Origin: Methylobacterium sp. PvR107
GTDB lineage: Bacteria; Pseudomonadota; Alphaproteobacteria; Rhizobiales; Beijerinckiaceae
Reading direction: 5' to 3'
Length of the DNA: 64,000 bases
Assembly: GCF_017833295.1 (NCBI RefSeq)
Contig: NZ_JAFIBW010000001.1
Coordinates: 992,001-1,056,000, forward strand
Under the pieces are notes generated by a model. The model ran no database searches, had not been told where the DNA came from, and was given only the letters and a program-made list of their open reading frames with translations. How positions within the stretch are numbered: the first letter of the stretch is position 1; the number at the start of each line of letters is the position of its first letter. This document shows, piece after piece, positions 1 to 64,000 of the stretch. A program made the translations under genes and the position numbers.

Positions 1-657
1 CGCCTCCAGGACGTCCTGGACGACGCGGTCGTGGGACACTTCCCGGGAGATCACCATCACGTCGGCCGCGGCATAGACCGGGTGGCGAACCGCCATCAGG
101 TCGCGCATCGTCCCCTCGGGATCCTCGGTCTGGAGCAGCGGCCGGTTCCCGCGCTTGCGCACCCGACGCATCAGCACGTCGAGATCGGCCTTCAGCCAGA
201 CCGACACGGCGGATTCGGCGATGCGCGCACGCGTGGCCTCGCGCAGATAGGCGCCCCCGCCGGTGGCCAGCACCAGCGGGCCGGCCCGCAGCAGCCGCGA
301 GATCACACGCTCCTCGCCGTCGCGGAAGCTCGGTTCGCCGTAGATCGCAAAGATATCGGGGATCGTCAGGCCGGCGGCCGCCTCGATCTCGTGATCGGCA
401 TCCTTGAAGATCAGGCCCAGGCGGCTGGCGAGGCGTCGGCCGACGGTGCTCTTGCCCGCGCCCATCAGGCCGACGAGCACGATCGAGCGCACGCCCAGTG
501 CGCGGCGCAGACGCGCCTCGATCGGTTCACCAGCCTCGTCCTCCGCGATCATCGAAAGCTGCACCGCATCCGTGTGGCGTCCCCGCCTCCCCGACGGTCC
601 CGGGCGCGTGGCACGGGACGGGCTATCATCCTGTGTCAGGCTCTTAGCGCGATTCAT
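1..657 (-). CDS. aroK: Shikimate kinase, 3' end cut by window edge
   Basis: Shikimate kinase phosphorylates shikimate with ATP in the cytoplasmic aromatic amino acid pathway. Read from the right, the frame shows a P-loop GLMGAGKST after the strand SIVLV, then DADHEIE (the Asp that binds shikimate), FRDGEE, and the Gly-rich LATGGGAYL segment, all in family order. The frame continues off position 1, so the C-terminus is missing. The start is uncertain: ATG at 657 gives about 42 extra N-terminal residues before the core, while ATG at 552 in the same frame gives a more typical length. aroB, its usual downstream partner in Rhizobiales, would lie outside the window. Confidence 0.9.
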   Translation of the reverse strand, partial: MNRAKSLTQDDSPSRATRPGPSGRRGRHTDAVQLSMIAEDEAGEPIEARLRRALGVRSIVLVGLMGAGKSTVGRRLASRLGLIFKDADHEIEAAAGLTIPDIFAIYGEPSFRDGEERVISRLLRAGPLVLATGGGAYLREATRARIAESAVSVWLKADLDVLMRRVRKRGNRPLLQTEDPEGTMRDLMAVRHPVYAAADVMVISREVSHDRVVQDVLEA

Positions 658-807
658 GCGCCCTGCGAAACGCATCGCTGTGTCGTTGTGGGCCTTGTCA
701 GCGCCTTGTTCGCGTGATGGAAACCGGGCACCCGCGGCAACTCGGAGCAGGCCTCCGCTTGCCCCGACCCCCGCCGACCGCGCCCGTCCGCCCGAGGTTC
801 GACCGAC

Positions 808-960
808 GTGCCGACCCTGCTTCGTTTCTTTGCCACCCTCGCGATCCTGGCGGGCCTGGTCTTCGCGGCGATGTTCACGCTGGCGAACTTCGTCCAGCCG
901 ACCCCGCGGGAGATGACCGTCACGATCCCGGCCTCGAAGCTTCAGCCGGGCAACCGTTGA
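808..960 (+). CDS. Small single-span membrane protein between aroK and xerD
   Basis: A 50-residue protein starting at GTG 808. One hydrophobic helix occupies about residues 4-27 (FATLAILAGLVFAAMFTLAN), followed by a short tail with PTPREMTVTIP. It is too short for many gene callers. From memory, similar short proteins sit at this aroK-xerD junction in other Rhizobiales and are sometimes mislabelled as histidine kinase. No kinase feature is visible. The stop overlaps a possible TTG start of xerD at 957, so the two could be translationally coupled. Function is unknown; an inner-membrane location is inferred from the helix. Confidence 0.65.
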   Translation: MPTLLRFFATLAILAGLVFAAMFTLANFVQPTPREMTVTIPASKLQPGNR

Positions 961-977
961 GCGAGGCCGACGCCGGT

Positions 978-1901
978 GTGGGCGCCGTCCGGATGCCCTG
1001 CCCCGAGGCTGTCGATTATCTCGATATGCTGGCGGCGGAGCGCGGCGCCAGCGGCAACACCCTGGTGGCCTACCGGCGCGACCTCAACGATTATCTCGGC
1101 TATCTCGGCCGCGCCGGCATCGCGCTGGCCGATGTGGATGCCGGCACGCTCAGGGCCTTCCTGATCGATCTCGAAAGCCGTGGGCTGAAGGCGTCCTCGG
1201 CGGCCCGGCGCCTGTCCTGCGTGCGCGGTTTCCACAAGTTCCTCTACGCCGAGGGAGACGCTCGCGCCGATCCCAGCGTCGCGGTCTCGGGGCCGCGCCG
1301 GGGCCGCGTGCTGCCCAAGATCCTGTCCGTCGCGGAGGTCGACCGCCTGCTCGCCACCGCGCAGGAGGCGGTCGCGGCCGAGCAGGCGCCGGGCCCGGCC
1401 CGCCGGGCGCGGCGGATGCTCGGCCTGCTCGAACTCCTCTACGCGACGGGCCTGCGCGTCTCCGAACTTGTCGCCCTGCCCCGGGCCGCGGGGGTCAGCC
1501 GTGAGCGCTATCTCTTCATCAAGGGAAAGGGCGGCCGGGAGCGCCTCGTGCCCCTCACGGAGGCGGCCCGTGCCGCCATGGCGGCCCACCTTGCGGCCGT
1601 GCCGGAGGAATCCGCCTGGCTGTTTCCCGCCGACAGCGACAGCGGCCATCTGACCCGGCAGGCCTTCGCCCGGGATCTCAAGGCGGCGGCGGTGGCGGCT
1701 GGGCTGCGGCCCGATCGCGTCAGCCCGCACGTGCTGCGCCATGCCTTCGCCAGCCATCTGCTGCAGAATGGCGCCGATCTGCGCATCGTCCAGGAATTGC
1801 TCGGCCACGCCGACATCTCCACGACGCAGATCTACACGCACGTCCTCGATGAGCGCCTGAAGGCGATGGTACGCGATCTGCACCCGTTGATGGACGGCTG
1901 A
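978..1901 (+). CDS. xerD: Tyrosine site-specific recombinase XerD
   Basis: XerD acts with XerC at dif to resolve chromosome dimers before division. The N-terminal SAM-like domain (AVDYLDMLAAERGASGNT) precedes a catalytic domain with the full tyrosine-recombinase set: Arg in ATGLRVSELV, Lys in KGKGGRE, His and Arg in HVLRHAFASHLL, His in LLGHADIS, and the nucleophile Tyr in TTQIYTHV. Length is about 305 residues, normal for XerC/D. The start is not firm: TTG 957, GTG 978 and ATG 993 are in frame and none has a strong ribosome binding site. XerD is preferred over XerC because of its position beside aroK, as in other Rhizobiales (memory). Confidence 0.88.
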   Translation: MGAVRMPCPEAVDYLDMLAAERGASGNTLVAYRRDLNDYLGYLGRAGIALADVDAGTLRAFLIDLESRGLKASSAARRLSCVRGFHKFLYAEGDARADPSVAVSGPRRGRVLPKILSVAEVDRLLATAQEAVAAEQAPGPARRARRMLGLLELLYATGLRVSELVALPRAAGVSRERYLFIKGKGGRERLVPLTEAARAAMAAHLAAVPEESAWLFPADSDSGHLTRQAFARDLKAAAVAAGLRPDRVSPHVLRHAFASHLLQNGADLRIVQELLGHADISTTQIYTHVLDERLKAMVRDLHPLMDG

Positions 1902-1987
1902 ACGCAACTCCGCGGCGAATGTCGTGGGGCTCTGTCGTCCGCACCAATTGTACAGGTTTAGCGAACTGCCTAAGAGTGGCGTTTCGC

Positions 1988-1999
1988 CATACCGGTATG
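1988..1999. promoter_or_regulatory. Perfect 12-bp palindrome, candidate operator of the OhrR-like gene
   Basis: cataccggtatg is an exact inverted repeat ending 33 bases before the ATG of the MarR/OhrR-type gene. An AT-rich stretch with caattgtac lies at 1945-1953. MarR-family proteins bind palindromes in their own promoters, so autoregulation is plausible. Which palindrome is the operator is inferred from position only. Confidence 0.4.
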
Positions 2000-2032
2000 T
2001 GAGACCGACTTTACCAGAGAGAGATCATTCCG

Positions 2033-2551
2033 ATGTCAGGCCCGACTGCTTCGCAGAGCGGCGCTGAGCCGAACCCGGCGGGGCATGCGACGACCGACGA
2101 GCCATCGCAGCAGGACCGGCAGCGCCTCGACAACCAGCTGTGCTTCGCGGTCTACGCTGCCGCGCACGCCTTCGGCCGCGCCTATCGCACGCTCCTCGGC
2201 CGGCACGAGCTGACCTACCCGCAATATCTCGTGCTGCTCGTGCTGTGGGAGCAGGACGGCCTGTCGGTGAAGGAGATCGGCAACCGTCTGTTCCTCGACT
2301 CGGGGACGCTGACGCCGTTGCTCAAGCGTCTCGAAGCGTCAGGTCGTGTCCGGCGTGCCCGGGACCGTGTCGACGAGCGGCAGGTCAGCATCTTCCTGAC
2401 CCCGGCCGGCGAGACGCTGCGTGATGTCCTCGCCTGCATCCCCGACGAGGCGGGCGGCCGGACCGGACTCGACACGAAGGGCCGCCAGAACCTGCTGCAC
2501 GATCTCGTCACCCTCAGGCTGGGCCTTCAGTCCGGGCTTATTCCGGACTAG
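2033..2551 (+). CDS. MarR-family regulator, OhrR type (organic peroxide sensor)
   Basis: OhrR proteins repress an organic hydroperoxide resistance gene until a conserved N-terminal cysteine is oxidised. The protein has 172 residues: a disordered, polar N-terminus of about 30 residues, then LCFAVYAAAHAF with the candidate sensor Cys37, TYPQYLVLLVLWE, and a winged helix with LSVKEIGNRLFLDSGTLTPLLKRLE followed by the wing RDRVDERQVSIFLTPAGE. All are close to the OhrR pattern. The start is supported by gagagaga 8-15 bases upstream. No ohr peroxidase gene lies next to it: the neighbours are xerD and a convergent cytochrome c. The target is therefore unknown, and the N-terminal extension is longer than usual. 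Confidence 0.82.
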   Translation: MSGPTASQSGAEPNPAGHATTDEPSQQDRQRLDNQLCFAVYAAAHAFGRAYRTLLGRHELTYPQYLVLLVLWEQDGLSVKEIGNRLFLDSGTLTPLLKRLEASGRVRRARDRVDERQVSIFLTPAGETLRDVLACIPDEAGGRTGLDTKGRQNLLHDLVTLRLGLQSGLIPD

Positions 2552-2565
2552 CCGATCCTGACGGG

Positions 2566-2598
2566 CCCCGGGGCGGCCTGAGGCCGGCCCCGGGGTTT
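2566..2598. terminator. Hairpin between convergent ohrR-like and cytochrome c genes
   Basis: The arms ccccggggcggcc and ggccggccccgggg pair around the loop tga with one bulged base, followed by ttt on the plus strand. It lies 15 bases after the ohrR-like stop and 22 bases before the end of the convergent cytochrome gene, so it may serve both. Confidence 0.65.
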
Positions 2599-2619
2599 CG
2601 GCACGCGGCCGGTCCGACC

Positions 2620-2985
2620 TCAGGACTGCGTCTTGAGGTAGGCGATCACGTCGTTGATCTTCTTGTCGTCCGGGTAGCCCTGGAAGATCATCTTGGTGCC
2701 CGGCACCTTCGCCTTCGGGTTCTTCAGCCACTCGTGAAGATTGGCCTCGTCCCAGGTGATGCCGGAATTCTTCAGCGCGGCGGAGTAGCTGTAGCCCTCG
2801 TAGGTGCCCGCCTTGCGGCCGACGACGCCCTTCAGGTCCGGACCCACGCCGTTCTTCTGAAAGTTGTGGCACGCCTTGCACGGGGCGAATGCCTTCTCGC
2901 CGGCGGCCGCGTCGCCGGCCTCCTGGGCCTGAACTGACAGCGGGATCAGGGCGGCAAGGACGGCGCCGAGAACGAGTGAACGCAT
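2620..2985 (-). CDS. Periplasmic class I cytochrome c (c2-like)
   Basis: A soluble electron carrier. The 121-residue protein has a Sec signal peptide (residues 1-20, hydrophobic core LVLGAVLAALIPL, cleavage after VQA), one haem motif CKACH (Cys36, Cys39, His40), the GPDLKGVVGRKAG loop, and GTKMIF, whose Met99 is the probable sixth haem ligand. This fits mitochondrial-type cytochrome c / c2, at normal length. The start is well supported by caggaggaaatcc directly before the ATG. The physiological partner cannot be told from the neighbours. It is monocistronic and convergent with the OhrR-like gene. Confidence 0.9.
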   Translation of the reverse strand: MRSLVLGAVLAALIPLSVQAQEAGDAAAGEKAFAPCKACHNFQKNGVGPDLKGVVGRKAGTYEGYSYSAALKNSGITWDEANLHEWLKNPKAKVPGTKMIFQGYPDDKKINDVIAYLKTQS

Positions 2986-2999
2986 GGATTTCCTCCTGT

Positions 3000-3687
3000 T
3001 GGCCGCCGGCGCGGCAGCGCTGAAGGCAGAGCTTGCCTGCCTGGAACAGCTCTAAATGAATCCCCACGCACGGTGCAACGGCCTAGTCTCCTGAAGCTGC
3101 GCACCGGGCGCTGGATCGGCGCCCGCGTCCGGCCGCCGTCTGCCTCAACACGGAAGCTTCGGCATTGGCTCCCTGCGGCACTTGGAAGCTTCGAGATGCC
3201 GGGCGAGGCCGCGATCGCGACCGCGTGGTCCGGGTGCTTGTCGACGGGAGCCCAGGCCCTGTAAGTTCGCCGCTGCCGTGCCGACGAACCAGACACCGCT
3301 CCCAGAAAGCCTGACGCGTCTGCTCGTCGCGCCGTCACCGCGCGCGGCCACGGCCGAGCCGCACCGCAGGCCGCGCTGGCGCGATGCGCGGACCGGAACT
3401 CGGCTCAGAATGCGACGCATCCGGCGCTGGAAGCGACGCTGCTGCGCGGCTTCGTCTACGGCGTGACGGGCATCGTTTGGCTCGTCGTGCTGGCGCTGAC
3501 ATTGCGCCATCTGACGCGCTGAGCAGGCGGCGCATGGGCGTGTGACACCTCCCTGTGGATAGTGGTGGCCGACCCGCTAAGCCGTAGACTTCACCGCTAT
3601 CTCGTCATTGAAATCCGGTATCGAGGTGCTCGATTACGGCGGGGATCGACCCGATCGCTCCGCATATCGTGTGCTGGGAACCGGACT
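3000..3687. other. Long region with no convincing gene; possible gene remnant at 3265-3522
   Basis: About 690 bases upstream of the cytochrome c gene. No frame has a good start, ribosome binding site and recognisable product. One plus-strand frame open from 3265 to the stop at 3520-3522 ends in a clear hydrophobic segment (GFVYGVTGIVWLVVLALTL followed by RHLTR), but it has no ATG, GTG or TTG upstream of that segment. It could be a decayed small membrane protein or a gene with an unusual start. The rest shows nothing I can support. Confidence 0.35.
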
Positions 3688-3951
3688 ATGAGCCTGACCG
3701 GACGCTTCTGGTTTCGGAGAACCTGGACCGGCCGCCTCATCCTCCTCGTCGAGGAAGAGCGACCGCGCTGGTTCGGGCGCGGCGCCGGCAAGCCGCGCTG
3801 GCGCAACGCCAAGCTGATGGACTTCGCCGAGCCCGAGCTGAGACCGCTCATGACCATGGAGAAGCATCACCGCTCGGGCGCCACCTCGGCGCAGGTTCGG
3901 ACGCTCCGGCCCGTTCCCTCCACGCCGGAGCCGAAGGCCGCCAACGGCTGA
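3688..3951 (+). CDS. Small basic hypothetical protein
   Basis: An 87-residue protein from ATG 3688 (MSLTGRFWFRRTWTGRLILLVEEE). It begins with an Arg/Trp/Phe-rich segment, then PRWFGRGAGKPRWRNAKLMDF and a polar tail rich in Pro. The frame is open further upstream, but that part reads as random Arg-rich sequence, so this ATG is chosen. I do not recognise a family. The pattern FWFRRTWTGRLILLVEEE...RWRNA resembles short uncharacterised Methylobacterium proteins I recall, but I cannot confirm this. No membrane helix, cysteine pair or known motif is visible. Confidence 0.5.
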   Translation: MSLTGRFWFRRTWTGRLILLVEEERPRWFGRGAGKPRWRNAKLMDFAEPELRPLMTMEKHHRSGATSAQVRTLRPVPSTPEPKAANG

Positions 3952-4063
3952 GCTGCCGTTCAGGGACGCGCCCGTCAAAGCGGGTGCTGTTCCGGGCGGC
4001 TTCGATCACCACCTGGGAGGTCCGCACCCGTCGAGGCGCGCTTCTGAGCCGGTGACGAAGCCT

Positions 4064-4321
4064 ATGCCACGCTATTTCTTCCACACCCAGATCGGCGAGG
4101 ACGTGATCACCGATCCCACCGGGATCGAGCTGCGCGATCCGGACGAGGCCTGGGAGAGGGCCCGTGCCACGATCCGCGCCGCCCTTCGCTCCCCCCAGGA
4201 GCAGTCTCGGCTGATGACCGCCTGCCTGGTCGTGACCGATGCCGCGGGCGAGGTGGTCCTGGAATTTCCGTTCAGCGAGGCGGTCACGCCGCCTCCGCCG
4301 GAGGATCCCACGGTTCACTGA
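4064..4321 (+). CDS. DUF6894-type small protein
   Basis: An 85-residue protein beginning MPRYFFHTQIGEDVITDPTG, the opening typical of the DUF6894 family of short proteins that are abundant in Methylobacterium and Bradyrhizobium. The body has ELRDPDEAWERARATIRAAL and ends in a beta-like CLVVTDAAGEVVLEFPF segment, also typical. GTG 4052 would add four residues. ATG 4064 is preferred because family members begin at MPRYFFH, and ggtga lies 8 bases before it. Function is unknown. Family members often occur singly, as here. Confidence 0.7.
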   Translation: MPRYFFHTQIGEDVITDPTGIELRDPDEAWERARATIRAALRSPQEQSRLMTACLVVTDAAGEVVLEFPFSEAVTPPPPEDPTVH

Positions 4322-4386
4322 CAGCGGCGGTCCGGCAACCGCGCCCTACATCGCGGCGGACGCTATGGACGAGGATCCGTGACAGG

Positions 4387-4602
4387 ATGGATACGCCCCC
4401 CAACGATCTCGACGCACATGCGCTCGGCCGCGCCGCGCCCCTGAAGGGCCTCGCCCGCGAGGCCTGCCCCTACGCCGAGGGGACGGAGGCGCGCAAACTT
4501 TGGCTCGCCGGCTACAATGAAGCCCTGACGGCCGGCGTCGAGCCCGTCACCGGTGGGATCGCCAAGGATCCGGTCCACACGCCGTCCGGTCTGGTGCGCT
4601 GA
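4387..4602 (+). CDS. RMF-like small protein (ribosome modulation factor related)
   Basis: A 71-residue protein containing ACPYAEGTEARKLWLAGYNEA, which matches the core pattern of ribosome modulation factor (CPY, Arg, then WL.G followed by an aromatic). Enterobacterial RMF drives ribosome dimerisation in stationary phase. Whether this divergent protein does so is not known. The N-terminal part keeps LGRAAPLKGLAREA in place of the usual GY.AG..GR. Its stop overlaps the ATG of the next transporter gene by one base (tgatg), suggesting coupled translation. A second protein with the same core is at 34222-34410. Confidence 0.6.
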   Translation: MDTPPNDLDAHALGRAAPLKGLAREACPYAEGTEARKLWLAGYNEALTAGVEPVTGGIAKDPVHTPSGLVR

Positions 4603-5921
4603 TGGATGCGCGGACCGGAACGAGCGTCGGCGCACCCAGGCACCCGGCCCTGAACCGCAAGGCGGTGGGCGCCGTGGTGCTCGGCAACGCCCTCGAATTC
4701 TACGACTTCACCGTCTACGCCTTCTTTGCCAAGGCGATTGGTGAGGCATTCTTCCCGGCCAACGACCCGACCCACAGCCTGCTCGCCTCGCTGGCCTTAT
4801 TTGGCATCGGCTACGTCATGCGGCCGATCGGGGGCGCGCTGATCGGCGCCTTCGCGGACCGCGCCGGTCGCAAGCCCGCGATGCTGATCACCATCGCGCT
4901 GATGGCGGTCGGCATGCTGATGCTGGCGGTCTGCCCGTCCTACGCGACGATCGGCGGCTGGGCGCAGGTCATCGTTATCGCCGGCCGGCTCGTTCAGGGC
5001 CTCGCGCTCGGCGGCGAGGTCGGCCCGTCGACGGCCTACCTGCTGGAGGCGGCGCCCCCGGAGCGGCGCGGTTTCGTAACGAGCTGGCAGATCGCCAGCC
5101 AGGGCTGCGCCGCCTTGTTCGCCGGTCTCGTGGCGACCACGCTGGCGCTGACGGTCGGGGACCGCGCCATGGCGGAATGGGGCTGGCGGCTGATGTTCGC
5201 GCTCGGCCTGTGCGTGGTCCCGGTGGGCCTCGTGATCCGCAGCCATCTTCCGGAGACGGCTGGCGCCGCGGAGGATCCGCACGCGGCCGCCTCGACGCTC
5301 GCCGTGGTCCGGCGGCTCCTGCGCGAGCACGGTCGGCTTCTCGGCCTCACCTTCCTGGTCATATCGGCCTCCACGGTCTCGAATGCCGTCGGCACCAACA
5401 TGCCGGTCTATGCCGGCGCGACGCTGGGCCTGAGCGAGACGGCGTCCACCGCGGTGCCGATCGCGCTGGGCCTCGCCTCGGTGGTGTTCCCGTTGCTCGG
5501 CGGCTGGCTCGCAGATCGTGTCGGGCGACGGCCGGTGATGATCTGGCCGCGGGCGCTGATCCTGGTTCTCGCCGTCCCGGCCTTCGCCTGGGTGCTGCAC
5601 GCTCCGAGCGCGGCAAGTGTCTACGCGGTGACGTTCCTGCTCTCGGCCCTGTCCTCGATCAACGCCGCGGCCGTGATCGTCGGCATCCCCGAGGCGCTGC
5701 CGCGGGCGGTGCGCAGCGCCGGCCTGTCGATCGTCTACGCGGTGGCGGTCTCGGTGTTCGGCGGCAGCACCAACTATCTCGTGAACTGGCTGATCGCCGC
5801 GACCGGAGACCGGCTCGCGCCCGCCTACTACCTCGCGGCCTTCAGCCTCGTCGGGACGGTCGCCGCGCTGCTGCTGCCGGAAACCCGCGGGCGCGATCTC
5901 GACGCCGATACCGAGGCGTAG
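4602..5921 (+). CDS. MFS transporter, metabolite:H+ symporter (MHS) family
   Basis: A 439-residue inner-membrane carrier with about 12 hydrophobic segments. MHS-family features include AVVLGNALEFYDFTVYAFFA in the first helix, the loop GAFADRAGRKPAM between helices 2 and 3, and a second copy GGWLADRVGRRPVM between helices 8 and 9. LVQGLALGGEVGPSTAYLLE is typical of the group that includes citrate, proline/betaine and alpha-ketoglutarate symporters. The substrate cannot be assigned from sequence. The start overlaps the RMF-like gene by one base. No regulator or catabolic gene is adjacent. Confidence 0.85.
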   Translation: MDARTGTSVGAPRHPALNRKAVGAVVLGNALEFYDFTVYAFFAKAIGEAFFPANDPTHSLLASLALFGIGYVMRPIGGALIGAFADRAGRKPAMLITIALMAVGMLMLAVCPSYATIGGWAQVIVIAGRLVQGLALGGEVGPSTAYLLEAAPPERRGFVTSWQIASQGCAALFAGLVATTLALTVGDRAMAEWGWRLMFALGLCVVPVGLVIRSHLPETAGAAEDPHAAASTLAVVRRLLREHGRLLGLTFLVISASTVSNAVGTNMPVYAGATLGLSETASTAVPIALGLASVVFPLLGGWLADRVGRRPVMIWPRALILVLAVPAFAWVLHAPSAASVYAVTFLLSALSSINAAAVIVGIPEALPRAVRSAGLSIVYAVAVSVFGGSTNYLVNWLIAATGDRLAPAYYLAAFSLVGTVAALLLPETRGRDLDADTEA

Positions 5922-6012
5922 CGGCAGGCAGGAAATGCCGTTCTCGGGTCCGCCGGTCGACGCCGGCAGGTCGCTCATTGGACGCCGCTGCGCTGTCGGC
6001 TCAGCCGCCACC

Positions 6013-6126
6013 CCGTCATCCCGGGGCCGCGCGGCGGAGCCCGGGATCCAGACCCGCCGAGGTGCCGAGTGCTGGCGCAGTTTGCGGTTCGGGATTCCAG
6101 GCTCGCCTTTGGCGCCCCGGAAAGAC
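6013..6126. repeat. Dispersed palindromic repeat, full-length copy (MITE/REP-like)
   Basis: The element begins ccgtcatcccgggg and ends ccccggaaagacg, so its ends are imperfect inverted repeats of each other. The first 48 bases match the reverse complement of 30679-30726 at 45 positions by my alignment. Degenerate relatives lie near 17748 and 62679. It is intergenic, between two transporter genes, and carries no gene. Confidence 0.7.
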
Positions 6127-6241
6127 GCCGCGGGAGGCCTGACGCCGTTCATGTGCGTTCCCGCACGACACTCGCGCGGGGCGACGGATTGCGCGTGGTT
6201 CGACGCTAGGTCGCTGGCACGGCCAGGACTAGACCGCGTCC

Positions 6242-7714
6242 ATGCCGATTCCCGCTGAGACGCGCCGCCCGCTGGTCCTCGCCGCGGTGATGGCAGCGAT
6301 GTTCATGATCGCCATTGAGGCGACTATCGTGTCGACGGCCATGCCGCAGATTGCCGGCCAGCTCGGCGACCTCCACCTCTATGCCTGGGTCTTCGCCTCG
6401 TTCCTCCTGACCCAGACCGCCACGACGGTGGTGTTCGGCAAGCTGTCGGATCTCTACGGCCGCCGGCCGGTGCTGCTGTTCGGCATCGCGGTCTTCCTGA
6501 TGGGGTCCCTGCTCTGCGGCCTCGCCTGGTCGATGCCGTCCCTGATCCTGTTCCGCCTCGTCCAGGGCGTCGGCGCAGGCGCGATCCAGCCGGTGAGTCT
6601 GACGGTGGTCGGCGATCTCTACTCGGCGCGGGAGCGCGGCCGCGTCCAGGGCTACCTCGCAAGCGTCTGGGGCATCTCCTCGGTGGCTGGACCGCTGGTC
6701 GGCGGCCTGATCATCGGCCATCTGAGCTGGCCGTGGATCTTCTGGATCAACCTGCCGATCGGCGTGATCGCGGCCGGCCTGTTCCTCCGCTTCCTGCATG
6801 AGGGCGTCGAGCGTCGCAGCCGCCAGATCGACGCCCTGGGCGCTGCCTTGTTCACCGCCGCCATCGCGGCTCTGATGATCGCGTTGACCGCGGCGGGGGA
6901 CTCGGCCGCCGCGGCTCTGTGGCCGGCTATGGGCTTCGTGGTTGCCGCGATCCTGTTCGTGCTTCAGGAGCGGCGGGCTCCCGATCCGATGCTCGATATC
7001 CGCCTGTGGATGCAGCGGCCGATCGCCACCGCCAACACCGCGACCCTCCTCTCCGGCATGACGGTGATCGGGCTCACGGCGTTCCTGCCGATGTACGTCC
7101 AGGGTGTATTGCGGCAATCGCCCCTGATCGCCGGCCTGACGCTGACTCTCATGGTGCTCGGCTGGCCGATCGGCGCCACCACGGCGGCGCGCAGCTTCGT
7201 GCGCTTCGGACTGCGCCCGATCCTGCTGGTCGGCGCGACCCTGCTGCCGCTCGGTGCGACCGCGTTCGTGGCCCTGGGTCCCTCGAGCTCACCGGTCGTC
7301 GCGGCCTGCGGCTCGGTGGTGATGGGCCTCGGCATGGGGTTCCTGTCGACCGCCGCCATCGTGATCATCCAGGACAGCGTCGCCTGGGCGCAGCGCGGGG
7401 CGGCGACGGCCTCGAACATCTTCGCGCGCAACCTCGGCTCGACATTAGGGGCCACCGTCTTCGGCGCCGTGCTGAATTACCGGCTGGCGCATCCCGCGAG
7501 CGGACCGACGGTCAATTCCGACGAGCTGCGGCGCCTGCTCGACGACCCGGCAAGCCTCGGCCCCGGGGGCGACGCGATCCGCGACGGACTCCAGCACGCC
7601 CTCCACGGCACGTTCTGGACGGTCTTCGCGGTCGCCGTGCTGACCCTGCTCCTGTCACTCCTGGTTCCGCCCGTGGCGCTCTCGGATCGCCCGCGCGAAC
7701 TCGCGGTGGAGTAA
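6242..7714 (+). CDS. MFS multidrug efflux transporter, DHA2 (14-helix) family
   Basis: A 490-residue membrane protein of the EmrB/QacA type. Motif C of drug antiporters is visible as SVWGISSVAGPLVGG, motif A as GKLSDLYGRRPVLL, and the first helix has MFMIAIEATIVSTAMPQIAG, where an acidic residue followed by TIV and AMP is characteristic of DHA2. Length and hydrophobic profile fit 14 helices. No EmrA-type adaptor or TetR/MarR regulator is next to it, so it probably works alone in the inner membrane. The substrate is unknown. The 300 bases upstream hold the dispersed repeat. Confidence 0.85.
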   Translation: MPIPAETRRPLVLAAVMAAMFMIAIEATIVSTAMPQIAGQLGDLHLYAWVFASFLLTQTATTVVFGKLSDLYGRRPVLLFGIAVFLMGSLLCGLAWSMPSLILFRLVQGVGAGAIQPVSLTVVGDLYSARERGRVQGYLASVWGISSVAGPLVGGLIIGHLSWPWIFWINLPIGVIAAGLFLRFLHEGVERRSRQIDALGAALFTAAIAALMIALTAAGDSAAAALWPAMGFVVAAILFVLQERRAPDPMLDIRLWMQRPIATANTATLLSGMTVIGLTAFLPMYVQGVLRQSPLIAGLTLTLMVLGWPIGATTAARSFVRFGLRPILLVGATLLPLGATAFVALGPSSSPVVAACGSVVMGLGMGFLSTAAIVIIQDSVAWAQRGAATASNIFARNLGSTLGATVFGAVLNYRLAHPASGPTVNSDELRRLLDDPASLGPGGDAIRDGLQHALHGTFWTVFAVAVLTLLLSLLVPPVALSDRPRELAVE

Positions 7715-7764
7715 GCCCCCGGCCGGCGCTTCCGTGCGGCCGCGTCATGCTCTAGCGTCCGGCC

Positions 7765-9459
7765 ATGCCCCTCGTGCCGCCCCCGCGTCCAGCAGCCAGC
7801 CAAGCGGCGGATATTCCGCCGACCAGCGTGCTCAATGCCAATCAGCCCGAATGGACGGTGGGCGACCTCGCCGGCGCGCTCAAACGGACGCTGGAGGACG
7901 CGTTCGGCCATGTGCGCCTGCGCGGCGAGATCTCGGGCTATCGCGGGCAGCACGGATCGGGCCATGCCTATTTCTCCCTGAAGGACGGTCAGGCGCGCAT
8001 CGACGCGGTCGTCTGGAAGGGGGTGTTCGGGCGCCTCCGCCAGCGTCCCCAGGAGGGGCTGGAGGTCATCGCCACCGGCCGCATCACCACCTTCGCGGGC
8101 AAGTCCTCGTACCAGATCGTGGTCGAAAGCCTGGAGCCGGCGGGCCTCGGCGCCTGGATGGCGCTGCTGGAGGAGCGCAAGAAGCAACTCGCCGCCGAGG
8201 GGCTGTTCGCCCCGGAACACAAGCGCGCGATCCCCTACCTGCCGCAGGTCGTCGGCGTCGTCACTTCGCCGACAGGCGCGGTGATCCGCGACATCCTCCA
8301 CCGGCTGGAGGACCGCTTTCCCCGCCCCGTCCTGGTCTGGCCGGTCCGGGTCCAGGGCGACGGGGCTGCCGAGGAGATCGCGGCCGCGATCCGCGGCTTC
8401 AACGCGCTGAAGCCCGGCGGCCCGGTCCCGCGCCCGGACGTGCTGATCGTCGCCCGCGGCGGCGGCTCCATCGAGGATCTCTGGGCCTTCAACGAGGAAT
8501 GCGTGGTCCGCGCCGCCTTCGAGAGCGCGATCCCACTGATCTCGGCGGTCGGGCACGAGACCGACACGACGCTGATCGATTACGTCTCCGATCGACGCGC
8601 CCCGACACCCACGGGCGCCGCCGAGATGGCCGTGCCGGTCCGCGCCGACCTGATCGCCACCGTTGCGGATCTCTCCGCCCGGAGCGTCGGGGCGGTCGGC
8701 CGCCGGATCGAGCGCGATCGGGTCGACCTGCGGGCACTCGGCCGGGCGCTGCCGAGCGCCGACGCCCTGCTCGCCGCCAAACGGCAGCGGCTCGATCTCG
8801 CCGAGGCCCGCCTCGCCCCGGCCCTGGCGGCGGGCGCAAGCCGTCACCGGGCGCGGCTTCAGTTGCTCCTCGACCGGATGGCCCGCCGCTCGCCCGATGT
8901 GGCGCTCGCCAACGCCCGCGCGCGGCTGGCGCGGATCGACCACCGGCCGCTCCAAGCACTGCGCAACGACGTGCAGCGCAAGGGCGAGGCGCTTGTCCAG
9001 CTCGCCCGCCGCCTCGTCGTCGCCCGGGACGCCAGCCTGGAACGGGCCCGGGCGCTTCAGGCGCGCCGCGCCGACCGTCTGCTCGCCCTCTCGGACCGCC
9101 TCATTCAGGCGGGGACGCGCAGTGTCGAGCGCCGGCGCGACCGGCTGGAGGGCTTGGCGGGATTGCTCGGCTCGCTCAGCTACCGCGCCGTGCTCGAACG
9201 AGGCTACGTGCTCGTGCGGGACGCCGCCGGCCTCCCGGTGCGGCATGCCGCGGATGCGGCGGCGGCACAGAGACTTCGCCTTCAATTCGCCGACGGCAGC
9301 GTCGAGGCGATTCCCGACGACGGAGCCGATTCATCCTCGGCCGGCAAGGCCGCGCGTCGGGTCGGCCCGCGGACGCCGTCAGCCTCTCGCGCCGCGGAGC
9401 GGCGGACGCCCGCGAAGCCGGCCGCGCCGGTGCGACAGGGTTCGTTGTTCGACGCCTGA
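7765..9459 (+). CDS. xseA: Exodeoxyribonuclease VII large subunit
   Basis: XseA with XseB degrades single-stranded DNA from both ends. The protein has 564 residues. An N-terminal OB fold (about 20-120) has GEISGYRGQHGSGHAYFSLKD and AVVWKG. The catalytic domain follows with TSPTGAVIRDILHRLEDRFP, the glycine-rich VARGGGSIEDLWAFNEE, and SAVGHETDTTLIDYVSDRRA then PTPTGAAEMAVP. Next comes a long Arg/Ala-rich helical region that forms the stalk, and a C-terminal SYRAVLERGYVLVRD segment. The tail of about 80 residues is longer than in E. coli and low in complexity. xseB is not in the window. Confidence 0.95.
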   Translation: MPLVPPPRPAASQAADIPPTSVLNANQPEWTVGDLAGALKRTLEDAFGHVRLRGEISGYRGQHGSGHAYFSLKDGQARIDAVVWKGVFGRLRQRPQEGLEVIATGRITTFAGKSSYQIVVESLEPAGLGAWMALLEERKKQLAAEGLFAPEHKRAIPYLPQVVGVVTSPTGAVIRDILHRLEDRFPRPVLVWPVRVQGDGAAEEIAAAIRGFNALKPGGPVPRPDVLIVARGGGSIEDLWAFNEECVVRAAFESAIPLISAVGHETDTTLIDYVSDRRAPTPTGAAEMAVPVRADLIATVADLSARSVGAVGRRIERDRVDLRALGRALPSADALLAAKRQRLDLAEARLAPALAAGASRHRARLQLLLDRMARRSPDVALANARARLARIDHRPLQALRNDVQRKGEALVQLARRLVVARDASLERARALQARRADRLLALSDRLIQAGTRSVERRRDRLEGLAGLLGSLSYRAVLERGYVLVRDAAGLPVRHAADAAAAQRLRLQFADGSVEAIPDDGADSSSAGKAARRVGPRTPSASRAAERRTPAKPAAPVRQGSLFDA

Positions 9460-9475
9460 CGCGGGCCGCGCGGGC

Positions 9476-10225
9476 TCAGGCGGGCCCGACGCGGTAATGG
9501 TAGCGGTAGAGTTCCGTTCCGAAGCCGAGCCCGCCGTAGAGCGCCCGCGCCGGCGTGTTGGTGGCGACCACCTGCAGGCAGGCCGACCGTGCACCCGCCT
9601 GCCGCGCCCACCGCAACAGCGCCGTGACCGCCCGCTTGGCGTGGCCCCGGCCGCGCAGGGCCTCGGGCGTGACCACCGACTCGATGACCAGAAGCTCGCG
9701 ATCAAGCACGCCGAAGGCGATCGCCGCGATACCCGCCTCCGCTGCGGCCGCCGCGAAGGCGCGCGGCTGGACCAGGGCCGCGACCGTGTCGCGGAACACC
9801 TGCGCGGCGCCGGCATCGGCCCTGTTCACCGCGTCGCGCAGGGCCAGCCACTCGGCTCCGGGCTCCGAAGCGACCGCGACGGACGGATCCGGAACCGCCG
9901 AGAGGCCGTCGAGGTCGCGGTAGAGCGTGCAGGTCTCATCGACCACCGCGTAGCCGGATCCCGCAAGAAGCGGTTCCATCTGCGGCGCGATCTCCGGGAT
10001 CCGGAAGATCGCTCGCTGCCCGAGACGGCCGTAGATCGCGCGCGCGGCCGCGATGGCCGGCTCCGGCGGCCCGCTACCGCGCAGGGGATTGACGGAGTTC
10101 TGCCGCTTCGACGGCCCTCCGGCGGCGCGCAGAAGATAGCCCTGAACCAGCAGCTGGCGCGGGCTCGGCCAGGCGTTGAGACAGGCTTCCTCGACGCGCC
10201 AGGCGAGCTCGCGGTCCGCGATCAT
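9476..10225 (-). CDS. GNAT-family N-acetyltransferase
   Basis: A 249-residue cytoplasmic protein. The C-terminal third carries the GNAT core: LLVIESVVTPEALRGRGHAKRAVTALLRWARQAGA, containing the acetyl-CoA-binding pattern R/Q-x-x-G-x-G/A (RGRGHA), then ACLQVVATNTPARALYGGLGFGTE and the final YRYHYR strand. The N-terminal part is degenerate and may be a second, non-catalytic GNAT fold. The substrate is unknown. The frame is open far upstream, but that region is antisense to the hydrolase-fusion gene, so the ATG at 10225 is used. It is divergent from that gene, with 123 bases between. Confidence 0.8.
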   Translation of the reverse strand: MIADRELAWRVEEACLNAWPSPRQLLVQGYLLRAAGGPSKRQNSVNPLRGSGPPEPAIAAARAIYGRLGQRAIFRIPEIAPQMEPLLAGSGYAVVDETCTLYRDLDGLSAVPDPSVAVASEPGAEWLALRDAVNRADAGAAQVFRDTVAALVQPRAFAAAAAEAGIAAIAFGVLDRELLVIESVVTPEALRGRGHAKRAVTALLRWARQAGARSACLQVVATNTPARALYGGLGFGTELYRYHYRVGPA

Positions 10226-10348
10226 GGCATCCTCCGGCGGCGGTGATCGCACGCGGCCCGGACTCGGCCAACAGGCGCTCCGGGAAGTCTTCGGCCATGC
10301 GGCGTCGCGTACGCTTGAAGCCTCTCGGGCTCGCGCGATGTCTCGGCG

Positions 10349-11773
10349 ATGTCTGAACCTGAAATCCTGTTCTGCCTGCATTTTCTGGGTGGCAGCGCGC
10401 GAAGCTGGGCGCCGCTCGCGCGCGCCCTCGACGGCGCGTTGACGTGCGTGCCCGTAGACTTGCCGGGATTCGGCCAGGAAGCCGGCAAGACGGGCTTCTC
10501 CGTCGCCGCCATGGCCGACCACGTGGCTGCGGCTGTGCGCGGCCGGGCGCCCACGCATTACGCGATCGCGGGTCACAGCATGGGCGCCAAGGTGGCCCTG
10601 GCCCTGGCGCGCCGCGCCGAGGACGGTGAGCCGGGCCTTGCCGGGCTGACCGATCTGGTTCTCGTCTCCGGCTCCCCGCCGAGCCCGGAGCCGATCCCGG
10701 AGGATCGCCGAGCACAAATGATCGCCTGGATCGATGCGGATCCCGAGACGCGCCGCCGGGAGGCGCAGGCCTTCGTGCGCGAGAACGTTGGCGCCGCACT
10801 GGATTCCGACACGGAAGCCCGGGCCGTGGCGGACGTTCTGCAGGCATCGCCCGATGCGTGGAAGGCGTGGCTCGAATCCGGGGCGCGCGAGGATTGGTGC
10901 CGCCGCATCGGGGTCCTGCGCACGCCGGCGCTGATCCTGGCAGGCTCCGAGGACGCGGATCTCGGGCCGGATGCGCAGCAGGCACTGATGACGCCGCATC
11001 TGGCGTTTCACCGCCGCGTCACCGTCGACGGCGTTGGTCATCTCCTGCCGCTGGAGCGACCCGAGATCCTGGCCGAACGGGTGCTCGATCATGTCGGCGA
11101 TTGGCCGCGCGGATCGGCGCAAACAGCCTCTGCGGTGCCACCGGCCTACCGGGCGCTGATCGCCTCGGACCGGGTCAACAGCCGTTTGCGCTCGGTCCTC
11201 GACGCCCGCGCCGAGCCGGATGATCCGGCCTATTGCCCGAACGCCGTCGATCCGGTGGAACTCGCGCTGCTGCGCGCCGTCCTCGTCCATGTCCTGCCGG
11301 TCCCGGGCATCGATGCGGCAGGCCGGCTCGACAGACGTCTGGCCGAGGGCGCCGGCGACGGATGGCGCTACGCGGCGCTGCCCCCGGACGCGGAGGCCTA
11401 TTCCGCGGCGTTGCGCACGCTCGATGCGGCCGCGCGAGCCGTACATAACCGGCCGTTCCTGGCCCTCGACATGGAGGCGCAGGCCGCGCTTCTCGTGCTC
11501 ACGCAGCGCGGGGATATGACGGTGCCGGAGAGTCTCGGCGGCCGGCTGGACGCCGACCGGATGCGGTTCTGGTTCGAGGATCTGCGCGCCGACGCCACCA
11601 AGCTCTGGCTGGCTCAGCCGGCGGCTCTGGCGCGGATCGGGTTCTCGGGGATCGGCGCGGGCGGCGACCGGCCGGGCGCGATCGCCGAGGGGCTGCCCGG
11701 GTTCCATGACGTCGGGCTCGATGCGCCGGAGCCCTGGGAGCCTCGACCCGCGCAGGTGGAGGCGGCACGATGA
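10349..11773 (+). CDS. Fusion: alpha/beta hydrolase + gluconate 2-dehydrogenase subunit 3-like domain
   Basis: A 474-residue, two-part protein. Residues 1-255 form an alpha/beta hydrolase: [11 protein letters not shown] near the start, nucleophile elbow GHSMGA (Ser77), candidate acid Asp202 or Asp204 in GSEDADL, and His231 in [12 protein letters not shown], a full catalytic triad. Residues about 265-465 resemble Gluconate_2-dh3, the small subunit of membrane FAD dehydrogenases: [69 protein letters not shown] and [10 protein letters not shown] follow its order. There is no Tat or Sec signal, unlike classical subunit 3. The stop overlaps the next gene's ATG, pairing it with a GMC flavoprotein, exactly the partner expected for the C-terminal domain. 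Domain assignments are from pattern memory. Confidence 0.75.
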
Positions 11774-13329
11774 ACCTCGCCGGGATGCGCACCTACCGCG
11801 CGGACGATGTCGTCGACGCGGTCATCGTCGGGACCGGGGCCGGGGGCGCCCCGCTCCTCGCCAGGCTCGCGGCGGCCGGCCTGAAGGTCGTCGCCCTGGA
11901 GGCCGGACCGAATTTCACGCCGGAGCGCTTCGCCTTCGACGAGACGCTCGCCGACGAGATCTACTGGACTGAGGAGCGCCTGAGCAGCGGCTCGACGCCG
12001 GAGGCCTTCGGCGGCAACAACAGCGGCACCGGGGTCGGTGGTTCGACGCTGCATTGGGGCGCCTTCGTGCCCCGGGCCGATGCCCGTGACCTGCGGCTCC
12101 ACACGGAGACCGGCGAGGGCGTCGACTGGCCGGTCACCTACGACGAGCTGCTTCCGTACTACGAGCGGGTCGAGCGCTTCCTGGGCGTCTCGGGAGCGCA
12201 GGCCTATCCGTGGGATCCCGAGCGCCGGTATCCCCTCCCCCCGGTGCCGCGCAACGGCCCGGCGCGGATCATGGCCGAGGCCTGCGACACGCTCGGCATC
12301 CGGTGGGCCGATGCCCCCGCCGCGGTCGTCTCCCGCGACTTCGACTCCGAGGGCGGGCCGCGCCGCAACGCCTGCATCAATTGCGGCTACTGCCACCAGG
12401 GCTGCCGCAACGGCGCCAAGGCGAGCATGGACGTGAGCTACCTGCCGCTGGCCGTGACCCATGGCGCTGAGATCCGGCCCGAGGCATTCGTGCACGGCCT
12501 CGAGCGCGGTGCCGACGGCCGGGTCACCGCGGTGGTCTACCGGCAAGGCGGCCAGGACCTGCGCCAGCGCTGCGCCGCGGTGTTCCTCTGCGCCGGCGCG
12601 GTGGAGACGCCGCGCCTGCTCCTGCATCTCGGGATGGCCAATTCGAGCGACCAAGTCGGGCGCAACTACATGGGCCATGTCGCCACGCAGGTCTGGGGCA
12701 CGTTCCCGCACGAGGTGCGGATGAACCGGGGCTACCCGTCCGCCCTGATCACCGAGGATTTCATCCGGGCCGGTGCCGATTTCGCCGGCGGCTACCTCGT
12801 CCAGAGCCTCGGGGTGGTGCCGGTGACCTTCGGCAATGCAGTCGCGCGCGGGCGCGGCCTTTGGGGCAAGCCCCTGCTCGACTACCTCGATCGCTACAAC
12901 AACCTCGCGGGCATCGGCATCAACGGCGAGACCCTGCCCTGCGACGCGAACATCCTGAGCTTGTCGGACGAGACCGACGCGCGCGGGATGCGCAAGGCCC
13001 ATATCAGCTTCGGCTACAGCACCAACGAGAACCGCCTGAACGCGCACGCGACGAAGGTCATGCGGAGCCTGTGGGAGGCGGCGGGCGCCGAGGACATCTG
13101 GGTGCTGGAGCGGGTCGCCCACACGATCGGCACCTGCCGGATGGGGCGCGACCGATCGAGCGCGGTTGTCGATCCCACCGGCCGCAGCTTCGACATCGAC
13201 AACCTGTGGATCTGCGACGGCTCGACCTTCCCGAGTTCGCTGGCCGCCAACCCGGCGCTCACCATCATGGCGCTGAGCCTGCGCACCGCCGAGGCGTTCC
13301 TGGCGGCCGGAGTGTCGGGGCGGCGCTGA
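11770..13329 (+). CDS. GMC-family FAD-dependent oxidoreductase
   Basis: A 519-residue flavoprotein that oxidises an alcohol or sugar-type substrate. The dinucleotide-binding motif is [11 protein letters not shown] (Gly21, Gly23, Gly26). FAD contacts include EAGPNF and [15 protein letters not shown]. The C-terminal GMC segment has [10 protein letters not shown], with the probable catalytic His, and [23 protein letters not shown] in two adjoining stretches. A cysteine cluster [11 protein letters not shown] (Cys202, 205, 208, 212) resembles the iron-sulfur-associated motif of gluconate- and FAD-glucose-dehydrogenase-type large subunits; cluster binding is inferred. No signal peptide is seen. It overlaps the upstream fusion gene by four bases (atga). 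No cytochrome subunit follows, so the electron acceptor is unknown. Confidence 0.88.
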
Positions 13330-13347
13330 CGCGCCGACCGATCACGC

Positions 13348-14064
13348 TTATCGAACCGCGTCGCGGAGTTCCGCCAAACCGCGCCGCTGCCGGCCCTCCG
13401 CGTCGAAATTTGCGGGATCAAGCCAGGCCGCGAAGCCGGCGCGGACCCGTGGCCACTCGGCATCGGTGATCGAGAACCAGGCCGTGTCGCGGGAGCGGCC
13501 CTTTACCACGAGGGCATTGCGGAAGATGCCCTCGAAGGTGAAACCGAGGCGCAGGGCGGCCGCCCGGGACGGGGCGTTGAGGCTGTCGCATTTCCACTCG
13601 TAGCGGCGGTAGCCCAGTTCGTCGAAGGCCCGGGCCATCATCAGCGCCATCGCCTCCGTGGCGGCGGGCGCGCGCTGAAGCTTCGGTCCGAAATGCAGAT
13701 GGCCGACCTCGATCACCCCGTTGCCCGGGTCGATCCGCAGGTATGAGGCGATCCCCAAAGCCTCTCCGCTCGCGCGGTCGAGCACCACGTGGAAGAGCGG
13801 ATCCTGACTGGCCTCCATCGTCGCGAGCCGTCCGCGGTAGACGGCTTCGCTCGCGGGCATCTCGTCGCCGAGATAGGTCCAGCCGCGCATATCGGGCGCT
13901 GCACTGTAGGCCGCGAACAGGGCGGCCGTGTGAGCCTCCGCGACCAAGGGCACGACCCGGCAGGTGCGGCCCTCCAGAGGCGACCGCGGCGGCCGCGGGC
14001 GCGCCGTCCAATCTGATAGGTCCGGACCGATCGGCTGGCCGAAGGCGTTGAGGCGCGCGCTCAT
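13348..14064 (-). CDS. GNAT acetyltransferase, RimJ/RimL-like
   Basis: A 238-residue protein of the large GNAT subgroup that acetylates amino groups of proteins or small molecules. It shows CRVVPLVAEAHTAALFAAY near the start, FHVVLDRASGEALGIASYLRID, VIEVGHLHFGPKLQRAPAATEA (acetyl-CoA site), YEWKCDSLNAPSRAAALRLGFTFEG split over two strands, and a final DTAWFSITDAEWP. This is the pattern of short-chain RimJ/RimL relatives. Its ATG overlaps the stop of the paiB-like gene by four bases, so the two are probably translated together. The substrate is unknown. Confidence 0.85.
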   Translation of the reverse strand: MSARLNAFGQPIGPDLSDWTARPRPPRSPLEGRTCRVVPLVAEAHTAALFAAYSAAPDMRGWTYLGDEMPASEAVYRGRLATMEASQDPLFHVVLDRASGEALGIASYLRIDPGNGVIEVGHLHFGPKLQRAPAATEAMALMMARAFDELGYRRYEWKCDSLNAPSRAAALRLGFTFEGIFRNALVVKGRSRDTAWFSITDAEWPRVRAGFAAWLDPANFDAEGRQRRGLAELRDAVR

Positions 14065-14687
14065 GTCGGGCTTCGCTCGGCGATGAGGTCGGCGAGAACC
14101 TGTTCGCCCTCCGCCTGGAAGCCGGCGATGACGCCGTCGCGGTCCGCCCCGGGCCTGTTCTGGCTCATCTTCCACTTCCCTTCGATGCGGGTGATCGGGA
14201 TTTCGACGCCGACGAGCGCCCGGACCTGCGCGGCGACGAACGGCTCGGGCGCATCCGACACGGCCCAGGGCGCCGCCCGCGGAGCCTCGCGCAGGGCGGT
14301 GAGGTCGGCGATCTGTCGGTGCAGCCAGTCCGCCGCCTCGATCACACGGGGTCGGCCCCAGGCATGGACGGTCGCGTAGTTCCAGGTCGGCACCACCCGC
14401 CCGTGCTCGCGCTTGCTCGCGTACCAGCTGGGGGTGACGTAGCCCTGAGGTCCCTGGAATACCACTAGGCACTCCTCCACCGCGGCAAGCTCGCGCCCTT
14501 GCGGGTTGGCGCGGGCGAGGTGGGCCCTCAGCGTGCCGTGCTCCCCGACCACATCGAGGAGGAATGGTATCGGGTTGGCGATGAGGCCGCCCGGCCCGGC
14601 GGTGACCAGAAGGCCCAGCGGATGGGCGCGGATCAGCGCGTGCTGAGCAGCCTGACTGTCCTCCCGGAAATGCGGCGGCTGGTACAT
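14061..14687 (-). CDS. PaiB-family FMN-binding protein
   Basis: A 208-residue split-barrel flavin-binding protein of the PaiB family, known from Bacillus as a negative transcriptional regulator. It opens with MYQPPHFRE, followed by ANPIPFLLD, LRAHLARANPQ, VVFQGPQGYVTPSWYASK, VPTWNYATVHAWG and GKWKMSQNRP near the C-terminus, all hallmarks of the family. An upstream GTG/ATG at 14708 would add seven residues; ATG 14687 fits the family start. It is first in a two-gene unit with the GNAT gene, recalling the paiA-paiB pairing of an acetyltransferase with PaiB. It is divergent from a MocR regulator. Confidence 0.9.
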   Translation of the reverse strand: MYQPPHFREDSQAAQHALIRAHPLGLLVTAGPGGLIANPIPFLLDVVGEHGTLRAHLARANPQGRELAAVEECLVVFQGPQGYVTPSWYASKREHGRVVPTWNYATVHAWGRPRVIEAADWLHRQIADLTALREAPRAAPWAVSDAPEPFVAAQVRALVGVEIPITRIEGKWKMSQNRPGADRDGVIAGFQAEGEQVLADLIAERSPT

Positions 14688-14737
14688 CGCGCCTGTCCTG
14701 TCTGGCACTTGGATACGGCTCTGCTTGACCCGTCGGC

Positions 14738-14780
14738 GGACCAGGCGAAAGGTCCAATTCTTCGAACCCGACTGGACCAG
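14738..14780. promoter_or_regulatory. Repeated ggaccag motif, candidate MocR operator
   Basis: The 101-base divergent region between paiB and the MocR gene contains ggaccag at 14738-14744 and again at 14774-14780, the second inside ctggaccag, which is symmetric about its central a. An inverted ggtcc lies between them at 14751-14755. MocR regulators typically bind direct or mixed repeats in a shared divergent promoter. Assignment is by position. Confidence 0.4.
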
Positions 14781-14788
14781 TTTGCACG

Positions 14789-16270
14789 ATGCCCAGGGGG
14801 CCGCTTCCGCTGACCGTCAGTCTCGATCCGGCGGCGCCGCTGCCGCTGCACGTGCAGCTCCGTGAGGGCCTGCGCACGGCCATCCTCAACCGCCGCCTGC
14901 CACGCGGTGCACGGCTGCCGGCCTCGCGCGTTCTCGCGGCGGATCTCGGCTGCGCCCGCGGGACCGTGGTGCTGGCGCTGGAACAGCTCACCGCGGAAGG
15001 CTACCTGACGGCGCGGCCCGGCTCGGCCACGCGCGTCGCCGCGATCTTGCCGGACGACGCGGTCCCGCATTCCGGGCCGGTCACCCGCATGGCTACTGGG
15101 CCGGCACCGACGCTGTCGCGGCGCGGGGCCGAGCGCGTCCGTTCACCGCCGCAGCGCTACATGGCGGGACCCGGGGTCCCCGACGCCTTCGCGCTCGGCC
15201 GTCCGGCCGTGGACGCATTCCCCTACGAGGTCTGGGCGCGCCTGCTCCAGGCAGAGTGGCGCCACGGTCCGGCCGAGCGGATCGACCCGCGCGGCTCACC
15301 GGCGCTCCGCAGCGCGATCGCCGCCTTCCTCGCGCAGGCCCGCGGCGTCGTCTGCGAGGCCGACGACGTCATCGTCACGGCAGGCATCCGCCAGAGCCTG
15401 CGCCTTCTGGCCGAGTTGCTCCTCGACCCGGGCGGAACCGCCTGGGTCGAGGAGCCGGGCTTTCCCGGGATCGCCCGGGCGCTGGCGGGCGCGGGCCTGC
15501 GTGTCGCGCCGATACCGATCGGGCCGGGCGGCCTCTCGGCAAGCCGCGGGGCGGCCGCGGCGCCTGCGGCCCGGCTCGCCGTGGTCACGCCGGCCCAGCA
15601 TTACCCCCTCGGCTACGCCATGAGCCTCGAGAACCGGTTGGATCTCCTGGCCTGGGCGGATGCGGTCTCGGGCTGGATCGTCGAGGACGATTACGACGGG
15701 GCGTACCGCTATGCCGGGCGCCCGCTCGCGCCGCTGCGCGCCCTCGATCGCGGCGGGCGGGTGATCTATGTCGGCAGCTTCTCCAAGCTCCTGCTGCCCG
15801 CCCTGGGCCTGAGCTACCTCGTCCTGCCGCGCGGCCTCGTGGCGCCGGTCAACCAAGCCCTCGCCGAAACCGGTCCGGCTCCGCCCGGGATCGGCCAGTG
15901 GGCGCTGGCCCGCTTCATCGAGGACGGGCATCTCGCCGGTCACCTGCGGCGGACCCGCCGCCTCTACGCCCTGCGCCAGGAAGCGCTGGTGCAGGCCGCC
16001 GGGCGCCACGCAGCGGACGTGATCGCTGTGGCTCCGATGGAGGGCGGGATGCACCTCATCGCCCGGCCGGGACCCGCCTGGACGCCGTCCCTCGCCGATA
16101 GCGCCGCCGCTGCCGCGCTCGGTCGAGCCGGAATCTCCGCGGTGGCGCTGTCGGCCTACCATGCCGGTACGCCGGAGCCGGGGCTGCTTCTCGGCTACGC
16201 CGCGGTGCCGGAGCGCGCGATCGAGCCGGCCGTGCGGCGGATGGCGGAGACGCTGCGGCTGGCGACGTGA
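14789..16270 (+). CDS. MocR/PdxR-type GntR regulator with aminotransferase domain
   Basis: A 493-residue regulator. The GntR winged helix covers about residues 15-85 (LHVQLREGLRTAILNRRL, LPASRVLAADLGCARGTVVLALEQL in sequence). A fold-type I aminotransferase domain follows, with VEEPGFPG, VTPAQHYPLGYAMSL, IVEDDYDGAYRY (Asp pairing with the cofactor nitrogen) and VGSFSKLLLPALGL, where Lys333 would form the Schiff base with pyridoxal phosphate. It is divergent from paiB-GNAT, so it probably controls them. The ligand could be PLP itself or an amino compound; the sequence does not decide. Confidence 0.9.
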   Translation: MPRGPLPLTVSLDPAAPLPLHVQLREGLRTAILNRRLPRGARLPASRVLAADLGCARGTVVLALEQLTAEGYLTARPGSATRVAAILPDDAVPHSGPVTRMATGPAPTLSRRGAERVRSPPQRYMAGPGVPDAFALGRPAVDAFPYEVWARLLQAEWRHGPAERIDPRGSPALRSAIAAFLAQARGVVCEADDVIVTAGIRQSLRLLAELLLDPGGTAWVEEPGFPGIARALAGAGLRVAPIPIGPGGLSASRGAAAAPAARLAVVTPAQHYPLGYAMSLENRLDLLAWADAVSGWIVEDDYDGAYRYAGRPLAPLRALDRGGRVIYVGSFSKLLLPALGLSYLVLPRGLVAPVNQALAETGPAPPGIGQWALARFIEDGHLAGHLRRTRRLYALRQEALVQAAGRHAADVIAVAPMEGGMHLIARPGPAWTPSLADSAAAAALGRAGISAVALSAYHAGTPEPGLLLGYAAVPERAIEPAVRRMAETLRLAT

Positions 16271-16326
16271 GGCGGTGCACGTCGCGCGGCGACGGCGCCT
16301 GTCGGGCCGCGGTCCAAACAGGGGTG

Positions 16327-17574
16327 TCAGTGGACGAGGGCGCCCGTCTCCGTGAACCGGGCCAGCCGCTCGAGCAGCGGCGCCACCATCACCCGGTCGA
16401 GCTGCGGCAGCAGTCCGCTCCGCGCATGCGCGACGTTGGCCTCGGCCTGCTCCCGTGCCCGGCGGTGCCAGGCGGTGCGGTCGCGCTTGCAGTCGGCCCA
16501 GGCCCGCTCGATCGATCGGAACACCCGCGGCAGGCGCTCGGCCGGATCGGTGACCAGATCGTAGTCATGATCGACAAGGCTGCCGAAGGTGTGGAAGCCC
16601 AGTTCCGACAGCCGCGCGACGGCCCGGGGCGCGCCGACCATCACGAAGGGCAGCCCGGTCGCGGCGGCCTTGAGCGACTTCTCCGTGACGCGCTCGACCC
16701 CACCCTCGAAGAAGTCGGTCTCCGAGATGACGGTAAGGTCGCAATCCGAGTAGGCCCGGGTGTCCAGGGTCATCACCATGTCGGTGCCGCCGGCGGGAGG
16801 ATCGATCCGCCGGGCCTGCCGGGGGATCCAGGCGCCGACATCGGCGAGCAAAGGCCCGAAGGCGGCCTCGATCTCCGGCGGGGCGTGGAAGACGTTGATG
16901 CCGCCGGCTTTCGGGTTGTCCTCCCCGATGCCGTGAAACGAGATCAGTCCGTCCCGGTCCATGCCGTTGAGCTGGAACCAGCGGTACAGCAGGACCCGGT
17001 GCCAACGCAGGGCCGCGTTCTGGCAGAGGAAGCGCGCGGGCCCGAGATTCCGGGCGAAGGGCGCGTAGCCGGTGCGGTCGAGCGGATGCTGCGGGAACAG
17101 CCGCGGGCCCGTCTCCGCGTCGAGCCAGAGGGCGACCTGCAGTGGGAAGAACTCGAAGGTCCAGAAGCGCAGCCCCTCGCCGTAGAGCCCCTCGTAATCC
17201 AGGCGCAGCATCCTGTTCTGCGAGACGAGGATGACCCGGTCGCGGGGGATCCCGAGCCCGTCGAGGTTGCGATGCAGCGCCTCGAAGGTCGGGGCGTGGA
17301 GCCCCGGGCCCTCGTTCGAGAGGTCGAGGAGGAGCGCCGCGCGTCCAGCGCGCAGATTCTCGGCATCGCCCGGCTGCAGCAGCTCCAGCCGCCCGTTCGC
17401 CTCGGGGAAACCCAGGCGGACGAAATCGAGGACGGGCAGGCAGAGCACGTGGTTCGCCTCGCCCGGATCGGCCGTGACGGTGGCGCGCTTCCCCATCCAG
17501 CCGAGGGCCGCCGACAGGAAATGGCCGGCTTCGCCCCGCGGGACGAGGAGAATCTCGGAGGTGAGTTGGCTCAT
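16327..17574 (-). CDS. Hypothetical protein, glycosyltransferase-like C-terminus
   Basis: A 415-residue cytoplasmic protein of unknown function. The C-terminal segment runs LTVISETDFFEGGVERVTEKSL, then KAAATGLPFVMVGAPRAVARLSELGFHTFGSLVD across adjoining stretches. This resembles a region found at the end of some uncharacterised phage and cyanobacterial glycosyltransferase-like proteins (an FxTEK..K....G.PF..VG pattern), recalled from memory. The N-terminal half (EILLVPRGEAGHFLSAALG, VLCLPVLDFVRLG) is not recognised. The ATG at 17574 is chosen; 60 further in-frame upstream residues look random. No sugar-nucleotide gene is nearby. Confidence 0.6.
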   Translation of the reverse strand: MSQLTSEILLVPRGEAGHFLSAALGWMGKRATVTADPGEANHVLCLPVLDFVRLGFPEANGRLELLQPGDAENLRAGRAALLLDLSNEGPGLHAPTFEALHRNLDGLGIPRDRVILVSQNRMLRLDYEGLYGEGLRFWTFEFFPLQVALWLDAETGPRLFPQHPLDRTGYAPFARNLGPARFLCQNAALRWHRVLLYRWFQLNGMDRDGLISFHGIGEDNPKAGGINVFHAPPEIEAAFGPLLADVGAWIPRQARRIDPPAGGTDMVMTLDTRAYSDCDLTVISETDFFEGGVERVTEKSLKAAATGLPFVMVGAPRAVARLSELGFHTFGSLVDHDYDLVTDPAERLPRVFRSIERAWADCKRDRTAWHRRAREQAEANVAHARSGLLPQLDRVMVAPLLERLARFTETGALVH

Positions 17575-17747
17575 CGTGACGCCCGGGCGGCCGGTTCGGA
17601 GGCGGGCCACCGCGCCGGTGCCGCGCGGAGCCGGATAAAGACTCCAGGCCGATGCGTCGAGATCGGGCCCCCATTGGTTCAGAGGGACCGCGTGTGAGGT
17701 CCGGGCGGTGGGCAACCCGCAGGTCCCGGGTGGTCCGTCTGTCCGGG

Positions 17748-17783
17748 CCGTCATACCGGGATTTCACAAGCGGAGCCCGGAAT
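17748..17783. repeat. Degenerate copy of the dispersed repeat
   Basis: ccgtcataccggg followed by gcggagcccgg resembles the first 36 bases of the element at 6013, with a different centre. It lies upstream of the glycosyltransferase-like gene. The right half is not recognisable. Confidence 0.4.
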
Positions 17784-17802
17784 TAATCTCCCCGATATGC
17801 AA

Positions 17803-17842
17803 GGCGGTCGGGAGGGGCCGCCGAGGCCCCACCCGACCGCTT
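17803..17842 (-). terminator. Strong hairpin after the secreted repeat protein gene
   Basis: The 16-base arms gcggtcgggaggggcc and ggccccacccgaccgc pair except for one A-A mismatch, around a five-base loop. It lies 14 bases beyond the stop of the minus-strand gene at 17856. The T-run is weak. Confidence 0.7.
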
Positions 17843-17855
17843 ATTCCGGTCTGAC

Positions 17856-19076
17856 TCAGTTGCGGCCGGTACCCGTCTGGCCACCCGAGCGGCCGGCGCC
17901 CTGGGCGCCGCCCATGTTTCCGCCGCTCATGTTTCCGCCGCTCATGCCGCCACGCTCGGCGCCGCCCGTCCGGCCGCCCTCGTTGCCGCCAGCCTTCATG
18001 CCACCCTGCTGACCGCCGCGATCCGAAGCGTTGCGGATGCCGTCCTGCTGGCCGCCGCGCATGTCGCTGTTGCGCATGCCGTCGGTCTTGCGATCCTGGC
18101 CGGCCGTGCGGTCCATCCCGCGATCCTGGCCGCGGTCCATACGACCCTCGTTGCGACCATCCTGCCGGCCCTCGTTGCGCGACGCGTTGCGGATGCCGTC
18201 CCGCCCGCCGTGCTTGTCGAAGCGCGCGCCGGCGCGCTGCTCGGAGCGGAAGCTGGCGCTGACGGTGCCGCCGCCGCCGCTCAGGCGCCGGTACTCGTCG
18301 GAGCCGTAGCGCACGCGCTGACCGCGGATCGTGACGAATCGGTCCTCCTGCACCGTGACGAGCCTCCGATACTCGGGCGAGCCGTACCGGACTCGGTGAC
18401 CGCGGACGACCACATAGCGCTCACGCGGGCCAGTCTCGCGGACGCTGACGAGGCGCTTGTACTCGGGCGAGCCGTAGAGCACGCGCTGGCCGCGGATGAC
18501 GACGTAGCGCTCGCGCGGGCCGCGGTTCTCGGTGACGATCAGGCGGCGATATTCCGGCGAGCCGTAGACGACTCGGCGGCCGCCGATGAACACGAAGCGG
18601 CCCTCGCGGCGGAAGCCGCCCTCGACCCGCTCCGAACGCACATCGGTCCGGCCGCGGACATCGGCGCGGTCGCCGCGATGATCGCCGCGCTCGTTGCGCT
18701 CCGCGCGCGCGCCGTTGCGGTCACCGCGCGCCGCATGATCACCGTTGCGGTCACCCCGCTCGTTGCGCTCGGCGCGGTCGCCGTCGCGGTCCCCGCGCTC
18801 TGCACCGGCACGACCGCGGTCCTGGGCCATCCGGCCCTCGCCGCCCGCGTCCCGGTTCTGCGCGGAGCGGCCTGCCTCGGCGCCACCCCGGTCGGATCCG
18901 GCTTGGCTTCCGGTCTGCGGGCCGCCGCGGTCACCGCCGCCAGCCTTCATGCCGGACTCCGCTCCGCCCTGGCCGCCGCGGCCGTTCATCCCGGCGCCGC
19001 CCTGGCCGCCGCCCTGTTGCGCATAGGCCGAGGTGCTGATCAGCAGCGCGGCCAGACCGATGGACAATTTCCGCAT
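17856..19076 (-). CDS. Secreted Gly/Arg-rich low-complexity protein with four tandem repeats
   Basis: A 406-residue exported protein. A Sec signal peptide ends at AYA (residues 1-19). Residues 20-155 are Gly/Arg/Asp/Asn-rich (many RGDR, ERGDR and RNGD blocks). Residues 160-265 form four tandem units of 20-30 residues built on R-[FY]-V-x-I/V-x-G-x-R-V-x-YGSPEYRRL. Residues 285-406 are again low complexity (NEGRQDGRNEGR, GGMSGGNMSGGN). The start at 19076 is supported by ggagg 8 bases upstream; longer frames are not needed. It is monocistronic with its own terminator. Homologous short repeats occur in uncharacterised exported Rhizobiales proteins as far as I recall. A surface or matrix role is only a guess. 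Confidence 0.8.
   Translation of the reverse strand: MRKLSIGLAALLISTSAYAQQGGGQGGAGMNGRGGQGGAESGMKAGGGDRGGPQTGSQAGSDRGGAEAGRSAQNRDAGGEGRMAQDRGRAGAERGDRDGDRAERNERGDRNGDHAARGDRNGARAERNERGDHRGDRADVRGRTDVRSERVEGGFRREGRFVFIGGRRVVYGSPEYRRLIVTENRGPRERYVVIRGQRVLYGSPEYKRLVSVRETGPRERYVVVRGHRVRYGSPEYRRLVTVQEDRFVTIRGQRVRYGSDEYRRLSGGGGTVSASFRSEQRAGARFDKHGGRDGIRNASRNEGRQDGRNEGRMDRGQDRGMDRTAGQDRKTDGMRNSDMRGGQQDGIRNASDRGGQQGGMKAGGNEGGRTGGAERGGMSGGNMSGGNMGGAQGAGRSGGQTGTGRN
18282..18599 (-). repeat. Four tandem coding repeats inside the secreted protein
   Basis: The encoded units begin at residues 160, 190, 220 and 246. Units 1-3 share YGSPEY and unit 4 has YGSDEY. Units 1 and 2 end in GPRE linkers, while unit 3 is shorter and unit 4 runs into SGGGG. 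The divergence between units suggests an old duplication. Confidence 0.75.
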
Positions 19077-19194
19077 GGGAATTCCTCCGATGTTGAATCT
19101 GCCACGCAACGTCGAAGGTCCGGAAACGGTTCTGGTCTGGCTCCTTAAAAATTCGCGCAACGAATACGGGTATTAGCGCGTTACGCGGACAAAG

Positions 19195-19238
19195 CTTGGC
19201 CGTGGGCGCGGGGCGATTGCTTCGCGCCCACGGCCAAG
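19195..19238 (-). terminator. Perfect 16-bp stem terminator of hslO
   Basis: cttggccgtgggcgcg (19195-19210) and its exact reverse complement (19223-19238) flank a 12-base loop, 8 bases past the hslO stop. A ctttg tail follows on the minus strand. Confidence 0.75.
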
Positions 19239-19246
19239 TTCGCTCT

Positions 19247-20272
19247 CTACTGCTTAGGCTGCTCCGCGATCTCGGCCTCGACCTCCAGAGGGTCGAGGTC
19301 GTACCGCCGAGAGCAGAATTCGCAGGTGATGACGATCCGCCCGTCATCCGCCACCATGTCGTGCCGCTCCTGCGGCGAGAACGAACGGATCATGCCCATC
19401 ACCCGCTCGCGGGAGCAGCGGCAGGTCTCGTGCACCGACTGACGCTCGAAGACCCGCACCCCCCGCTCATGGAACAGCCTGTAGAGCAGGCGCTCGCTCG
19501 AGACGTTGGGATCGACCAGTTCGTGATCCTCGATCGTGGCGACCAGGGAGCGGGCCTCGACCCAGGCATCGTCCTCGGGCGCGGTGCCCGAGAGATGCGC
19601 ATGCCCCTCCGGGATGTCGCCCGGCGGCAGGTCGGCGAGCCGGGCGCGGTCGATCGATTGCGGCAGGAACTGCACGAGCAGGCCGCCGGCCCGCCAGCGG
19701 CCTGCCACCTCCTCCACGGCCTCCGCGACGGCGAGGCGCACCTGCGTGGGGATCTGCTCGGACTGGCGGAAATACTGGTGGGCGGCCTCCTCCAAGCTCT
19801 GGCCTTCCAGAGCGACCACACCCTGGTAACGGCTGGCCGCCGTGCCCTGGTCGATCGTCATGGCAAGATGACCCGTGCCGATCAGCTCGGAGTCCTTGAG
19901 CGGGCCGGAGCCCAGGGCCGCGACGCGCTCCGGATCGAACCGGGCGGTGGCGCGCAGGCGGTCGGGCGCCTCGAAATCGACCACGATCATCGCCACCGGG
20001 CCGTCGGTCTTGGTCTGAAGCTGGAACCGGCCCTCGAATTTCAGCGAGGAGCCGAGCAGCACCGTCAGCGCCGCCGCCTCGCCGAGCAGCCGGGCGACCG
20101 GATCTGGATAGCCGTGGCGGCGCAGGATCGTGTCCACGGAGTCGCCGAGCCGGACCACGCGCCCGCGCACGTCCAGGGCCTCCACGGCGAAGGGCAGGAC
20201 GGCGTCGTCCTCCCCCGCGTGGCCGTTTCCGGCCGTCTGGAGCTGTGGCTGAGTTTGCGTTCCTGAGGTCAT
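19247..20272 (-). CDS. hslO: Redox-regulated chaperone Hsp33
   Basis: Hsp33 is a cytoplasmic holdase activated by oxidation of a zinc-bound cysteine centre. The 341-residue protein has the N-terminal substrate-binding domain (VRLGDSVDTILRRHGYPDPV, LGEAAALTVLLGSSLKFEGR in adjacent pieces, DFEAPDRLRATARFD) and the C-terminal redox switch with CRC (Cys284, Cys286) and CEFC (Cys317, Cys320). All four zinc cysteines are present. It is downstream of argF on the same strand, as in many Rhizobiales (memory), but 304 bases apart with a hairpin and an inverted repeat between, so an independent promoter is possible. Confidence 0.95.
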   Translation of the reverse strand: MTSGTQTQPQLQTAGNGHAGEDDAVLPFAVEALDVRGRVVRLGDSVDTILRRHGYPDPVARLLGEAAALTVLLGSSLKFEGRFQLQTKTDGPVAMIVVDFEAPDRLRATARFDPERVAALGSGPLKDSELIGTGHLAMTIDQGTAASRYQGVVALEGQSLEEAAHQYFRQSEQIPTQVRLAVAEAVEEVAGRWRAGGLLVQFLPQSIDRARLADLPPGDIPEGHAHLSGTAPEDDAWVEARSLVATIEDHELVDPNVSSERLLYRLFHERGVRVFERQSVHETCRCSRERVMGMIRSFSPQERHDMVADDGRIVITCEFCSRRYDLDPLEVEAEIAEQPKQ

Positions 20273-20359
20273 ACCCGCTCCGATCGATGCGTCCGGCGCC
20301 CGCGGCGCCCTGCTCCCGGATCAGGCGGCCGTCCCGACAGGGCGCGGCTTCGTTCTCCG

Positions 20360-20427
20360 CACGGGCGGGCGGGGTGAGGCGATGTCCTTGGCGGAGCGAC
20401 CGAATCCCTCACCCCGCCCGGCCCGTG
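20360..20427. repeat. 20-bp inverted repeat upstream of hslO
   Basis: cacgggcgggcggggtgagg (20360-20379) pairs with 20407-20427 with one unpaired base. The loop is 27 bases. It is similar in style to the gtgaggggg-type inverted repeat near 56609. It lies in the argF-hslO gap. Confidence 0.5.
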
Positions 20428-20536
20428 CGGGAAAGACGGCGCTGCGCGCCACATCCGTCGCCGGGATGACCGCCTGGCGGCAGCCGTGATGGGGAGGCGG
20501 ACGGCGTGTGCCACCCGCTGCCGCCTATATGGGGCG

Positions 20537-20560
20537 CCGGCCTCACGAGCGCGAGGCCGG
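20537..20560 (-). terminator. Possible argF terminator hairpin
   Basis: ccggcctc and gaggccgg form an 8-bp stem with an 8-base loop, 17 bases beyond the argF stop on the minus strand. There is no clear T-run, so it may be an attenuator or a weak terminator. Confidence 0.4.
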
Positions 20561-20576
20561 ACGAGACCCGCTCGGA

Positions 20577-21557
20577 TCAGAGGCCACCCGCGCCCAGGCA
20601 CCACGCCAGAATGCCCTTCTGGGCGTGCAGACGGTTCTCGGCCTCATCGAACACGACGGAACGCGGGCCGTCCATGACCTCGGCCGTCACCTCCTCGCCG
20701 CGATGGGCCGGCAGGCAGTGCATGAAGATCGCGTCCCGGTTGGCCGCGGCCATCAGCTTGGCGTTGACCTGATAGGGGCTGAGCAGGTTGTGGCGGTGGG
20801 CCTCGTCGTCGTCGCCCATGGACACCCAGCAATCGGTCACCACCGCATCCGCGCCGTCCACGGCCGCGAAGGCGTTCGTGGTGACGTTGAGGTCGGCGCC
20901 CTCCTGCTTGGCCCAGGCGAGCAGCGCGGGCGGCGGTGCGAGCTCGGGCGGGCTCGCCACGTTGAGCGTGAAGTCGAGGCGCGCTGCCGCGTGGACCCAG
21001 CTGGCCAGCACGTTGTTGGAATCGCCCGACCACGCCACGGTGCGGCCCTTGATCGGTCCGCGATGCTCCTCGAAAGTCAGCACGTCCGCCATGATCTGGC
21101 AGGGATGCGAGACCTTGGTCAGCGCATTGATCACCGGCACAGTGGCGTACTCGGCAAGTTCCAGCATCTGGCCGTGGTCGAGGATGCGGATCATGATCGC
21201 GTCGACGAAGCGGGACAGCACTTGCGCGGTATCGCCGATCGTCTCGCCGCGGCCGAGCTGCATCTCCGAGCCGGTGAGCATCAGGGTCTCACCGCCGAGT
21301 TCGCGCATCGCCACGTCGAACGAGACGCGGGTCCGGGTCGAGGGCCGGTCGAACACCATCGCCAGGGTCTTGCCCGTGAGCGGCCGCTCGGTCGCCTGCT
21401 CGCCCTTGCGGCGGCGCGCTTTGATGGCGGCGCTGGCATCGAGGACCCGGCGTAGCTCCGCCCCGGAGAAATCCTTGAGGTCGAGGAAATGGCGAGGGCC
21501 GGCACCGTTCAGGTGCGGGGCTGGGGCCTGTGCCCGGCCGTCAATCTGGGCTTTCAT
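20577..21557 (-). CDS. argF: Ornithine carbamoyltransferase
   Basis: It transfers the carbamoyl group from carbamoyl phosphate to ornithine, making citrulline for arginine synthesis. The 326-residue protein has the carbamoyl-phosphate loop [12 protein letters not shown] (Ser73-Thr76), HPCQ (His151-Gln154), WVSMGDDDE for ornithine binding, and [10 protein letters not shown] with the catalytic Cys. Length is slightly above the usual 305-315 because of an N-terminal extension ([20 protein letters not shown]). It follows argD on the same strand with a 168-base gap, so the two probably form an arginine operon. Confidence 0.97.
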
Positions 21558-21725
21558 CGCGTCACGTTACCTAGAGTCTGCTCAACGATCACCTGATCAT
21601 GAACCGCACTCTACCTCCTGGCAGGGGCGTCTCCGTCCGGCGCGGCGGGATTGCGCGCGCCCGGGAACGCTTCGAGCCGCCCCCCGCGATGCGGAGGACG
21701 GTGTTCTGAAACCCGAACTCTGACC

Positions 21726-22925
21726 TTACTCGGCGGCTCCGCGCACGGCCTCGAAGCCGGATGCCGCCGCGTCGAGCCGCCGGACGGCCTCATCGATTTC
21801 GGCGTCGCCGATGGTGAGCGGTGGCAGGAGGCGGACGATGTTGTCGCCCGCCGGAATCACCAGGAGATGCGCGTCCCGGGCCGCGGCTGCGAAGTCGGTA
21901 TTCGGCACGCCGAGCTTGAGGCCGAGCATCAGCCCCTCGCCGCGGATCTCCTCGAAGACGTGCGGGTGCCGGTCGCGCAGGGCCGCAAGCTTCTGCTTGA
22001 GAATCAGGCCCGACCGGGCGACGCGCTCCAGGAAGACCTCTTCCAGGACGACGTCGAGCACGGCGTTGCCCACCGCCATGGCGAGCGGGTTTCCGCCGAA
22101 GGTGGTGCCGTGCGTGCCGGCGGTCATGCCACGGGCGGCCTCGCGGGTCGCGAGACAGGCGCCGAGCGGGAAGCCGCCGCCGATTCCCTTCGCCACGCTC
22201 ATGATGTCCGGGGTGATGCCGGACCATTCATGGGCGAACAGGCGTCCGGTGCGGCCGACGCCGGTCTGGACCTCGTCCATGATCAGCAGCAGGCCCTGAG
22301 CGTCGCAGATCTCGCGGAGCCGGCGTAGATCCGCATGGGGGATCTCCCGCACGCCGCCCTCGCCCTGGATCGGCTCGATCATCAGCGCGGCCGTTTCGGG
22401 GCCGATCACCGCCTCGAGCGCCGCCCAGTCGCCGGCCGGAACCTGATCGAAGCCCTCGACCTTGGGCCCGAAGCCCTCGATGTATTTCTGCTGGCCGCCG
22501 GCCGCGAGGGTCGCGAGCGTGCGACCGTGGAAGGCGCCCGCGAAGGTGACGATCCGGTAGCGCTCGGGCTGGCCGCCGGTGGCGTGATACTTCCGGGCGA
22601 TCTTGATCGCCGCCTCGTTGGCCTCAGCCCCCGAGTTGCAGAAGAACACCACATCCGCGAAGGTCGCGTCGACCAGGCGCTGCCCGAGGCGCTCGCCGCC
22701 GGGAATCTGGAAAAGGTTCGAGGTGTGCCAGATCTTGGCCGCCTGCTCGGTCAAGGCATTGACCAAATGCGGGTGGGCATGGCCGAGTCCGTTGACTGCG
22801 ATCCCGGCGCCGAAGTCGAGATATCGCTCGCCGCCCTCCGTCACGAGCCACGCGCCCTCGCCGCGCTCGAAGGCGAGCGGCGCGCGGACGTAGGTCGGCA
22901 GAAGGGCTGACGTCACGGGTCCCAT
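21726..22925 (-). CDS. argD: Acetylornithine aminotransferase
   Basis: This PLP enzyme makes N-acetylornithine in arginine synthesis, and many homologues also act on succinyldiaminopimelate. The 399-residue protein has [59 protein letters not shown] (Asp for the cofactor pyridine), and [15 protein letters not shown] with the Schiff-base Lys, plus [12 protein letters not shown]. These are diagnostic of class III aminotransferases of the ArgD type. It is first in the argD-argF-hslO array and divergent from the RidA-like gene across a 264-base gap. Confidence 0.95.
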
Positions 22926-23189
22926 CTCCGTTTCTCGCTAAAATCGTGGAGCAAGCATTAGCCGGCTCCAAATGAAAGTGCCGCCTCAGGGATGGGCGGC
23001 ACGCGCGCGATTACTATGAAAGAGGCTGGCCCTGTCAACGTTTCAATGTTCGCCGGGTACGCGCGGCAGCTCTGCGCGAGGCCGTCGAAGCGCCGATCGC
23101 CCGATCGTTCGGCCGGTCTTTTTCCTTGCGCGGCGGGGGGCGGCCATGCTCCAGCCTCGGGCGGATTTCGGTCAGCGAGGGAGATCGCG

Positions 23190-23663
23190 ATGAGCACGGT
23201 CAAGGAACGCCTGGAGGCTCTGGGCCTTGCCCTGCCGAAGGCGGCGGCGCCGGTGGCGAACTACGTGCCTTTCGTGCGCACGGGCACACTTGTGGTGATC
23301 TCCGGCCAGATCTGCTTCGGCACGGACGGCAAGCTCGCTTCCGAACACACGGGCAAGGTCGGCGGCAACGTTTCGGCCGAGGCCGGCAAGGCGGCCGCCC
23401 GGCTCTGTGCCCTCAACGTGCTCGCCCAACTCGAGGCCGCGGTGGGCGACCTCGACCGCGCGGTGGTCCAGTGCGTGCGGCTCGGCGGCTTCATCAATGC
23501 CACCCCGGGCTTCTCGGCGGTGGCCGGTGTCATGAACGGCGCCTCCGACCTGATGGTCGAGCTGCTCGGCGATCGCGGGCGCCACGCCCGCTCGACCGTC
23601 GGCGTGGCGGAGCTGCCCCTCGACGCCGCCGTCGAGGTCGAGGCGATGTTCGAGGTGCGGTAG
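23190..23663 (+). CDS. RidA-family protein (YjgF/UK114 type)
   Basis: A 157-residue protein of the RidA superfamily, whose founding members hydrolyse reactive enamine/imine intermediates made by PLP enzymes. It has VPFVRTGTLVVISGQICF, VSAEAGKAAARLCALNVLA, VVQCVRLGGFINATPGF, VMNGASDLMVELLGDRGRHA and RSTVGVAELPLDAAVEVEAM. The Arg that binds the carboxylate in RidA is probably the one in HARSTVGV. It belongs to the longer 150-residue subgroup often found in alphaproteobacteria. ATG 23190 is preceded by gagggag. The divergent neighbour argD is itself a PLP enzyme, though a functional link is only suggestive. The glycerophosphodiesterase gene starts 3 bases after the stop. Confidence 0.85.
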   Translation: MSTVKERLEALGLALPKAAAPVANYVPFVRTGTLVVISGQICFGTDGKLASEHTGKVGGNVSAEAGKAAARLCALNVLAQLEAAVGDLDRAVVQCVRLGGFINATPGFSAVAGVMNGASDLMVELLGDRGRHARSTVGVAELPLDAAVEVEAMFEVR

Positions 23664-23665
23664 AA

Positions 23666-24415
23666 GTGGCCGCGCCCGACTGGCTCGTCGCACGACCGAT
23701 CGCCCATCGCGGGCTGCATGACCGGGCGGCGGGCCGGCCGGAGAACACCCTGGCGGCCGCCCGGGCGGCGGTAGCCGGCGGCTTCGCCATCGAGTGCGAC
23801 GTGCAGCTGAGTGCCGACGGCGAGGCGATGGTGTTCCACGACGCCGCCCTAGGGCGGCTGACAGAGGCGAGCGAATCGGTCGCGTCGAAATCCGCGGCCG
23901 AGCTCGGGCGCCTCGGGATTGCCGGCACCGCCGAGACGATGCCGACGCTGCCGGCCTTCCTGGCGGCGGTGAACGGCGCCGTTCCCGTGGTGATCGAGGT
24001 CAAGTCCCGCTACGACGGTGACCTGCGGCTCGCCACCCGCGCCGCCGAAGTCGTTGCGGCCTGCAAGGGTCCGGTGGCGCTGAAATCCTTCGATCCGCAG
24101 GTGGTTGCGGTCCTGCGAGACCTCTGCCCGCCGGCGATCCCGCGCGGGATCGTGGCGGAGACCACGCAGGACGATCCGATCTACGCGGCGCTCCCGCCGA
24201 GCGCCCGCCTGGCTTTGTCCAACCTCCTGCACTTCGCCGAGACCCGGCCGGATTTCCTGTCCTGGCGCGTCGACGACCTGCCCTGCGCACCGACCTATCT
24301 GTGCCGGTTGCTCGGCCGGATCCCGGTGATGACCTGGACGGTCCGGACCGAGGACCAGCGTGCCCGTGCGGGCCAGCATGCCGACCAGATGGTGTTCGAA
24401 GGGTTCGTGCCGTGA
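23666..24415 (+). CDS. Glycerophosphodiester phosphodiesterase
   Basis: It hydrolyses glycerophosphodiesters to glycerol 3-phosphate and an alcohol. The 249-residue protein has the GDPD catalytic pattern: PIAHRGLHDRAAGRPENTLAA (His-Arg and the metal-binding Glu), IECDVQLSADGEAMVFHD (Glu, Asp and second catalytic His), and PVVIEVKS. The C-terminal VMTWTVRTEDQ resembles the barrel's last strand. There is no signal peptide, so it is cytoplasmic. The start is a GTG at 23666, two bases after the ridA-like stop, and its own stop overlaps the next GTG, indicating tight coupling. Confidence 0.9.
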   Translation: MAAPDWLVARPIAHRGLHDRAAGRPENTLAAARAAVAGGFAIECDVQLSADGEAMVFHDAALGRLTEASESVASKSAAELGRLGIAGTAETMPTLPAFLAAVNGAVPVVIEVKSRYDGDLRLATRAAEVVAACKGPVALKSFDPQVVAVLRDLCPPAIPRGIVAETTQDDPIYAALPPSARLALSNLLHFAETRPDFLSWRVDDLPCAPTYLCRLLGRIPVMTWTVRTEDQRARAGQHADQMVFEGFVP

Positions 24416-24813
24416 AGCGAACGCTGTCCGGCGGCCTAACCGCGCTCCTGATCGCCGCCGGACCGGCCCGGGCGGCCGACCCTTGCGCCGGCGCGAACCA
24501 GATGGATCTGAACGCCTGCGCCGGGGCCGCTTACGACCGCGCGGATGCGGCGATGAACCAGGCCTATACCCGGCTGATGAAGCAGATCGGCCCCAAGGCG
24601 AAGGATGGGTTGCGCGCGGTCCAGAAGGCGTGGCTGCCATTCCGGGACGCGAGCTGCGCCCTGGAGGCGATGGGCGTCGCGGGCGGCTCCATGCAGCCTC
24701 AGGTCCAGGCGGAGTGCCTGGCTCGGGTCACAACCGCGCGAACCGCGATGCTGAACGGGTATCTGGCCTGCAAAGAGGGCGACGTCACCTGCGTCGGCCG
24801 GTTCGGCGAGTGA
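24412..24813 (+). CDS. Exported DUF1311 / LprI-like protein
   Basis: A 133-residue protein starting at GTG 24412, overlapping the end of the phosphodiesterase gene by four bases. A signal peptide (LSGGLTALLIAAGPARA) is followed by DPCAGANQMDLNACAGAAYDRADAAMNQAY, the N-terminal pattern of DUF1311 (also called the LprI N-terminal domain, linked in some proteins to lysozyme inhibition). Later features include QKAWLPFRDASCALEA and paired cysteines (CKEGDVTC) that could form disulfides in the periplasm. Function is unproven. Confidence 0.75.
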   Translation: MKRTLSGGLTALLIAAGPARAADPCAGANQMDLNACAGAAYDRADAAMNQAYTRLMKQIGPKAKDGLRAVQKAWLPFRDASCALEAMGVAGGSMQPQVQAECLARVTTARTAMLNGYLACKEGDVTCVGRFGE

Positions 24814-24944
24814 GGCGCCCGGGCTCCGTCGCCGGCCAGAGCATGTCAAAGCAGTTTCGTTAGGCGCCCGGTTGAAAGGCTGCCATGGCCGCCGCGCGCA
24901 TCCGTCCGCTTGCTCCGCTCCGGACACCGGCTAGACTCGCGCCC

Positions 24945-26228
24945 ATGAAGCAAGCACCCGGGCCGATGCCGGAGACCCCGACGCTCACCGTGCGGGCACT
25001 GCCCGGATTGAAGGACATCGGCGCGGCGGAATGGGATGCCTGTGCCTTCTCCCCAGAGACCCTGGCGGCCGGCGACGAGACCCATAACCCCTTCGTGTCG
25101 CATGCTTTCCTGTCGGCGCTGGAGGATTCGGGCTGCGTGTCCCGCAGGACCGGCTGGCTGCCGCTCCACGTCTCCGTGGAGCGTGACGGGGCGCGCCTCG
25201 GCGTGGTGCCCTGCTATCTGAAAACGCACAGCCAGGGCGAGTACGTGTTCGACCATGGCTGGGCCGATGCCTACGAGCGGGCCGGCGGCGAATACTACCC
25301 CAAGCTCCAGGTGAGCGTGCCGTTCACCCCGGTGACCGGCCCGCGCTTCCTGATCGCCCCGGGCGCCGATCCCGACGTGGCCACCGCCGGCCTCGTCGCG
25401 GGCTTGCGGGCCCTGCGGGCTGAGACCAAGGCGTCCTCGATCCACGTCACCTTCATGCGCGAGGCCGAGTGGGACCGGGCCGGCGCAGCCGGCTTCCTTC
25501 AGCGCACCGACCAGCAGTTCCACTGGCAGAACGACGGCTATGCGAGCTTCGACGATTTCCTTGCCGTCCTGGCCTCGCGCAAGCGCAAGACCATCCGCAA
25601 GGAGCGCCGCGACGCGCTCGCACCCGGCATCACCGTGGAGCACCTCACCGGCGCGGACATCACCGAAGCCCACTGGGATGCGTTCTACGCCTTCTACGTG
25701 GACACGGGCTCCCGCAAATGGGGGCGGCCCTACCTCAATCGCCGGTTCTTCTCGCTCCTGTCGGAGCGGATGGCCGACCGCGTGCTGCTGGTGATGGCCA
25801 AGCGCGCAGGGGCCTACATCGCCGGCGCGATCAATCTGATCGGCAACACGGCGCTCTACGGGCGCAACTGGGGCTGCAGCGAGGATCACCCCTTCCTGCA
25901 CTTCGAGGTCTGCTACTATCAGGCGATCGATTTCGCGATTGCCCGCGGTCTGAAGCGTGTCGAAGCGGGCGCCCAGGGGGAGCACAAGCTCGCCCGCGGC
26001 TACCGGCCGGTCCTGATGCACTCGGCGCACGACATCGCCGACCCGGCCTTGCGCCGCGCGGTGGCCGATTACTTGCAGCGGGAGCGCGCCCACGTCGCCG
26101 AGGCGGTGGACGTCCTCGACACGCTCACGCCGTTCCGGCGTATGGATGCGGGCGGCGCCTGCGACGGCGCGGCGCGTCCCGAGGCATCGCCTCCCAAGAC
26201 AATCCCCCCCGAAGGTCCCGAGACATGA
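24945..26228 (+). CDS. FemAB-like GNAT-fold protein (DUF482)
   Basis: A 427-residue cytoplasmic protein of the DUF482/FemAB-like family, usually labelled peptidoglycan biosynthesis protein or putative aminoacyltransferase. Features are NPFVSHAFLSALEDSGC, WLPLHVSVERDGARLGVVPCYLK, EYVFDHGWADAYERAGGEYYPKLQ, RKRKTIRKERRDAL, FYAFYVDTGSRKWGRPYLNRRFF and EHKLARGYRP, in family order. The activity of this family is not established. ATG 24945 is chosen because the 20 residues before it look random. The stop overlaps the following peptidase ATG by four bases. The Pro-rich C-terminal tail is unusual. Confidence 0.8.
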   Translation: MKQAPGPMPETPTLTVRALPGLKDIGAAEWDACAFSPETLAAGDETHNPFVSHAFLSALEDSGCVSRRTGWLPLHVSVERDGARLGVVPCYLKTHSQGEYVFDHGWADAYERAGGEYYPKLQVSVPFTPVTGPRFLIAPGADPDVATAGLVAGLRALRAETKASSIHVTFMREAEWDRAGAAGFLQRTDQQFHWQNDGYASFDDFLAVLASRKRKTIRKERRDALAPGITVEHLTGADITEAHWDAFYAFYVDTGSRKWGRPYLNRRFFSLLSERMADRVLLVMAKRAGAYIAGAINLIGNTALYGRNWGCSEDHPFLHFEVCYYQAIDFAIARGLKRVEAGAQGEHKLARGYRPVLMHSAHDIADPALRRAVADYLQRERAHVAEAVDVLDTLTPFRRMDAGGACDGAARPEASPPKTIPPEGPET

Positions 26229-27385
26229 GCCCGATCGACCGCATCAAGACTTATGCCGACGAGCTGACGGCCCTGCGCCGCGATCTGCACGCCCACCCGG
26301 AACTCGGCTTCGAGGAGGTGCGGACCGCCGGCATCGTGGCCGACCTTCTGGAGACCTTCGGCTGCGAGGTGCATCGGGGCGTCGGCGGAACCGGGGTGGT
26401 GGGCCTGCTCAAGGGCCGCACCGACAACGGAAAGCGCATCGGCCTGCGCGCCGACATGGACGCCCTGCCCATCGAGGAGGAGACCAACCTCCCCTACCGC
26501 TCGACCTATGCCGGCAAGATGCACGCCTGCGGCCATGACGGACACACCACGATGCTGGTCGGTGCGGCGCGCTACCTCGCCGAGACCCGCGACTTCGACG
26601 GTACGGCGGTGTTCGTGTTCCAGCCGGCCGAGGAGGGGCGCGGCGGCGCCCGGGCCATGCTGAAGGACGGGCTGTTCGAGCGCTTCCCCTGCGACGAGAT
26701 CTACGGGCTGCACAACCAGCCCGGCGGCGGCCACGGCATGATCAAGCTGCGGCCTGGACCGATCATGGCGGCGGCCGACTTCTTCGACATCCATATCCGC
26801 GGCAAGGGCATCCACGCGGCTCAGCCGCATCGCGGCGTCGACCCGATCATCATCGCCACCGGGCTTGCCCAGGCGCTCCAGTCGATCGTCTCGCGCAACG
26901 CCGACCCGCTGAAGTCGATCGTGCTGTCGATCACCCGGATCGAGGCGGGCTCCGCCTACAACGTGATCCCGGAGACGGCGCATCTCGCCGGCACTATCCG
27001 CACCTTCGACAAGGAGATCCGGGACCTCGCCGGTACCCGCATGCGCGAACTGGCAGCGGGCTTCGCCGCCGCCTACGGGGCCGAGGTCACCGTCGACCTG
27101 CAGGACGTGTTCTCCGTCCTGGAGAACGCCCCCGAGCAGGCGGCGGCGGCCACGGAGGTCGCCACCGAGCTGTTGGGCGCCGAAAAGGTCGAGGCGAACG
27201 TCGTGCCCAAGATGGGCAGCGAGGACTTCGCCGACATGACCATGGCGGTGCCCGGCGCCTATGTCTGGCTCGGCGCCAACGCCGGCCCGGGCCTGCACAA
27301 TGCCGGCTACAACTTCGACGATTCGATCATTCCGATCGGCAGCGCCTTCCTGGCCCGGATGGTCGAGCGACGGACGGCCGCCTGA
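26225..27385 (+). CDS. M20-family amidohydrolase (hippurate hydrolase type)
   Basis: A 386-residue cytoplasmic metallohydrolase of the M20D group (HipO, IAA-amino-acid hydrolases, N-acyl-amino-acid amidohydrolases). The N-terminus has LTALRRDLHAHPELGFEE. Metal ligands lie in GKMHACGHDGHTTM (Cys and His), VFQPAEEGRGGARAM (the Glu pair), the His of the YGLHNQPGG strand, and the C-terminal MGSEDFADM/GPGLHNAGYNFDD region. The lid domain shows IHIRGKGIHAAQPHRGVDPI. The substrate is probably an N-acylated amino acid, not determinable here. It is translationally coupled to the FemAB-like gene. Confidence 0.9.
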   Translation: MSPIDRIKTYADELTALRRDLHAHPELGFEEVRTAGIVADLLETFGCEVHRGVGGTGVVGLLKGRTDNGKRIGLRADMDALPIEEETNLPYRSTYAGKMHACGHDGHTTMLVGAARYLAETRDFDGTAVFVFQPAEEGRGGARAMLKDGLFERFPCDEIYGLHNQPGGGHGMIKLRPGPIMAAADFFDIHIRGKGIHAAQPHRGVDPIIIATGLAQALQSIVSRNADPLKSIVLSITRIEAGSAYNVIPETAHLAGTIRTFDKEIRDLAGTRMRELAAGFAAAYGAEVTVDLQDVFSVLENAPEQAAAATEVATELLGAEKVEANVVPKMGSEDFADMTMAVPGAYVWLGANAGPGLHNAGYNFDDSIIPIGSAFLARMVERRTAA

Positions 27386-27412
27386 GCCGCAGACGCAGGG
27401 TCGCCGCGGCGC

Positions 27413-27961
27413 TCAGATCGCGGCGACCCTGGCCCTCAAGGCGGTCATCGCCCGGGTGAAGAGCGCGGGCTCGCCGAGGGCCCTGGCCAGGACGATCGCC
27501 CCTTGGATCTGGGCGACGACCTCCTCCGCCAGGGCGACGCTCGCCGCGTCGTTCCGGCCCGCTCGCTTCAGGGCGTCGGCCAGCGCCGCCACCCAGCGCA
27601 CGAAGTAGCTTTGCACCGCCCCGGCGAAGCGCTCCCGCTCCGAGCCGAGCGCCACGACGCCCACGAGGCAGACCCGCCGACCGGAGCGGAAATACGCTTC
27701 CACGGCGTCGAACATGCCCGACACCGCCTCGGCCGGTCGTTCCGCCTCGCGAAGCGGCGCGTACAGGTTGGCCTCGAACCACCCGTCGATCTCGGCCAGC
27801 ACGCAGGCCGCCATCTCGGCCTTCCCGCCGGGGAAGAGGTGATACAGGCTGCCCTTGCCCAAACCGGTCGCCCGGCTGATCAGCGACAGGCTGGCGCCCT
27901 CGTAGCCATGCTCGCGGAAAACCTCCGCCAGCACGGGGAGCAGCCCGGCCCGGCCGGTCAC
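27413..27961 (-). CDS. TetR-family transcriptional regulator
   Basis: A 182-residue repressor starting at GTG 27961, five bases after the stop of the DUF1348 gene. The helix-turn-helix is FREHGYEGASLSLISRATG followed by LGKGSLYHLFPGGKAEMAA. The C-terminal domain has a GRRVCLVGVVALGSERERFA stretch as in TetR proteins of the YxaF/LmrA type. As second gene of the operon, it most likely binds the perfect 28-bp palindrome at 28451-28478 and controls its own unit. The ligand is unknown. Confidence 0.85.
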   Translation of the reverse strand: MTGRAGLLPVLAEVFREHGYEGASLSLISRATGLGKGSLYHLFPGGKAEMAACVLAEIDGWFEANLYAPLREAERPAEAVSGMFDAVEAYFRSGRRVCLVGVVALGSERERFAGAVQSYFVRWVAALADALKRAGRNDAASVALAEEVVAQIQGAIVLARALGEPALFTRAMTALRARVAAI

Positions 27962-27966
27962 GGCCG

Positions 27967-28434
27967 TCAGAGGCCGAGGTCGCTGAGGCCCGGATGATCG
28001 TCGGGGCGGCGGCCCAGCGGCCAGTGAAATTTCCGCTCGGATTCCATGATCGACAGGTCGTTGATGCTGGCGATCCGCCGCCGCATCAGCCCGTGCGCGT
28101 CGAACTCCCAGTTCTCGTTGCCGTAGGACCGGAACCACCGGCCCTCGGCATCATGCCACTCGTAGGCGAAGCGCGCGGCGATCCGGTCGCCGCCGAAGGT
28201 CCAGACCTCCTTGATCAGCCGGTATTCCAGCTCCCGTTCCCACTTGTGCTGGAGGAACGCCACGATGGCCTCACGGCCTGTGAGGAACTCGCTGCGATTC
28301 CGCCAGACGCTGTCCGGCGTGTAGGCGAGCGAGACCCGCTCCGGGTCGCGCCCGTTCCAGGCATCCTCCGCCATGCGGGCCTTCTGGACCGCGGTTTCGG
28401 CAGTGAAGGGCGGAAATGGGGGGCGGTCCGACAT
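27967..28434 (-). CDS. NTF2-like protein, DUF1348 family
   Basis: A 155-residue protein with the NTF2-like cone fold. Motifs are [99 protein letters not shown] and [19 protein letters not shown]; these closely match DUF1348. Family members lack an agreed function, though the fold commonly serves small isomerases or hydratases. It is co-transcribed with, and lies 5' of, a TetR gene. Its ATG is 16 bases after the operator-like palindrome. The longer upstream frame is not real, since it runs through the palindrome. Confidence 0.85.
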
Positions 28435-28450
28435 CGTGCTGGTCCATGCG

Positions 28451-28478
28451 CATGTTTGTACCGATCGGTACAAACATG
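28451..28478. promoter_or_regulatory. Perfect 28-bp palindrome, TetR operator
   Basis: catgtttgtaccga is followed at once by its exact reverse complement, making a gapless dyad. It ends 16 bases upstream of the DUF1348 ATG on the minus strand. The core taccgatcggta is the kind of site bound by TetR dimers. The TetR gene is in the operon it precedes. Binding is inferred, but the symmetry is exact. Confidence 0.85.
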
Positions 28479-28617
28479 ATCCGATTCGACTGCGCGCGTC
28501 AAATGGTTCGCCCTGTCGGGTGGTTTGGTGCCGTGCGTGTCGACAGGCCGGCGGAACGGTGCGAATCTCAAACCTGTCGTGCCGCGGACCAACGCGCGCC
28601 GAGACCGGAGGGGGGCC

Positions 28618-28725
28618 ATGTCGCCGGAAATACGGGAGTCGCGCGCCGCTCTCATCCTGCTGGCGGCTTCGGTCGGTGCGGTCTTGATCTTCGGCGCCTT
28701 CACGCTGCTGACGCAGCTCGGTTAG
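28618..28725 (+). CDS. 35-residue single-span membrane protein
   Basis: From ATG 28618 with a strong Shine-Dalgarno (ggaggggg, 4-6 bases upstream). The product is short, with one clear hydrophobic helix: [20 protein letters not shown], then TLLTQLG. The polar N-terminus MSPEIRES would face the cytoplasm. It lies between the DUF1348 promoter and the convergent modC gene. No family is recognised. The ribosome binding site and the clean helix argue that it is real. Confidence 0.5.
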
Positions 28726-28752
28726 ACCGGGATCGGTCGGCGCGGCTTTCAT

Positions 28753-29856
28753 TCAGATCGCGACGGGAGCCTTCAGCGTGCCGATCCCCGCGGGATCGAA
28801 AGCCACGCTCTTGATGATTGCGTAGATGGGGCTGTTCGGCACGAGGCCGAGCTCGCGGACGGCTGCTGTGGTCAGGCGCGCGGCGAGCGGCGCCCCGCTG
28901 CAGTCGATCTCCACCAGGATCTCCGTGCCGGACGGCGTCAGGCCGCTGACACGGCCCGTGAGGATGTTGCGCGCGCTGAGTCCCCGGGGCCGCTCGGTGG
29001 CGACCAGCACGTCGCGCGCGGGGATCCGGATCCGCAGCCGCGTGCCGGGCGGCCGCGACAGCCCCGGCACCAGCAACTGCCCGGCGGTCCCAGTCAGGCG
29101 CGTCAGGCCGGTCTCCGGATCCTGATCCGCGACGACCATGTCGAGCAGGGCGCCGGCCTCGGCCTCGTGGATCGGCACGAGGTCGGCCCGGCGGAGGATC
29201 GCCTCCGCCGGGCCGGCGGCGGCCACGCGTCCTGCCTCCAGCACGACCACCGTGGTGGCGAGCCGTGCCACTTCCGAGACGGCGTGGCTGACATAGACGA
29301 TCGGCACCCCGGCCTCGTCGCGCAGGCGCTCGATATAGGGCAGGATCTCGGCCTTTCGGGCCTCGTCCAGCGCCGCCAGCGGCTCGTCCATCAGCAGAAG
29401 GCGGGGCCGGGCAAGCAGCGCCCGCCCGATCGCCACCCTCTGGCGCTCGCCCCCCGAGAGGCCAGCCGGCCGTCGGTCGAGCAGAGGGCCGATGCCGAGC
29501 ATCTCGGTCACCGACGCGAAGGCCGCCGGATCAGGCCGGTGCCGCGCGAAGACGCGGCCGTAGCCGAGATTCGACCGGACGCTCAGATGCGGGAACAGCC
29601 GTGCATCCTGGAAGACGACGCCCACGCGGCGTCGATGCGGCGGCAGGAACAATCCGGCGGCGGTATCGACCAGCGCGGCGCCGTCGACCACGATCCGGCC
29701 CCGGTCCGGCCGGGCGAGCCCGGCGATCAGGTCGATCAGCGTCGTCTTTCCCGAGCCCGAGCGCCCGAACAGGGCGGTGAGCCCCGGCCCGGCCGCGAAG
29801 GCGGTTTCGAGGGCGAATGCCCCGCGCCGAAGCTGGACGTCGACCTGGATGCTCAC
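28753..29856 (-). CDS. modC: Molybdate ABC transporter ATPase
   Basis: ModC powers the ModB channel for molybdate uptake. The 367-residue protein has Walker A FGRSGSGKTT, Q-loop VFQDARLFPHLSV, signature GLSGGERQRVAIGRALL, Walker B RLLLMDEPLAALD and the switch His in YVSHAVSEV. A C-terminal Mop/TOBE domain (about residues 290-360, SARNILTGRVSGL and GTEILVEIDCSGAPLAARLT) binds oxyanion and distinguishes ModC. It is on the same strand as modA-modB but separated from modB by about 990 bases that contain an opposite-strand GST gene and a repeat, so it must have its own promoter or rely on long readthrough. Confidence 0.93.
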   Translation of the reverse strand: MSIQVDVQLRRGAFALETAFAAGPGLTALFGRSGSGKTTLIDLIAGLARPDRGRIVVDGAALVDTAAGLFLPPHRRRVGVVFQDARLFPHLSVRSNLGYGRVFARHRPDPAAFASVTEMLGIGPLLDRRPAGLSGGERQRVAIGRALLARPRLLLMDEPLAALDEARKAEILPYIERLRDEAGVPIVYVSHAVSEVARLATTVVVLEAGRVAAAGPAEAILRRADLVPIHEAEAGALLDMVVADQDPETGLTRLTGTAGQLLVPGLSRPPGTRLRIRIPARDVLVATERPRGLSARNILTGRVSGLTPSGTEILVEIDCSGAPLAARLTTAAVRELGLVPNSPIYAIIKSVAFDPAGIGTLKAPVAI

Positions 29857-29918
29857 GCGGAGCGACTCGCGTAACAGGGGGCGCGGCGCGCTCCGGCGCC
29901 GGTCCGGACGCGCGCGCC

Positions 29919-30575
29919 ATGATCACGGTCCACCATCTCGAGAACAGCCGCTCGCAGCGCGTGCTCTGGCTCCTGGAGGAACTCGGCCTGCCCTACCGGG
30001 TGCAGCGCTACGCCCGCGACCCCCGGACCCTGCGCGCCCCGCCGGAGCTCGTCGCCGTGCATCCGCTGGGCAAGTCGCCGGTGATCACGGAAGACGGGAC
30101 GGTGGTTGCCGAGACAGGGGCAATCGTCGCGCACCTCACTGCTAGGACCGGCGGCGCGCTGGTGCCCGCCCCGGGGACGGAGGCGCATGCGCGCTACGTC
30201 TACTGGCTGCACTACGCCGAAGGGTCCGCGATGCCGCCGCTTCTGCTCAAGCTGATCTTCTCCCGCTTGGCCCCCGGCAGCCCGTGGCTGCTCCGTCCCC
30301 TGGTGAGCCGGATCGCCGGGCGCGTGCTCCAGGGTTTCGTCGATCCGGACCTGCGCCGGCACGCGGCCTACTGGGAGGCGGAGCTCGCCGGCCGGCCCTT
30401 TTTCTGCGGCACGGATTTCACCGCCGCCGACATCATGATGAGCTTCCCGCTGGAGGCCTTCGGGGCGCGCGGCACGGGGGCCGGGCCGCAGGTCCAGGCG
30501 TGGCTCGCGCGCATCCATGACCGCCCGGCCTACCAGAGGGCGCTGCGGGCGGGTGGTCCCTACGCGTATGCCTGA
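29919..30575 (+). CDS. Glutathione S-transferase family protein
   Basis: A 218-residue cytosolic GST. The N-terminal thioredoxin-like domain has MITVHHLENSRSQRVLWLL, then EELGLPYRVQRYARD, VHPLGKSPVITEDGTVVAET (the cis-Pro and glutathione gamma-glutamyl contact). The C-terminal helical domain has YWLHYAEGSAMPPLLLKL and the N-capping motif FTAADIMMSFPLE. The Ser in NSRSQRV is the candidate activating residue. The sequence is close to the yeast Gtt1-like bacterial group. It lies between modC and modB but on the opposite strand, so it is not part of that operon. The substrate is unknown. Confidence 0.88.
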   Translation: MITVHHLENSRSQRVLWLLEELGLPYRVQRYARDPRTLRAPPELVAVHPLGKSPVITEDGTVVAETGAIVAHLTARTGGALVPAPGTEAHARYVYWLHYAEGSAMPPLLLKLIFSRLAPGSPWLLRPLVSRIAGRVLQGFVDPDLRRHAAYWEAELAGRPFFCGTDFTAADIMMSFPLEAFGARGTGAGPQVQAWLARIHDRPAYQRALRAGGPYAYA

Positions 30576-30654
30576 GCCGGTGGCAGCATGCGCGATCAAC
30601 GCGTGTCCGATCGTCAGGCCGGAGCGCGGCTGGTGAGACCGGAACCCCGATGCA

Positions 30655-30726
30655 CCGTCATCGCTGAGCCGTGGCGCGTCGGCGGGTCTGGATCCTGGGC
30701 TCCGCGCCGCGGCCCCGGGATGACGG
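30655..30726. repeat. Short copy of the dispersed repeat with perfect ends
   Basis: The element is bounded by ccgtcatc and gatgacgg, an exact 8-bp inverted pair, and contains 48 bases matching the inverted left half of the 6013 element at 45 positions. It looks like an internally deleted derivative. It sits between the GST gene and modB. Confidence 0.7.
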
Positions 30727-30846
30727 AGGGCGGCAGCCGGGCCCACAATCGGCCGAAGGACGGCGTCGCGGAGAATCCGCCTCTCAGACATACGTTCGCT
30801 GCTTCGGGTCAGGACCTTCGACGGGGAGTGGATCGATGCCGTCATA

Positions 30847-31539
30847 TCAGCCCGCTCCCAACCGCCGTGCCGCGCGGGCCGCCAGGAACTCGGACACGAG
30901 CAGCGCTGTCACCGACAGGACGATCGAGATCAGGGTGAGGCGCAGGGCCGGCCCCTCGCCGCCGGGAACCTGCGTCAGCGTGTAGATCGCCGACGGCAGC
31001 GTCTGTGTCTCGCCTGGGATGTTGGACACGAAGGTGATGGTCGCGCCGAATTCGCCCATCGCCTTGGCGAAGGCCAGAACCGCCCCCGCAATGCAGCCGG
31101 GCAGACTCAGCGGCACGGTGACCGTCAGGAACACCGCGAACGGGCTCGCGCCCAGAGTTGCGGCTGCCTGCTCCAGCCGCCGGTCCACTGCCTCGATCGA
31201 CAGGCGCATGGCCCGCACCATCAGGGGAAACCCCATGATGGCGCAGGCCAGCGCCGCCCCGGTCCAGCGGAAGGAGAAGACGAGGCCGATCTCGGCGAGC
31301 GCATGGCCGAACAGGCCGCGCCGGCCGAAGGTCAGCAGCAGCAGGTAGCCGGTCACCACGGGAGGCAGGATCAGCGGCAGGTGGACCAGCCCGTCGAGGA
31401 GCGCGCGGCCGGGGAACCGGCGTCGGGCCAGCACCCACGCCACAGCGAGGCCCGGACCCAGGCTCGCGAGCGTCGCCACCGCCGCCACCCGCAGGCTCAG
31501 GGCGACGGCATTCCATTCCTCCGGGGTCAGGCCGAGCAC
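30847..31539 (-). CDS. modB: Molybdate ABC transporter permease
   Basis: The membrane channel subunit, 230 residues with five or six hydrophobic helices. It has LIPP-like LPLILPPVVTGYLLLLTFG, and the permease EAA loop EQAAATLGASPFAVFLTVTVPLSLPG that docks ModC, then AFAKAMGEFGATITFVSNIPGE across adjacent helices, diagnostic of ModB. It starts at GTG 31539, 15 bases after the modA stop. It is the last gene of the modAB unit here, since modC lies beyond the GST gene. Confidence 0.93.
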   Translation of the reverse strand: MLGLTPEEWNAVALSLRVAAVATLASLGPGLAVAWVLARRRFPGRALLDGLVHLPLILPPVVTGYLLLLTFGRRGLFGHALAEIGLVFSFRWTGAALACAIMGFPLMVRAMRLSIEAVDRRLEQAAATLGASPFAVFLTVTVPLSLPGCIAGAVLAFAKAMGEFGATITFVSNIPGETQTLPSAIYTLTQVPGGEGPALRLTLISIVLSVTALLVSEFLAARAARRLGAG

Positions 31540-31554
31540 GGTTGCGCGGCGTCG

Positions 31555-32370
31555 CTACCGGCCGGCGCTCTGCGCCGCGATGACCGTGAAGCCCTGGCGC
31601 TCGAAGGCGCCCCGAGCCCCCGGGCCGCGCAGAAAGGTCAGCAGGACGGCGGCGTCCGGGTTGTGCGAGTCCTTGAGCAGGGCGGCGGGATAGACGATCG
31701 GCGGATGGCTGTCGGACGGGAAGGTCGCCAGGACGTGGACGCTCGGATCGGCGGCTGCGTCCGTGGCGTAGACGATGCCGAGCGGAGCCTCGCCGCGAGC
31801 GACGAGCAGCAGGGCGGCGCGCACGTTCTCGGCCTGCGCGACCTGCCCCTTCACGGCATCCCAGGCCCCGAGCTTCTCGAGGGCGGCCTTGCCGTACTTG
31901 CCGGCCGGGACAGCATCGATCGTCGCCATGGCGAGCTTCCCGCCGCCGAGCAGATGCGTCAGCGTGGTCCCGAGACTTGGTGCCAGGGCGATCTGCGGGT
32001 CCGAGCCCAGGTTCCTGGGGCCGGGAGCGATCAACACCAGCGCGTTGCGCAGGAGGTCGAAGCGGGAATCCGGCTTCAGCAGCCCCGCCGTCTCGACGTA
32101 ATCCATCCAGGCCCTATCCGCCGAGATGAACAGGTCCGCCGGGGCGCCCGCCTCGACCTGCTTGGCCAGGGCATTTGAGCCCGCGTAGGAGATCCGAGCG
32201 GTCTTACCGGTTTCCCTAGTCCAGGCGGCCGAAGCCTCGTCCAGCGCGTTCTTCAGGCTCGCGGCGGCAAACACCACGACGGGCCCGCTCGCGCGCGCCG
32301 GCCGGGCCGCAGGACCGAGCGCCAGCGTGCCGATGACGAGCGCGGAAACAATCCGTCGGGTCAGGCGCAT
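31555..32370 (-). CDS. modA: Periplasmic molybdate-binding protein
   Basis: ModA delivers molybdate to ModBC. The 271-residue protein has a signal peptide (IVSALVIGTLALGPAARPARA), followed by VVVFAAASLKNALDEASAAW, the oxyanion-binding Ser in FAAASLK, ISYAGSNALAKQVEAGAPAD, LFISADRAWMDYV, and the later IVYATDAAADPSV and YPAALLKDSHNPDA. These are standard ModA landmarks. ATG 32370 is chosen because the upstream in-frame 35 residues precede the signal peptide and cover the promoter. It is first in the modAB unit, with a ModE-like half-site upstream. Confidence 0.93.
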   Translation of the reverse strand: MRLTRRIVSALVIGTLALGPAARPARASGPVVVFAAASLKNALDEASAAWTRETGKTARISYAGSNALAKQVEAGAPADLFISADRAWMDYVETAGLLKPDSRFDLLRNALVLIAPGPRNLGSDPQIALAPSLGTTLTHLLGGGKLAMATIDAVPAGKYGKAALEKLGAWDAVKGQVAQAENVRAALLLVARGEAPLGIVYATDAAADPSVHVLATFPSDSHPPIVYPAALLKDSHNPDAAVLLTFLRGPGARGAFERQGFTVIAAQSAGR

Positions 32371-32394
32371 GCGGTGCGTATCCCTGTCGCACCC

Positions 32395-32418
32395 CGTTAT
32401 ATCCAGCCGGGTACGACG
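32395..32418. promoter_or_regulatory. Candidate ModE-type Mo-box upstream of modA
   Basis: cgttatat, an exact match to one arm of the known Mo-box consensus, is followed after 8 bases by gtacgacg, an imperfect second arm. It lies 25 bases before the modA ATG on the minus strand. Molybdate-dependent repression through a ModE/MopA regulator is inferred. No such regulator gene is in the window. Confidence 0.4.
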
Positions 32419-33270
32419 GGGACCATAGAGGGCCCCGATGGTGCGGCCAAGGGCGGCCGCCCAGGCTGCCGGCATGCCGGCTCAACCGTGATGCGGCTCG
32501 GTACGATCCTTCGGGGTCGCTTCGGCGCGATGCAGCCGGCTCAGCAGAACGAGAAGTTGACCCGGCAGCGGCCCGTCCGGCGCCGGGCCGCCGAAGATCC
32601 GCTCGCGCGGCCTGGCCGGCACGGACGCATCGTTGACGACCACGGGCCCGCGGGTGCCGGAACGCCTGGACTTGGTCACGCTGTACGCATCCTGCTCAAT
32701 CGTGATTCACGGAAAAAGCCGGCAAAAACGTCGGTCCGGGCAGCGGGTTCCTCGGTCCTGCGACGTCCCTGTGGTTAACGCGCGAACATGTTGCCGCATT
32801 CCCGGGCACCCACGGTCGCGAATCGTAACCATCTGACCGGGCGCTTGGGCCCAGCCCTCACCAAGTCCGGATGTCGCGGCGCTCGGCCGGCTCGGCCTCG
32901 GCTAGGCTGGTCATGTCGGCCGCCACAAGCAACGCCCAGAGTGTCGCCGCACCGGAGGTGACCAACGCGACGGCGAAGCTGATGAGGAAAGGCGAGGTCA
33001 TGGGCGTCGTGTCATCTGCCAAAACTGGCGCGCCGCATCGTGAAAATCGGCGCGCCTGAGTTGAGGGTCTGGCCTTGGGAGGGCCGAAACTGTTTAAGCA
33101 CACGGAATGGCCATGAGCACTGATTTAGCTGCGTGAACCCACAAGTATTGCCGGCTGTGTCCGGCTGGCAACAAGCGGCTGTCGCCTCAGGGTAGCCGGC
33201 ACGGCAGGCGTCGAATTTTTTGGCGTCCGGCTCTGGGCTGCGGCGCGTCCCGGCGTTACAGCCCAGGACC
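32419..33270. other. 850-base region between modA and prmA with at most small genes
   Basis: Divergent promoters of modA and prmA lie at the two ends. Inside are a possible 47-residue membrane protein (32858-33001, listed separately) and a weak 65-residue minus-strand frame (32482-32679, GTG start, Arg/Pro-rich, unrecognised). Local AT content rises near 32690-32730 and 33090-33150, as expected of promoters. I see no other feature. Confidence 0.4.
32858..33001 (-). CDS. Possible 47-residue membrane protein
   Basis: ATG 33001 gives MTSPFLISFAVALVTSGAAT, then LWALLVAADMTSLAEAEPAERRDIRTW over the rest. One hydrophobic helix is followed by an acidic tail. No good ribosome binding site is seen, so support comes from the helix alone. 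The family is not recognised. It is upstream of, and divergent from, prmA. Confidence 0.4.
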   Translation of the reverse strand: MTSPFLISFAVALVTSGAATLWALLVAADMTSLAEAEPAERRDIRTW

Positions 33271-34191
33271 ATGCTCGAAGGCTTGCCGCCCCACCGCCCG
33301 TCCCACGTCCTGCGCCTGCTGACCGACGAACGCTCGGCCCGGGCCATGACCGATCTGCTGGGCGAGATGTTCGACCCGACCGAGACCGCGGTCGCGGCCT
33401 TCGAGGATGAGGACGGACGCACGTGGCGGCTCGAAGCCTATTTCGCCAACGAGCCCGACGAGGACTACGTCCGCGCCCTGATCCGGCCGGTGATCGGCGA
33501 CGCGGCCGACGCGGCGGAATTCCGCACGCTCGCGCAACAGGACTGGGTACGTGCCTCGCTCGAGGGGCTCAAGCCCGTCCGTGCCGGACGCTTCGTCGTG
33601 CACGGCTCGCATGACCGCGACACGGTGCGGGCGAACGACCTGCCGATCGAGATCGAGGCGGCCCTGGCCTTCGGCACGGGCCATCACGGGACGACGCTGG
33701 GCTGCCTCCGCGCGCTGGTCTCCGAGCTGAAGCGACGGCGTCCGGCCAACGTCTTGGACGTCGGCACGGGCACCGGCATCCTCGCCTTCGCCGCCGCCAA
33801 GGCCTTGCGGCAGCCCGTGGTGGCGGGCGACCTCGACGCCGAGGCGGTGCGCACCGCGCGCGAGAACGCCCGGGCCAACGGCCTCGGGCCCTATCTCAAG
33901 CTCTACCAGGGTCCGGGGGTGCGCCATCACCTCGCGGCCCGTCCGCGTCACTTCGACCTGGTCTTCGCCAACATCCTGGCACGCCCCCTGCGGCTGCTTG
34001 CCCCGACCCTGGCGGCGGTGGTCGCCCCGGGAGGCGTGCTGGTCCTGTCGGGCCTGATCGAGCGCGATGTGTCCGGCGTGCTCTCGGCCTATCGGGCCCA
34101 GGGCTTCTCGCTGGTGCGCCGCGGCCGGATCGAGGGCTGGGTCGCCCTCGTCCTAATGCGTGGCGGTGCGGCCAGGCGCCCGCGGCGCTGA
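33271..34191 (+). CDS. prmA: Ribosomal protein L11 methyltransferase
   Basis: PrmA methylates lysines and the N-terminus of ribosomal protein L11 using S-adenosylmethionine. The 306-residue protein has an N-terminal substrate-recognition domain (FDPTETAVAAFEDEDG, RTWRLEAYF), the linker IEIEAALAFGTGHHGTTLGCL, which is the PrmA hallmark, the SAM site VLDVGTGTGILAFAAAKA, VVAGDLDAEAVRTARENA, and DLVFANILARPL (the NI-pattern catalytic loop). ATG 33271 is chosen; 17 upstream in-frame residues look random. It is alone, followed 30 bases later by the RMF-like gene, so the two may be co-transcribed. Confidence 0.93.
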   Translation: MLEGLPPHRPSHVLRLLTDERSARAMTDLLGEMFDPTETAVAAFEDEDGRTWRLEAYFANEPDEDYVRALIRPVIGDAADAAEFRTLAQQDWVRASLEGLKPVRAGRFVVHGSHDRDTVRANDLPIEIEAALAFGTGHHGTTLGCLRALVSELKRRRPANVLDVGTGTGILAFAAAKALRQPVVAGDLDAEAVRTARENARANGLGPYLKLYQGPGVRHHLAARPRHFDLVFANILARPLRLLAPTLAAVVAPGGVLVLSGLIERDVSGVLSAYRAQGFSLVRRGRIEGWVALVLMRGGAARRPRR

Positions 34192-34221
34192 ACCGGAAAG
34201 GCCGCGCCGCGTTTTCCCGGC

Positions 34222-34410
34222 ATGAGCCAGACGTCGCTCCATAACCCACCGTCGGACCCGATCACGGAAGGTGCCCGCGCGCGAGCCCAGGGCCGACCGA
34301 AGGACGCCTGCCCCTACCCGACGCGTTCGGCGGCGCGCACGGCCTGGCTCGAGGGCTATGACGGCGCGCCGGTCGATCGCGCGCCCGATCTGCCGGTCAG
34401 AAACGGCTGA
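34222..34410 (+). CDS. RMF-like small protein, closer match
   Basis: A 62-residue protein with GARARAQGRPKDACPYPTRS, then AARTAWLEGYD. It aligns with E. coli ribosome modulation factor over the whole conserved stretch: a G-x-x-A segment, GR-x-K, CPY-x-T, Arg, and WL-x-G plus aromatic. RMF binds the 30S subunit and promotes 100S dimer formation in stationary phase; the same role here is plausible but unproven. It lies 30 bases after prmA, itself a ribosome-modifying enzyme. The first 18 residues and the tail APVDRAPDLPVRNG are not conserved. Confidence 0.7.
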   Translation: MSQTSLHNPPSDPITEGARARAQGRPKDACPYPTRSAARTAWLEGYDGAPVDRAPDLPVRNG

Positions 34411-34430
34411 TCGGAACCGCGCTGCAGATT

Positions 34431-34697
34431 CTACTGCCGCGCCGTGCGCAGGTGTCCAAGGGAGGCCGGTCCCTGCGGTTGCAGGTCGGGCTGAGATGCC
34501 GGTTCGACCCCATGCGCCTGCGCCACCGGCGCACCGAGCGCCGCCATCAGAACGCGCAGGCCTTCGATCCATTCCTCGACTTCGGCGAGTGACTCAAAGC
34601 CGTCGCGGCGGACCACGGTATCCGGCTCGATCGTCACGACGGCGTCGAAGCGGCCGTCCGCTCTGTCGCTGATCCGGTAATAAACGCGGCGTGGCAT
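34431..34697 (-). CDS. Small hypothetical protein
   Basis: An 88-residue protein from ATG 34697: MPRRVYYRISDRADGRFDAV, then VTIEPDTVVRRDGFESLAEV and EEWIEGLRVLMAALG. The predicted fold is a beta hairpin followed by a helix, with a Gln/Pro-rich disordered tail (AHGVEPASQPDLQPQG). It resembles short, uncharacterised Methylobacterium proteins with a YYRI...F.S..E...W pattern, from memory. It is convergent with the RMF-like gene, with 20 bases between. Confidence 0.55.
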   Translation of the reverse strand: MPRRVYYRISDRADGRFDAVVTIEPDTVVRRDGFESLAEVEEWIEGLRVLMAALGAPVAQAHGVEPASQPDLQPQGPASLGHLRTARQ

Positions 34698-34825
34698 GCC
34701 TGATGAATAAGCCAAATCCGGCTGCGTGATAAGATTGCTCGCGATTTTTAATCACGAGATAAGGATGTGCCGCGTCGATTGCTGCGCGGTTGCGAGCCGG
34801 GTCCGGCGGGCGCTAGGCTCGTCCC

Positions 34826-36664
34826 ATGACCGACCTCGACCCGACCGCATCGCGCCGGCGCTTCCAGACCTTCGACGATCCGAGCCACCGCAAGGGGCCC
34901 GAGCGGATCGAGGCCCTGCGGGCCGGCCTCCGGGAGACCGGGCTCGACGGCTTCGTCGTGCCGCGGGGCGACGAGCATCAGTCGGAATATGTCCCTGCCG
35001 ACGCCGAGCGCCTCGCGTGGCTGACCGGCTTCACAGGCTCGGCCGGCACCGCCGTGATCCTGATCGAATCCGCCGCGCTGGTGGTGGACGGCCGCTATAC
35101 CTTGCAGGCGCCCGAGCAGGTCGAGACCGGCCTCGTCACGGTCGTGCCGCTCGCCGAAACCACGGCCGAAGGCTGGATCGCGTCCAACCTCAAGCGGGAT
35201 CAGGTACTCGGCTACGATCCCTGGCTGCACACGCCCGACGGGCTCGCCCGGCTGGAGCGCGCAGTCACGAAGGCCGGCGGCACGGTGCGGGCCGTGCCGA
35301 ACCTCGTCGACGCGGTCTGGGCCGGACGCCCCAAGCCGGCCGCCGGGGCGGTGGTCGTCCAGCCGGACGCGCTCGCGGGCGAGACGGCCGCCGACAAGCT
35401 CGCCCGGGTCCGCGCGGCCCTCAAGGAGGGCGGGTGCGACGCCCTCGTGATCTCCGACCCGCACAATCTCGCCTGGGCGTTCAACCTGCGCGGTTCCGAT
35501 GTCGGGCATACGCCGCTCGCGCTCGGCTACGCGATCCTGCCGCGCGAGGGCGCGGCGCGGCTGTTCCTGGTCTCTCCGAACGTCGATCCGGCCCTTCGCG
35601 CGGCGCTGGCCCCCATCGCGGGGATCCTGCCCCGCGCGGAACTCGACGACGGGCTGGCCTCCCTGGCCGGCGCGCGCGTCCGACTGGATGCCGCGACCGG
35701 GGCGGTCGCCCTGAAGGAGAAGATCGAGGCGGCCGGCGGTACCGCCGATGTCGGGAAGGACCCGATCACCGCAATGAAGGCGGTCAAGAACACCGCCGAG
35801 ATCGCGGGCGCGCGCGCCGCCCATGTCCGCGACGGGGCGAGCGTCGTGCGCTTCCTGGCCTGGCTCGACGCGGCGGCCGCATCCGGCGGCGTCACGGAGA
35901 TCGCCGCGGTCGAGGCGCTGGAGGATTTCCGCGCCGCCGGCGGCGACCTGCGCGATGTGTCGTTCCCGACGATCTCGGGCTCCGGCCCGAACGGGGCGAT
36001 CGTCCACTACCGGGTCACCCGCGCCAGCGACCGGACGGTCCGGCCCGGCGAGCTGTTCCTGATCGATTCCGGCGCGCAATACCCGGACGGCACCACCGAC
36101 ATCACCCGGACGGTCGCGGTGGGCGAGCCGAGTGCCGAGATGCGCGACCGCTTCACCCGGGTCCTCAAGGGCCATATCGCCATCGCGCGCGCGGTGTTCC
36201 CGACCGGGACGACCGGGGCCCAGATCGACGCCTTCGCCCGGGCACCGCTCTGGCAGGCGGGGCTCGACTTCGATCACGGCACCGGCCACGGGGTCGGCGC
36301 CTTCCTGTCGGTGCACGAGGGGCCGCAGCGGATCGCCAAGACCGGCACGGTGCCGCTGGAGGCCGGGATGATCCTATCGAACGAGCCCGGCTATTACGCG
36401 AGCGGCGCCTACGGCATCCGGATCGAGAATCTCGTGCTGGTCGAGCCCCGTACGATCCCCGGGGGCGAGCGGCCGATGCTCGGCTTCGAGACCCTGACGC
36501 TGGCCCCCTACGACCGGCGGCTGATCCAGCCGGATCTGCTCGACCCGGGAGAGCGCGCCTGGATCGACGCCTATCAGGCGCGGGTTCGCGAGACCCTGGC
36601 GCCCGGCCTCGACGCCGAGGCGCGCGCCTGGCTGGAGCGTGCCACTGCGCCGCTCCCGGCCTGA
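34826..36664 (+). CDS. Xaa-Pro aminopeptidase, M24B family, long form
   Basis: A 612-residue cytoplasmic peptidase that removes N-terminal residues preceding proline. It has two creatinase-like N-terminal domains (ETGLDGFVVPRGDEHQSEYV; LVVDGRYTLQAPEQ; DALVISDPHNLAWAFNLRGSD in pieces) and a C-terminal pita-bread domain. Metal ligands are Asp in FLIDSGAQYPDGTTDITRT (two Asp), His in FDHGTGHGVGAFLSVHEGP, and Glu in ILSNEPGYY and IRIENLVLVE. The length matches the eukaryotic-type XPNPEP1 and bacterial long forms rather than E. coli PepP. The start is supported by position only. It is monocistronic. Confidence 0.92.
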   Translation: MTDLDPTASRRRFQTFDDPSHRKGPERIEALRAGLRETGLDGFVVPRGDEHQSEYVPADAERLAWLTGFTGSAGTAVILIESAALVVDGRYTLQAPEQVETGLVTVVPLAETTAEGWIASNLKRDQVLGYDPWLHTPDGLARLERAVTKAGGTVRAVPNLVDAVWAGRPKPAAGAVVVQPDALAGETAADKLARVRAALKEGGCDALVISDPHNLAWAFNLRGSDVGHTPLALGYAILPREGAARLFLVSPNVDPALRAALAPIAGILPRAELDDGLASLAGARVRLDAATGAVALKEKIEAAGGTADVGKDPITAMKAVKNTAEIAGARAAHVRDGASVVRFLAWLDAAAASGGVTEIAAVEALEDFRAAGGDLRDVSFPTISGSGPNGAIVHYRVTRASDRTVRPGELFLIDSGAQYPDGTTDITRTVAVGEPSAEMRDRFTRVLKGHIAIARAVFPTGTTGAQIDAFARAPLWQAGLDFDHGTGHGVGAFLSVHEGPQRIAKTGTVPLEAGMILSNEPGYYASGAYGIRIENLVLVEPRTIPGGERPMLGFETLTLAPYDRRLIQPDLLDPGERAWIDAYQARVRETLAPGLDAEARAWLERATAPLPA

Positions 36665-36784
36665 CGTCGCGACATGCCGCCCTGGGGGCCTTCCGTGCTA
36701 AGCGGTGCGACCACGGAATAGCCCGCGCCGGGCTGAATATCGCCGCGCGTGAAACCGCTCCGGCCCTGCGCGCGAAGGGACAGC

Positions 36785-38953
36785 ATGATCCGTCGCCTTG
36801 CCTTCCTGATCCTGGCTCTGGCCGCAGGCCTCACGGCGGCGGCGGCGCAGGGCCCGCAGTCGAGCTTCCGCACGCCACCGGACCTCGTGCGGTCGAGCCT
36901 GGTGGCCGAGCCCGGCGCGGTGGCGGGTGCGCAGCCCTTCACCCTCGCCGTGCGCATGGCGGTGAAGCCCGGCTGGCACGTCTACTGGCGCAATCCGGGC
37001 GATTCCGGCCTGCCGCCGGAGGTGACCTGGACCCTGCCGGCGGGGTTCAACGCCGGGGCGATCCGGTGGCCCGCGCCGGAACGCATCCCGATCGCCACGC
37101 TGATGAACTACGGCTACGAGGGCGAGGTCACGCTCCTCGTCCCGGTGACCCCGCCGCCGAGCCTCGACCCGGCCGAACCGGTGCGGATCCGGGCCAAGCT
37201 CACCTATCTCGTCTGCGAGACCGAGTGCGTGCCGGGCTCCGCCGACCTCGCGCTGACACTGCCGGTGGGCGAGCCCCGGCCCGATCCGGGCAATTCCGCG
37301 TTGTTCGCCCGCGCCCGGGCCGCCCTGCCGGTCCCTGCGCTCTGGCCGCTGCATCTCGCGGGTCAGGGCGAGACGCTGCGGCTCGAATTCGCGGCGACCG
37401 GCCTCAAGGCGGATTCCATTCGGAACGCCGCATTCTTCCCCTATTCCGAAACGGTGATCGACAACGCCGCCGCGCAGGTGATGTCGGTCGATGAGGCCGG
37501 CCTGCATCTCATACTTGTCCGCAGCAGCCCGACCGAGCCGGCGCCGGCCGCGCTTCCGGGTGTCCTGACCCTCGAGGAGGTCACCGATGCGGGTCCCCGC
37601 CGGCTCGCCTTCGCGTATGGCGACGAGCCGGTCCTGCCGGTGGCGACCGCCGCCGCGAATCCGGAAGCGCCCGCAGCACGGGCGAACGCACCCGATTTCG
37701 ACGCGCTGACGCTCGCGACCGCGGCGGCCTTCGCCTTCCTCGGCGGACTGATCCTCAACCTGATGCCCTGTGTCTTCCCGGTCCTGTCGATCAAGGTTCT
37801 CGGCCTGATCCGGCATGCCGGCGAGAGCCCGGGCCGCCTCCGCCTCCATGGGCTGGCCTACACCGCCGGAGTGCTGGCAAGCTTCCTGGGCCTCGCAGGT
37901 GTCCTGATTGCCCTGAAGGGCGGCGGCGCGGCGATCGGCTGGGGCTTCCAGCTGCAATCGCCGATCGTGGTGGCGGGGCTGGCCTATCTGCTGTTTGCGA
38001 TGGGCCTCAGCCTGTCGGGAGTCGTCCATGTCGGCGGCCGGCTTGCCGGCCTCGGCGACGGGCTCGCCCGGCGCGCGGGCCTGAGCGGCTCGTTCTTCAC
38101 GGGCGTGCTCGCGACGCTCGTGGCCACGCCCTGCACGGCGCCGTTCATGGGCTCGGCGGTGGGCTTCGCGCTGACCCAGAGCGCCGGCGTGGCGTTCGCG
38201 GTGTTCGCGAGCCTCGGCCTCGGACTCGCCCTGCCCTTCCTGGCGCTGACCCTCTGGCCGCCGGCCCTGCGGGCGCTGCCGCGGCCCGGCGCCTGGATGG
38301 AGATCCTCAAGCAGATCCTGGCCTTCCCGGTCTACGCGACCGTGGCTTGGCTGATCTGGGTGCTGGCGCAGCAGGTCGATCCGCGCGGGCTGCTGGCAGC
38401 GCTGATCGGGCTGGTGCTGGTCGCCTTCGCCGCCTGGGCGTGGGAGCGCGGACGTGCCGCCGCACCCCGTGCCGGTCGGATCGCCCAGGCCGCCGCAATC
38501 CTCGCGATCATCGCCGTCGCGGCCCTTGCGGTGACCCTCCCGCAGGACCGCCCGGTCCCGTCGGCGCAGGCCGCCGCCGACGGGATCGAGCCGTTCACGC
38601 AGGCGCGCCTCGACTCGCTGGTGAGTGCCCGCCGCCCGGTCTTCATCGACATGACGGCGGCGTGGTGCATCACCTGTGCGGTGAACGAGGCGACCTCGCT
38701 CAACACCAAGGCCGTGCGGGCCGCGATGGCCGAGCGCGGCGTGACCTACATGAAGGGCGACTGGACCAACCAGAATCCCGAGATCACCCGCCTGTTGGAG
38801 AAGTACGGGCGCAGCGGCGTGCCGCTCTACCTTCTCTATGCCGGCACCGGAGAGCCCCAGGTTCTCCCGCAAATCCTCACGGAAGGGACGGTTCTGGCGG
38901 CGCTGGACGCGGTTCCGGCCGCGTCCGGCCGGAGTGCGGCGCTGGCACGCTAA
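36785..38953 (+). CDS. DsbD/ScsB-type membrane thiol:disulfide reductase
   Basis: It carries electrons from the cytoplasm to periplasmic thiol proteins. The 722-residue protein has a signal peptide (residues 1-22, FLILALAAGLTAAAA); an N-terminal domain with the Cys pair in YLVCETECVPG; a central membrane domain of about eight helices with NLMPCVFPVLSIKVLGL and LVATPCTAPFMGSAVGF, each carrying a redox Cys; and a C-terminal thioredoxin domain with DMTAAWCITCAVNE (CITC). The long N-terminal part and YWRNPGDSGLPPEV fit ScsB rather than E. coli DsbD. ATG 36785 is preceded by gaaggga; GTG 36749 is an alternative. No scsC or scsD gene adjoins. Confidence 0.85.
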   Translation: MIRRLAFLILALAAGLTAAAAQGPQSSFRTPPDLVRSSLVAEPGAVAGAQPFTLAVRMAVKPGWHVYWRNPGDSGLPPEVTWTLPAGFNAGAIRWPAPERIPIATLMNYGYEGEVTLLVPVTPPPSLDPAEPVRIRAKLTYLVCETECVPGSADLALTLPVGEPRPDPGNSALFARARAALPVPALWPLHLAGQGETLRLEFAATGLKADSIRNAAFFPYSETVIDNAAAQVMSVDEAGLHLILVRSSPTEPAPAALPGVLTLEEVTDAGPRRLAFAYGDEPVLPVATAAANPEAPAARANAPDFDALTLATAAAFAFLGGLILNLMPCVFPVLSIKVLGLIRHAGESPGRLRLHGLAYTAGVLASFLGLAGVLIALKGGGAAIGWGFQLQSPIVVAGLAYLLFAMGLSLSGVVHVGGRLAGLGDGLARRAGLSGSFFTGVLATLVATPCTAPFMGSAVGFALTQSAGVAFAVFASLGLGLALPFLALTLWPPALRALPRPGAWMEILKQILAFPVYATVAWLIWVLAQQVDPRGLLAALIGLVLVAFAAWAWERGRAAAPRAGRIAQAAAILAIIAVAALAVTLPQDRPVPSAQAAADGIEPFTQARLDSLVSARRPVFIDMTAAWCITCAVNEATSLNTKAVRAAMAERGVTYMKGDWTNQNPEITRLLEKYGRSGVPLYLLYAGTGEPQVLPQILTEGTVLAALDAVPAASGRSAALAR

Positions 38954-39128
38954 GATCTTTAGGGGGCTCGGCGCTCGAGCATCGATGCGCCCGTCCCGCC
39001 GTCTGCGCGAGCGGAACAATCGAGCCGCGCCACGCTCACCGGCGTCCCGCTGCCCTGGGTCACTTCGCTGAGCGCATGATGACGGCGGGCCGAATGCTGT
39101 TCCTTTCGGACAAGCCCGTGCGGCTGCC

Positions 39129-39830
39129 TCAGGCTTCGAGCGAGAACGTCTCGTCGAAGGCGTAGCCCGAGCCGCGGACCGTGCGGATCGGGTCGGTCTG
39201 GCGCGGGCCGTTGAGCGCCTTGCGCAGGCGCCCGACATGCACGTCCACGGTGCGCTCGTCGATATAGACGTCGTGGCCCCAGACCCCGTCGAGGAGCTGC
39301 TCGCGGGAGAAGACCCGGCCTGGAGCCAGCATCAGGAATTCCAGCAGCCGGAACTCGGTCGGGCCGAGATGCAACTCCTCGCCCCCGCGGCGGACGCGGT
39401 GACCGGTGCGGTCGAGTTCGAGATCGCCGGCGGCCAGCCGATCCGAGCTATGGGCGGGCTTGGCCCGGCGCAGCAGCGCACGGATCCGGGCGAGCAGCTC
39501 CGGCACGGAGAACGGCTTGACGATGTAATCGTCGGCGCCGGTGCCGAGACCGCGGATCCGGTCGCCCTCTTCGCCGCGGGCGGTGAGCATGATCACCGGC
39601 AGCCGCTCGGTCTCCCGGCGCGCCCGGATCCTGCGGCAGAGCTCGATTCCCGAGAGGCCCGGCAGCATCCAGTCGAGCAGGACGAGATCGGGGATCCGCT
39701 CGGCCAGGAGCAGCTCCGCATCGTCGCCGCGCGCCGCCGAGTCAACGAGGAAGCCCTCGGCCTCAAGGTTGTAGCGCAGCAGCGTGGTCAGCGCCTCCTC
39801 GTCCTCAACGATCAGGACTTGCATGCTCAC
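39129..39830 (-). CDS. phoB: Phosphate regulon response regulator
   Basis: An OmpR-family DNA-binding regulator activated by phosphorylation. The 233-residue protein has the receiver domain (acidic Asp10, phosphoacceptor Asp53 in LVLLDWMLPG, Thr83, Lys105 in YIVKPFS) and a winged-helix domain with LGPTEFRLLEFLMLAPGRVF, SREQLLDGVWGHDVYIDERT, VDVHVGRLRKAL and TVRGSGYAFDE, typical of PhoB. It lies 179 bases after phoU on the same strand and is the last gene of the pst unit. The partner kinase phoR is not found in this window. Confidence 0.93.
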   Translation of the reverse strand: MSMQVLIVEDEEALTTLLRYNLEAEGFLVDSAARGDDAELLLAERIPDLVLLDWMLPGLSGIELCRRIRARRETERLPVIMLTARGEEGDRIRGLGTGADDYIVKPFSVPELLARIRALLRRAKPAHSSDRLAAGDLELDRTGHRVRRGGEELHLGPTEFRLLEFLMLAPGRVFSREQLLDGVWGHDVYIDERTVDVHVGRLRKALNGPRQTDPIRTVRGSGYAFDETFSLEA

Positions 39831-40009
39831 GTTCGAAGACCCGTTCCCAAGGCGGCGCCATACGGCCTGCCGATGTCCCGACTCTCATCGGAGCGCGCGT
39901 GCAGGCCGAGGATGCGGGAGGCGCCGCTCAGCCTCAACCCGCACCCTCCGATTCTCCGACGGTACCCCGCTGGGGGGCGCAGGCCGGGCGTGAATCGGGG
40001 ACGGCTCGC

Positions 40010-40729
40010 CTACGGAGCCTGCACCCCGTCCACGGTCGCGTAGTTCGACGCGTCGTTCTTTGGCCGATCACCCGCTAGCGTCTCGCCGGTGGCGAGATAG
40101 TGGATCGTCTCGGCGATGTTGGTGGTGTGGTCGCCGATGCGCTCGACGTTCTTGGCGCAGAACAGCAGATGCGTGCAGAATGAGATGTTACGCGGATCCT
40201 CCATCATGTAGGTCAGGAGCTCGCGGAACAGCGAATTGTACAGGGCGTCGATCTCACCGTCGCGCTCCCAGACATCGTGGGCCGATTCGATATCGCGGCT
40301 CGCATAGGCGTCGAGCACATCCTTGAGCTGGCCTTCGGCGAGGTCGCTCATGTGGCGCACGCCGAGCACGATCTTCTGGGCCGGCGCCTGATCGGAGATC
40401 GCGACAACCCGCTTGGCCACGTTCTTGGCGAGGTCGCCGATCCGCTCGAGGTCGCCGGAGACGCGGATCGCCGAGATGGTCTCGCGCAGATCGATGGCCA
40501 GGGGCTGGCGCCGGGCGATCAGCAGAACCGCGCGCTCCTCGATGTCCCGCTGCAGCGCGTCGAGGCGCTTGTCGGCGAGGATCACCGCCTGGGCGAGTGT
40601 GTCGTCCCGGCGCACGAGGGCATCGGTCGCCTCCGCGGTCATCTTCTCGGCCACGCCGCCCATCTCCGAGATCGAGCGACGCAGGTTCTCCAGGTCGGTG
40701 TCATAGGAGGAGACGATATGGCCGGGCAT
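40010..40729 (-). CDS. phoU: Phosphate transport system regulator PhoU
   Basis: PhoU links the Pst transporter to PhoR/PhoB signalling and lowers Pho activity when phosphate is plentiful. The 239-residue protein is two homologous three-helix bundles. Each has the family's metal-binding ExxxD pattern: AVILADKRLDALQRDIEE and AHDVWERDGEIDALYNSLF, plus SGDLERIGDLAKNVAKRV and CAKNVERIGDHTTNIAETI. It is between pstB and phoB on the same strand, 110 bases after pstB. Confidence 0.95.
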   Translation of the reverse strand: MPGHIVSSYDTDLENLRRSISEMGGVAEKMTAEATDALVRRDDTLAQAVILADKRLDALQRDIEERAVLLIARRQPLAIDLRETISAIRVSGDLERIGDLAKNVAKRVVAISDQAPAQKIVLGVRHMSDLAEGQLKDVLDAYASRDIESAHDVWERDGEIDALYNSLFRELLTYMMEDPRNISFCTHLLFCAKNVERIGDHTTNIAETIHYLATGETLAGDRPKNDASNYATVDGVQAP

Positions 40730-40839
40730 GATGGATCCTTCGATGGAGTCCCGGGGACGGCCCTCCGGGGGGCTTGCGGGATCCGCCGGCCCGCTCGGGA
40801 CGCGAAGCGGCGGACCCGCGACCGGAGCTCTCCGGCAGA

Positions 40840-41655
40840 CTAGCCGAACCGGCCGGTGATGTAGTCCTGCGTGCGCCGTTCCGTCGGGTTCATGAACATC
40901 CGGTTGGTCGGACCGAACTCGACGAGCTGACCCAGATACATGAAGGCGGTGAACTGCGAGATGCGCGCCGCCTGCTGCATGTTGTGGGTGACGATCACGA
41001 TGGTGAACTCGTCGCGCAGCTGCTCGATCAGCTCCTCGATGCGGCCGGTCGAGATCGGGTCGAGGGCCGAGGTCGGCTCATCGAACAGGATCACCTCCGG
41101 GCGCTGCGCCACCGTCCGGGCGATGCACAGGCGCTGCTGCTGGCCGCCCGACAGGCCGGTCCCCGCCTGTCGGAGCTTGTCCTTCACCTCGTCCCAGAGG
41201 GCGGCCTTGCGCAGGGATTCCTCGATGCGGCCGTCCAGCTCAGATTTCGGCAGCTTCTCGTAGAGGCGCAGGCCGAAGGCGACATTGTCGTAGATCGACA
41301 TCGGGAACGGCGTCGGCTTCTGGAACACCATGCCGATGCGCGAGCGCAGCTCGTTCAGGTCGATCGAGGGGCTGAGGATGTTCTCGCCGTCGAGCAGGAT
41401 CTCGCCCTCGGCCCGCTGCTCCGGATAGAGGCTGTAGATCCGGTTGAAGCAGCGCAGCAGGGTGGACTTGCCGCAGCCGGAGGGGCCGATCAGAGCCGTG
41501 ACCTGCCGGTCGTGGAAGTTGAGGTTGACGTCTTTCAGCCCGTGGAAGCTGCCATAGTAGAAGTTCAGGTCCTTCACGGAGATCCGCACGGGGCCGCCCT
41601 CGTCGGCGCGGTTGCGGTTCAGCTCGACCGTGGGGATCGCGGAGGCGGCGTTCAT
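40840..41655 (-). CDS. pstB: Phosphate ABC transporter ATPase
   Basis: The ATPase of the high-affinity phosphate importer, 271 residues. Walker A is [13 protein letters not shown], followed by [20 protein letters not shown] (PstB-specific spacing), Q-loop [20 protein letters not shown], signature [15 protein letters not shown], Walker [21 protein letters not shown], and the switch His in [13 protein letters not shown]. The C-terminal [17 protein letters not shown] and [10 protein letters not shown] are the standard PstB ending. It follows pstA with a 22-base gap. Confidence 0.97.
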
Positions 41656-41677
41656 CGTCGTATCCTCGAAAGGGGTC

Positions 41678-42568
41678 TCAGCGCGAGGCGTGCGGCTTGA
41701 TCACGAGGCGCGCGATGATCGACAGCGCCAGGATGGTCGCGGTGATCAGGAGGGCGCCCGCCCAGGCGAGGCCCTGCCAGTTCGGGTAGGGCGAGAGGGC
41801 GAACTGGTAGATCATCACCGGCAGGTTCGCGACGCCGCCCAGCAGGTTGGCCGAAAACCAGGAATTGTTGTTGAGTGCCGTGAACAGCAGGGGCGCGGTC
41901 TCGCCGGCGATCCGGGCCAGCGCCAGGATGATGCCGGTCACGATGCCGGCCGAGGCCGCCCGCCAGGACACGCTCATGATCACGGTCGAGGTCGGCGCCC
42001 CGAGCGCCGCGCCGGCCTCCCGCAGGGTGCCGGGGACGAGGCGCAGCATGTCCTCGGTGGTGCGCACGATCACCGGCACGGCGATGATCGCGAGCGCCAC
42101 GCCGCCGGCCCAGCCCGAATAGGTGCCCATCGGGCGAACCATCAGCGTGTAGACGAACAGGCCGATCAGGATCGACGGCGCCGAGAGCAGGATGTCATTG
42201 AGGAAGCGGATCAGGGCCGCCAGCTTCGAGCCGCGCCCGTATTCGGCGAGGTAGGTGCCGGCCATGACGCCGATCGGCGTGGCGATCAGAATGCCGATCC
42301 CGGTCAGGATGAGGCTGCCCAGGATGGCGTTGGCGATGCCGCCGCCCTCGGAACCGGGGCCCGGTGTCGGGTTGGTGAACAGCGTCGGCGTGAAGCCGCG
42401 CACGCCCTGGACGATCAGCATCACCAGGATCGAGCCGAGGACCAGGGCGCCCACAAGCGTCGCGCCGGAGCAGGCGATGCGCAGGGTCCGGTCGGCGATG
42501 CGGCGGCCCTGGCGCACCCGGCCGGAGCGGCGCTGGGCGGGCGCGGCGATCGTGTTGGAGGCATCCAT
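41678..42568 (-). CDS. pstA: Phosphate ABC transporter permease PstA
   Basis: An inner-membrane subunit, 296 residues with six helices. The permease loop [19 protein letters not shown], then [17 protein letters not shown], matches Pst[21 protein letters not shown] and [16 protein letters not shown] are also diagnostic. The N-terminus (about 35 residues, Arg-rich) is cytoplasmic. It follows pstC by 12 bases and precedes pstB by 22. The large frame on the opposite strand through pstA-pstC is a GC-rich shadow. Confidence 0.95.
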
Positions 42569-42580
42569 CGCGCGTGCTCC

Positions 42581-43558
42581 TCAGGCGGACTGGACGCGGC
42601 GCGTGAGCAGCCGGGCGATGATCAGCACCACGAAGGTGATCACGAACAGGATGCAGCCCAGCGCCATCAGCGCGTTGAGCTGGAGCCCGTCCGCCTCGTT
42701 GAACTCGTTGGCGATGCGCGACGCGATGGTCGAACTCGGGTCGAAGATCGAGGCCGAGAGGCGGTTGGCGTTGCCGACCACGAAGGTCACCGCCATCGTC
42801 TCGCCGAGGGCGCGGCCGAGGCCGAGCATGATCGCCCCGATGATCGAGACCGCGGCCTGCGGCACCAGCACGTGGCGCACCACCTCCCAGGTGGTGCAGC
42901 CGATGCCGTAGGCGCTCTCGCGCAGCACGGTCGGGATCTGATCGAGCATGTCGCGGGCGATCGAGGCGATGAACGGCACGATCATGATCGCCAGGATGAT
43001 CCCGGCGGTAAACACGCCGACGCCCGAGGGCACCCGGGCGTAGAACAGCGTGCCGACGATCGGCATGCCCTCCACGAGGTTCGAGACCGGGATCTGCACG
43101 AAGCGCGCGAAGAGCGGCGCGAACACGAACAGGCCCCACATGCCGTAGATGATGCTCGGTACGGCGGCGAGCAGCTCGATCGTCATGGCAACCGGCTTGC
43201 GCGCCCAGCCGGGGCAGAGCTGGGTGAGGTAGACCGCGATCCCGAGGGAGACCGGGACGCCGATCAGCAGCGCCAGAAACGCGGAGGCGACGGTCCCGAG
43301 CACCGCCACGAGGGCGCCGTACTGCTCGGTCCCGACGTTCCAGGCGCTCGAGGTCAGGAAGCCGAAGCCGAACTCTCGGAAGGCGGGCCAGCCGCCGTAG
43401 AGGATCGAGCCGAGGATGCCGGCAAGGACGAGAAGCACCAGCAGAGCGGCGCCGTACGAGCAGGTCCGAAACAGGGTGTCGAGGCTTCGGCTCGGCGCCT
43501 TCCGTGCGCTGGCAGCACGGGTTCGGCCGAGGGCGATCGATTCTGTCAAAGCGGGCAT
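42581..43558 (-). CDS. pstC: Phosphate ABC transporter permease PstC
   Basis: The partner permease, 325 residues with six or seven helices. It has YGAALLVLLVLAGILGSILY, FLALLIGVPVSLGIAVYLTQ, ELLAAVPSIIYGMWGLFVF, the EAA loop VLRESAYGIGCTTWEVVRHV and LGLGRALGETMAVTFVVGN, all PstC hallmarks. The start used is ATG 43558 (MPALTESIALGRTR). A GTG at 43627 in frame would add 23 residues, but that part reads as spacer after pstS. It lies 85 bases after the pstS stop. Confidence 0.94.
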   Translation of the reverse strand: MPALTESIALGRTRAASARKAPSRSLDTLFRTCSYGAALLVLLVLAGILGSILYGGWPAFREFGFGFLTSSAWNVGTEQYGALVAVLGTVASAFLALLIGVPVSLGIAVYLTQLCPGWARKPVAMTIELLAAVPSIIYGMWGLFVFAPLFARFVQIPVSNLVEGMPIVGTLFYARVPSGVGVFTAGIILAIMIVPFIASIARDMLDQIPTVLRESAYGIGCTTWEVVRHVLVPQAAVSIIGAIMLGLGRALGETMAVTFVVGNANRLSASIFDPSSTIASRIANEFNEADGLQLNALMALGCILFVITFVVLIIARLLTRRVQSA

Positions 43559-43643
43559 CCGCGGTTCTCTGCGAAGGGTGGCGTAGTAGCGCGGTGCGTT
43601 CCCGGACGCGAGGGAGGAGGTTCTCACCTCCTCCCGGCCACGC

Positions 43644-44684
43644 TCACATGTTGAAGACAGGCTTACCGTCCTTGCCCTTCACGTCTTTCCACTCCTGGTG
43701 GATGAGCTCGACGACGTTGTCCGGCAGCGGCACATAGTCGAGATCGGCGGCAAGCTTGTCGCCGTTCTTGTAGGCCCAGTCGAAGAACTTGAGCACGTCG
43801 GCGGCCTTCGCCGGATCGGCGGCATCCTTGTGGATCAGGATGAAGGTCGCCGCCGTGATCGGCCACGCGTCGTCGCCCGGCTGGTTGGTCAGCGAGATGC
43901 CGAAGCCGGGAGCGGCCTTCCAGTCGGCGCTCGCGGCCGCGGCCTGGAACGCCTTGTCGTCCGGCTGCGGGTATCTGCCGGCCTTGTTCTGCAGCAGGGC
44001 GTAGGCCAGCTTGTTCTGCTTGGCATAGGCCGACTCGACGTAGCCGATCGCGTTCGGGACCTGCTTCACGGTGGCGGTCACGCCCTCGTTGCCCTTGCCG
44101 CCCTGCCCCACCGGCCAGGAGATCGTGGTCGCCGCGCCATACTCCTTCTTCCAGGTGTCGGACGCCTGGGCGAGGTAGGTGGTGAAGATGTTGGTCGTAC
44201 CCGACGCATCCGAGCGGTAGACCGGCGTGATGTTCGAATCGGGGAGCTTCAGCCCGTCATTGAGCTTCGCGATCCGCGGATCGGACCATTTGGCGATCTT
44301 GCCGGCGTAGATGTCGGCCAGAATGTCGCCGGTGAGCTTGAGCTTGCCCGGCTCGATCCCGGGGATGTTCACCACCGGCACGACGCCGCCCATCACGGTC
44401 GGAAACTGGACGAGGCCGTCCTTGGCGAGCTGCTCGGCCTTCAGTGGCGCGTCTGTGGCGCCGAAATCGACCGTCTTGGCCTGGATCTGCTTGATGCCGC
44501 CGCCGGAGCCGATCGACTGGTAGTTGAGGCCCGAGCCGGTCTCCTTGCGGTAGGCCTCGGCCCACTTCGAGTAGACCGGGAAGGGAAACGTGGCGCCGGC
44601 GCCGGTGATGTCGGCGGCGAGTGCCGCGGACGCGAGCTGAACCGTCGCGAGGCCGACGGCGAGCGCGTAAGCGAAGGGTCTCAA
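43644..44684 (-). CDS. pstS: Periplasmic phosphate-binding protein, TTG start
   Basis: PstS captures phosphate for PstCAB. The 346-residue precursor has signal peptide AYALAVGLATVQLASAALA, then ADITGAGATFPFPVYSKWAE, SIGSGGGIKQIQAKTVDFGA, SDAPLK-like TDAPLKAEQL, and VYRSDASGTTNIFTTYLA (phosphate-contact Ser/Thr and Arg). The only start giving a proper signal peptide with ribosome binding site (ggag, 8 bases upstream) is TTG at 44684. Upstream in-frame codons run through the promoter and Pho box and are not coding. It is first in the pstSCAB-phoU-phoB unit. Confidence 0.93.
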   Translation of the reverse strand: MRPFAYALAVGLATVQLASAALAADITGAGATFPFPVYSKWAEAYRKETGSGLNYQSIGSGGGIKQIQAKTVDFGATDAPLKAEQLAKDGLVQFPTVMGGVVPVVNIPGIEPGKLKLTGDILADIYAGKIAKWSDPRIAKLNDGLKLPDSNITPVYRSDASGTTNIFTTYLAQASDTWKKEYGAATTISWPVGQGGKGNEGVTATVKQVPNAIGYVESAYAKQNKLAYALLQNKAGRYPQPDDKAFQAAAASADWKAAPGFGISLTNQPGDDAWPITAATFILIHKDAADPAKAADVLKFFDWAYKNGDKLAADLDYVPLPDNVVELIHQEWKDVKGKDGKPVFNM

Positions 44685-44807
44685 GGGAATCTCCGTTGCC
44701 GTCGGGCAAGAGCCTGCGCCGCTCCGCCGGCGAGCCCGTGCCCGCGGCAGAGCTCTGCAGCCGATCTTGCGAAGAGACCCAGCGCCGGCCGCCCGATGGA
44801 CCGGGCG

Positions 44808-44840
44808 GTTACGACAGGTAGATGACACCGGGATGACATC
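44808..44840 (-). promoter_or_regulatory. Pho box: three 11-bp direct repeats upstream of pstS
   Basis: On the minus strand, tgtcat, tgtcat and tgtcgt recur at exact 11-base spacing within three consecutive 11-mers (44830-44840, 44819-44829, 44808-44818). This is the known PhoB binding pattern (ctgtcat-like 7-mers with 4-base spacers). It begins 123 bases upstream of the TTG start. Confidence 0.88.
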
Positions 44841-44918
44841 GCGGCCGCAGATCCAGCGGCACGGTTCATCGACCTCGTGCGTTCAATACCGGCACTGGTC
44901 TTGGAAGGATGTCGGATC

Positions 44919-45164
44919 GTGGGCGGCGAGCAGGTCGAGGCAGCGACGGAAGCCGATCCAGCCTGGCTTGCGCTTCATGCCGAGCGGGAGGCCTTGGAGC
45001 GCGCCCTGACGCTGGCGCAGGCGCGCCAAAAGTTCAGCACCGATCCCGGGACGGTCGCGCAGGCGCGTGTCGAGGAAGCGGATCTGCTGGTCAACCTCGA
45101 TCGGGTGCTGACCTTGATTCGGGCTGCCGAGTATCGCCGGAGGCCGGGGGCCCGACGCTGGTAA
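44919..45164 (+). CDS. Small helical hypothetical protein
   Basis: An 81-residue product from GTG 44919, preceded by ggaaggat at 8 bases. It reads VGGEQVEAATEADPAWLALH, then AEREALERALTLAQARQKFS and ARVEEADLLVNLDRVLTLIR, predicting two amphipathic helices, possibly a coiled coil. No family is recognised. GTG 44877 would extend it by 14 residues. It is transcribed away from pstS, convergent with the NepR-like gene. Confidence 0.45.
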   Translation: MGGEQVEAATEADPAWLALHAEREALERALTLAQARQKFSTDPGTVAQARVEEADLLVNLDRVLTLIRAAEYRRRPGARRW

Positions 45165-45282
45165 TCGTCGGCTTCATACAGGCCGTCCATTGCGAAGAGG
45201 CGGCTGCGCGTTCGACGAATGGTTGTGCGGTTCAAGAACAACCGCGATCCGCTGGACCGATTGAGGCGGGTCGAATTGGACT

Positions 45283-45483
45283 CTAGCTCGCCCGGCGCAG
45301 TTCCCGTTCCTTCTGACGCAGGCGCAGAAGCAGTTCGACATGGGTGTCGGTGATGGGTTGGGTATCGACACTCCCCTCGTAGACCGTCCGGAGCGTGAGC
45401 CCGAGCTGCCGCGTGTCGATCGACTGTTTGAGCGGCTGGCCCGCGCGCAGATGCCCATCGGACGCGACCACTGACGGCTTCAT
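45283..45483 (-). CDS. NepR-like anti-sigma factor
   Basis: A 66-residue protein from ATG 45483 with a strong ribosome binding site (ggaggg). After a disordered N-terminus, residues about 26-60 read QLGLTLRTVYEGSVDTQPIT, then DTHVELLLRLRQKE. This matches the NepR core: I/L-G-x-x-LR-x-x-Y, acidic residues, a PxxD-like turn and LLxxL. In alphaproteobacteria NepR holds the stress sigma factor EcfG until phosphorylated PhyR binds it. No ecfG or phyR gene is nearby, so it is probably a paralogue. The assignment rests on pattern memory. A GTG/ATG at 45579 would extend it by 32 residues of doubtful quality. Confidence 0.55.
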   Translation of the reverse strand: MKPSVVASDGHLRAGQPLKQSIDTRQLGLTLRTVYEGSVDTQPITDTHVELLLRLRQKERELRRAS

Positions 45484-45599
45484 CGCTCCCTCCCACCGAC
45501 AAGCCGCCGAAATCGTCCGCGGCATCAGAACGATCGTATTCTCGTAAACAAGGGTTAATAAATTACTAATTGCAACCAACAGTTAAGGTTGATGTGCGT

Positions 45600-47273
45600 T
45601 TACGCATCGGCGCCCTGAAGGAGCCGAGCCGCCGCTGCGCGGGCCTCGTCGGTCACGATGGCGCCCGCCAGCATCCGGGCGATCTCCTCCCGCCGCTCGG
45701 CGACGGGCAGGCTCGACACCCGGGTCGCGACACGGCTGGCCCCCTTCACGGGCGCCTTGGCGATCAGGAAATGCGTCTCGGCGCGTGCCGCCACCTGCGG
45801 CGCGTGGGTCACGGCGACGACCTGCACGGTCGCGGCGAGCCGGGCGAGGCGCAGGCCGATCGCGTCGGCCACGGCTCCGCCGACGCCGGTATCGATCTCG
45901 TCGAAGATCAGGGTCGGGGCGGAGCCCTTGTCGGCCAGGACCACCTTGAGAGCCAGCATGAAGCGCGACAACTCGCCGCCCGAGGCGACCTTCATCATCG
46001 GCCCGGGCTTCGTGCCGGGATTGGTCTGCGCCCAGAACTCGACCCGATCGGTGCCGGCCGGATCGCGCGACTCCAGATCGGTGGCGATCTCGGTGATGAA
46101 CCGGGCCCGCTCCAGCTTCAGCGGCGGCAGCTCGGCCTTCACGGCGGCATCGAGCTGCTTGGCCGCCCGGCGGCGCCCGGCGCTGAGTTTCTCAGCCGCT
46201 TCGGCGTAATCGGCCTCCGCCTTCGCGAGCGCCTGTTCGAGCCCGGACAGAGCCGCCTCGCCGGCATCGATCGCCGCGACATCGGCGGTGTAGCGCTCCG
46301 CCAGCGCGGCCAGGTCATCGGCCGCGACATCGTACTTGCGGGAGGCCGCCCTCAGGGCGAACAGCCGCTCCTCTACCCGCTCCAGATCGCGGGGATCGAA
46401 CTCGGTCTCGGACACGGCCGCGCCCAGAACGGCGCGGGCTTCGTCGAGGGCCACCATCGCGGCGTCGAGGGCGTTCACGCAGGGGTCGACGAGGGCGGGC
46501 AACTGCGCGGCCCGGCGCTCCAGCTTGCGCAGAGCGGCCGAGAGATGGGGCACGCCGGAATGGGGGCCGCCCACGGCGTCGAGCGCCTCGTTGAGCTCGC
46601 GGGCAACCTTCTCCGATTGCTGCATGATGCTGCGGCGCTCCGCGAGCTGCGCCTCCTCGCCCGGCAGCGGAGCGAGCGCCGCCAGCTCCTCGACGGCGTG
46701 GCGCAGGAAGTCGGCCTCCTTGCGGGCCGCCTCCACGCGGGCACGATGCTCGGACAACGCCGTCCGCGCCGTGCGGACCGCCCGCGACGCGCCCCCGACT
46801 TTGGCAAGGTGGGCCTGTAGACCGCCGAAGGCATCGAGGATCGCCCGGTGCGAGGCCGGATCGGCCAGCGCCCGGTCGTCGTGCTGGCCGTGGATCTCCA
46901 CGAGCGCGGCCCCGATCGCCCGCAGCACCTGCACCCCGACCGGCTGATCGTTGACGAAGGCGCGGGTCCGCCCGTCGGCCATCTGGGTCCGGCGCAGGAT
47001 CAGGTCGCCCTCGGTATCGATCTCGGCCTCGGCGGCGATCCGGCGCGCCGGATGGTCGACGGGCAGATCGAACACGGCCGTGACGACGCCCTGCGCCTCG
47101 CCGTGGCGGACGAGGCGGCCGTCGCCGCGGCCGCCGAGCGCCAGGGCGAAGGCGTCGAGCAGGATCGATTTGCCCGCGCCCGTCTCCCCGGTCAGGACGC
47201 TGAGCCCCGATCGAAAATTCAGTTCGAGCCTATCGATCAGAACGATGTCGCGGATCGCGAGCTGCGCCAGCAT
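45600..47273 (-). CDS. recN: DNA repair protein RecN
   Basis: An SMC-like ATPase of double-strand break repair, 557 residues. The N-terminal half-site has MLAQLAIRDIVLIDRLELNF and Walker A LTGETGAGKSILLDAFALAL. Long Ala/Arg/Glu-rich coiled-coil arms fill the middle. The C-terminal half has the signature KVASGGELSRFMLALKVVL, Walker B TLIFDEIDTGVGGAVADAIG and VVAVTHAPQVAARAETHFL. ATG 47273 is the family start; a longer frame is not needed. It follows bamD after a terminator hairpin, as in other alphaproteobacteria. Confidence 0.96.
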   Translation of the reverse strand: MLAQLAIRDIVLIDRLELNFRSGLSVLTGETGAGKSILLDAFALALGGRGDGRLVRHGEAQGVVTAVFDLPVDHPARRIAAEAEIDTEGDLILRRTQMADGRTRAFVNDQPVGVQVLRAIGAALVEIHGQHDDRALADPASHRAILDAFGGLQAHLAKVGGASRAVRTARTALSEHRARVEAARKEADFLRHAVEELAALAPLPGEEAQLAERRSIMQQSEKVARELNEALDAVGGPHSGVPHLSAALRKLERRAAQLPALVDPCVNALDAAMVALDEARAVLGAAVSETEFDPRDLERVEERLFALRAASRKYDVAADDLAALAERYTADVAAIDAGEAALSGLEQALAKAEADYAEAAEKLSAGRRRAAKQLDAAVKAELPPLKLERARFITEIATDLESRDPAGTDRVEFWAQTNPGTKPGPMMKVASGGELSRFMLALKVVLADKGSAPTLIFDEIDTGVGGAVADAIGLRLARLAATVQVVAVTHAPQVAARAETHFLIAKAPVKGASRVATRVSSLPVAERREEIARMLAGAIVTDEARAAAARLLQGADA

Positions 47274-47378
47274 GCGGCGGGGGCATTCCTCAGGAGGGAC
47301 CGCAGACATAAGGCCGTCGCGGCGTGGATTCACCCGAAAAATGCGTCGCACCGGACGTCATGGATGCGACAACGGAAA

Positions 47379-47402
47379 GGCCCGGAGCATCGGCTCCGGG
47401 CC
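47379..47402 (-). terminator. bamD terminator
   Basis: ggcccggagc and gctccgggcc form a perfect 10-bp stem with a 4-base loop, followed on the minus strand by tttcc. It lies 41 bases beyond the bamD stop, so recN probably has its own promoter within about 105 bases. Confidence 0.75.
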
Positions 47403-47443
47403 CCTGAGGCTTCGCGGGTCGGGCTCGGTCGGACCCGGCCGCC

Positions 47444-48325
47444 TTACTCGGCCGAGGCGGTCTTGCCCGTGACCGTGCGGTAGATCTTGGACAGGAACGA
47501 GGACTTCTCCTCGCGGGGCTCGACGCCGCCCTGGGCGAGGAGCGCATGCGCGTCCTTGTACCAGGAACTCTCCGGGAAGTTGTGCCCGAGCACCGCAGCG
47601 GCGTTCTGCGCCTCCTGGGTGATGCCGAGCGCCCAGTAGGCCTCGGTCAGGCGCTCCAGGGCCTCCTCGGCGTGGCGCGTGGTCTGGTACTTGGCGACGA
47701 CGTCGCGGAAGCGGTTGATCGCGGCCGGGAAGTTGCGCCGCTCCAGGTAGAAGCGCCCGACCTCCATCTCCTTGCCGGCGAGCTGGTCGCGCGTGATCTG
47801 GATCTTGGCCTTCGCATCCGCCGCGTATTCCGAGGTCGGATACTTCTGGACCAGCTCCTGGAGAGAGGCGAGCGCCTTTTCGGAGCGTTCCTGGTCGCGG
47901 GTCACGTCCGGGATCTGCTTATAGTTCGACATCGCCATCAGGTACTGCGCGTAGGCGGCGTCCTTGCTGGCCGGGTGCCGCTGCAGGTAGCGCTTCGAGG
48001 CGCTGATCGCGTCGTCGTATTTCTGGCCCTCGTAATTGGCGTAGGCCGTCATCAGCAGCGCCTTCCGGGACCAATCGGAATACTGGTACTGCTTGTCGAG
48101 GCTGTCGAACTTCTTGACCGCGCCCTCGTAGTCGCTGTCCTCGAGCTTGGCCAAGCCGTCGCTGTAGAGCTTGTCGGCTGGGACGTCCGGCACGACCTCG
48201 GGCTTGTACTTCTCGGCGAAGATCTGGGTCGGGTCGAAGTCGCAGCCGCCGAGGCCCAGGCCAAGGATGGCCACGAGAGGCGCCGCGAAGGCCGCCGCCC
48301 GGCGATGACGAATGGTGACAGGCAT
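47444..48325 (-). CDS. bamD: Outer membrane assembly lipoprotein BamD
   Basis: A component of the BAM complex that inserts beta-barrel proteins in the outer membrane. The 293-residue protein has a lipoprotein signal (FAAPLVAILGLGLGGCDFDP, lipobox Cys), then TPR-like repeats: KLYSDGLAKLEDSDYEGAVK, FDSLDKQYQYSDWSRKALLM, AYANYEGQKYDDAISASKRY, RHPASKDAAYAQYLMAMSNY and RFYLERRNFPAAINRFRDVV. These match BamD (formerly ComL/YfiO). ATG 48325 is used; the upstream frame is spacer. It is between lpxC and recN. Confidence 0.95.
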   Translation of the reverse strand: MPVTIRHRRAAAFAAPLVAILGLGLGGCDFDPTQIFAEKYKPEVVPDVPADKLYSDGLAKLEDSDYEGAVKKFDSLDKQYQYSDWSRKALLMTAYANYEGQKYDDAISASKRYLQRHPASKDAAYAQYLMAMSNYKQIPDVTRDQERSEKALASLQELVQKYPTSEYAADAKAKIQITRDQLAGKEMEVGRFYLERRNFPAAINRFRDVVAKYQTTRHAEEALERLTEAYWALGITQEAQNAAAVLGHNFPESSWYKDAHALLAQGGVEPREEKSSFLSKIYRTVTGKTASAE

Positions 48326-48515
48326 CTGGCGCTCTTTCCCGAACCGGCGCCGTGTCGCGCCGTCATGCCATCGCGTGGGTGGATTCGGCCCGTTCGGGCC
48401 GCGCCCGCCGTTCACGGACTATTAAACCGTGACGTTCGATTCGGGCACGAAAGCGGCAAGGCTGCGGCGGCAAGGATCGGTTGCCGTCTGTGTCCGAGAG
48501 GACACAGGGTGCCGT

Positions 48516-49463
48516 TCAGAGGTCTGCCGCGAAGGCGGCGATCCCAAGTCCGGCGCTGAGTTCGGAGAGAACGGTCTCGCGCCGCGAGCCCTGCGCCTCG
48601 ACGATCGCGTAGTTGGACCGGTCAGCGAAGAGGGCGGAGAGCACGCCGACATTCATCCGGTGGCCGCCGCAATAGGAGCGGTAGGCGCCCTGAAGCGGCA
48701 GGCCGGCCAGCGCCAGATCGCCGATCGCGTCGAGGATCTTGTGGCGGACGAACTCGTCCGGGAAGCGCAGGCCTTCGGGGTTGACCACCGCGCTCTCGCC
48801 GACCGCGACGGTGTTCTCCAGCGAGGCGCCGAGGGCGAAGCCCGCCTTCCAGTAGCGCTCCACATCCCGCATCATCCCGAAGGTGCGGGCGCCGGCGATC
48901 TCGCGGCGATAGGAGGCGGGCGACAAGTCCATCGCCTTGCGGGACCGGCCGATTACCGGGCTCTCGAAATCGATCTCGACGTCGAGGCGGAAGCCCCGGT
49001 CGATGGGCCGCAACTCCGCGAAGGACGTCCCGGTCTCGATGCGGACATGACGGAGGATCTTAAGCCAGCGCCGCGGCGTATCGGAAGTCGCGATCCCGAC
49101 CTGATCGATCGCCTGGACGAAGGGGAGCGCGGATCCGTCGAGGATCGGCATCTCGGGGCCGTCGATCTCCACCAGGGCGTTGTCCACGCCCAGCCCGTAC
49201 AGGGCGGACATCAGGTGCTCGACGGTGGCGACCGCACCGGTCTCGATATCACCCAGAACGGTGCAGAGCTCGGTGGCGGAGACGAGGGCATGATGCGCCT
49301 TGATCAGGCGGTCATTGCCGTGGGTGGTGCCGGTGCGGAGGAAGGCGATGCCATGGTTGGCCGGAGCAGGCCGGATCGTGATCTCGGCAGGGTTCCCGGA
49401 ATGAACCCCGATGCCAGAGAGCGTTGCCGGCCCTTTGAGGGTCGTCTGTTTATGCGTTCGCAT
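48516..49463 (-). CDS. lpxC: UDP-3-O-acyl-N-acetylglucosamine deacetylase
   Basis: LpxC catalyses the committed step of lipid A synthesis. The 315-residue protein has TLKGPATLSGIGVHSGNPAE, ATVEHLMSALYGLGVDNALV (zinc His in VEHL), EIDGPEMPILDGSALPFVQA, GARTFGMMRDVE, FPDEFVRHKILDAIGDLALA (zinc His and Asp in HKILDAIGD) and YCGGHRMN (catalytic His region). It starts at ATG 49463 with aagga just upstream. The order ftsZ-lpxC-bamD-recN is typical of alphaproteobacteria. Confidence 0.97.
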   Translation of the reverse strand: MRTHKQTTLKGPATLSGIGVHSGNPAEITIRPAPANHGIAFLRTGTTHGNDRLIKAHHALVSATELCTVLGDIETGAVATVEHLMSALYGLGVDNALVEIDGPEMPILDGSALPFVQAIDQVGIATSDTPRRWLKILRHVRIETGTSFAELRPIDRGFRLDVEIDFESPVIGRSRKAMDLSPASYRREIAGARTFGMMRDVERYWKAGFALGASLENTVAVGESAVVNPEGLRFPDEFVRHKILDAIGDLALAGLPLQGAYRSYCGGHRMNVGVLSALFADRSNYAIVEAQGSRRETVLSELSAGLGIAAFAADL

Positions 49464-49850
49464 TCCTTAGCCCCCGGGCGCGATCAGGTCCCGCCATCGC
49501 GACTGAAGATGGCAAGAAAACTGACTGATCCGTCCGCTGCTTGATGCCCCTGCCCACGCTATCAGGTTGTGTTCCGATGCGTGTGTCGTCGGTCTTGAGG
49601 TTCTATAGCTGCACCGCACAGGCCAGCCAAATCACGGATTCTTACGCTGTGTTACAGACACGCTTGCGGCGCCCCTGTCGCAAACTGCTGATACACCAAA
49701 GACTTAAAGGTTGGTTAATGCGTGGCTAACCGGCGACCGTTCTGTGGCGCGGATGCACCACGCCCCCAGGGATCACAGGGTCCAGGCGAGACCGGCTGCA
49801 CCAAGGCAGCGGTCAAAAAGCAACCAATGGTTGTCTTATTCCAATGCGAA
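49464..49850. other. Intergenic region between lpxC and ftsZ
   Basis: About 390 bases with no convincing gene; a 62-residue plus-strand frame at 49541-49729 lacks a ribosome binding site and any recognisable product. AT-rich stretches (49590-49730) are probably the lpxC promoter, read leftwards. Nothing else is seen. Confidence 0.5.
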
Positions 49851-49874
49851 GAGCCGGCGGTTTCCCGCCGGCTC
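49851..49874 (-). terminator. ftsZ terminator hairpin
   Basis: gagccggcgg and ccgccggctc form a perfect 10-bp stem with a 4-base loop, 30 bases past the ftsZ stop, followed on the minus strand by ttcgcatt. Confidence 0.65.
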
Positions 49875-49903
49875 CCCGGATTCGCGTCCGGTTTCGTCAG
49901 CGC

Positions 49904-51640
49904 TCAGTTCGCCTGACGCCGCAGGAAGGCCGGGATCTCCAGCTGGTCGTCGTCCATCATCCGCGGCTGCGGCGCCAACCGACCCTGGGCATCGAGATTG
50001 CCCTGGGCCGGGCGGTATTGCGGAACCGCGGGGGCGGCCGGAACGCGCGGGGCCTGCGGAATGGGCGGCTGCGCCATCTGCGGCTGCGGCGCCGCCGGAG
50101 CGACAGACCGGGCTGCCGGGGCGGCACCCTCCATCTCGTCGCGGCGGCCACCGAAGCCGACCGTCGCGAGCCGACGCAGAAGCGAGGTCCGCTTGGATTC
50201 CGGCGCAGCCTCCTCGGCGGCGCGGTTCGCCATGATCTGATTCTGCGCGATCGGCGGCAGCTCGTGGATCTGCGGCATGCGGGGGGCCCGGGCGAGCGGC
50301 GTGCCGGCCGGGGCAGCCGGACGCGGCGGCACGAACGGACCGGCCGCGAGCTGCGTCGCAGGCTCGGATGGCAGGGGTGCCGGAGCGGGGACGAAGGGAG
50401 CCGCTGCCCGGGGCTGGACCTGGGCGAGCACGACCTCGTCGCGGGTCACCGGAGCGGGCGCCTCGATCCGCGGCTCGGAACGCATCTCGGGGGCCGGCTG
50501 CGGCGCATGGGCCGGAGCCTGGACGGGCGCCTGGGCGACAGCCTCGGTGCGGATGCTCGGCACCGGCGAGGCGGCGCGGGCGCGGGCCTCGGCGCGCAGG
50601 CGCTCGGCGACCTCGGCGATGCGCTGCTCGGTCTCGGCGATGGCCGGGTTGTTCGGCGAGTTTGCCGAGATCAGCAGCGGCTCGATGCCGGTGGCGACCA
50701 CCGACACGCGGATGATGCCGTCCAGGCTCTCGTCGAAGGTCGCGCCCAGGATGATGTTGGCGTCCTGATCGACCTCCTCGCGGATTCGGGTGGCGGCCTC
50801 GTCGAGCTCGTACAGGGTCAGGTCCGAGCCGCCGGTGATCGAGATCAGCAGGCCGCGAGCGCCCTTCATCGACACGTCGTCGAGGAGCGGGTTGGCGATG
50901 GCGGCCTCGGCGGCGCGGTTGGCGCGCTTCTCGCCGGACGCCTCGCCGGTGCCCATCATGGCCTTGCCCATGCCGCGCATGATCGCCCGCACGTCGGCGA
51001 AGTCGAGGTTGATGAGGCCCTCCTTCACCATCAGGTCGGTGATGCAGGCGACGCCCGAGTAGAGCACCTGGTCGGCCATCGCGAAGGCGTCCGCGAAGGT
51101 TGTCTTCTCGTTGGCGACCCGGAACAGGTTCTGGTTCGGGATCACGATCAGGGTGTCGACCGCGGCCTGCAGTTCCTGGATGCCGAACTCGGCCGTGCGC
51201 ATGCGGCGCATGCCCTCGAACTGGAACGGCTTGGTCACGACGCCGACCGTCAGGATGCCCATGTCGCGGGCGGCGCGGGCGATGACCGGCGCGGCACCGG
51301 TGCCGGTTCCGCCGCCCATGCCGGCGGTGATGAAGCACATGTGGGCGCCCGAGAGCTGATCGCGGATCTCGTCGATCACCTCGTCGGCGGCGGCGGAGCC
51401 GACCTCCGGATGCGAGCCGGCACCGAGGCCCTGCGTCACGCCGAGGCCCATTTGGATCACCCGCTCGGCCTTGGAGGAGGTGAGCGCCTGCGCGTCGGTG
51501 TTGGCCACGACGAACTCGCAGCCGAGCAGGCCCGACTCGATCATGTTGTTGACGGCGTTGCCGCCGGCGCCGCCCACGCCGAAGACGGTGATGCGGGGCT
51601 TGAGTTCCCGGATGTCCGGCGCCTGGAGGGTGATGGCCAT
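49904..51640 (-). CDS. ftsZ: Cell division GTPase FtsZ
   Basis: The tubulin homologue that forms the division ring. The 578-residue protein has [20 protein letters not shown], tubulin signature [37 protein letters not shown], the T7-loop [20 protein letters not shown] and a GTPase domain ending near residue 320. A Pro/Ala/Gln-rich linker of about 240 residues follows, long as in other Rhizobiales, and then the C-terminal peptide [16 protein letters not shown], which binds FtsA and other partners. ATG 51640 is the family start; the 65 in-frame residues before it are spacer. It is 94 bases downstream of ftsA. Confidence 0.98.
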
Positions 51641-51734
51641 GGTGTCGAGCCTCTCGCTAACTGTGCTGTCCGTGCGACGCTGAAAGCGCCGGATCCTCGT
51701 CGACACACCCGCCCGAAGGGGCGGATGCGGAATT

Positions 51735-53057
51735 TCAGAAGCTGTCCGAGAGCCAGCGGCTGACTCGGCGGATGTAGCTGTCGGTGCCGGTCGCCGCGAA
51801 GGCGCCGTGCCCCCGCGGCTCGAAGTGCTCGGCATGGGCCACCTGCGGGTAGACGAGCAGGCCGACCGCGGCCGAGAAGGCTGGGCCCTTGGCGGCTTCC
51901 GGCAAGCCCCGAATGCCGAGGGGCCGCCCGATCCGCACCTGACCCTGGAGGACGCGCCGGGCGACCTCCGGCAGACCGACGAGCTGGCTGGCGCCGCCGG
52001 TGAGAACCACGCGCCGCCCGGCCTGGGCGGCGAAGCCCGCGTCCCGGAGGCGGTCGCGTACCAGCTCGACCACCTCTTCGACGCGCGGCTTGATGATCCG
52101 CACGAGCTGCGAGCGCGGGATGTGGGCCGGGGCCTCGCCCTCGTCCTCGCCGACGCCGTGCACGGCGATCATGTCGCGGTCGTCGGAGGGGGTGGAGAGG
52201 GCCGAGCCGTAGAGGGTCTTCAGCCGTTCGGCCGCCGCCATGCGGGTGGAGAGCCCGCGGGCGATGTCCATGGTGACGTGGTGACCGCCGACCGCCAGGG
52301 CGTCCACGTGGACCAGGTGGCCGCCGGAGAAAACGCCGACGCTGGTGGTGCCGCCGCCCATGTCGACGACGCAGACGCCCATCTCGGCCTCGTCATCGAC
52401 GAGGGCGGAGAGGCCGGCCGCGTAGGGCGTGGCGATCACCGCCTCGACCCCGAGATGGCAATGCTCCACCGCCAGCATGACGTTGCGGGCGGCGGCGAGC
52501 TCGCTGGTCACAACGTGCAGGTCGACGCTGAGCGCCTCGCCGATCATGCCCGACGGGTCGATCACGGCGCCCTGCCCGTCCAGGGCGTAGCCCGTGGGCA
52601 GCGCGTGCAGGACTGCCCGGCCGGGACTGACGCCGTGGGCGCTCGCGGTCTCGAGCACCCGCTCGACATCGCTGCCCGTGACGGTGCCGGAGCGGACGTT
52701 CACCCGCGCCTGGAAATGCTGCGAGGCGAGCCGGCCGCCCGACATGTTGACGATGACCGACTGGACCTCGACCTTGGCCATCCGCTCGGCGGCGTGGACC
52801 GCCTGACGGATCGCGCCCTCGGCGGCGGCGAGGTCGACGATGGCGCCGCCCTTCAACCCGAGGGAGCGCTGGTGGCCGATGCCGATGATGCGCGCGAGGT
52901 GCGTGCGGCCGCGGAGCGTCGTGAGCGCCTCGGCGGGCTGCAGCTCGGCAATGAGGCAGACCACCTTGCTCGTGCCGATGTCGAGCACCGAGAGGGTGGT
53001 CGAGCGCCGGGCGGAGAGCGGCTTCAAGCGCGGCGTGAGGCCGTGTTGGCTGTGCAT
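51735..53057 (-). CDS. ftsA: Cell division protein FtsA
   Basis: An actin-like ATPase that tethers FtsZ to the membrane. The 440-residue protein has [18 protein letters not shown] (phosphate 1), [24 protein letters not shown]-like [40 protein letters not shown] (phosphate 2), [20 protein letters not shown] and [20 protein letters not shown] (adenosine motif). The C-terminal [13 protein letters not shown] is the amphipathic membrane-targeting helix. It follows ftsQ by 52 bases. Confidence 0.97.
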
Positions 53058-53109
53058 TGACGCTACCGGACGCGGGATGCAGGACGGGCGGAGATCGTGG
53101 TCGAGGGCA

Positions 53110-54060
53110 TCAGCTGGCTGCGCCCTTCTTCTTCGCCTTCTGGGCTTCCGCCCGGGCGGCGGCGGCCTCTTCGGTCAGGCGCACCACCAAGCGGTCCGGC
53201 ATGCGCAGGTCCACGGCGATGATGTCCTTCTCGAGCAAGCCGGCCTCGCGCTCGAACCGGACGAGGCGGGCGAGCGCGGCGGCCGGATCGGCCTCAGGCA
53301 GGCGCACGTCGACGCCGTCGAGCTTGAGGGTCCAGCGCCGGCCGGATACGTAGGTGCCGGCCTTGATCCGCTCGGCCAGCGGCCCGGCGGCCGCGGTCAG
53401 GGCGAGGTACTCGGGAAGCTTGGTGTTCGCGTCCTCGCCGACCACCAGCGGCAGGCTGGCATAGCGGTCGTCGCGCATGGCATCGATGACGGTGCCGTCG
53501 GCTGCGATGACGCTGATCTCGCCGTTCTTCTGCCAGAGGGCCGCGGGCTCGCGCTCGACCTGGGTGATGGCGATCTCGTTGGGATAGATCTTCCGGACCG
53601 AGGCCTGGGCGATCAGCGGCACGCGCAGCAGCTTCTCGCGCACCGCGCTGACGTCGAGGAACGGAACGGAGGAGCGCCAATCGATGCCGGCGGCGGCCAG
53701 GACCTCGCGCTCGTACATCCGGGAGATGCCCGAGATGGTCACGCGCTCGACGCCGAAGCCGGTCAGGCGTGCGGCAATGTCCAGCGGGCGGCCCTGCTCG
53801 GCCACGAAGGCGTCGTAACGCCCGCTCGCCACGAAGCCCGCGAGCGACACGGCCGCGAGGGATACCGAGACCCCGACGACGCCGACGCCGCGGGGCAGCC
53901 GCTCGCTCAGGCGTTGGCCGGAGCGGGCGCGGCGGACCGAGAGCGAGCGCGCAGGGCGGCCGAAGAGCCGGCCCAGAGCGGCGCCGAGGCGGCGCGCCGG
54001 ACCGATCCGGCCGGCGGCGTCACCGCTCAGCGATTCAGAGAAGCGTCCTCCACGATCCAT
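53110..54060 (-). CDS. ftsQ: Cell division protein FtsQ
   Basis: A bitopic divisome protein, 316 residues. The Arg-rich cytoplasmic N-terminus (about 55 residues) precedes a transmembrane helix GVGVVGVSVSLAAVSLAGFV, then the POTRA domain (FGVERVTISGISRMYEREVL, WRSSVPFLDVSAVREKLLRV) and the FtsQ beta domain with AQASVRKIYPNEIAITQVER and EPAALWQKNGEISVIAADGT. The C-terminal tail is Lys/Ala-rich. The gene starts 34 bases inside the end of ddl, so the two are co-translated or co-transcribed. Confidence 0.93.
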   Translation of the reverse strand: MDRGGRFSESLSGDAAGRIGPARRLGAALGRLFGRPARSLSVRRARSGQRLSERLPRGVGVVGVSVSLAAVSLAGFVASGRYDAFVAEQGRPLDIAARLTGFGVERVTISGISRMYEREVLAAAGIDWRSSVPFLDVSAVREKLLRVPLIAQASVRKIYPNEIAITQVEREPAALWQKNGEISVIAADGTVIDAMRDDRYASLPLVVGEDANTKLPEYLALTAAAGPLAERIKAGTYVSGRRWTLKLDGVDVRLPEADPAAALARLVRFEREAGLLEKDIIAVDLRMPDRLVVRLTEEAAAARAEAQKAKKKGAAS

Positions 54061-54950
54061 CGGACGAGCTCACCGAAACTCAGGCCCGCATGGGCCGCCA
54101 TCTCCGGCACAAGGCTTGTCTGGGTCATGCCGGGTTGCGTGTTGACCTCCAGAACCACGAGCCGCCCGGTACCACCCGGCGTATCGTCGAATCGAAAGTC
54201 GGCACGGCTGACGCCCCGGCAGCCCAGTGCTTGATGCGCCGTTAACGACAGTTCTTGGACACGCTGGTAAACATTTGGTTTAAGTTCGGCCGGCAGCACG
54301 TGGACCGAGCCCCCCGGGGCGTATTTCGCGTCGTAGTCGTACCACTCGCCCGTCGTGGTCTTCACCTCGATGACGCCGAGGGCCTTGTCGCCCATCACCC
54401 CGCAGGTCAGCTCACGGCCGGCTATGTAAGGTTCGACAAGGACTTGCTCGCCAAAGGCCCAGTCCTCCGTGGCGAGGATCTGGGGCGGATGCGAGCGGCC
54501 GTCGCGCACGATGATCACACCCATCGATGAGCCCTCCGCGTTGGGCTTCACGACGTAGGGTGGTGGGAGGGCGTGTGTCCTGGCGGCCTCACGACGGTTA
54601 ACGATCCGGCCCTCCGGCACGTCCACGCCGGCGGCCCGCATGACCATCTTGGCCTTCTCCTTGTTCATGGCGAGGGCTGAGGCGAGGACGCCGGAATGGC
54701 TGTAGGGAATCTTCAGGATTTCCAGGAGGCCCTGGATCGTGCCGTCCTCACCGTCCGGGCCGTGCAGCGCGTTGAAGGCGACGTCCGGCTTGAGCGCCGT
54801 CAGCACGGAGGCGATGTCGGGACCGACATCGACCCGCGTGACACGGTAGCCCTCGCCTTCGAGAGCGTCGGCGCAGGCCTTGCCGGAATTGAGCGAGACC
54901 TCGCGCTCGGCGGAGGTGCCGCCCAGCAGGACGGCGACGTGCTTGGACAT
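54027..54950 (-). CDS. ddl: D-alanine--D-alanine ligase
   Basis: It makes the D-Ala-D-Ala dipeptide of peptidoglycan precursors in the cytoplasm. The 307-residue protein has KHVAVLLGGTSAEREVSLNS, FNALHGPDGEDGTIQGLLEI, PYSHSGVLASALAMNKEKAK, YVVKPNAEGSSMGVIIVRDG, LVEPYIAGRELTCGVMGDKA and VLEVNTQPGMTQTSLVPEMA (ATP-grasp metal and substrate residues). ATG 54950 is used; a 14-residue upstream extension is unlikely. Its end overlaps ftsQ by 34 bases. The MazF-like gene ends 38 bases before it. Confidence 0.97.
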   Translation of the reverse strand: MSKHVAVLLGGTSAEREVSLNSGKACADALEGEGYRVTRVDVGPDIASVLTALKPDVAFNALHGPDGEDGTIQGLLEILKIPYSHSGVLASALAMNKEKAKMVMRAAGVDVPEGRIVNRREAARTHALPPPYVVKPNAEGSSMGVIIVRDGRSHPPQILATEDWAFGEQVLVEPYIAGRELTCGVMGDKALGVIEVKTTTGEWYDYDAKYAPGGSVHVLPAELKPNVYQRVQELSLTAHQALGCRGVSRADFRFDDTPGGTGRLVVLEVNTQPGMTQTSLVPEMAAHAGLSFGELVRWIVEDASLNR

Positions 54951-54988
54951 GGTGCGCTCCGGGGCGAGGCGATAAATGTCGGTCCGGC

Positions 54989-55357
54989 TCATGCCGCGCC
55001 GATCAGGCTTCGGATCGTGGCGTAGACCTGTGCGGCCGTCGGATGCGGCAGCATTCCGATGCGGCGCAGGATCCGGGTTGGTTCGATGCAGGCGAGCTTG
55101 ATGGGGCGCACCACCGAGGCGACGCCGAGGCCCGCGGAGGTCAAGTCGTCGATCCGGACGTCGCCTTCAGCGCGCGTGTTGCGGGCACTTGTGATCATCG
55201 CGATCCACACGTAGCCGGCAGCGGCCACACCCTCGCCCGACACGACCATCGCGGGCCGTCTCTTCTCTGCCAATCTTTCCGAGGAGGGGAACGGCACGAC
55301 GATCACCGTGCCGGCCGGCAGATCCGCCGTCTCAGAGGCCGGCATAGTCTTCATCAT
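54989..55357 (-). CDS. MazF/PemK-type toxin in the division cluster
   Basis: A 122-residue protein matching the PemK/MazF fold: LPAGTVIVVPFPSSERLAEK, RRPAMVVSGEGVAAAGYVWI, AMITSARNTRAEGDVRIDDL, AGLGVASVVRPIKLACIEPT and RILRRIGMLPHPTAAQVYAT. MazF toxins are sequence-specific RNA endonucleases, and the GxxVxVPFP...KRRPA start plus the VVRP strand are typical. Three ATGs (55357, 55354, 55345) lie inside the end of the antitoxin gene, so translation is coupled. Active RNase function is inferred. It lies between murB and ddl, on the same strand as these essential genes. Confidence 0.8.
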   Translation of the reverse strand: MMKTMPASETADLPAGTVIVVPFPSSERLAEKRRPAMVVSGEGVAAAGYVWIAMITSARNTRAEGDVRIDDLTSAGLGVASVVRPIKLACIEPTRILRRIGMLPHPTAAQVYATIRSLIGAA

Positions 55358-55574
55358 CGATCGGGCCTGCCCATTCCGTGAAGGCCGCGAACGGATCCTC
55401 ACCTTCCGGCGGAGCCTTGTCGATGCGGATGCCGTCCGGCGTGATCCGGTAGCGCAGGCGATCGTCGGGTCCGATCGCCAGATGCTCGAGAACCGCAGCC
55501 GGCAGCACCGTTTGGCTCTTCACCGAGACCTGGGAATGCGCCGTTCGGGCTGACTGATCCGGCATATCCTGCAT
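55332..55574 (-). CDS. AbrB/MazE-type antitoxin
   Basis: An 80-residue protein. The N-terminal swapped-hairpin domain of the SpoVT-AbrB type is seen as SQVSVKSQTVLPAAVLEHLA, then IGPDDRLRYRITPDGIRIDK; the usual GQ-x-TLP motif is here SQTVLP. The acidic C-terminus (EGEDPFAAFTEWAGPIDDED) would wrap the toxin. It is upstream of the MazF-like gene with a 14-26 base overlap, the normal antitoxin-first order, and probably autoregulates. ATG 55565 is an alternative start. Confidence 0.75.
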   Translation of the reverse strand: MQDMPDQSARTAHSQVSVKSQTVLPAAVLEHLAIGPDDRLRYRITPDGIRIDKAPPEGEDPFAAFTEWAGPIDDEDYAGL

Positions 55575-55595
55575 CCCTGCCGTTGAGCTTACATC

Positions 55596-56528
55596 TTACC
55601 GACTTACAGCTTTCGCGGACGCCCCGATCCGACGGATCTCCCAGCGCAGCTCCACCCCGCTCGTCTCGTGCACCCGACGACGAACCTCCTCGCCGAGACC
55701 CTCGATATCGGCCGCGGTCGCGCTGCCGGTGTTGATAAGGAAATTGCAGTGCATCGCGCTGACCTGGGCACCGCCCCGCGTCAGCCCGCGGCAGCCGGCG
55801 GCGTCGATGAGCTGCCACGCCTTGCCGCCGTGCGGGTTGGCGAAGGTCGAGCCGCCGGTGCGCTCTCGGATCGGCTGGGCCGCCTCGCGCGCGGCCGTGA
55901 CCCGCTCCATCTCGGCCTCGATGGCGGCCCGGTCGCCGGGCCTGCCCCGAAACAGGGCGCTCGTGAAGATCACATCCTCCGGCACACCCGAATGCCGGTA
56001 GGAGAAGCCCATGTCGGCGTGCCCGAAGGTGCGGCGTTCCCCCCGGCGGTCGATTCCGCGCGCCTCCACCAAAACGTCGGTGGTCTCGCCACCATGCGCG
56101 CCGGCATTCATGCGCAGCGCGCCGCCGATCGAGCCCGGGATGCCGCGAAAGAAGGCGAGCCCGTCGAGGCTGGCATCAGCCGCCGCCTTGGCGAGGCGCA
56201 TGTCCGGCACCGCTGTCCCAACGGCCAGCGTGTCGCCGTCGATCGCGATGCTGCCGAAGGCCTTGCCGCCGAGGCGCACCACGACGCCCGGCACGCCGCC
56301 GTCGCGGACGATGAGGTTCGAGCCGAGGCCGATCACCGTCACCGGCACGTCCGGATCGAGGACGGCCAGGAGGCGGGCTAGATCCTCCTCGTCGGCCGGG
56401 GTGAACAGGACCTCGGCCGGCCCGCCGACCCGAAACCAGGTGAGGTCCGCCAGAGGCTGGTCGGCGAGCAGGCGCCCGCGAAGGTCGGGCGCGGCGGCGC
56501 GGATGCGGTCGTGAAGGGATGCGGTCAT
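55596..56528 (-). CDS. murB: UDP-N-acetylenolpyruvoylglucosamine reductase
   Basis: An FAD enzyme that forms UDP-N-acetylmuramate. The 310-residue protein has [40 protein letters not shown] (FAD-binding), [40 protein letters not shown] (catalytic Ser in GGSTF), [20 protein letters not shown] and [16 protein letters not shown]. The ATG overlaps by one base the stop of the DUF559 gene (taatg, read on the minus strand). It follows the usual order murG-murC-murB, apart from the inserted gene. Confidence 0.97.
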
Positions 56529-57064
56529 TAATGTTTCTCCCCTCTCCCCGCTCGCGGGGAGAGGGCTCCGGCGACCGTGTCGTCGTCGGAGCGAGGCGGA
56601 AGCCGAGGGTGAGGGGGCGGCTCCGGCTGTGACTCGACCGGAGCCGCCCCCTCACCTTCGCCCTTCAGGCTCGCCGCGCCGACGAAGGGGTCGTCGCGGC
56701 CCTTTCCCCGCAGGCGGGGAGAGGGGGGAAGGGCGGCCAGAACAATGTCCAAATCTCCGGAGATGTCGTTCACGACCTCTGCGTTCCAGAACGGCAGGAC
56801 GCGGTAGCCCTGGGCGATCGGCCACGCGTCCCGACCACGATCATGTCCGCTGTCGGCCTGCTGACCGCCGTCAAGCTCGACGATCCGGCGCCCCTCCCGG
56901 CCGCAGAAATCGGCCACGGAGCGGCCGATCGACTCCTGCCGGACAAACTTGGAGCCGGCCAGACGCCGCTCGCGCGAACGATACCGGAGGCGGCACTTCG
57001 CCTCGGTTTGCGCCTCACGCACGTCCCGCCGGAAACGAGTCTGCTCCGCGGCAGCCCCGCCCAC
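56528..57064 (-). CDS. DUF559 (Vsr-like) endonuclease between murC and murB
   Basis: A 178-residue protein starting at GTG 57064, three bases after the murC stop. Residues 8-110 match DUF559: [60 protein letters not shown] and [20 protein letters not shown]. The fold is related to the very-short-patch repair endonuclease, with the EL(D)GGQ active-site strand intact. Function is unproven. The last 65 residues (from about [14 protein letters not shown] to [10 protein letters not shown]) are encoded by a palindromic repeat that has run into the gene. The stop overlaps murB by one base. Confidence 0.8.
56541..56724. repeat. Composite palindromic repeat inside the DUF559 3' end
   Basis: Three hairpins are visible: cctctccccg...cggggagagg at 56541-56564; a perfect 18-bp stem, gtgagggggcggctccgg (56609-56626) with its complement at 56638-56655; and cctttccccg...cggggagagg at 56701-56724. 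The outer two are near copies of each other in the same arrangement. The whole block is read in frame as the C-terminal tail of the nuclease. Confidence 0.7.
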
Positions 57065-57067
57065 CGC

Positions 57068-58474
57068 TCACCGCCCCCGCGCGGCGAGTTCGCCCGGCAG
57101 CGCGTAGGCCCATTGGGTGATGGTGCCGGCGCCGAGACAGACCACGTAGTCGCCGGGCTTGGCGAGCTCCGCGATGATCCCGGCGAGTTCCTCCGGCCGC
57201 TCCAGCGCCCGGGCGTCGCGATGGCCGCGGGAGCGGAGGCCCGAGACGAGGCTGTCGCGGTCGAAGCCCTCGATCGGCTGTTCGCCGGCCGCGTAAACCG
57301 GGGCGACGATGACCGTGTCGGCATCGTTGAAGCAGGTGCAGAAATCGTCGAACAGCGACTGGAGACGGGTGTAGCGGTGGGGTTGCACGATGGCGATCAC
57401 GCCGTGCTCGGTCGAGGCGCGGGCGGCCTTGAGCACCGCCTTGATCTCGACCGGATGGTGCCCGTAATCGTCGAAGATCGTGGCGCCGTTCCAGTCGCCG
57501 GTGCGGGTGAAACGCCGCTTCACGCCGCCGAACCCGGCGAGCGCCTGGCGGATCGCGTCGGGCTTCACGCCGAGCTCGTGTGCGACGGCGAGCGCCGCCG
57601 TGGCGTTGAGCGCGTTGTGCTTGCCGGGCATCGGCAGGACGAGATCCTCCATCTCCATCCGGTAGCCCGGACGGCGGTCGCGGATCATCACGCGGAAGCG
57701 GCTCTGGCCGCCGCGCAGGTCGACGTCGATCAGGCGCACATCAGCCTGCGGATTCTCGCCGTAGGTGATGATGCGGCGGTCCTCGATATGGCCGACGAGG
57801 TCCTGCACCACGGGGTGATCGATGCACATCACCGCGAAGCCGTAGAACGGGATGTTGTCGATGAAGCGCCGGAACGCGTCCTTGATGGCATCGAACGAGC
57901 CGAAATGGTCGAGATGCTCGGGGTCGATGTTGGTGACGATCGCCACGTCGGCCGGCAGCTTCAGGAAGGTGCCGTCCGATTCATCGGCCTCCACCACCAT
58001 CCACTCGCCGGCGCCCATGCGGGCATTGGTGCCGTAGGCGTTGATGATGCCGCCGTTGATCACGGTCGGATCGAGGTTGCCGGCGTCGAGCAGCGTCGCG
58101 ACCAGCGAGGTGGTCGTGGTCTTGCCGTGCGTGCCCGCGATGGCGACGCAGGACTTGAAGCGCATCAGCTCGGCCAGCATCTCGGCGCGGCGCACGACCG
58201 GGAGCCGGCGCTCCCGTGCTGATTGCAACTCCGGATTGTCGCGCTGGATCGCCGTCGAGACCACGACCAGGGCCGCCTCCGCGACGTTCTCGGCATCGTG
58301 GCCCACGAAGGTCCGCATGCCCTTCTCGGCGAGACGGCGGACATTGGCGTTGTCGGACGCGTCCGAGCCCTGCACCGTGTAGCCGAGGTTGTGCATCACC
58401 TCGGCGATGCCGGACATGCCGATGCCGCCGATGCCGATGAAGTGGATGGGTCCGAGCTTGTCGGGCAGCTTCAT
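57068..58474 (-). CDS. murC: UDP-N-acetylmuramate--L-alanine ligase
   Basis: It adds L-Ala to UDP-MurNAc. The 468-residue protein has [20 protein letters not shown] (nucleotide loop), [35 protein letters not shown] (P-loop), VNAG-equivalent [60 protein letters not shown] and [23 protein letters not shown] 58474 is the family start. It lies 49 bases after murG. The DUF559 GTG begins three bases after its stop. Confidence 0.97.
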
Positions 58475-58523
58475 GGGTCGAACCGTCTGGTGGCGGGATC
58501 GCCGGTGCGAAATCCCAGAGGAA

Positions 58524-59633
58524 TCAGGTGCGGGCGGCCGTCTGGATGACGACCTCGGCCAGCCGCTCGGCGGCGTCGTGGATGCCCGCGCTTCTGGCCG
58601 CATCGGCCGCCGCGGTCAATTTTGCCGGCGTTTCGAAGTAGGCGGTGAGTTCCGCGACGAGGCGATCCGGCGTGAAATCCGCCTGCTTCACGGCCAAAGC
58701 CGCGCCGATCGCGTCGAGGGTCGCGGCGTTGGCGGCCTGGTCCTGATCGAGGGAGCCCGGCAGCGGCACGAGGAGCGCCGGGCGGCCGATCGCCGCCAGT
58801 TCCGACACCGTGGAGGCGCCCGATCGCGAGACCACGAGATGACTCGCGGCCATGCGGGCGGGCAGGTCCTTGAAGAACGGCGCCGCCTCGATCCCGGCGA
58901 GCCCCATGGCGAGGTAGCGGTTCTGCACAGCCGTCAGATCCTCCGGCCGGACCTGCTGCACGAGGTGCAGCCGGGCGCGCAACGCGGCGGGCAGACGGGC
59001 GATCGCCTCGGGCACGACCTCGCCCATGACTCGGGCGCCCTGGCTGCCGCCGAACACCAGGAGCCGCAGGGCATCGTCCGGACCGAAGGCGGGATATGGG
59101 ATCTTCGCCGCCTCGATCACCGCCGGGCGGAGCGGATTGCCGGTGTGGATGCGCGGGGCTTTGGCCTTGTCGGGCACACCGCGCACGACCTTGAAGCCGG
59201 TGGCGATGGAGCGGGCGCCCCGCGCCAGGAAGGCGTTGGCGCGACCCATCACGGCGTTCTGCTCGTGCAGGATCGTCGGCACCCGCAGGATCTGGCCGGC
59301 GAGTACCGGCGGCACGGTCGGATAGCCGCCGAAGCCCACGATGGCGGCCGGGTTGATCCGGCGGATCTCCTTCGCGGCGACGCCGAAGCCGCGGCCGAGC
59401 GTCAGCACGGCGCCGGCCCGCTTCAGGGGCGAGCGTCCGGACGGCGTCGCCGACGCGATGGTCACCACCTCGGAGGCCGGGAACTCGGACGCGATCGCGT
59501 CGACCCGCGCGTCCGTGGCGAGGGCCACCCTGATGCCGCGGGCGCGCAGCGCGTGGGCGAGGCTCTCGGCCGGGAACAGGTGTCCGCCGGTGCCGCCCGC
59601 GCAGAGCAGGATCGTGGGGGTGAAGACCGTCAC
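58524..59633 (-). CDS. murG: UDP-GlcNAc:lipid I N-acetylglucosaminyltransferase
   Basis: It converts lipid I to lipid II at the inner membrane face. The 369-residue protein has [20 protein letters not shown] (first Gly loop), [60 protein letters not shown] (second Gly loop), [20 protein letters not shown] and [20 protein letters not shown]. The start is GTG 59633, overlapping the ftsW stop by four bases (gtga), so translation is coupled; the long upstream frame is an ftsW shadow. Confidence 0.96.
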
Positions 59634-60796
59634 CGCATCACCCCGGCGACGGTGGCCGGCGCGGTGCCGGGGGGCTTCTGGCTGAGCATGACGGTGCGGG
59701 GGCGCTTGCGGGTCAGGGCGACAAGGAAGCCGGTGCCGAGCGCCAGCGAGATCAGCGAGGAGCCGCCATAAGAGACGAACGGCAGCGTCATGCCCTTGGC
59801 GGGCATCAGCTGGGTGTTCACCGCCATATTGATGCAGGCCTGGAGCCCGAACAGCGTCGTCAGCCCGGTGATCGCCAGCCGCGAGAACGTGTCGTCGGTT
59901 CGCCGGGCGAGCTTGAGGCCGCGCAGCACGATGAAGGCGAACAGCGCCACGAGGCACAGGCAGACGATCACGCCGAATTCCTCGCCAGTGACCGAGAAGA
60001 TGAAGTCGGTATGCGCGTCTGGCAGGTGGCGCTTGGCCACCCCCTCCCCCGGCCCGGTGCCGAACCAGCCGCCCGAGCGGAACGATTCGCGCGACCAGAA
60101 ATCCTGGAATCCGCCGCCGGAATCCCGGTCGAGGAACTTGTTGAAGCGCTCACGGACGTGATGGAAGAACAGGTAGGCAGCGAAGACACCCCCAAGGCCC
60201 AGAATGCCGAGGACGGCCACCCAAATCAGGTGGAGGCCGGCAACGAAGAAAAGCGCGCACCACACCATGGTGATCAGCATGGTCTGGCCGAAATCGGGCT
60301 GGAGCAGCAGCGGCACGATGGTGATCGGCAGGAGCAGCAGCGCCAGGATGCCGCCCGGCATGTCGCGGCGCTGCGCACCCTCCGAGAAGGCCCAGGCGGC
60401 CACGACCACGAAGGCCGGCTTCACGAATTCCGAGGGCTGCAGGCCGAAGGAGCCGAACTGGATCCAGCGATGGGCGCCTTTGATCTCGGGGCCGAACTTG
60501 CCGGCGAGCAGGCACAGGACGACGCCGCAGATCCAGGTAACCAGCGCGAGCCGGCGGATGCCGCGCAGGGACAGGAACGAGACCGCGCAGATCAGCAGGA
60601 TCGTCGGGGCGAGGTACATCGCCTGCCGGTTCAAGAAGTAGAAGGTCGGCAGACCGATCCGCTCGGCCACCGGCGGGCCGCCGCCCATCAGGAAGACCAG
60701 CCCGGCCACCATCAGCGCGAACAGGGCCGCGAGCAGCCCACGATCGACCGTCCACCACCAGTCCGTCAGGGGGGTGCGTTCCGCGCGTGACATCAT
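59630..60796 (-). CDS. ftsW: Lipid II polymerase FtsW
   Basis: A SEDS-family septal peptidoglycan glycosyltransferase, 388 residues with about ten helices. It has VAERIGLPTFYFLNRQAMYL, GAHRWIQFGSFGLQPSEFVK (the SEDS hallmark), PLLLQPDFGQTMLITMVWCA, SGGWFGTGPGEGVAKRHLPD, AHTDFIFSVTGEEFGVIVCL (catalytic Asp region) and LTLPFVSYGGSSL-type MTLPFVSYGGSSLISLALGT. ATGs at 60796 and 60793 are both possible. It is the first division-cluster gene in the window; nothing on the same strand lies immediately upstream. Confidence 0.96.
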   Translation of the reverse strand: MMSRAERTPLTDWWWTVDRGLLAALFALMVAGLVFLMGGGPPVAERIGLPTFYFLNRQAMYLAPTILLICAVSFLSLRGIRRLALVTWICGVVLCLLAGKFGPEIKGAHRWIQFGSFGLQPSEFVKPAFVVVAAWAFSEGAQRRDMPGGILALLLLPITIVPLLLQPDFGQTMLITMVWCALFFVAGLHLIWVAVLGILGLGGVFAAYLFFHHVRERFNKFLDRDSGGGFQDFWSRESFRSGGWFGTGPGEGVAKRHLPDAHTDFIFSVTGEEFGVIVCLCLVALFAFIVLRGLKLARRTDDTFSRLAITGLTTLFGLQACINMAVNTQLMPAKGMTLPFVSYGGSSLISLALGTGFLVALTRKRPRTVMLSQKPPGTAPATVAGVMR

Positions 60797-61146
60797 GCCG
60801 GGCAACGACTCCAGGCCGCGCGGATGCCGATCCGCGCGGGTCGGTCCCGATCCTGTGCAGGAATGGTAAACGGAGACTTATGCTCGGCGATGCCGCCCAG
60901 CTGTTCGGGGCCGTGCCGGGACGCAGCGCAAGCGATCAAGCCCGGTCCCGTCGCCGCCATTCCGCTCATGGGCGAGGGCAACGACAACTTGACGATCGTC
61001 ATCCTCGTTCCATCGTCTAAAGAACAAGCGACACTCTATATTAATCTTCTAATTGCAACTCTTGGATGTAAGTCGCGGATCGACGAGCCACCTGAACCGG
61101 GTGCCGCCCGGCAAAGCCGAATCCGCCAAGCGGAAGCTCCCTCGCC
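60797..61146. other. Divergent promoter region between ftsW and the chemoreceptor gene
   Basis: 350 bases with no convincing gene. An AT-rich block at about 61015-61070 (ctatattaatcttctaattg) is the likeliest promoter for the chemoreceptor. ftsW, usually preceded by murD, therefore seems to start its own transcription unit here. Confidence 0.5.
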
Positions 61147-62622
61147 ATGTTTTCTGCCCTGAAGGTCCGTGAAGCGCAGGCCAAGCTCGCGGCCCTCGAC
61201 CGCGTTCAGGGCGTCATCGAGTTTGACCTCGCCGGGAAGATCCTCTCGGCCAACGGCAATTTCCTTGCTGCGGTTGGCTACACGCTTCCGGAGATCGTCG
61301 GGCAGCACCACAGCATGTTCATGGATCCGGCTCAGCGGGATTCGCCCGAGTACCGCGCGCTCTGGGAGCGCCTGCGTTCGGGCACGTTCGAGAGCGGACA
61401 GTTCCAGCGGGTCGGCCGGGGCGGCCGCACGATCTGGATCCAGGCATCCTACAATCCGATGCTCGACGTCCGCGGTCGGCCCTACAAGGTGGTGAAGTTT
61501 GCCACCGACATCACGCAGCAGCGAACCGAGGAGGCCGACCGCGCGGGACAAATCGAAGCCATCCACAAGGTGCAGGCCGTCATCGCATTCGATCTCGATG
61601 GTACGGTGCTGGAAGCCAACGACAATTTCCTGGCCGCGATGGGCTACGCAAGAGGGGAAGTGGTCGGGCAGCACCACAGCCTGTTCGTCGAGCCCAGCCA
61701 TCGCGACAGCGAGGCGTACCGCGCATTCTGGGCGGCGCTGCGGAACGGGACCTATCAGGCGGCGCAGTTCCGGCGCGTCGGCAAGGGCGGACGCGAAGTC
61801 TGGATCCAGGCCTCCTACAACCCGATCTTCGATGCCGCCGGCCGGCCCTACAAGGTGGTGAAGTTCGCCACCGACATCACCGACCAGGTTCGTCTTTTCG
61901 CCGACCTGCGCACGCTCATCGACCGGAACTTCGGCGAGATCGAGCAGGCGGTGACGTATTCGACGCGGGCGGCCGCCCTGGCCTCCTCGGCAGCGGATTC
62001 GACCTCCGGCAACGTCCAGACCGTCGCGGCGGCAGCTGAGGAGCTGGCCGCTTCCGTGGCGGAGATGTCGCAAAGCATCGTCCGCTCGCAGGGCGCCACC
62101 GACACCGCCTATGCCTGCGTCCAAGAGGCGGACGGCCATACCAAGCGCCTCGCCGAGACCGCGACCGCGATGACCGGCATCGTCGGCCTGATCCAGAACA
62201 TCGCGGGTCAGATCAACCTGCTGGCGCTCAACGCCACGATCGAGGCGGCCCGCGCGGGCGAAGCCGGCCGCGGCTTCGCGGTCGTCGCGTCCGAGGTGAA
62301 GGCGCTGGCCGATCAGGCCGCGCGGGCCACCGGGCAGATCAACGGCGAGATCGCCAGCGTGCAGCGCGTCTCGCATGAGGTGGTGGGGGCGCTGAACTCG
62401 ATCGGGACGTCGGTCTCGGTGATGCGCGAGACCGTCGTGGCGACCGCGGCCGCCATCGAGGAGCAGAGCGCGGTGACCCGCGATCTCGCTGAGAACATGC
62501 AGAGCGCCGCCGGCGCGGTCACGGCGATCACCGGCAATATCGGGGCGATCGTTCAGTCGGTGGCCGACGTTTCGCGGGCAGTGGGAACCACCCGCGACGC
62601 CGCCAAGGTGCTGGCGCGCTGA
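61147..62622 (+). CDS. Soluble double-PAS methyl-accepting chemotaxis protein
   Basis: A 491-residue cytoplasmic chemoreceptor with no transmembrane helix. Two PAS domains, residues 20-123 and 142-245, are aligned without gaps and identical at about 69 of 104 positions; both have the VGQHHS and [13 protein letters not shown] stretches. The signalling domain (about 255-491) has the hairpin tip [20 protein letters not shown], then [20 protein letters not shown]. The architecture is that of BdlA/Aer2-type receptors, which can sense redox or oxygen, sometimes through haem; no haem ligand can be assigned here. The signalling helices after the tip are shorter than in membrane receptors. No che genes are nearby. 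Confidence 0.92.
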
Positions 62623-62678
62623 CCGCGACAGGGGCTCGGGTCAGTTCATCCTCCGATCTCACCGACCCGGCGGCGGGA

Positions 62679-62712
62679 TCGTCGCTCCGGGGCTGCGAAG
62701 CGGAGCCCGGAG
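62679..62712. repeat. Degenerate copy of the dispersed repeat
   Basis: cgtcgctccggggc followed by gcggagcccgg resembles the left half of the element at 6013. A ctctggatcc stretch at 62754-62763 may be part of the other half. It lies between the chemoreceptor gene and the end of mutS. Confidence 0.4.
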
Positions 62713-62869
62713 ACCGGACATTCGCGTCGCGCGGGACGCTGCGCTGTCCGCGGCTCTGGATCCCTGTAGCTTGGGCTGGCTGCTACGGTCACCTTTATCC
62801 GCTCGCGGCAATGGGCGGCGTTGCGGCTGCGACCACCCCACCCACGGCGGCCGGACGCGGCTCGCCCGC

Positions 62870-64000
62870 TCAATGCCCCCCTGTCCGCTCGCGCTTCAGC
62901 CGGTAGAGCGCGTCGAGCGCCTCCCGCGGCGTGAGCGCGTCCGGCTCGATGGAATCGAGCAGCGCCCCGAGCGGATCCTCGGGCGGCGGCTCCGGCGGCG
63001 GGGGCGGCGCGAGGGCTGCGAAGAGCGGCAGGTCGTCGATTCGCGCGCGCGCCGGGCGACCGCGCTCCGCCTTCTCCAGGCTCTTGAGAATCGCCCCGGC
63101 CCGCGACACGACGCTGCCGGGCAGTCCCGCGAGCCGGGCCACCTGCAGGCCGTAGCTGCGTTCGGCGATTCCGGGAACGACCTCGTGCAGGAACACGACG
63201 CCGTCCCGATGCTCGGCGACCTTGAGGGTCGCGTTCTCCAGCCGGGCCAGACGGTCGCCGAGCGCGGTGAGTTCGTGGAAATGGGTGGCGAACAGAGCCC
63301 GGCAGGCGTTCACCTCGTGCAGGTGCTCCAGGCAGGCCCAGGCGATGGAGAGACCGTCGAAGGTCGCGGTGCCGCGGCCGATCTCGTCGAGGATCACCAG
63401 GGAGCGCCGCGTCGCCTGGTTGAGGATCGCCGCGGTCTCGACCATCTCGACCATGAAGGTCGATTGCCCGCGGGCGAGATCGTCGGCGGCACCGACCCGG
63501 GAGAACAGCCGGTCGACCCGCCCGATCCGCGCCTCGGCGGCCGGCACGAAGGCGCCCATCTGGGAGAGCACCGCGATCAGCGCGTTCTGGCGCAGGAAGG
63601 TGGACTTGCCGCCCATGTTGGGGCCGGTGATCAGCCGGATCCGGCCGCGCGTGTCGCCCGAAAGATCGCAATCGTTGGCGATGAACGGCTCGCCGGCCCG
63701 GCGCAGGGCCGCCTCGACCACCGGATGGCGGCCGCCGACCACGACGAAGCTCAGCGAATCGTCGACCACGGGCCGCCGCCAGTCGAGCTCGACCGCGAGC
63801 TCGGCGTGGCTCGCCGCGACGTCGAGCCCGGCCAAAGCCTCGGCGACCTCGGCGATGGACTCGGCCTTGCCGAGCACGCGGGCCGAGAGGTCGTCGAACA
63901 CGGCGCCTTCGAGCGCCAGCGCCCGGTCGGAGGCGCCGGAGATCTTCGATTCGAGCTCGCCCAGCTCGACGCTGGTGAAGCGCATCGCGTCGACCATCGT
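62870..64000 (-). CDS. mutS: DNA mismatch repair ATPase MutS, 5' part outside window
   Basis: MutS recognises mismatches and recruits MutL. The visible 377 residues are the C-terminal part: end of the lever/clamp region ([20 protein letters not shown]), then the ATPase with [13 protein letters not shown], Walker [21 protein letters not shown], signature [20 protein letters not shown], Walker [21 protein letters not shown], the H-loop [11 protein letters not shown] and the dimerisation helix-turn-helix. The tail has a Pro-rich insertion ([15 protein letters not shown]) before [16 protein letters not shown], as in other alphaproteobacterial MutS. The frame is still open at the right edge, so the true start is beyond 64000. 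Confidence 0.97.

Follow-up and report, generated by a model that had tools for sequence, protein, structure and literature searches.

A hydrolase fused to a Gluconate_2-dh3 domain is encoded beside a GMC flavoenzyme in Methylobacterium and distant bacteria

Two overlapping genes of Methylobacterium sp. PvR107 may encode a cytoplasmic variant of the gamma-alpha dehydrogenase complexes, in which the gamma subunit carries a hydrolase that opens a lactone or ester of the flavoenzyme, a reading to which we assign a probability of about 0.4. Both genes lie on the plus strand of the window, the whole stretch of 64,000 nucleotides analysed here. The first (10349..11773; 474 aa) joins an alpha/beta hydrolase (residues ~3-252) to a Gluconate_2-dh3 domain (~263-465), as delimited by Pfam, AlphaFold2 and alignments, and the second (11770..13329; 519 aa) encodes a GMC oxidoreductase of the FAD-GDH/FDH catalytic-subunit type. 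Re-reading the sequence returned both frames at the coordinates of the first-pass annotation, with the stop of the fused gene (...CGATGA) sharing the four bases ATGA (11770..11773, plus strand) with the GMC start codon ATG. GNAT acetyltransferase genes flank the pair on the opposite strand (9476-10246 and 13348-14061), so the unit comprises two genes. An exonuclease VII large subunit gene occupies 7765-9459, and a small cytochrome c gene (2620-2985, minus strand), located about 7.4 kb from the pair, shows no sign of belonging to it. The MocR-like regulator encoded at 14789-16270 is over the NCBIfam cut-off for PdxR; the rhizopine MocR model scores higher, yet below its own cut-off.

Domains and active sites of the two proteins

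The C-terminal half of the fused protein is of the Gluconate_2-dh3 type. Its PF13618 match (residues 306-434; 11264..11650, plus strand; E 1.3e-8, 35.7 bits against a cut-off of 23.4), obtained with Pfam and by whole-genome search, is the sole one in the genome at E <= 0.001, and hhalign of a C-terminal-half profile against ten PF13618 subunits, eight of which carry a twin-arginine pattern, gave a probability of 98.2 (E 4.2e-14, 123 columns). The hydrolase half likewise exceeds its curated Pfam cut-off (Abhydrolase_6, residues 9-243, E 1.9e-18), and both domain assignments of the first-pass annotation thus stand. The AlphaFold2 model of the whole fused protein (pLDDT 88.9, pTM 0.88) has a helical C-terminal half. 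In all seven named distant genomes with the fusion the long open frame is also over the PF13618 cut-off; within the class, the family was matched in 35 of 385 genomes, with other long open frames found, for example, in G291, G207 and G072. A profile search of PDB sequences with the C-terminal half found no gamma subunit, nor did PDB sequence searches with two unfused subunits, and Foldseek with the whole fused model named none among the best 50 of 1436 matches, the whole-model structure lists being filled by the hydrolase half.

In the classical exported gamma-alpha-beta complex the small subunit bears a Tat signal, whereas the twin-arginine pattern RRx[FLI][LVIFM] is absent from the first 60 residues of the window protein and of all 80 fused relatives, whose N-termini were taken as the match start and possibly lack a few leading residues. 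This agrees with the earlier description of the protein as cytoplasmic, in contrast to the Tat-exported classical subunit. The hydrolase occurs at the place that the Tat signal takes up in classical small subunits, as it would if it were a platform for folding or assembly that replaced the export signal, with catalysis incidental. We regard such a structural role as very unlikely, since conservation of the putative catalytic residues argues for catalysis: Ser77 in the GHSMG nucleophile elbow (codon 10577..10579, plus strand, positioned by arithmetic from the gene start) and His231 (11039..11041, plus strand) are kept in 80 of the 80 named loci, and Asp202 (10952..10954, plus strand) in 79, with Glu in L145. 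Asp204 is kept in 76 and replaced by Ala in the other four, which makes Asp202 the likelier triad acid of the two aspartates between which the choice had been left; the residues named earlier otherwise hold up across the loci. Conservation and the structure matches of the model together indicate an intact Ser-Asp-His triad and alpha/beta hydrolase fold.

No NCBIfam cut-off is reached by the hydrolase half. Its best score, with the 3-oxoadipate enol-lactonase models PcaD / PcaDC (NF051488, TIGR02427), is 81.8 bits, far under the cut-off of 390, and the PcaD equivalog gives 50.1 bits against 255.85. These lactonases have a similar alpha/beta hydrolase fold, and the name PcaDC itself denotes a lactonase joined to a second domain, but that domain differs from Gluconate_2-dh3. 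Among solved structures, the nearest in sequence is 7dq9, entitled as a feruloyl esterase; structure matches include esterases, haloperoxidases and strigolactone receptors, and the VIA list, which covers residues 3-252 of the fused model, is headed by esterases and bromoperoxidases. Given the NCBIfam scores and these mixed structural matches, lactonase is a guess among several.

The second gene product matches GMC_oxred_N and GMC_oxred_C above the curated cut-offs and resembles FAD-GDH/FDH catalytic subunits in fold and sequence. For the FAD glucose dehydrogenase of Burkholderia cepacia (BcGDH), PMC6719666 reports Cys212, Cys218 and Cys222 as ligands of a [3Fe-4S] cluster, a link between FAD and His105, and catalysis by a His/Asn pair. 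Cys202, Cys208 and Cys212 of the window GMC, which together with Cys205 are encoded at 12373..12405 (plus strand), align without a gap to the three BcGDH ligands and have the same spacing, and His95 aligns with the FAD-linked His105. All 80 of the named loci have the three cysteines (CX5CX3C), His95 and the pair His451 and Asn494, which indicates an intact GMC active site, and from these alignments the window GMC is predicted to carry an iron-sulfur cluster. Cys205 is present in 78 of the loci, the Acidobacteria and Verrucomicrobia rows having Arg, as do at least seven unfused sister GMCs among those listed. Weak ferredoxin-like matches below cut-off reflect the Cys motif. Low-confidence stretches of the GMC model (54-67, 79-98 and 204-218) include the FAD-linking and Cys loops, which is hardly unexpected when the chain is modelled with neither cofactors nor partner. 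The first-pass annotation had been silent on the [3Fe-4S] cysteines, the FAD-linked His, the His/Asn pair and the unfused cytoplasmic sister system described below.

Linkage, spread and origin of the fusion

Within the genus, the full fusion is found in 24 of 37 genomes, that of the window included, and the GMC gene follows it directly in 24 of 24. In G013 the GMC lies at a contig end, so the partner there cannot be judged. At one of the 24 loci (L032; G025:C1:5756672-5758224) the fused gene is full-length but the adjacent GMC is broken across two frames, through decay or assembly error. A scan of a collection with one genome per species (84,980 species) found 130 related loci, and the best 80 of the 130 were analysed. 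Judged by record title, these come from Alpha- and Betaproteobacteria, Acidobacteria and Verrucomicrobia and are mostly from Methylobacterium and Methylorubrum; other hosts are Acetobacteraceae, Acidiphilium, Sphingomonas, Aureimonas, Lichenifustis, Xenophilus and Burkholderiaceae, and the fusion also occurs in an Acidobacteriaceae lichen genome and one Verrucomicrobia genome.

The GMC is the next gene downstream on the same strand in 80 of the 80 loci, which answers the question of linkage raised by the first-pass annotation. Its four-base overlap, noted there for the window, recurs exactly in 75; the other five have spacings of -31 (two), 14, 26 and 52, with the GMC start taken as the start codon nearest the aligned start and gene calls being heuristic. 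In a sample of 398 genomes of the phylum, the fusion occurs in five, the same five in which a GMC scores above 860 bits, while the next best GMCs (497-517 bits, four genomes) all adjoin an unfused Gluconate_2-dh3 gene. The constant linkage and this five-genome coincidence rule out genes that are consistently unlinked, and the equal layout in all 80 relatives, distant bacteria included, rules out a chance fusion or annotation artefact. Among open-licence PMC papers we found no description of the architecture, as the earlier annotation had supposed, and nothing on a Gluconate_2-dh3 subunit in Methylobacterium. The fusion, the fixed pairing and the cytoplasmic setting therefore look undescribed, although the component families are already known.

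In a tree of 44 GMCs, rooted on seven with a twin-arginine small subunit and obtained by a quick search without bootstrap, the 25 GMCs whose partners are fused group into a single clade (SH-aLRT 99); its sister group comprises 12 GMCs with an unfused, Tat-less subunit. The fusion therefore probably arose once, a single change being sufficient to explain it. The unfused subunit aligns along the entire C-terminal half of the fusion, N-terminal extension included, which suggests that the cytoplasmic subunit came first and that the hydrolase was later added to its N-terminus. Compared with nine free-standing relatives, the fused hydrolase halves form one group (support 94). The loci of those relatives (L168-L176; stretches of 9 to 18 kb each, one beginning at a contig end) showed neither a GMC nor a Gluconate_2-dh3 ORF, and hence no split ancestor. 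Distances of the hydrolase half correlate with those of the GMC at r 0.92, and distances of the Gluconate_2-dh3 half at r 0.83 (153 pairs from 18 loci, without correction for shared ancestry). The two enzymes might be unrelated activities, fused and co-transcribed without coupling; this is decidedly unlikely, given that the fused pairs form one clade, are always linked and have diverged in a correlated way across distant bacteria.

Gene neighbourhoods and related systems

The genome searches are samples, and the flanks are short at some of the 80 loci. No pathway is common to the neighbours of the fused pair, which vary by lineage. In three loci the gene before the pair encodes a Rieske-type reductase, and in nine a GH15 gene lies within ~6 kb (L094, L096, L100, L107, L112, L116, L139, L142 and L181). 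In five loci of one Sphingomonas group (L143, L146, L147, L148 and L149), an SDR-type gene, identified by Pfam on L149, directly follows the GMC and is possibly a third gene of the unit. Gluconolactonase homologues were seen near only two fused loci, L137 and L130; counts from the one-query gluconolactonase scan are lower bounds, since it missed L137, which was found by Pfam. That hydrolase and GMC occur together in every locus examined, among neighbours without a shared pathway, would also fit a repair activity outside the main path, one that removes a lactone or ester by-product which is reactive or inhibits. Such a role appears unlikely, because the triad and the SPPxPEP stretch of the hydrolase half are invariant or nearly so in alignments, as in a dedicated enzyme.

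The unfused, Tat-less pair of the sister GMC clade (L045-L052, L177-L180) differs from the fused system in lacking the hydrolase domain and is embedded in a cassette. A TPP enzyme and a membrane protein, the latter without a Pfam match in the copy scanned (L046), are nearby in 12 of 12 loci, a mandelate-racemase-like (MR/MLE-type) enzyme in nine, GH15 in seven and quinol-oxidase-like genes in five. An SMP-30 gluconolactonase homologue is near the pair in at least eight of the 12, comprising all eight loci of the genus (two at 26-27% identity); the one-query scan found none at the four outside the genus (L177-L180). In a further arrangement (L053-L055, L059-L062), a gene of the glyoxalase family accompanies a Gluconate_2-dh3-like subunit with a twin-arginine pattern and a GMC sharing 35-38% identity with that of the window; in the single copy scanned (L055) the subunit scored below the Pfam cut-off.

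These neighbours bear on the order of the two reactions. The hydrolase could act first, freeing an alcohol or lactol from an imported ester or lactone, which the GMC would then oxidise, and both the feruloyl esterase as closest solved relative and the esterases and bromoperoxidases leading the VIA list point that way. The gluconolactonase family normally acts after sugar oxidation. Its homologues are the commonest hydrolase near the sister system, which stands against the reversed order, and we judge that order somewhat unlikely. Sugars are the substrates of the closest solved flavoenzymes, and together with the gluconolactonase homologue near the sister pair this favours a hydrolase that would act on the flavoenzyme product, a lactone, more than on a precursor. 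The case is no more than moderate, since the hydrolase fits no named equivalog and such a lactonase was seen near only two fused loci.

The Gluconobacter fructose dehydrogenase is a periplasmic enzyme with a cytochrome subunit. Its large subunit (PDB 7w2j, 8k6k) is membrane-bound by the entry titles. The gamma-alpha(-beta) BcGDH (PDB 6a2u, 8grj) has a gamma subunit without a hydrolase, whereas that of the window has one at its N-terminus; the BcGDH small subunit is predicted (PMC6719666) to act as a hitchhiker on which secretion of the flavoenzyme depends. The inter-subunit disulfide residue Cys213 of BcGDH corresponds by alignment to Ile203 in the window GMC. BcGDH passes electrons to a multi-haem c subunit, whereas an ORF with at least two CxxCH motifs and a coding score above 0 lies within ~6 kb of only three of the 80 fused loci, which suggests an acceptor other than a neighbour-encoded cytochrome. 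This is weak evidence, since the comparison loci mostly lack one too: a multi-CxxCH ORF, counted without a coding score, was seen in only four of 14 comparison PF13618 loci, and the other 10 had none in the fetched stretch.

Proposed mechanism and significance

On the reading we prefer, the two gene products would form a cytoplasmic complex of the gamma-alpha type, as in the FAD-dependent glucose and fructose dehydrogenases. With FAD, the GMC would oxidise an alcohol or, as seems likelier, a lactol of the sugar type, and electrons would pass via the predicted surface iron-sulfur cluster to a quinone or soluble carrier. The Gluconate_2-dh3 domain may serve as the structural partner and lie over the cluster loop in the manner of the BcGDH gamma subunit, and the hydrolase, at the N-terminal end of the subunit in place of the classical Tat signal, would thereby be held on the flavoenzyme. 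Most likely a lactonase or esterase, it would open the oxidation product, such that the complex releases an acid.

A subunit that lacks an export motif yet carries a second enzyme suggests that Gluconate_2-dh3-type subunits serve basically as partners of the GMC that cover its Fe-S loop. More broadly, and only tentatively, the fused pairs may represent a cytoplasmic class of FAD/iron-sulfur GMC dehydrogenases, in which an export-chaperone subunit turned hydrolase brings oxidation and lactone or ester hydrolysis onto one scaffold. This class would have a single origin from an unfused cytoplasmic ancestor and have spread over several phyla, perhaps mainly among plant- or lichen-associated bacteria, as suggested only by genus names and record titles. 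Relatives of this GMC serve in glucose sensors (PMC9727119), so a soluble form that brings its own hydrolase might find practical application. With this gene pair, two-step catalysis by oxidation and hydrolysis on a single scaffold becomes open to experiment, and it provides a genome-scale marker of a metabolic trait.
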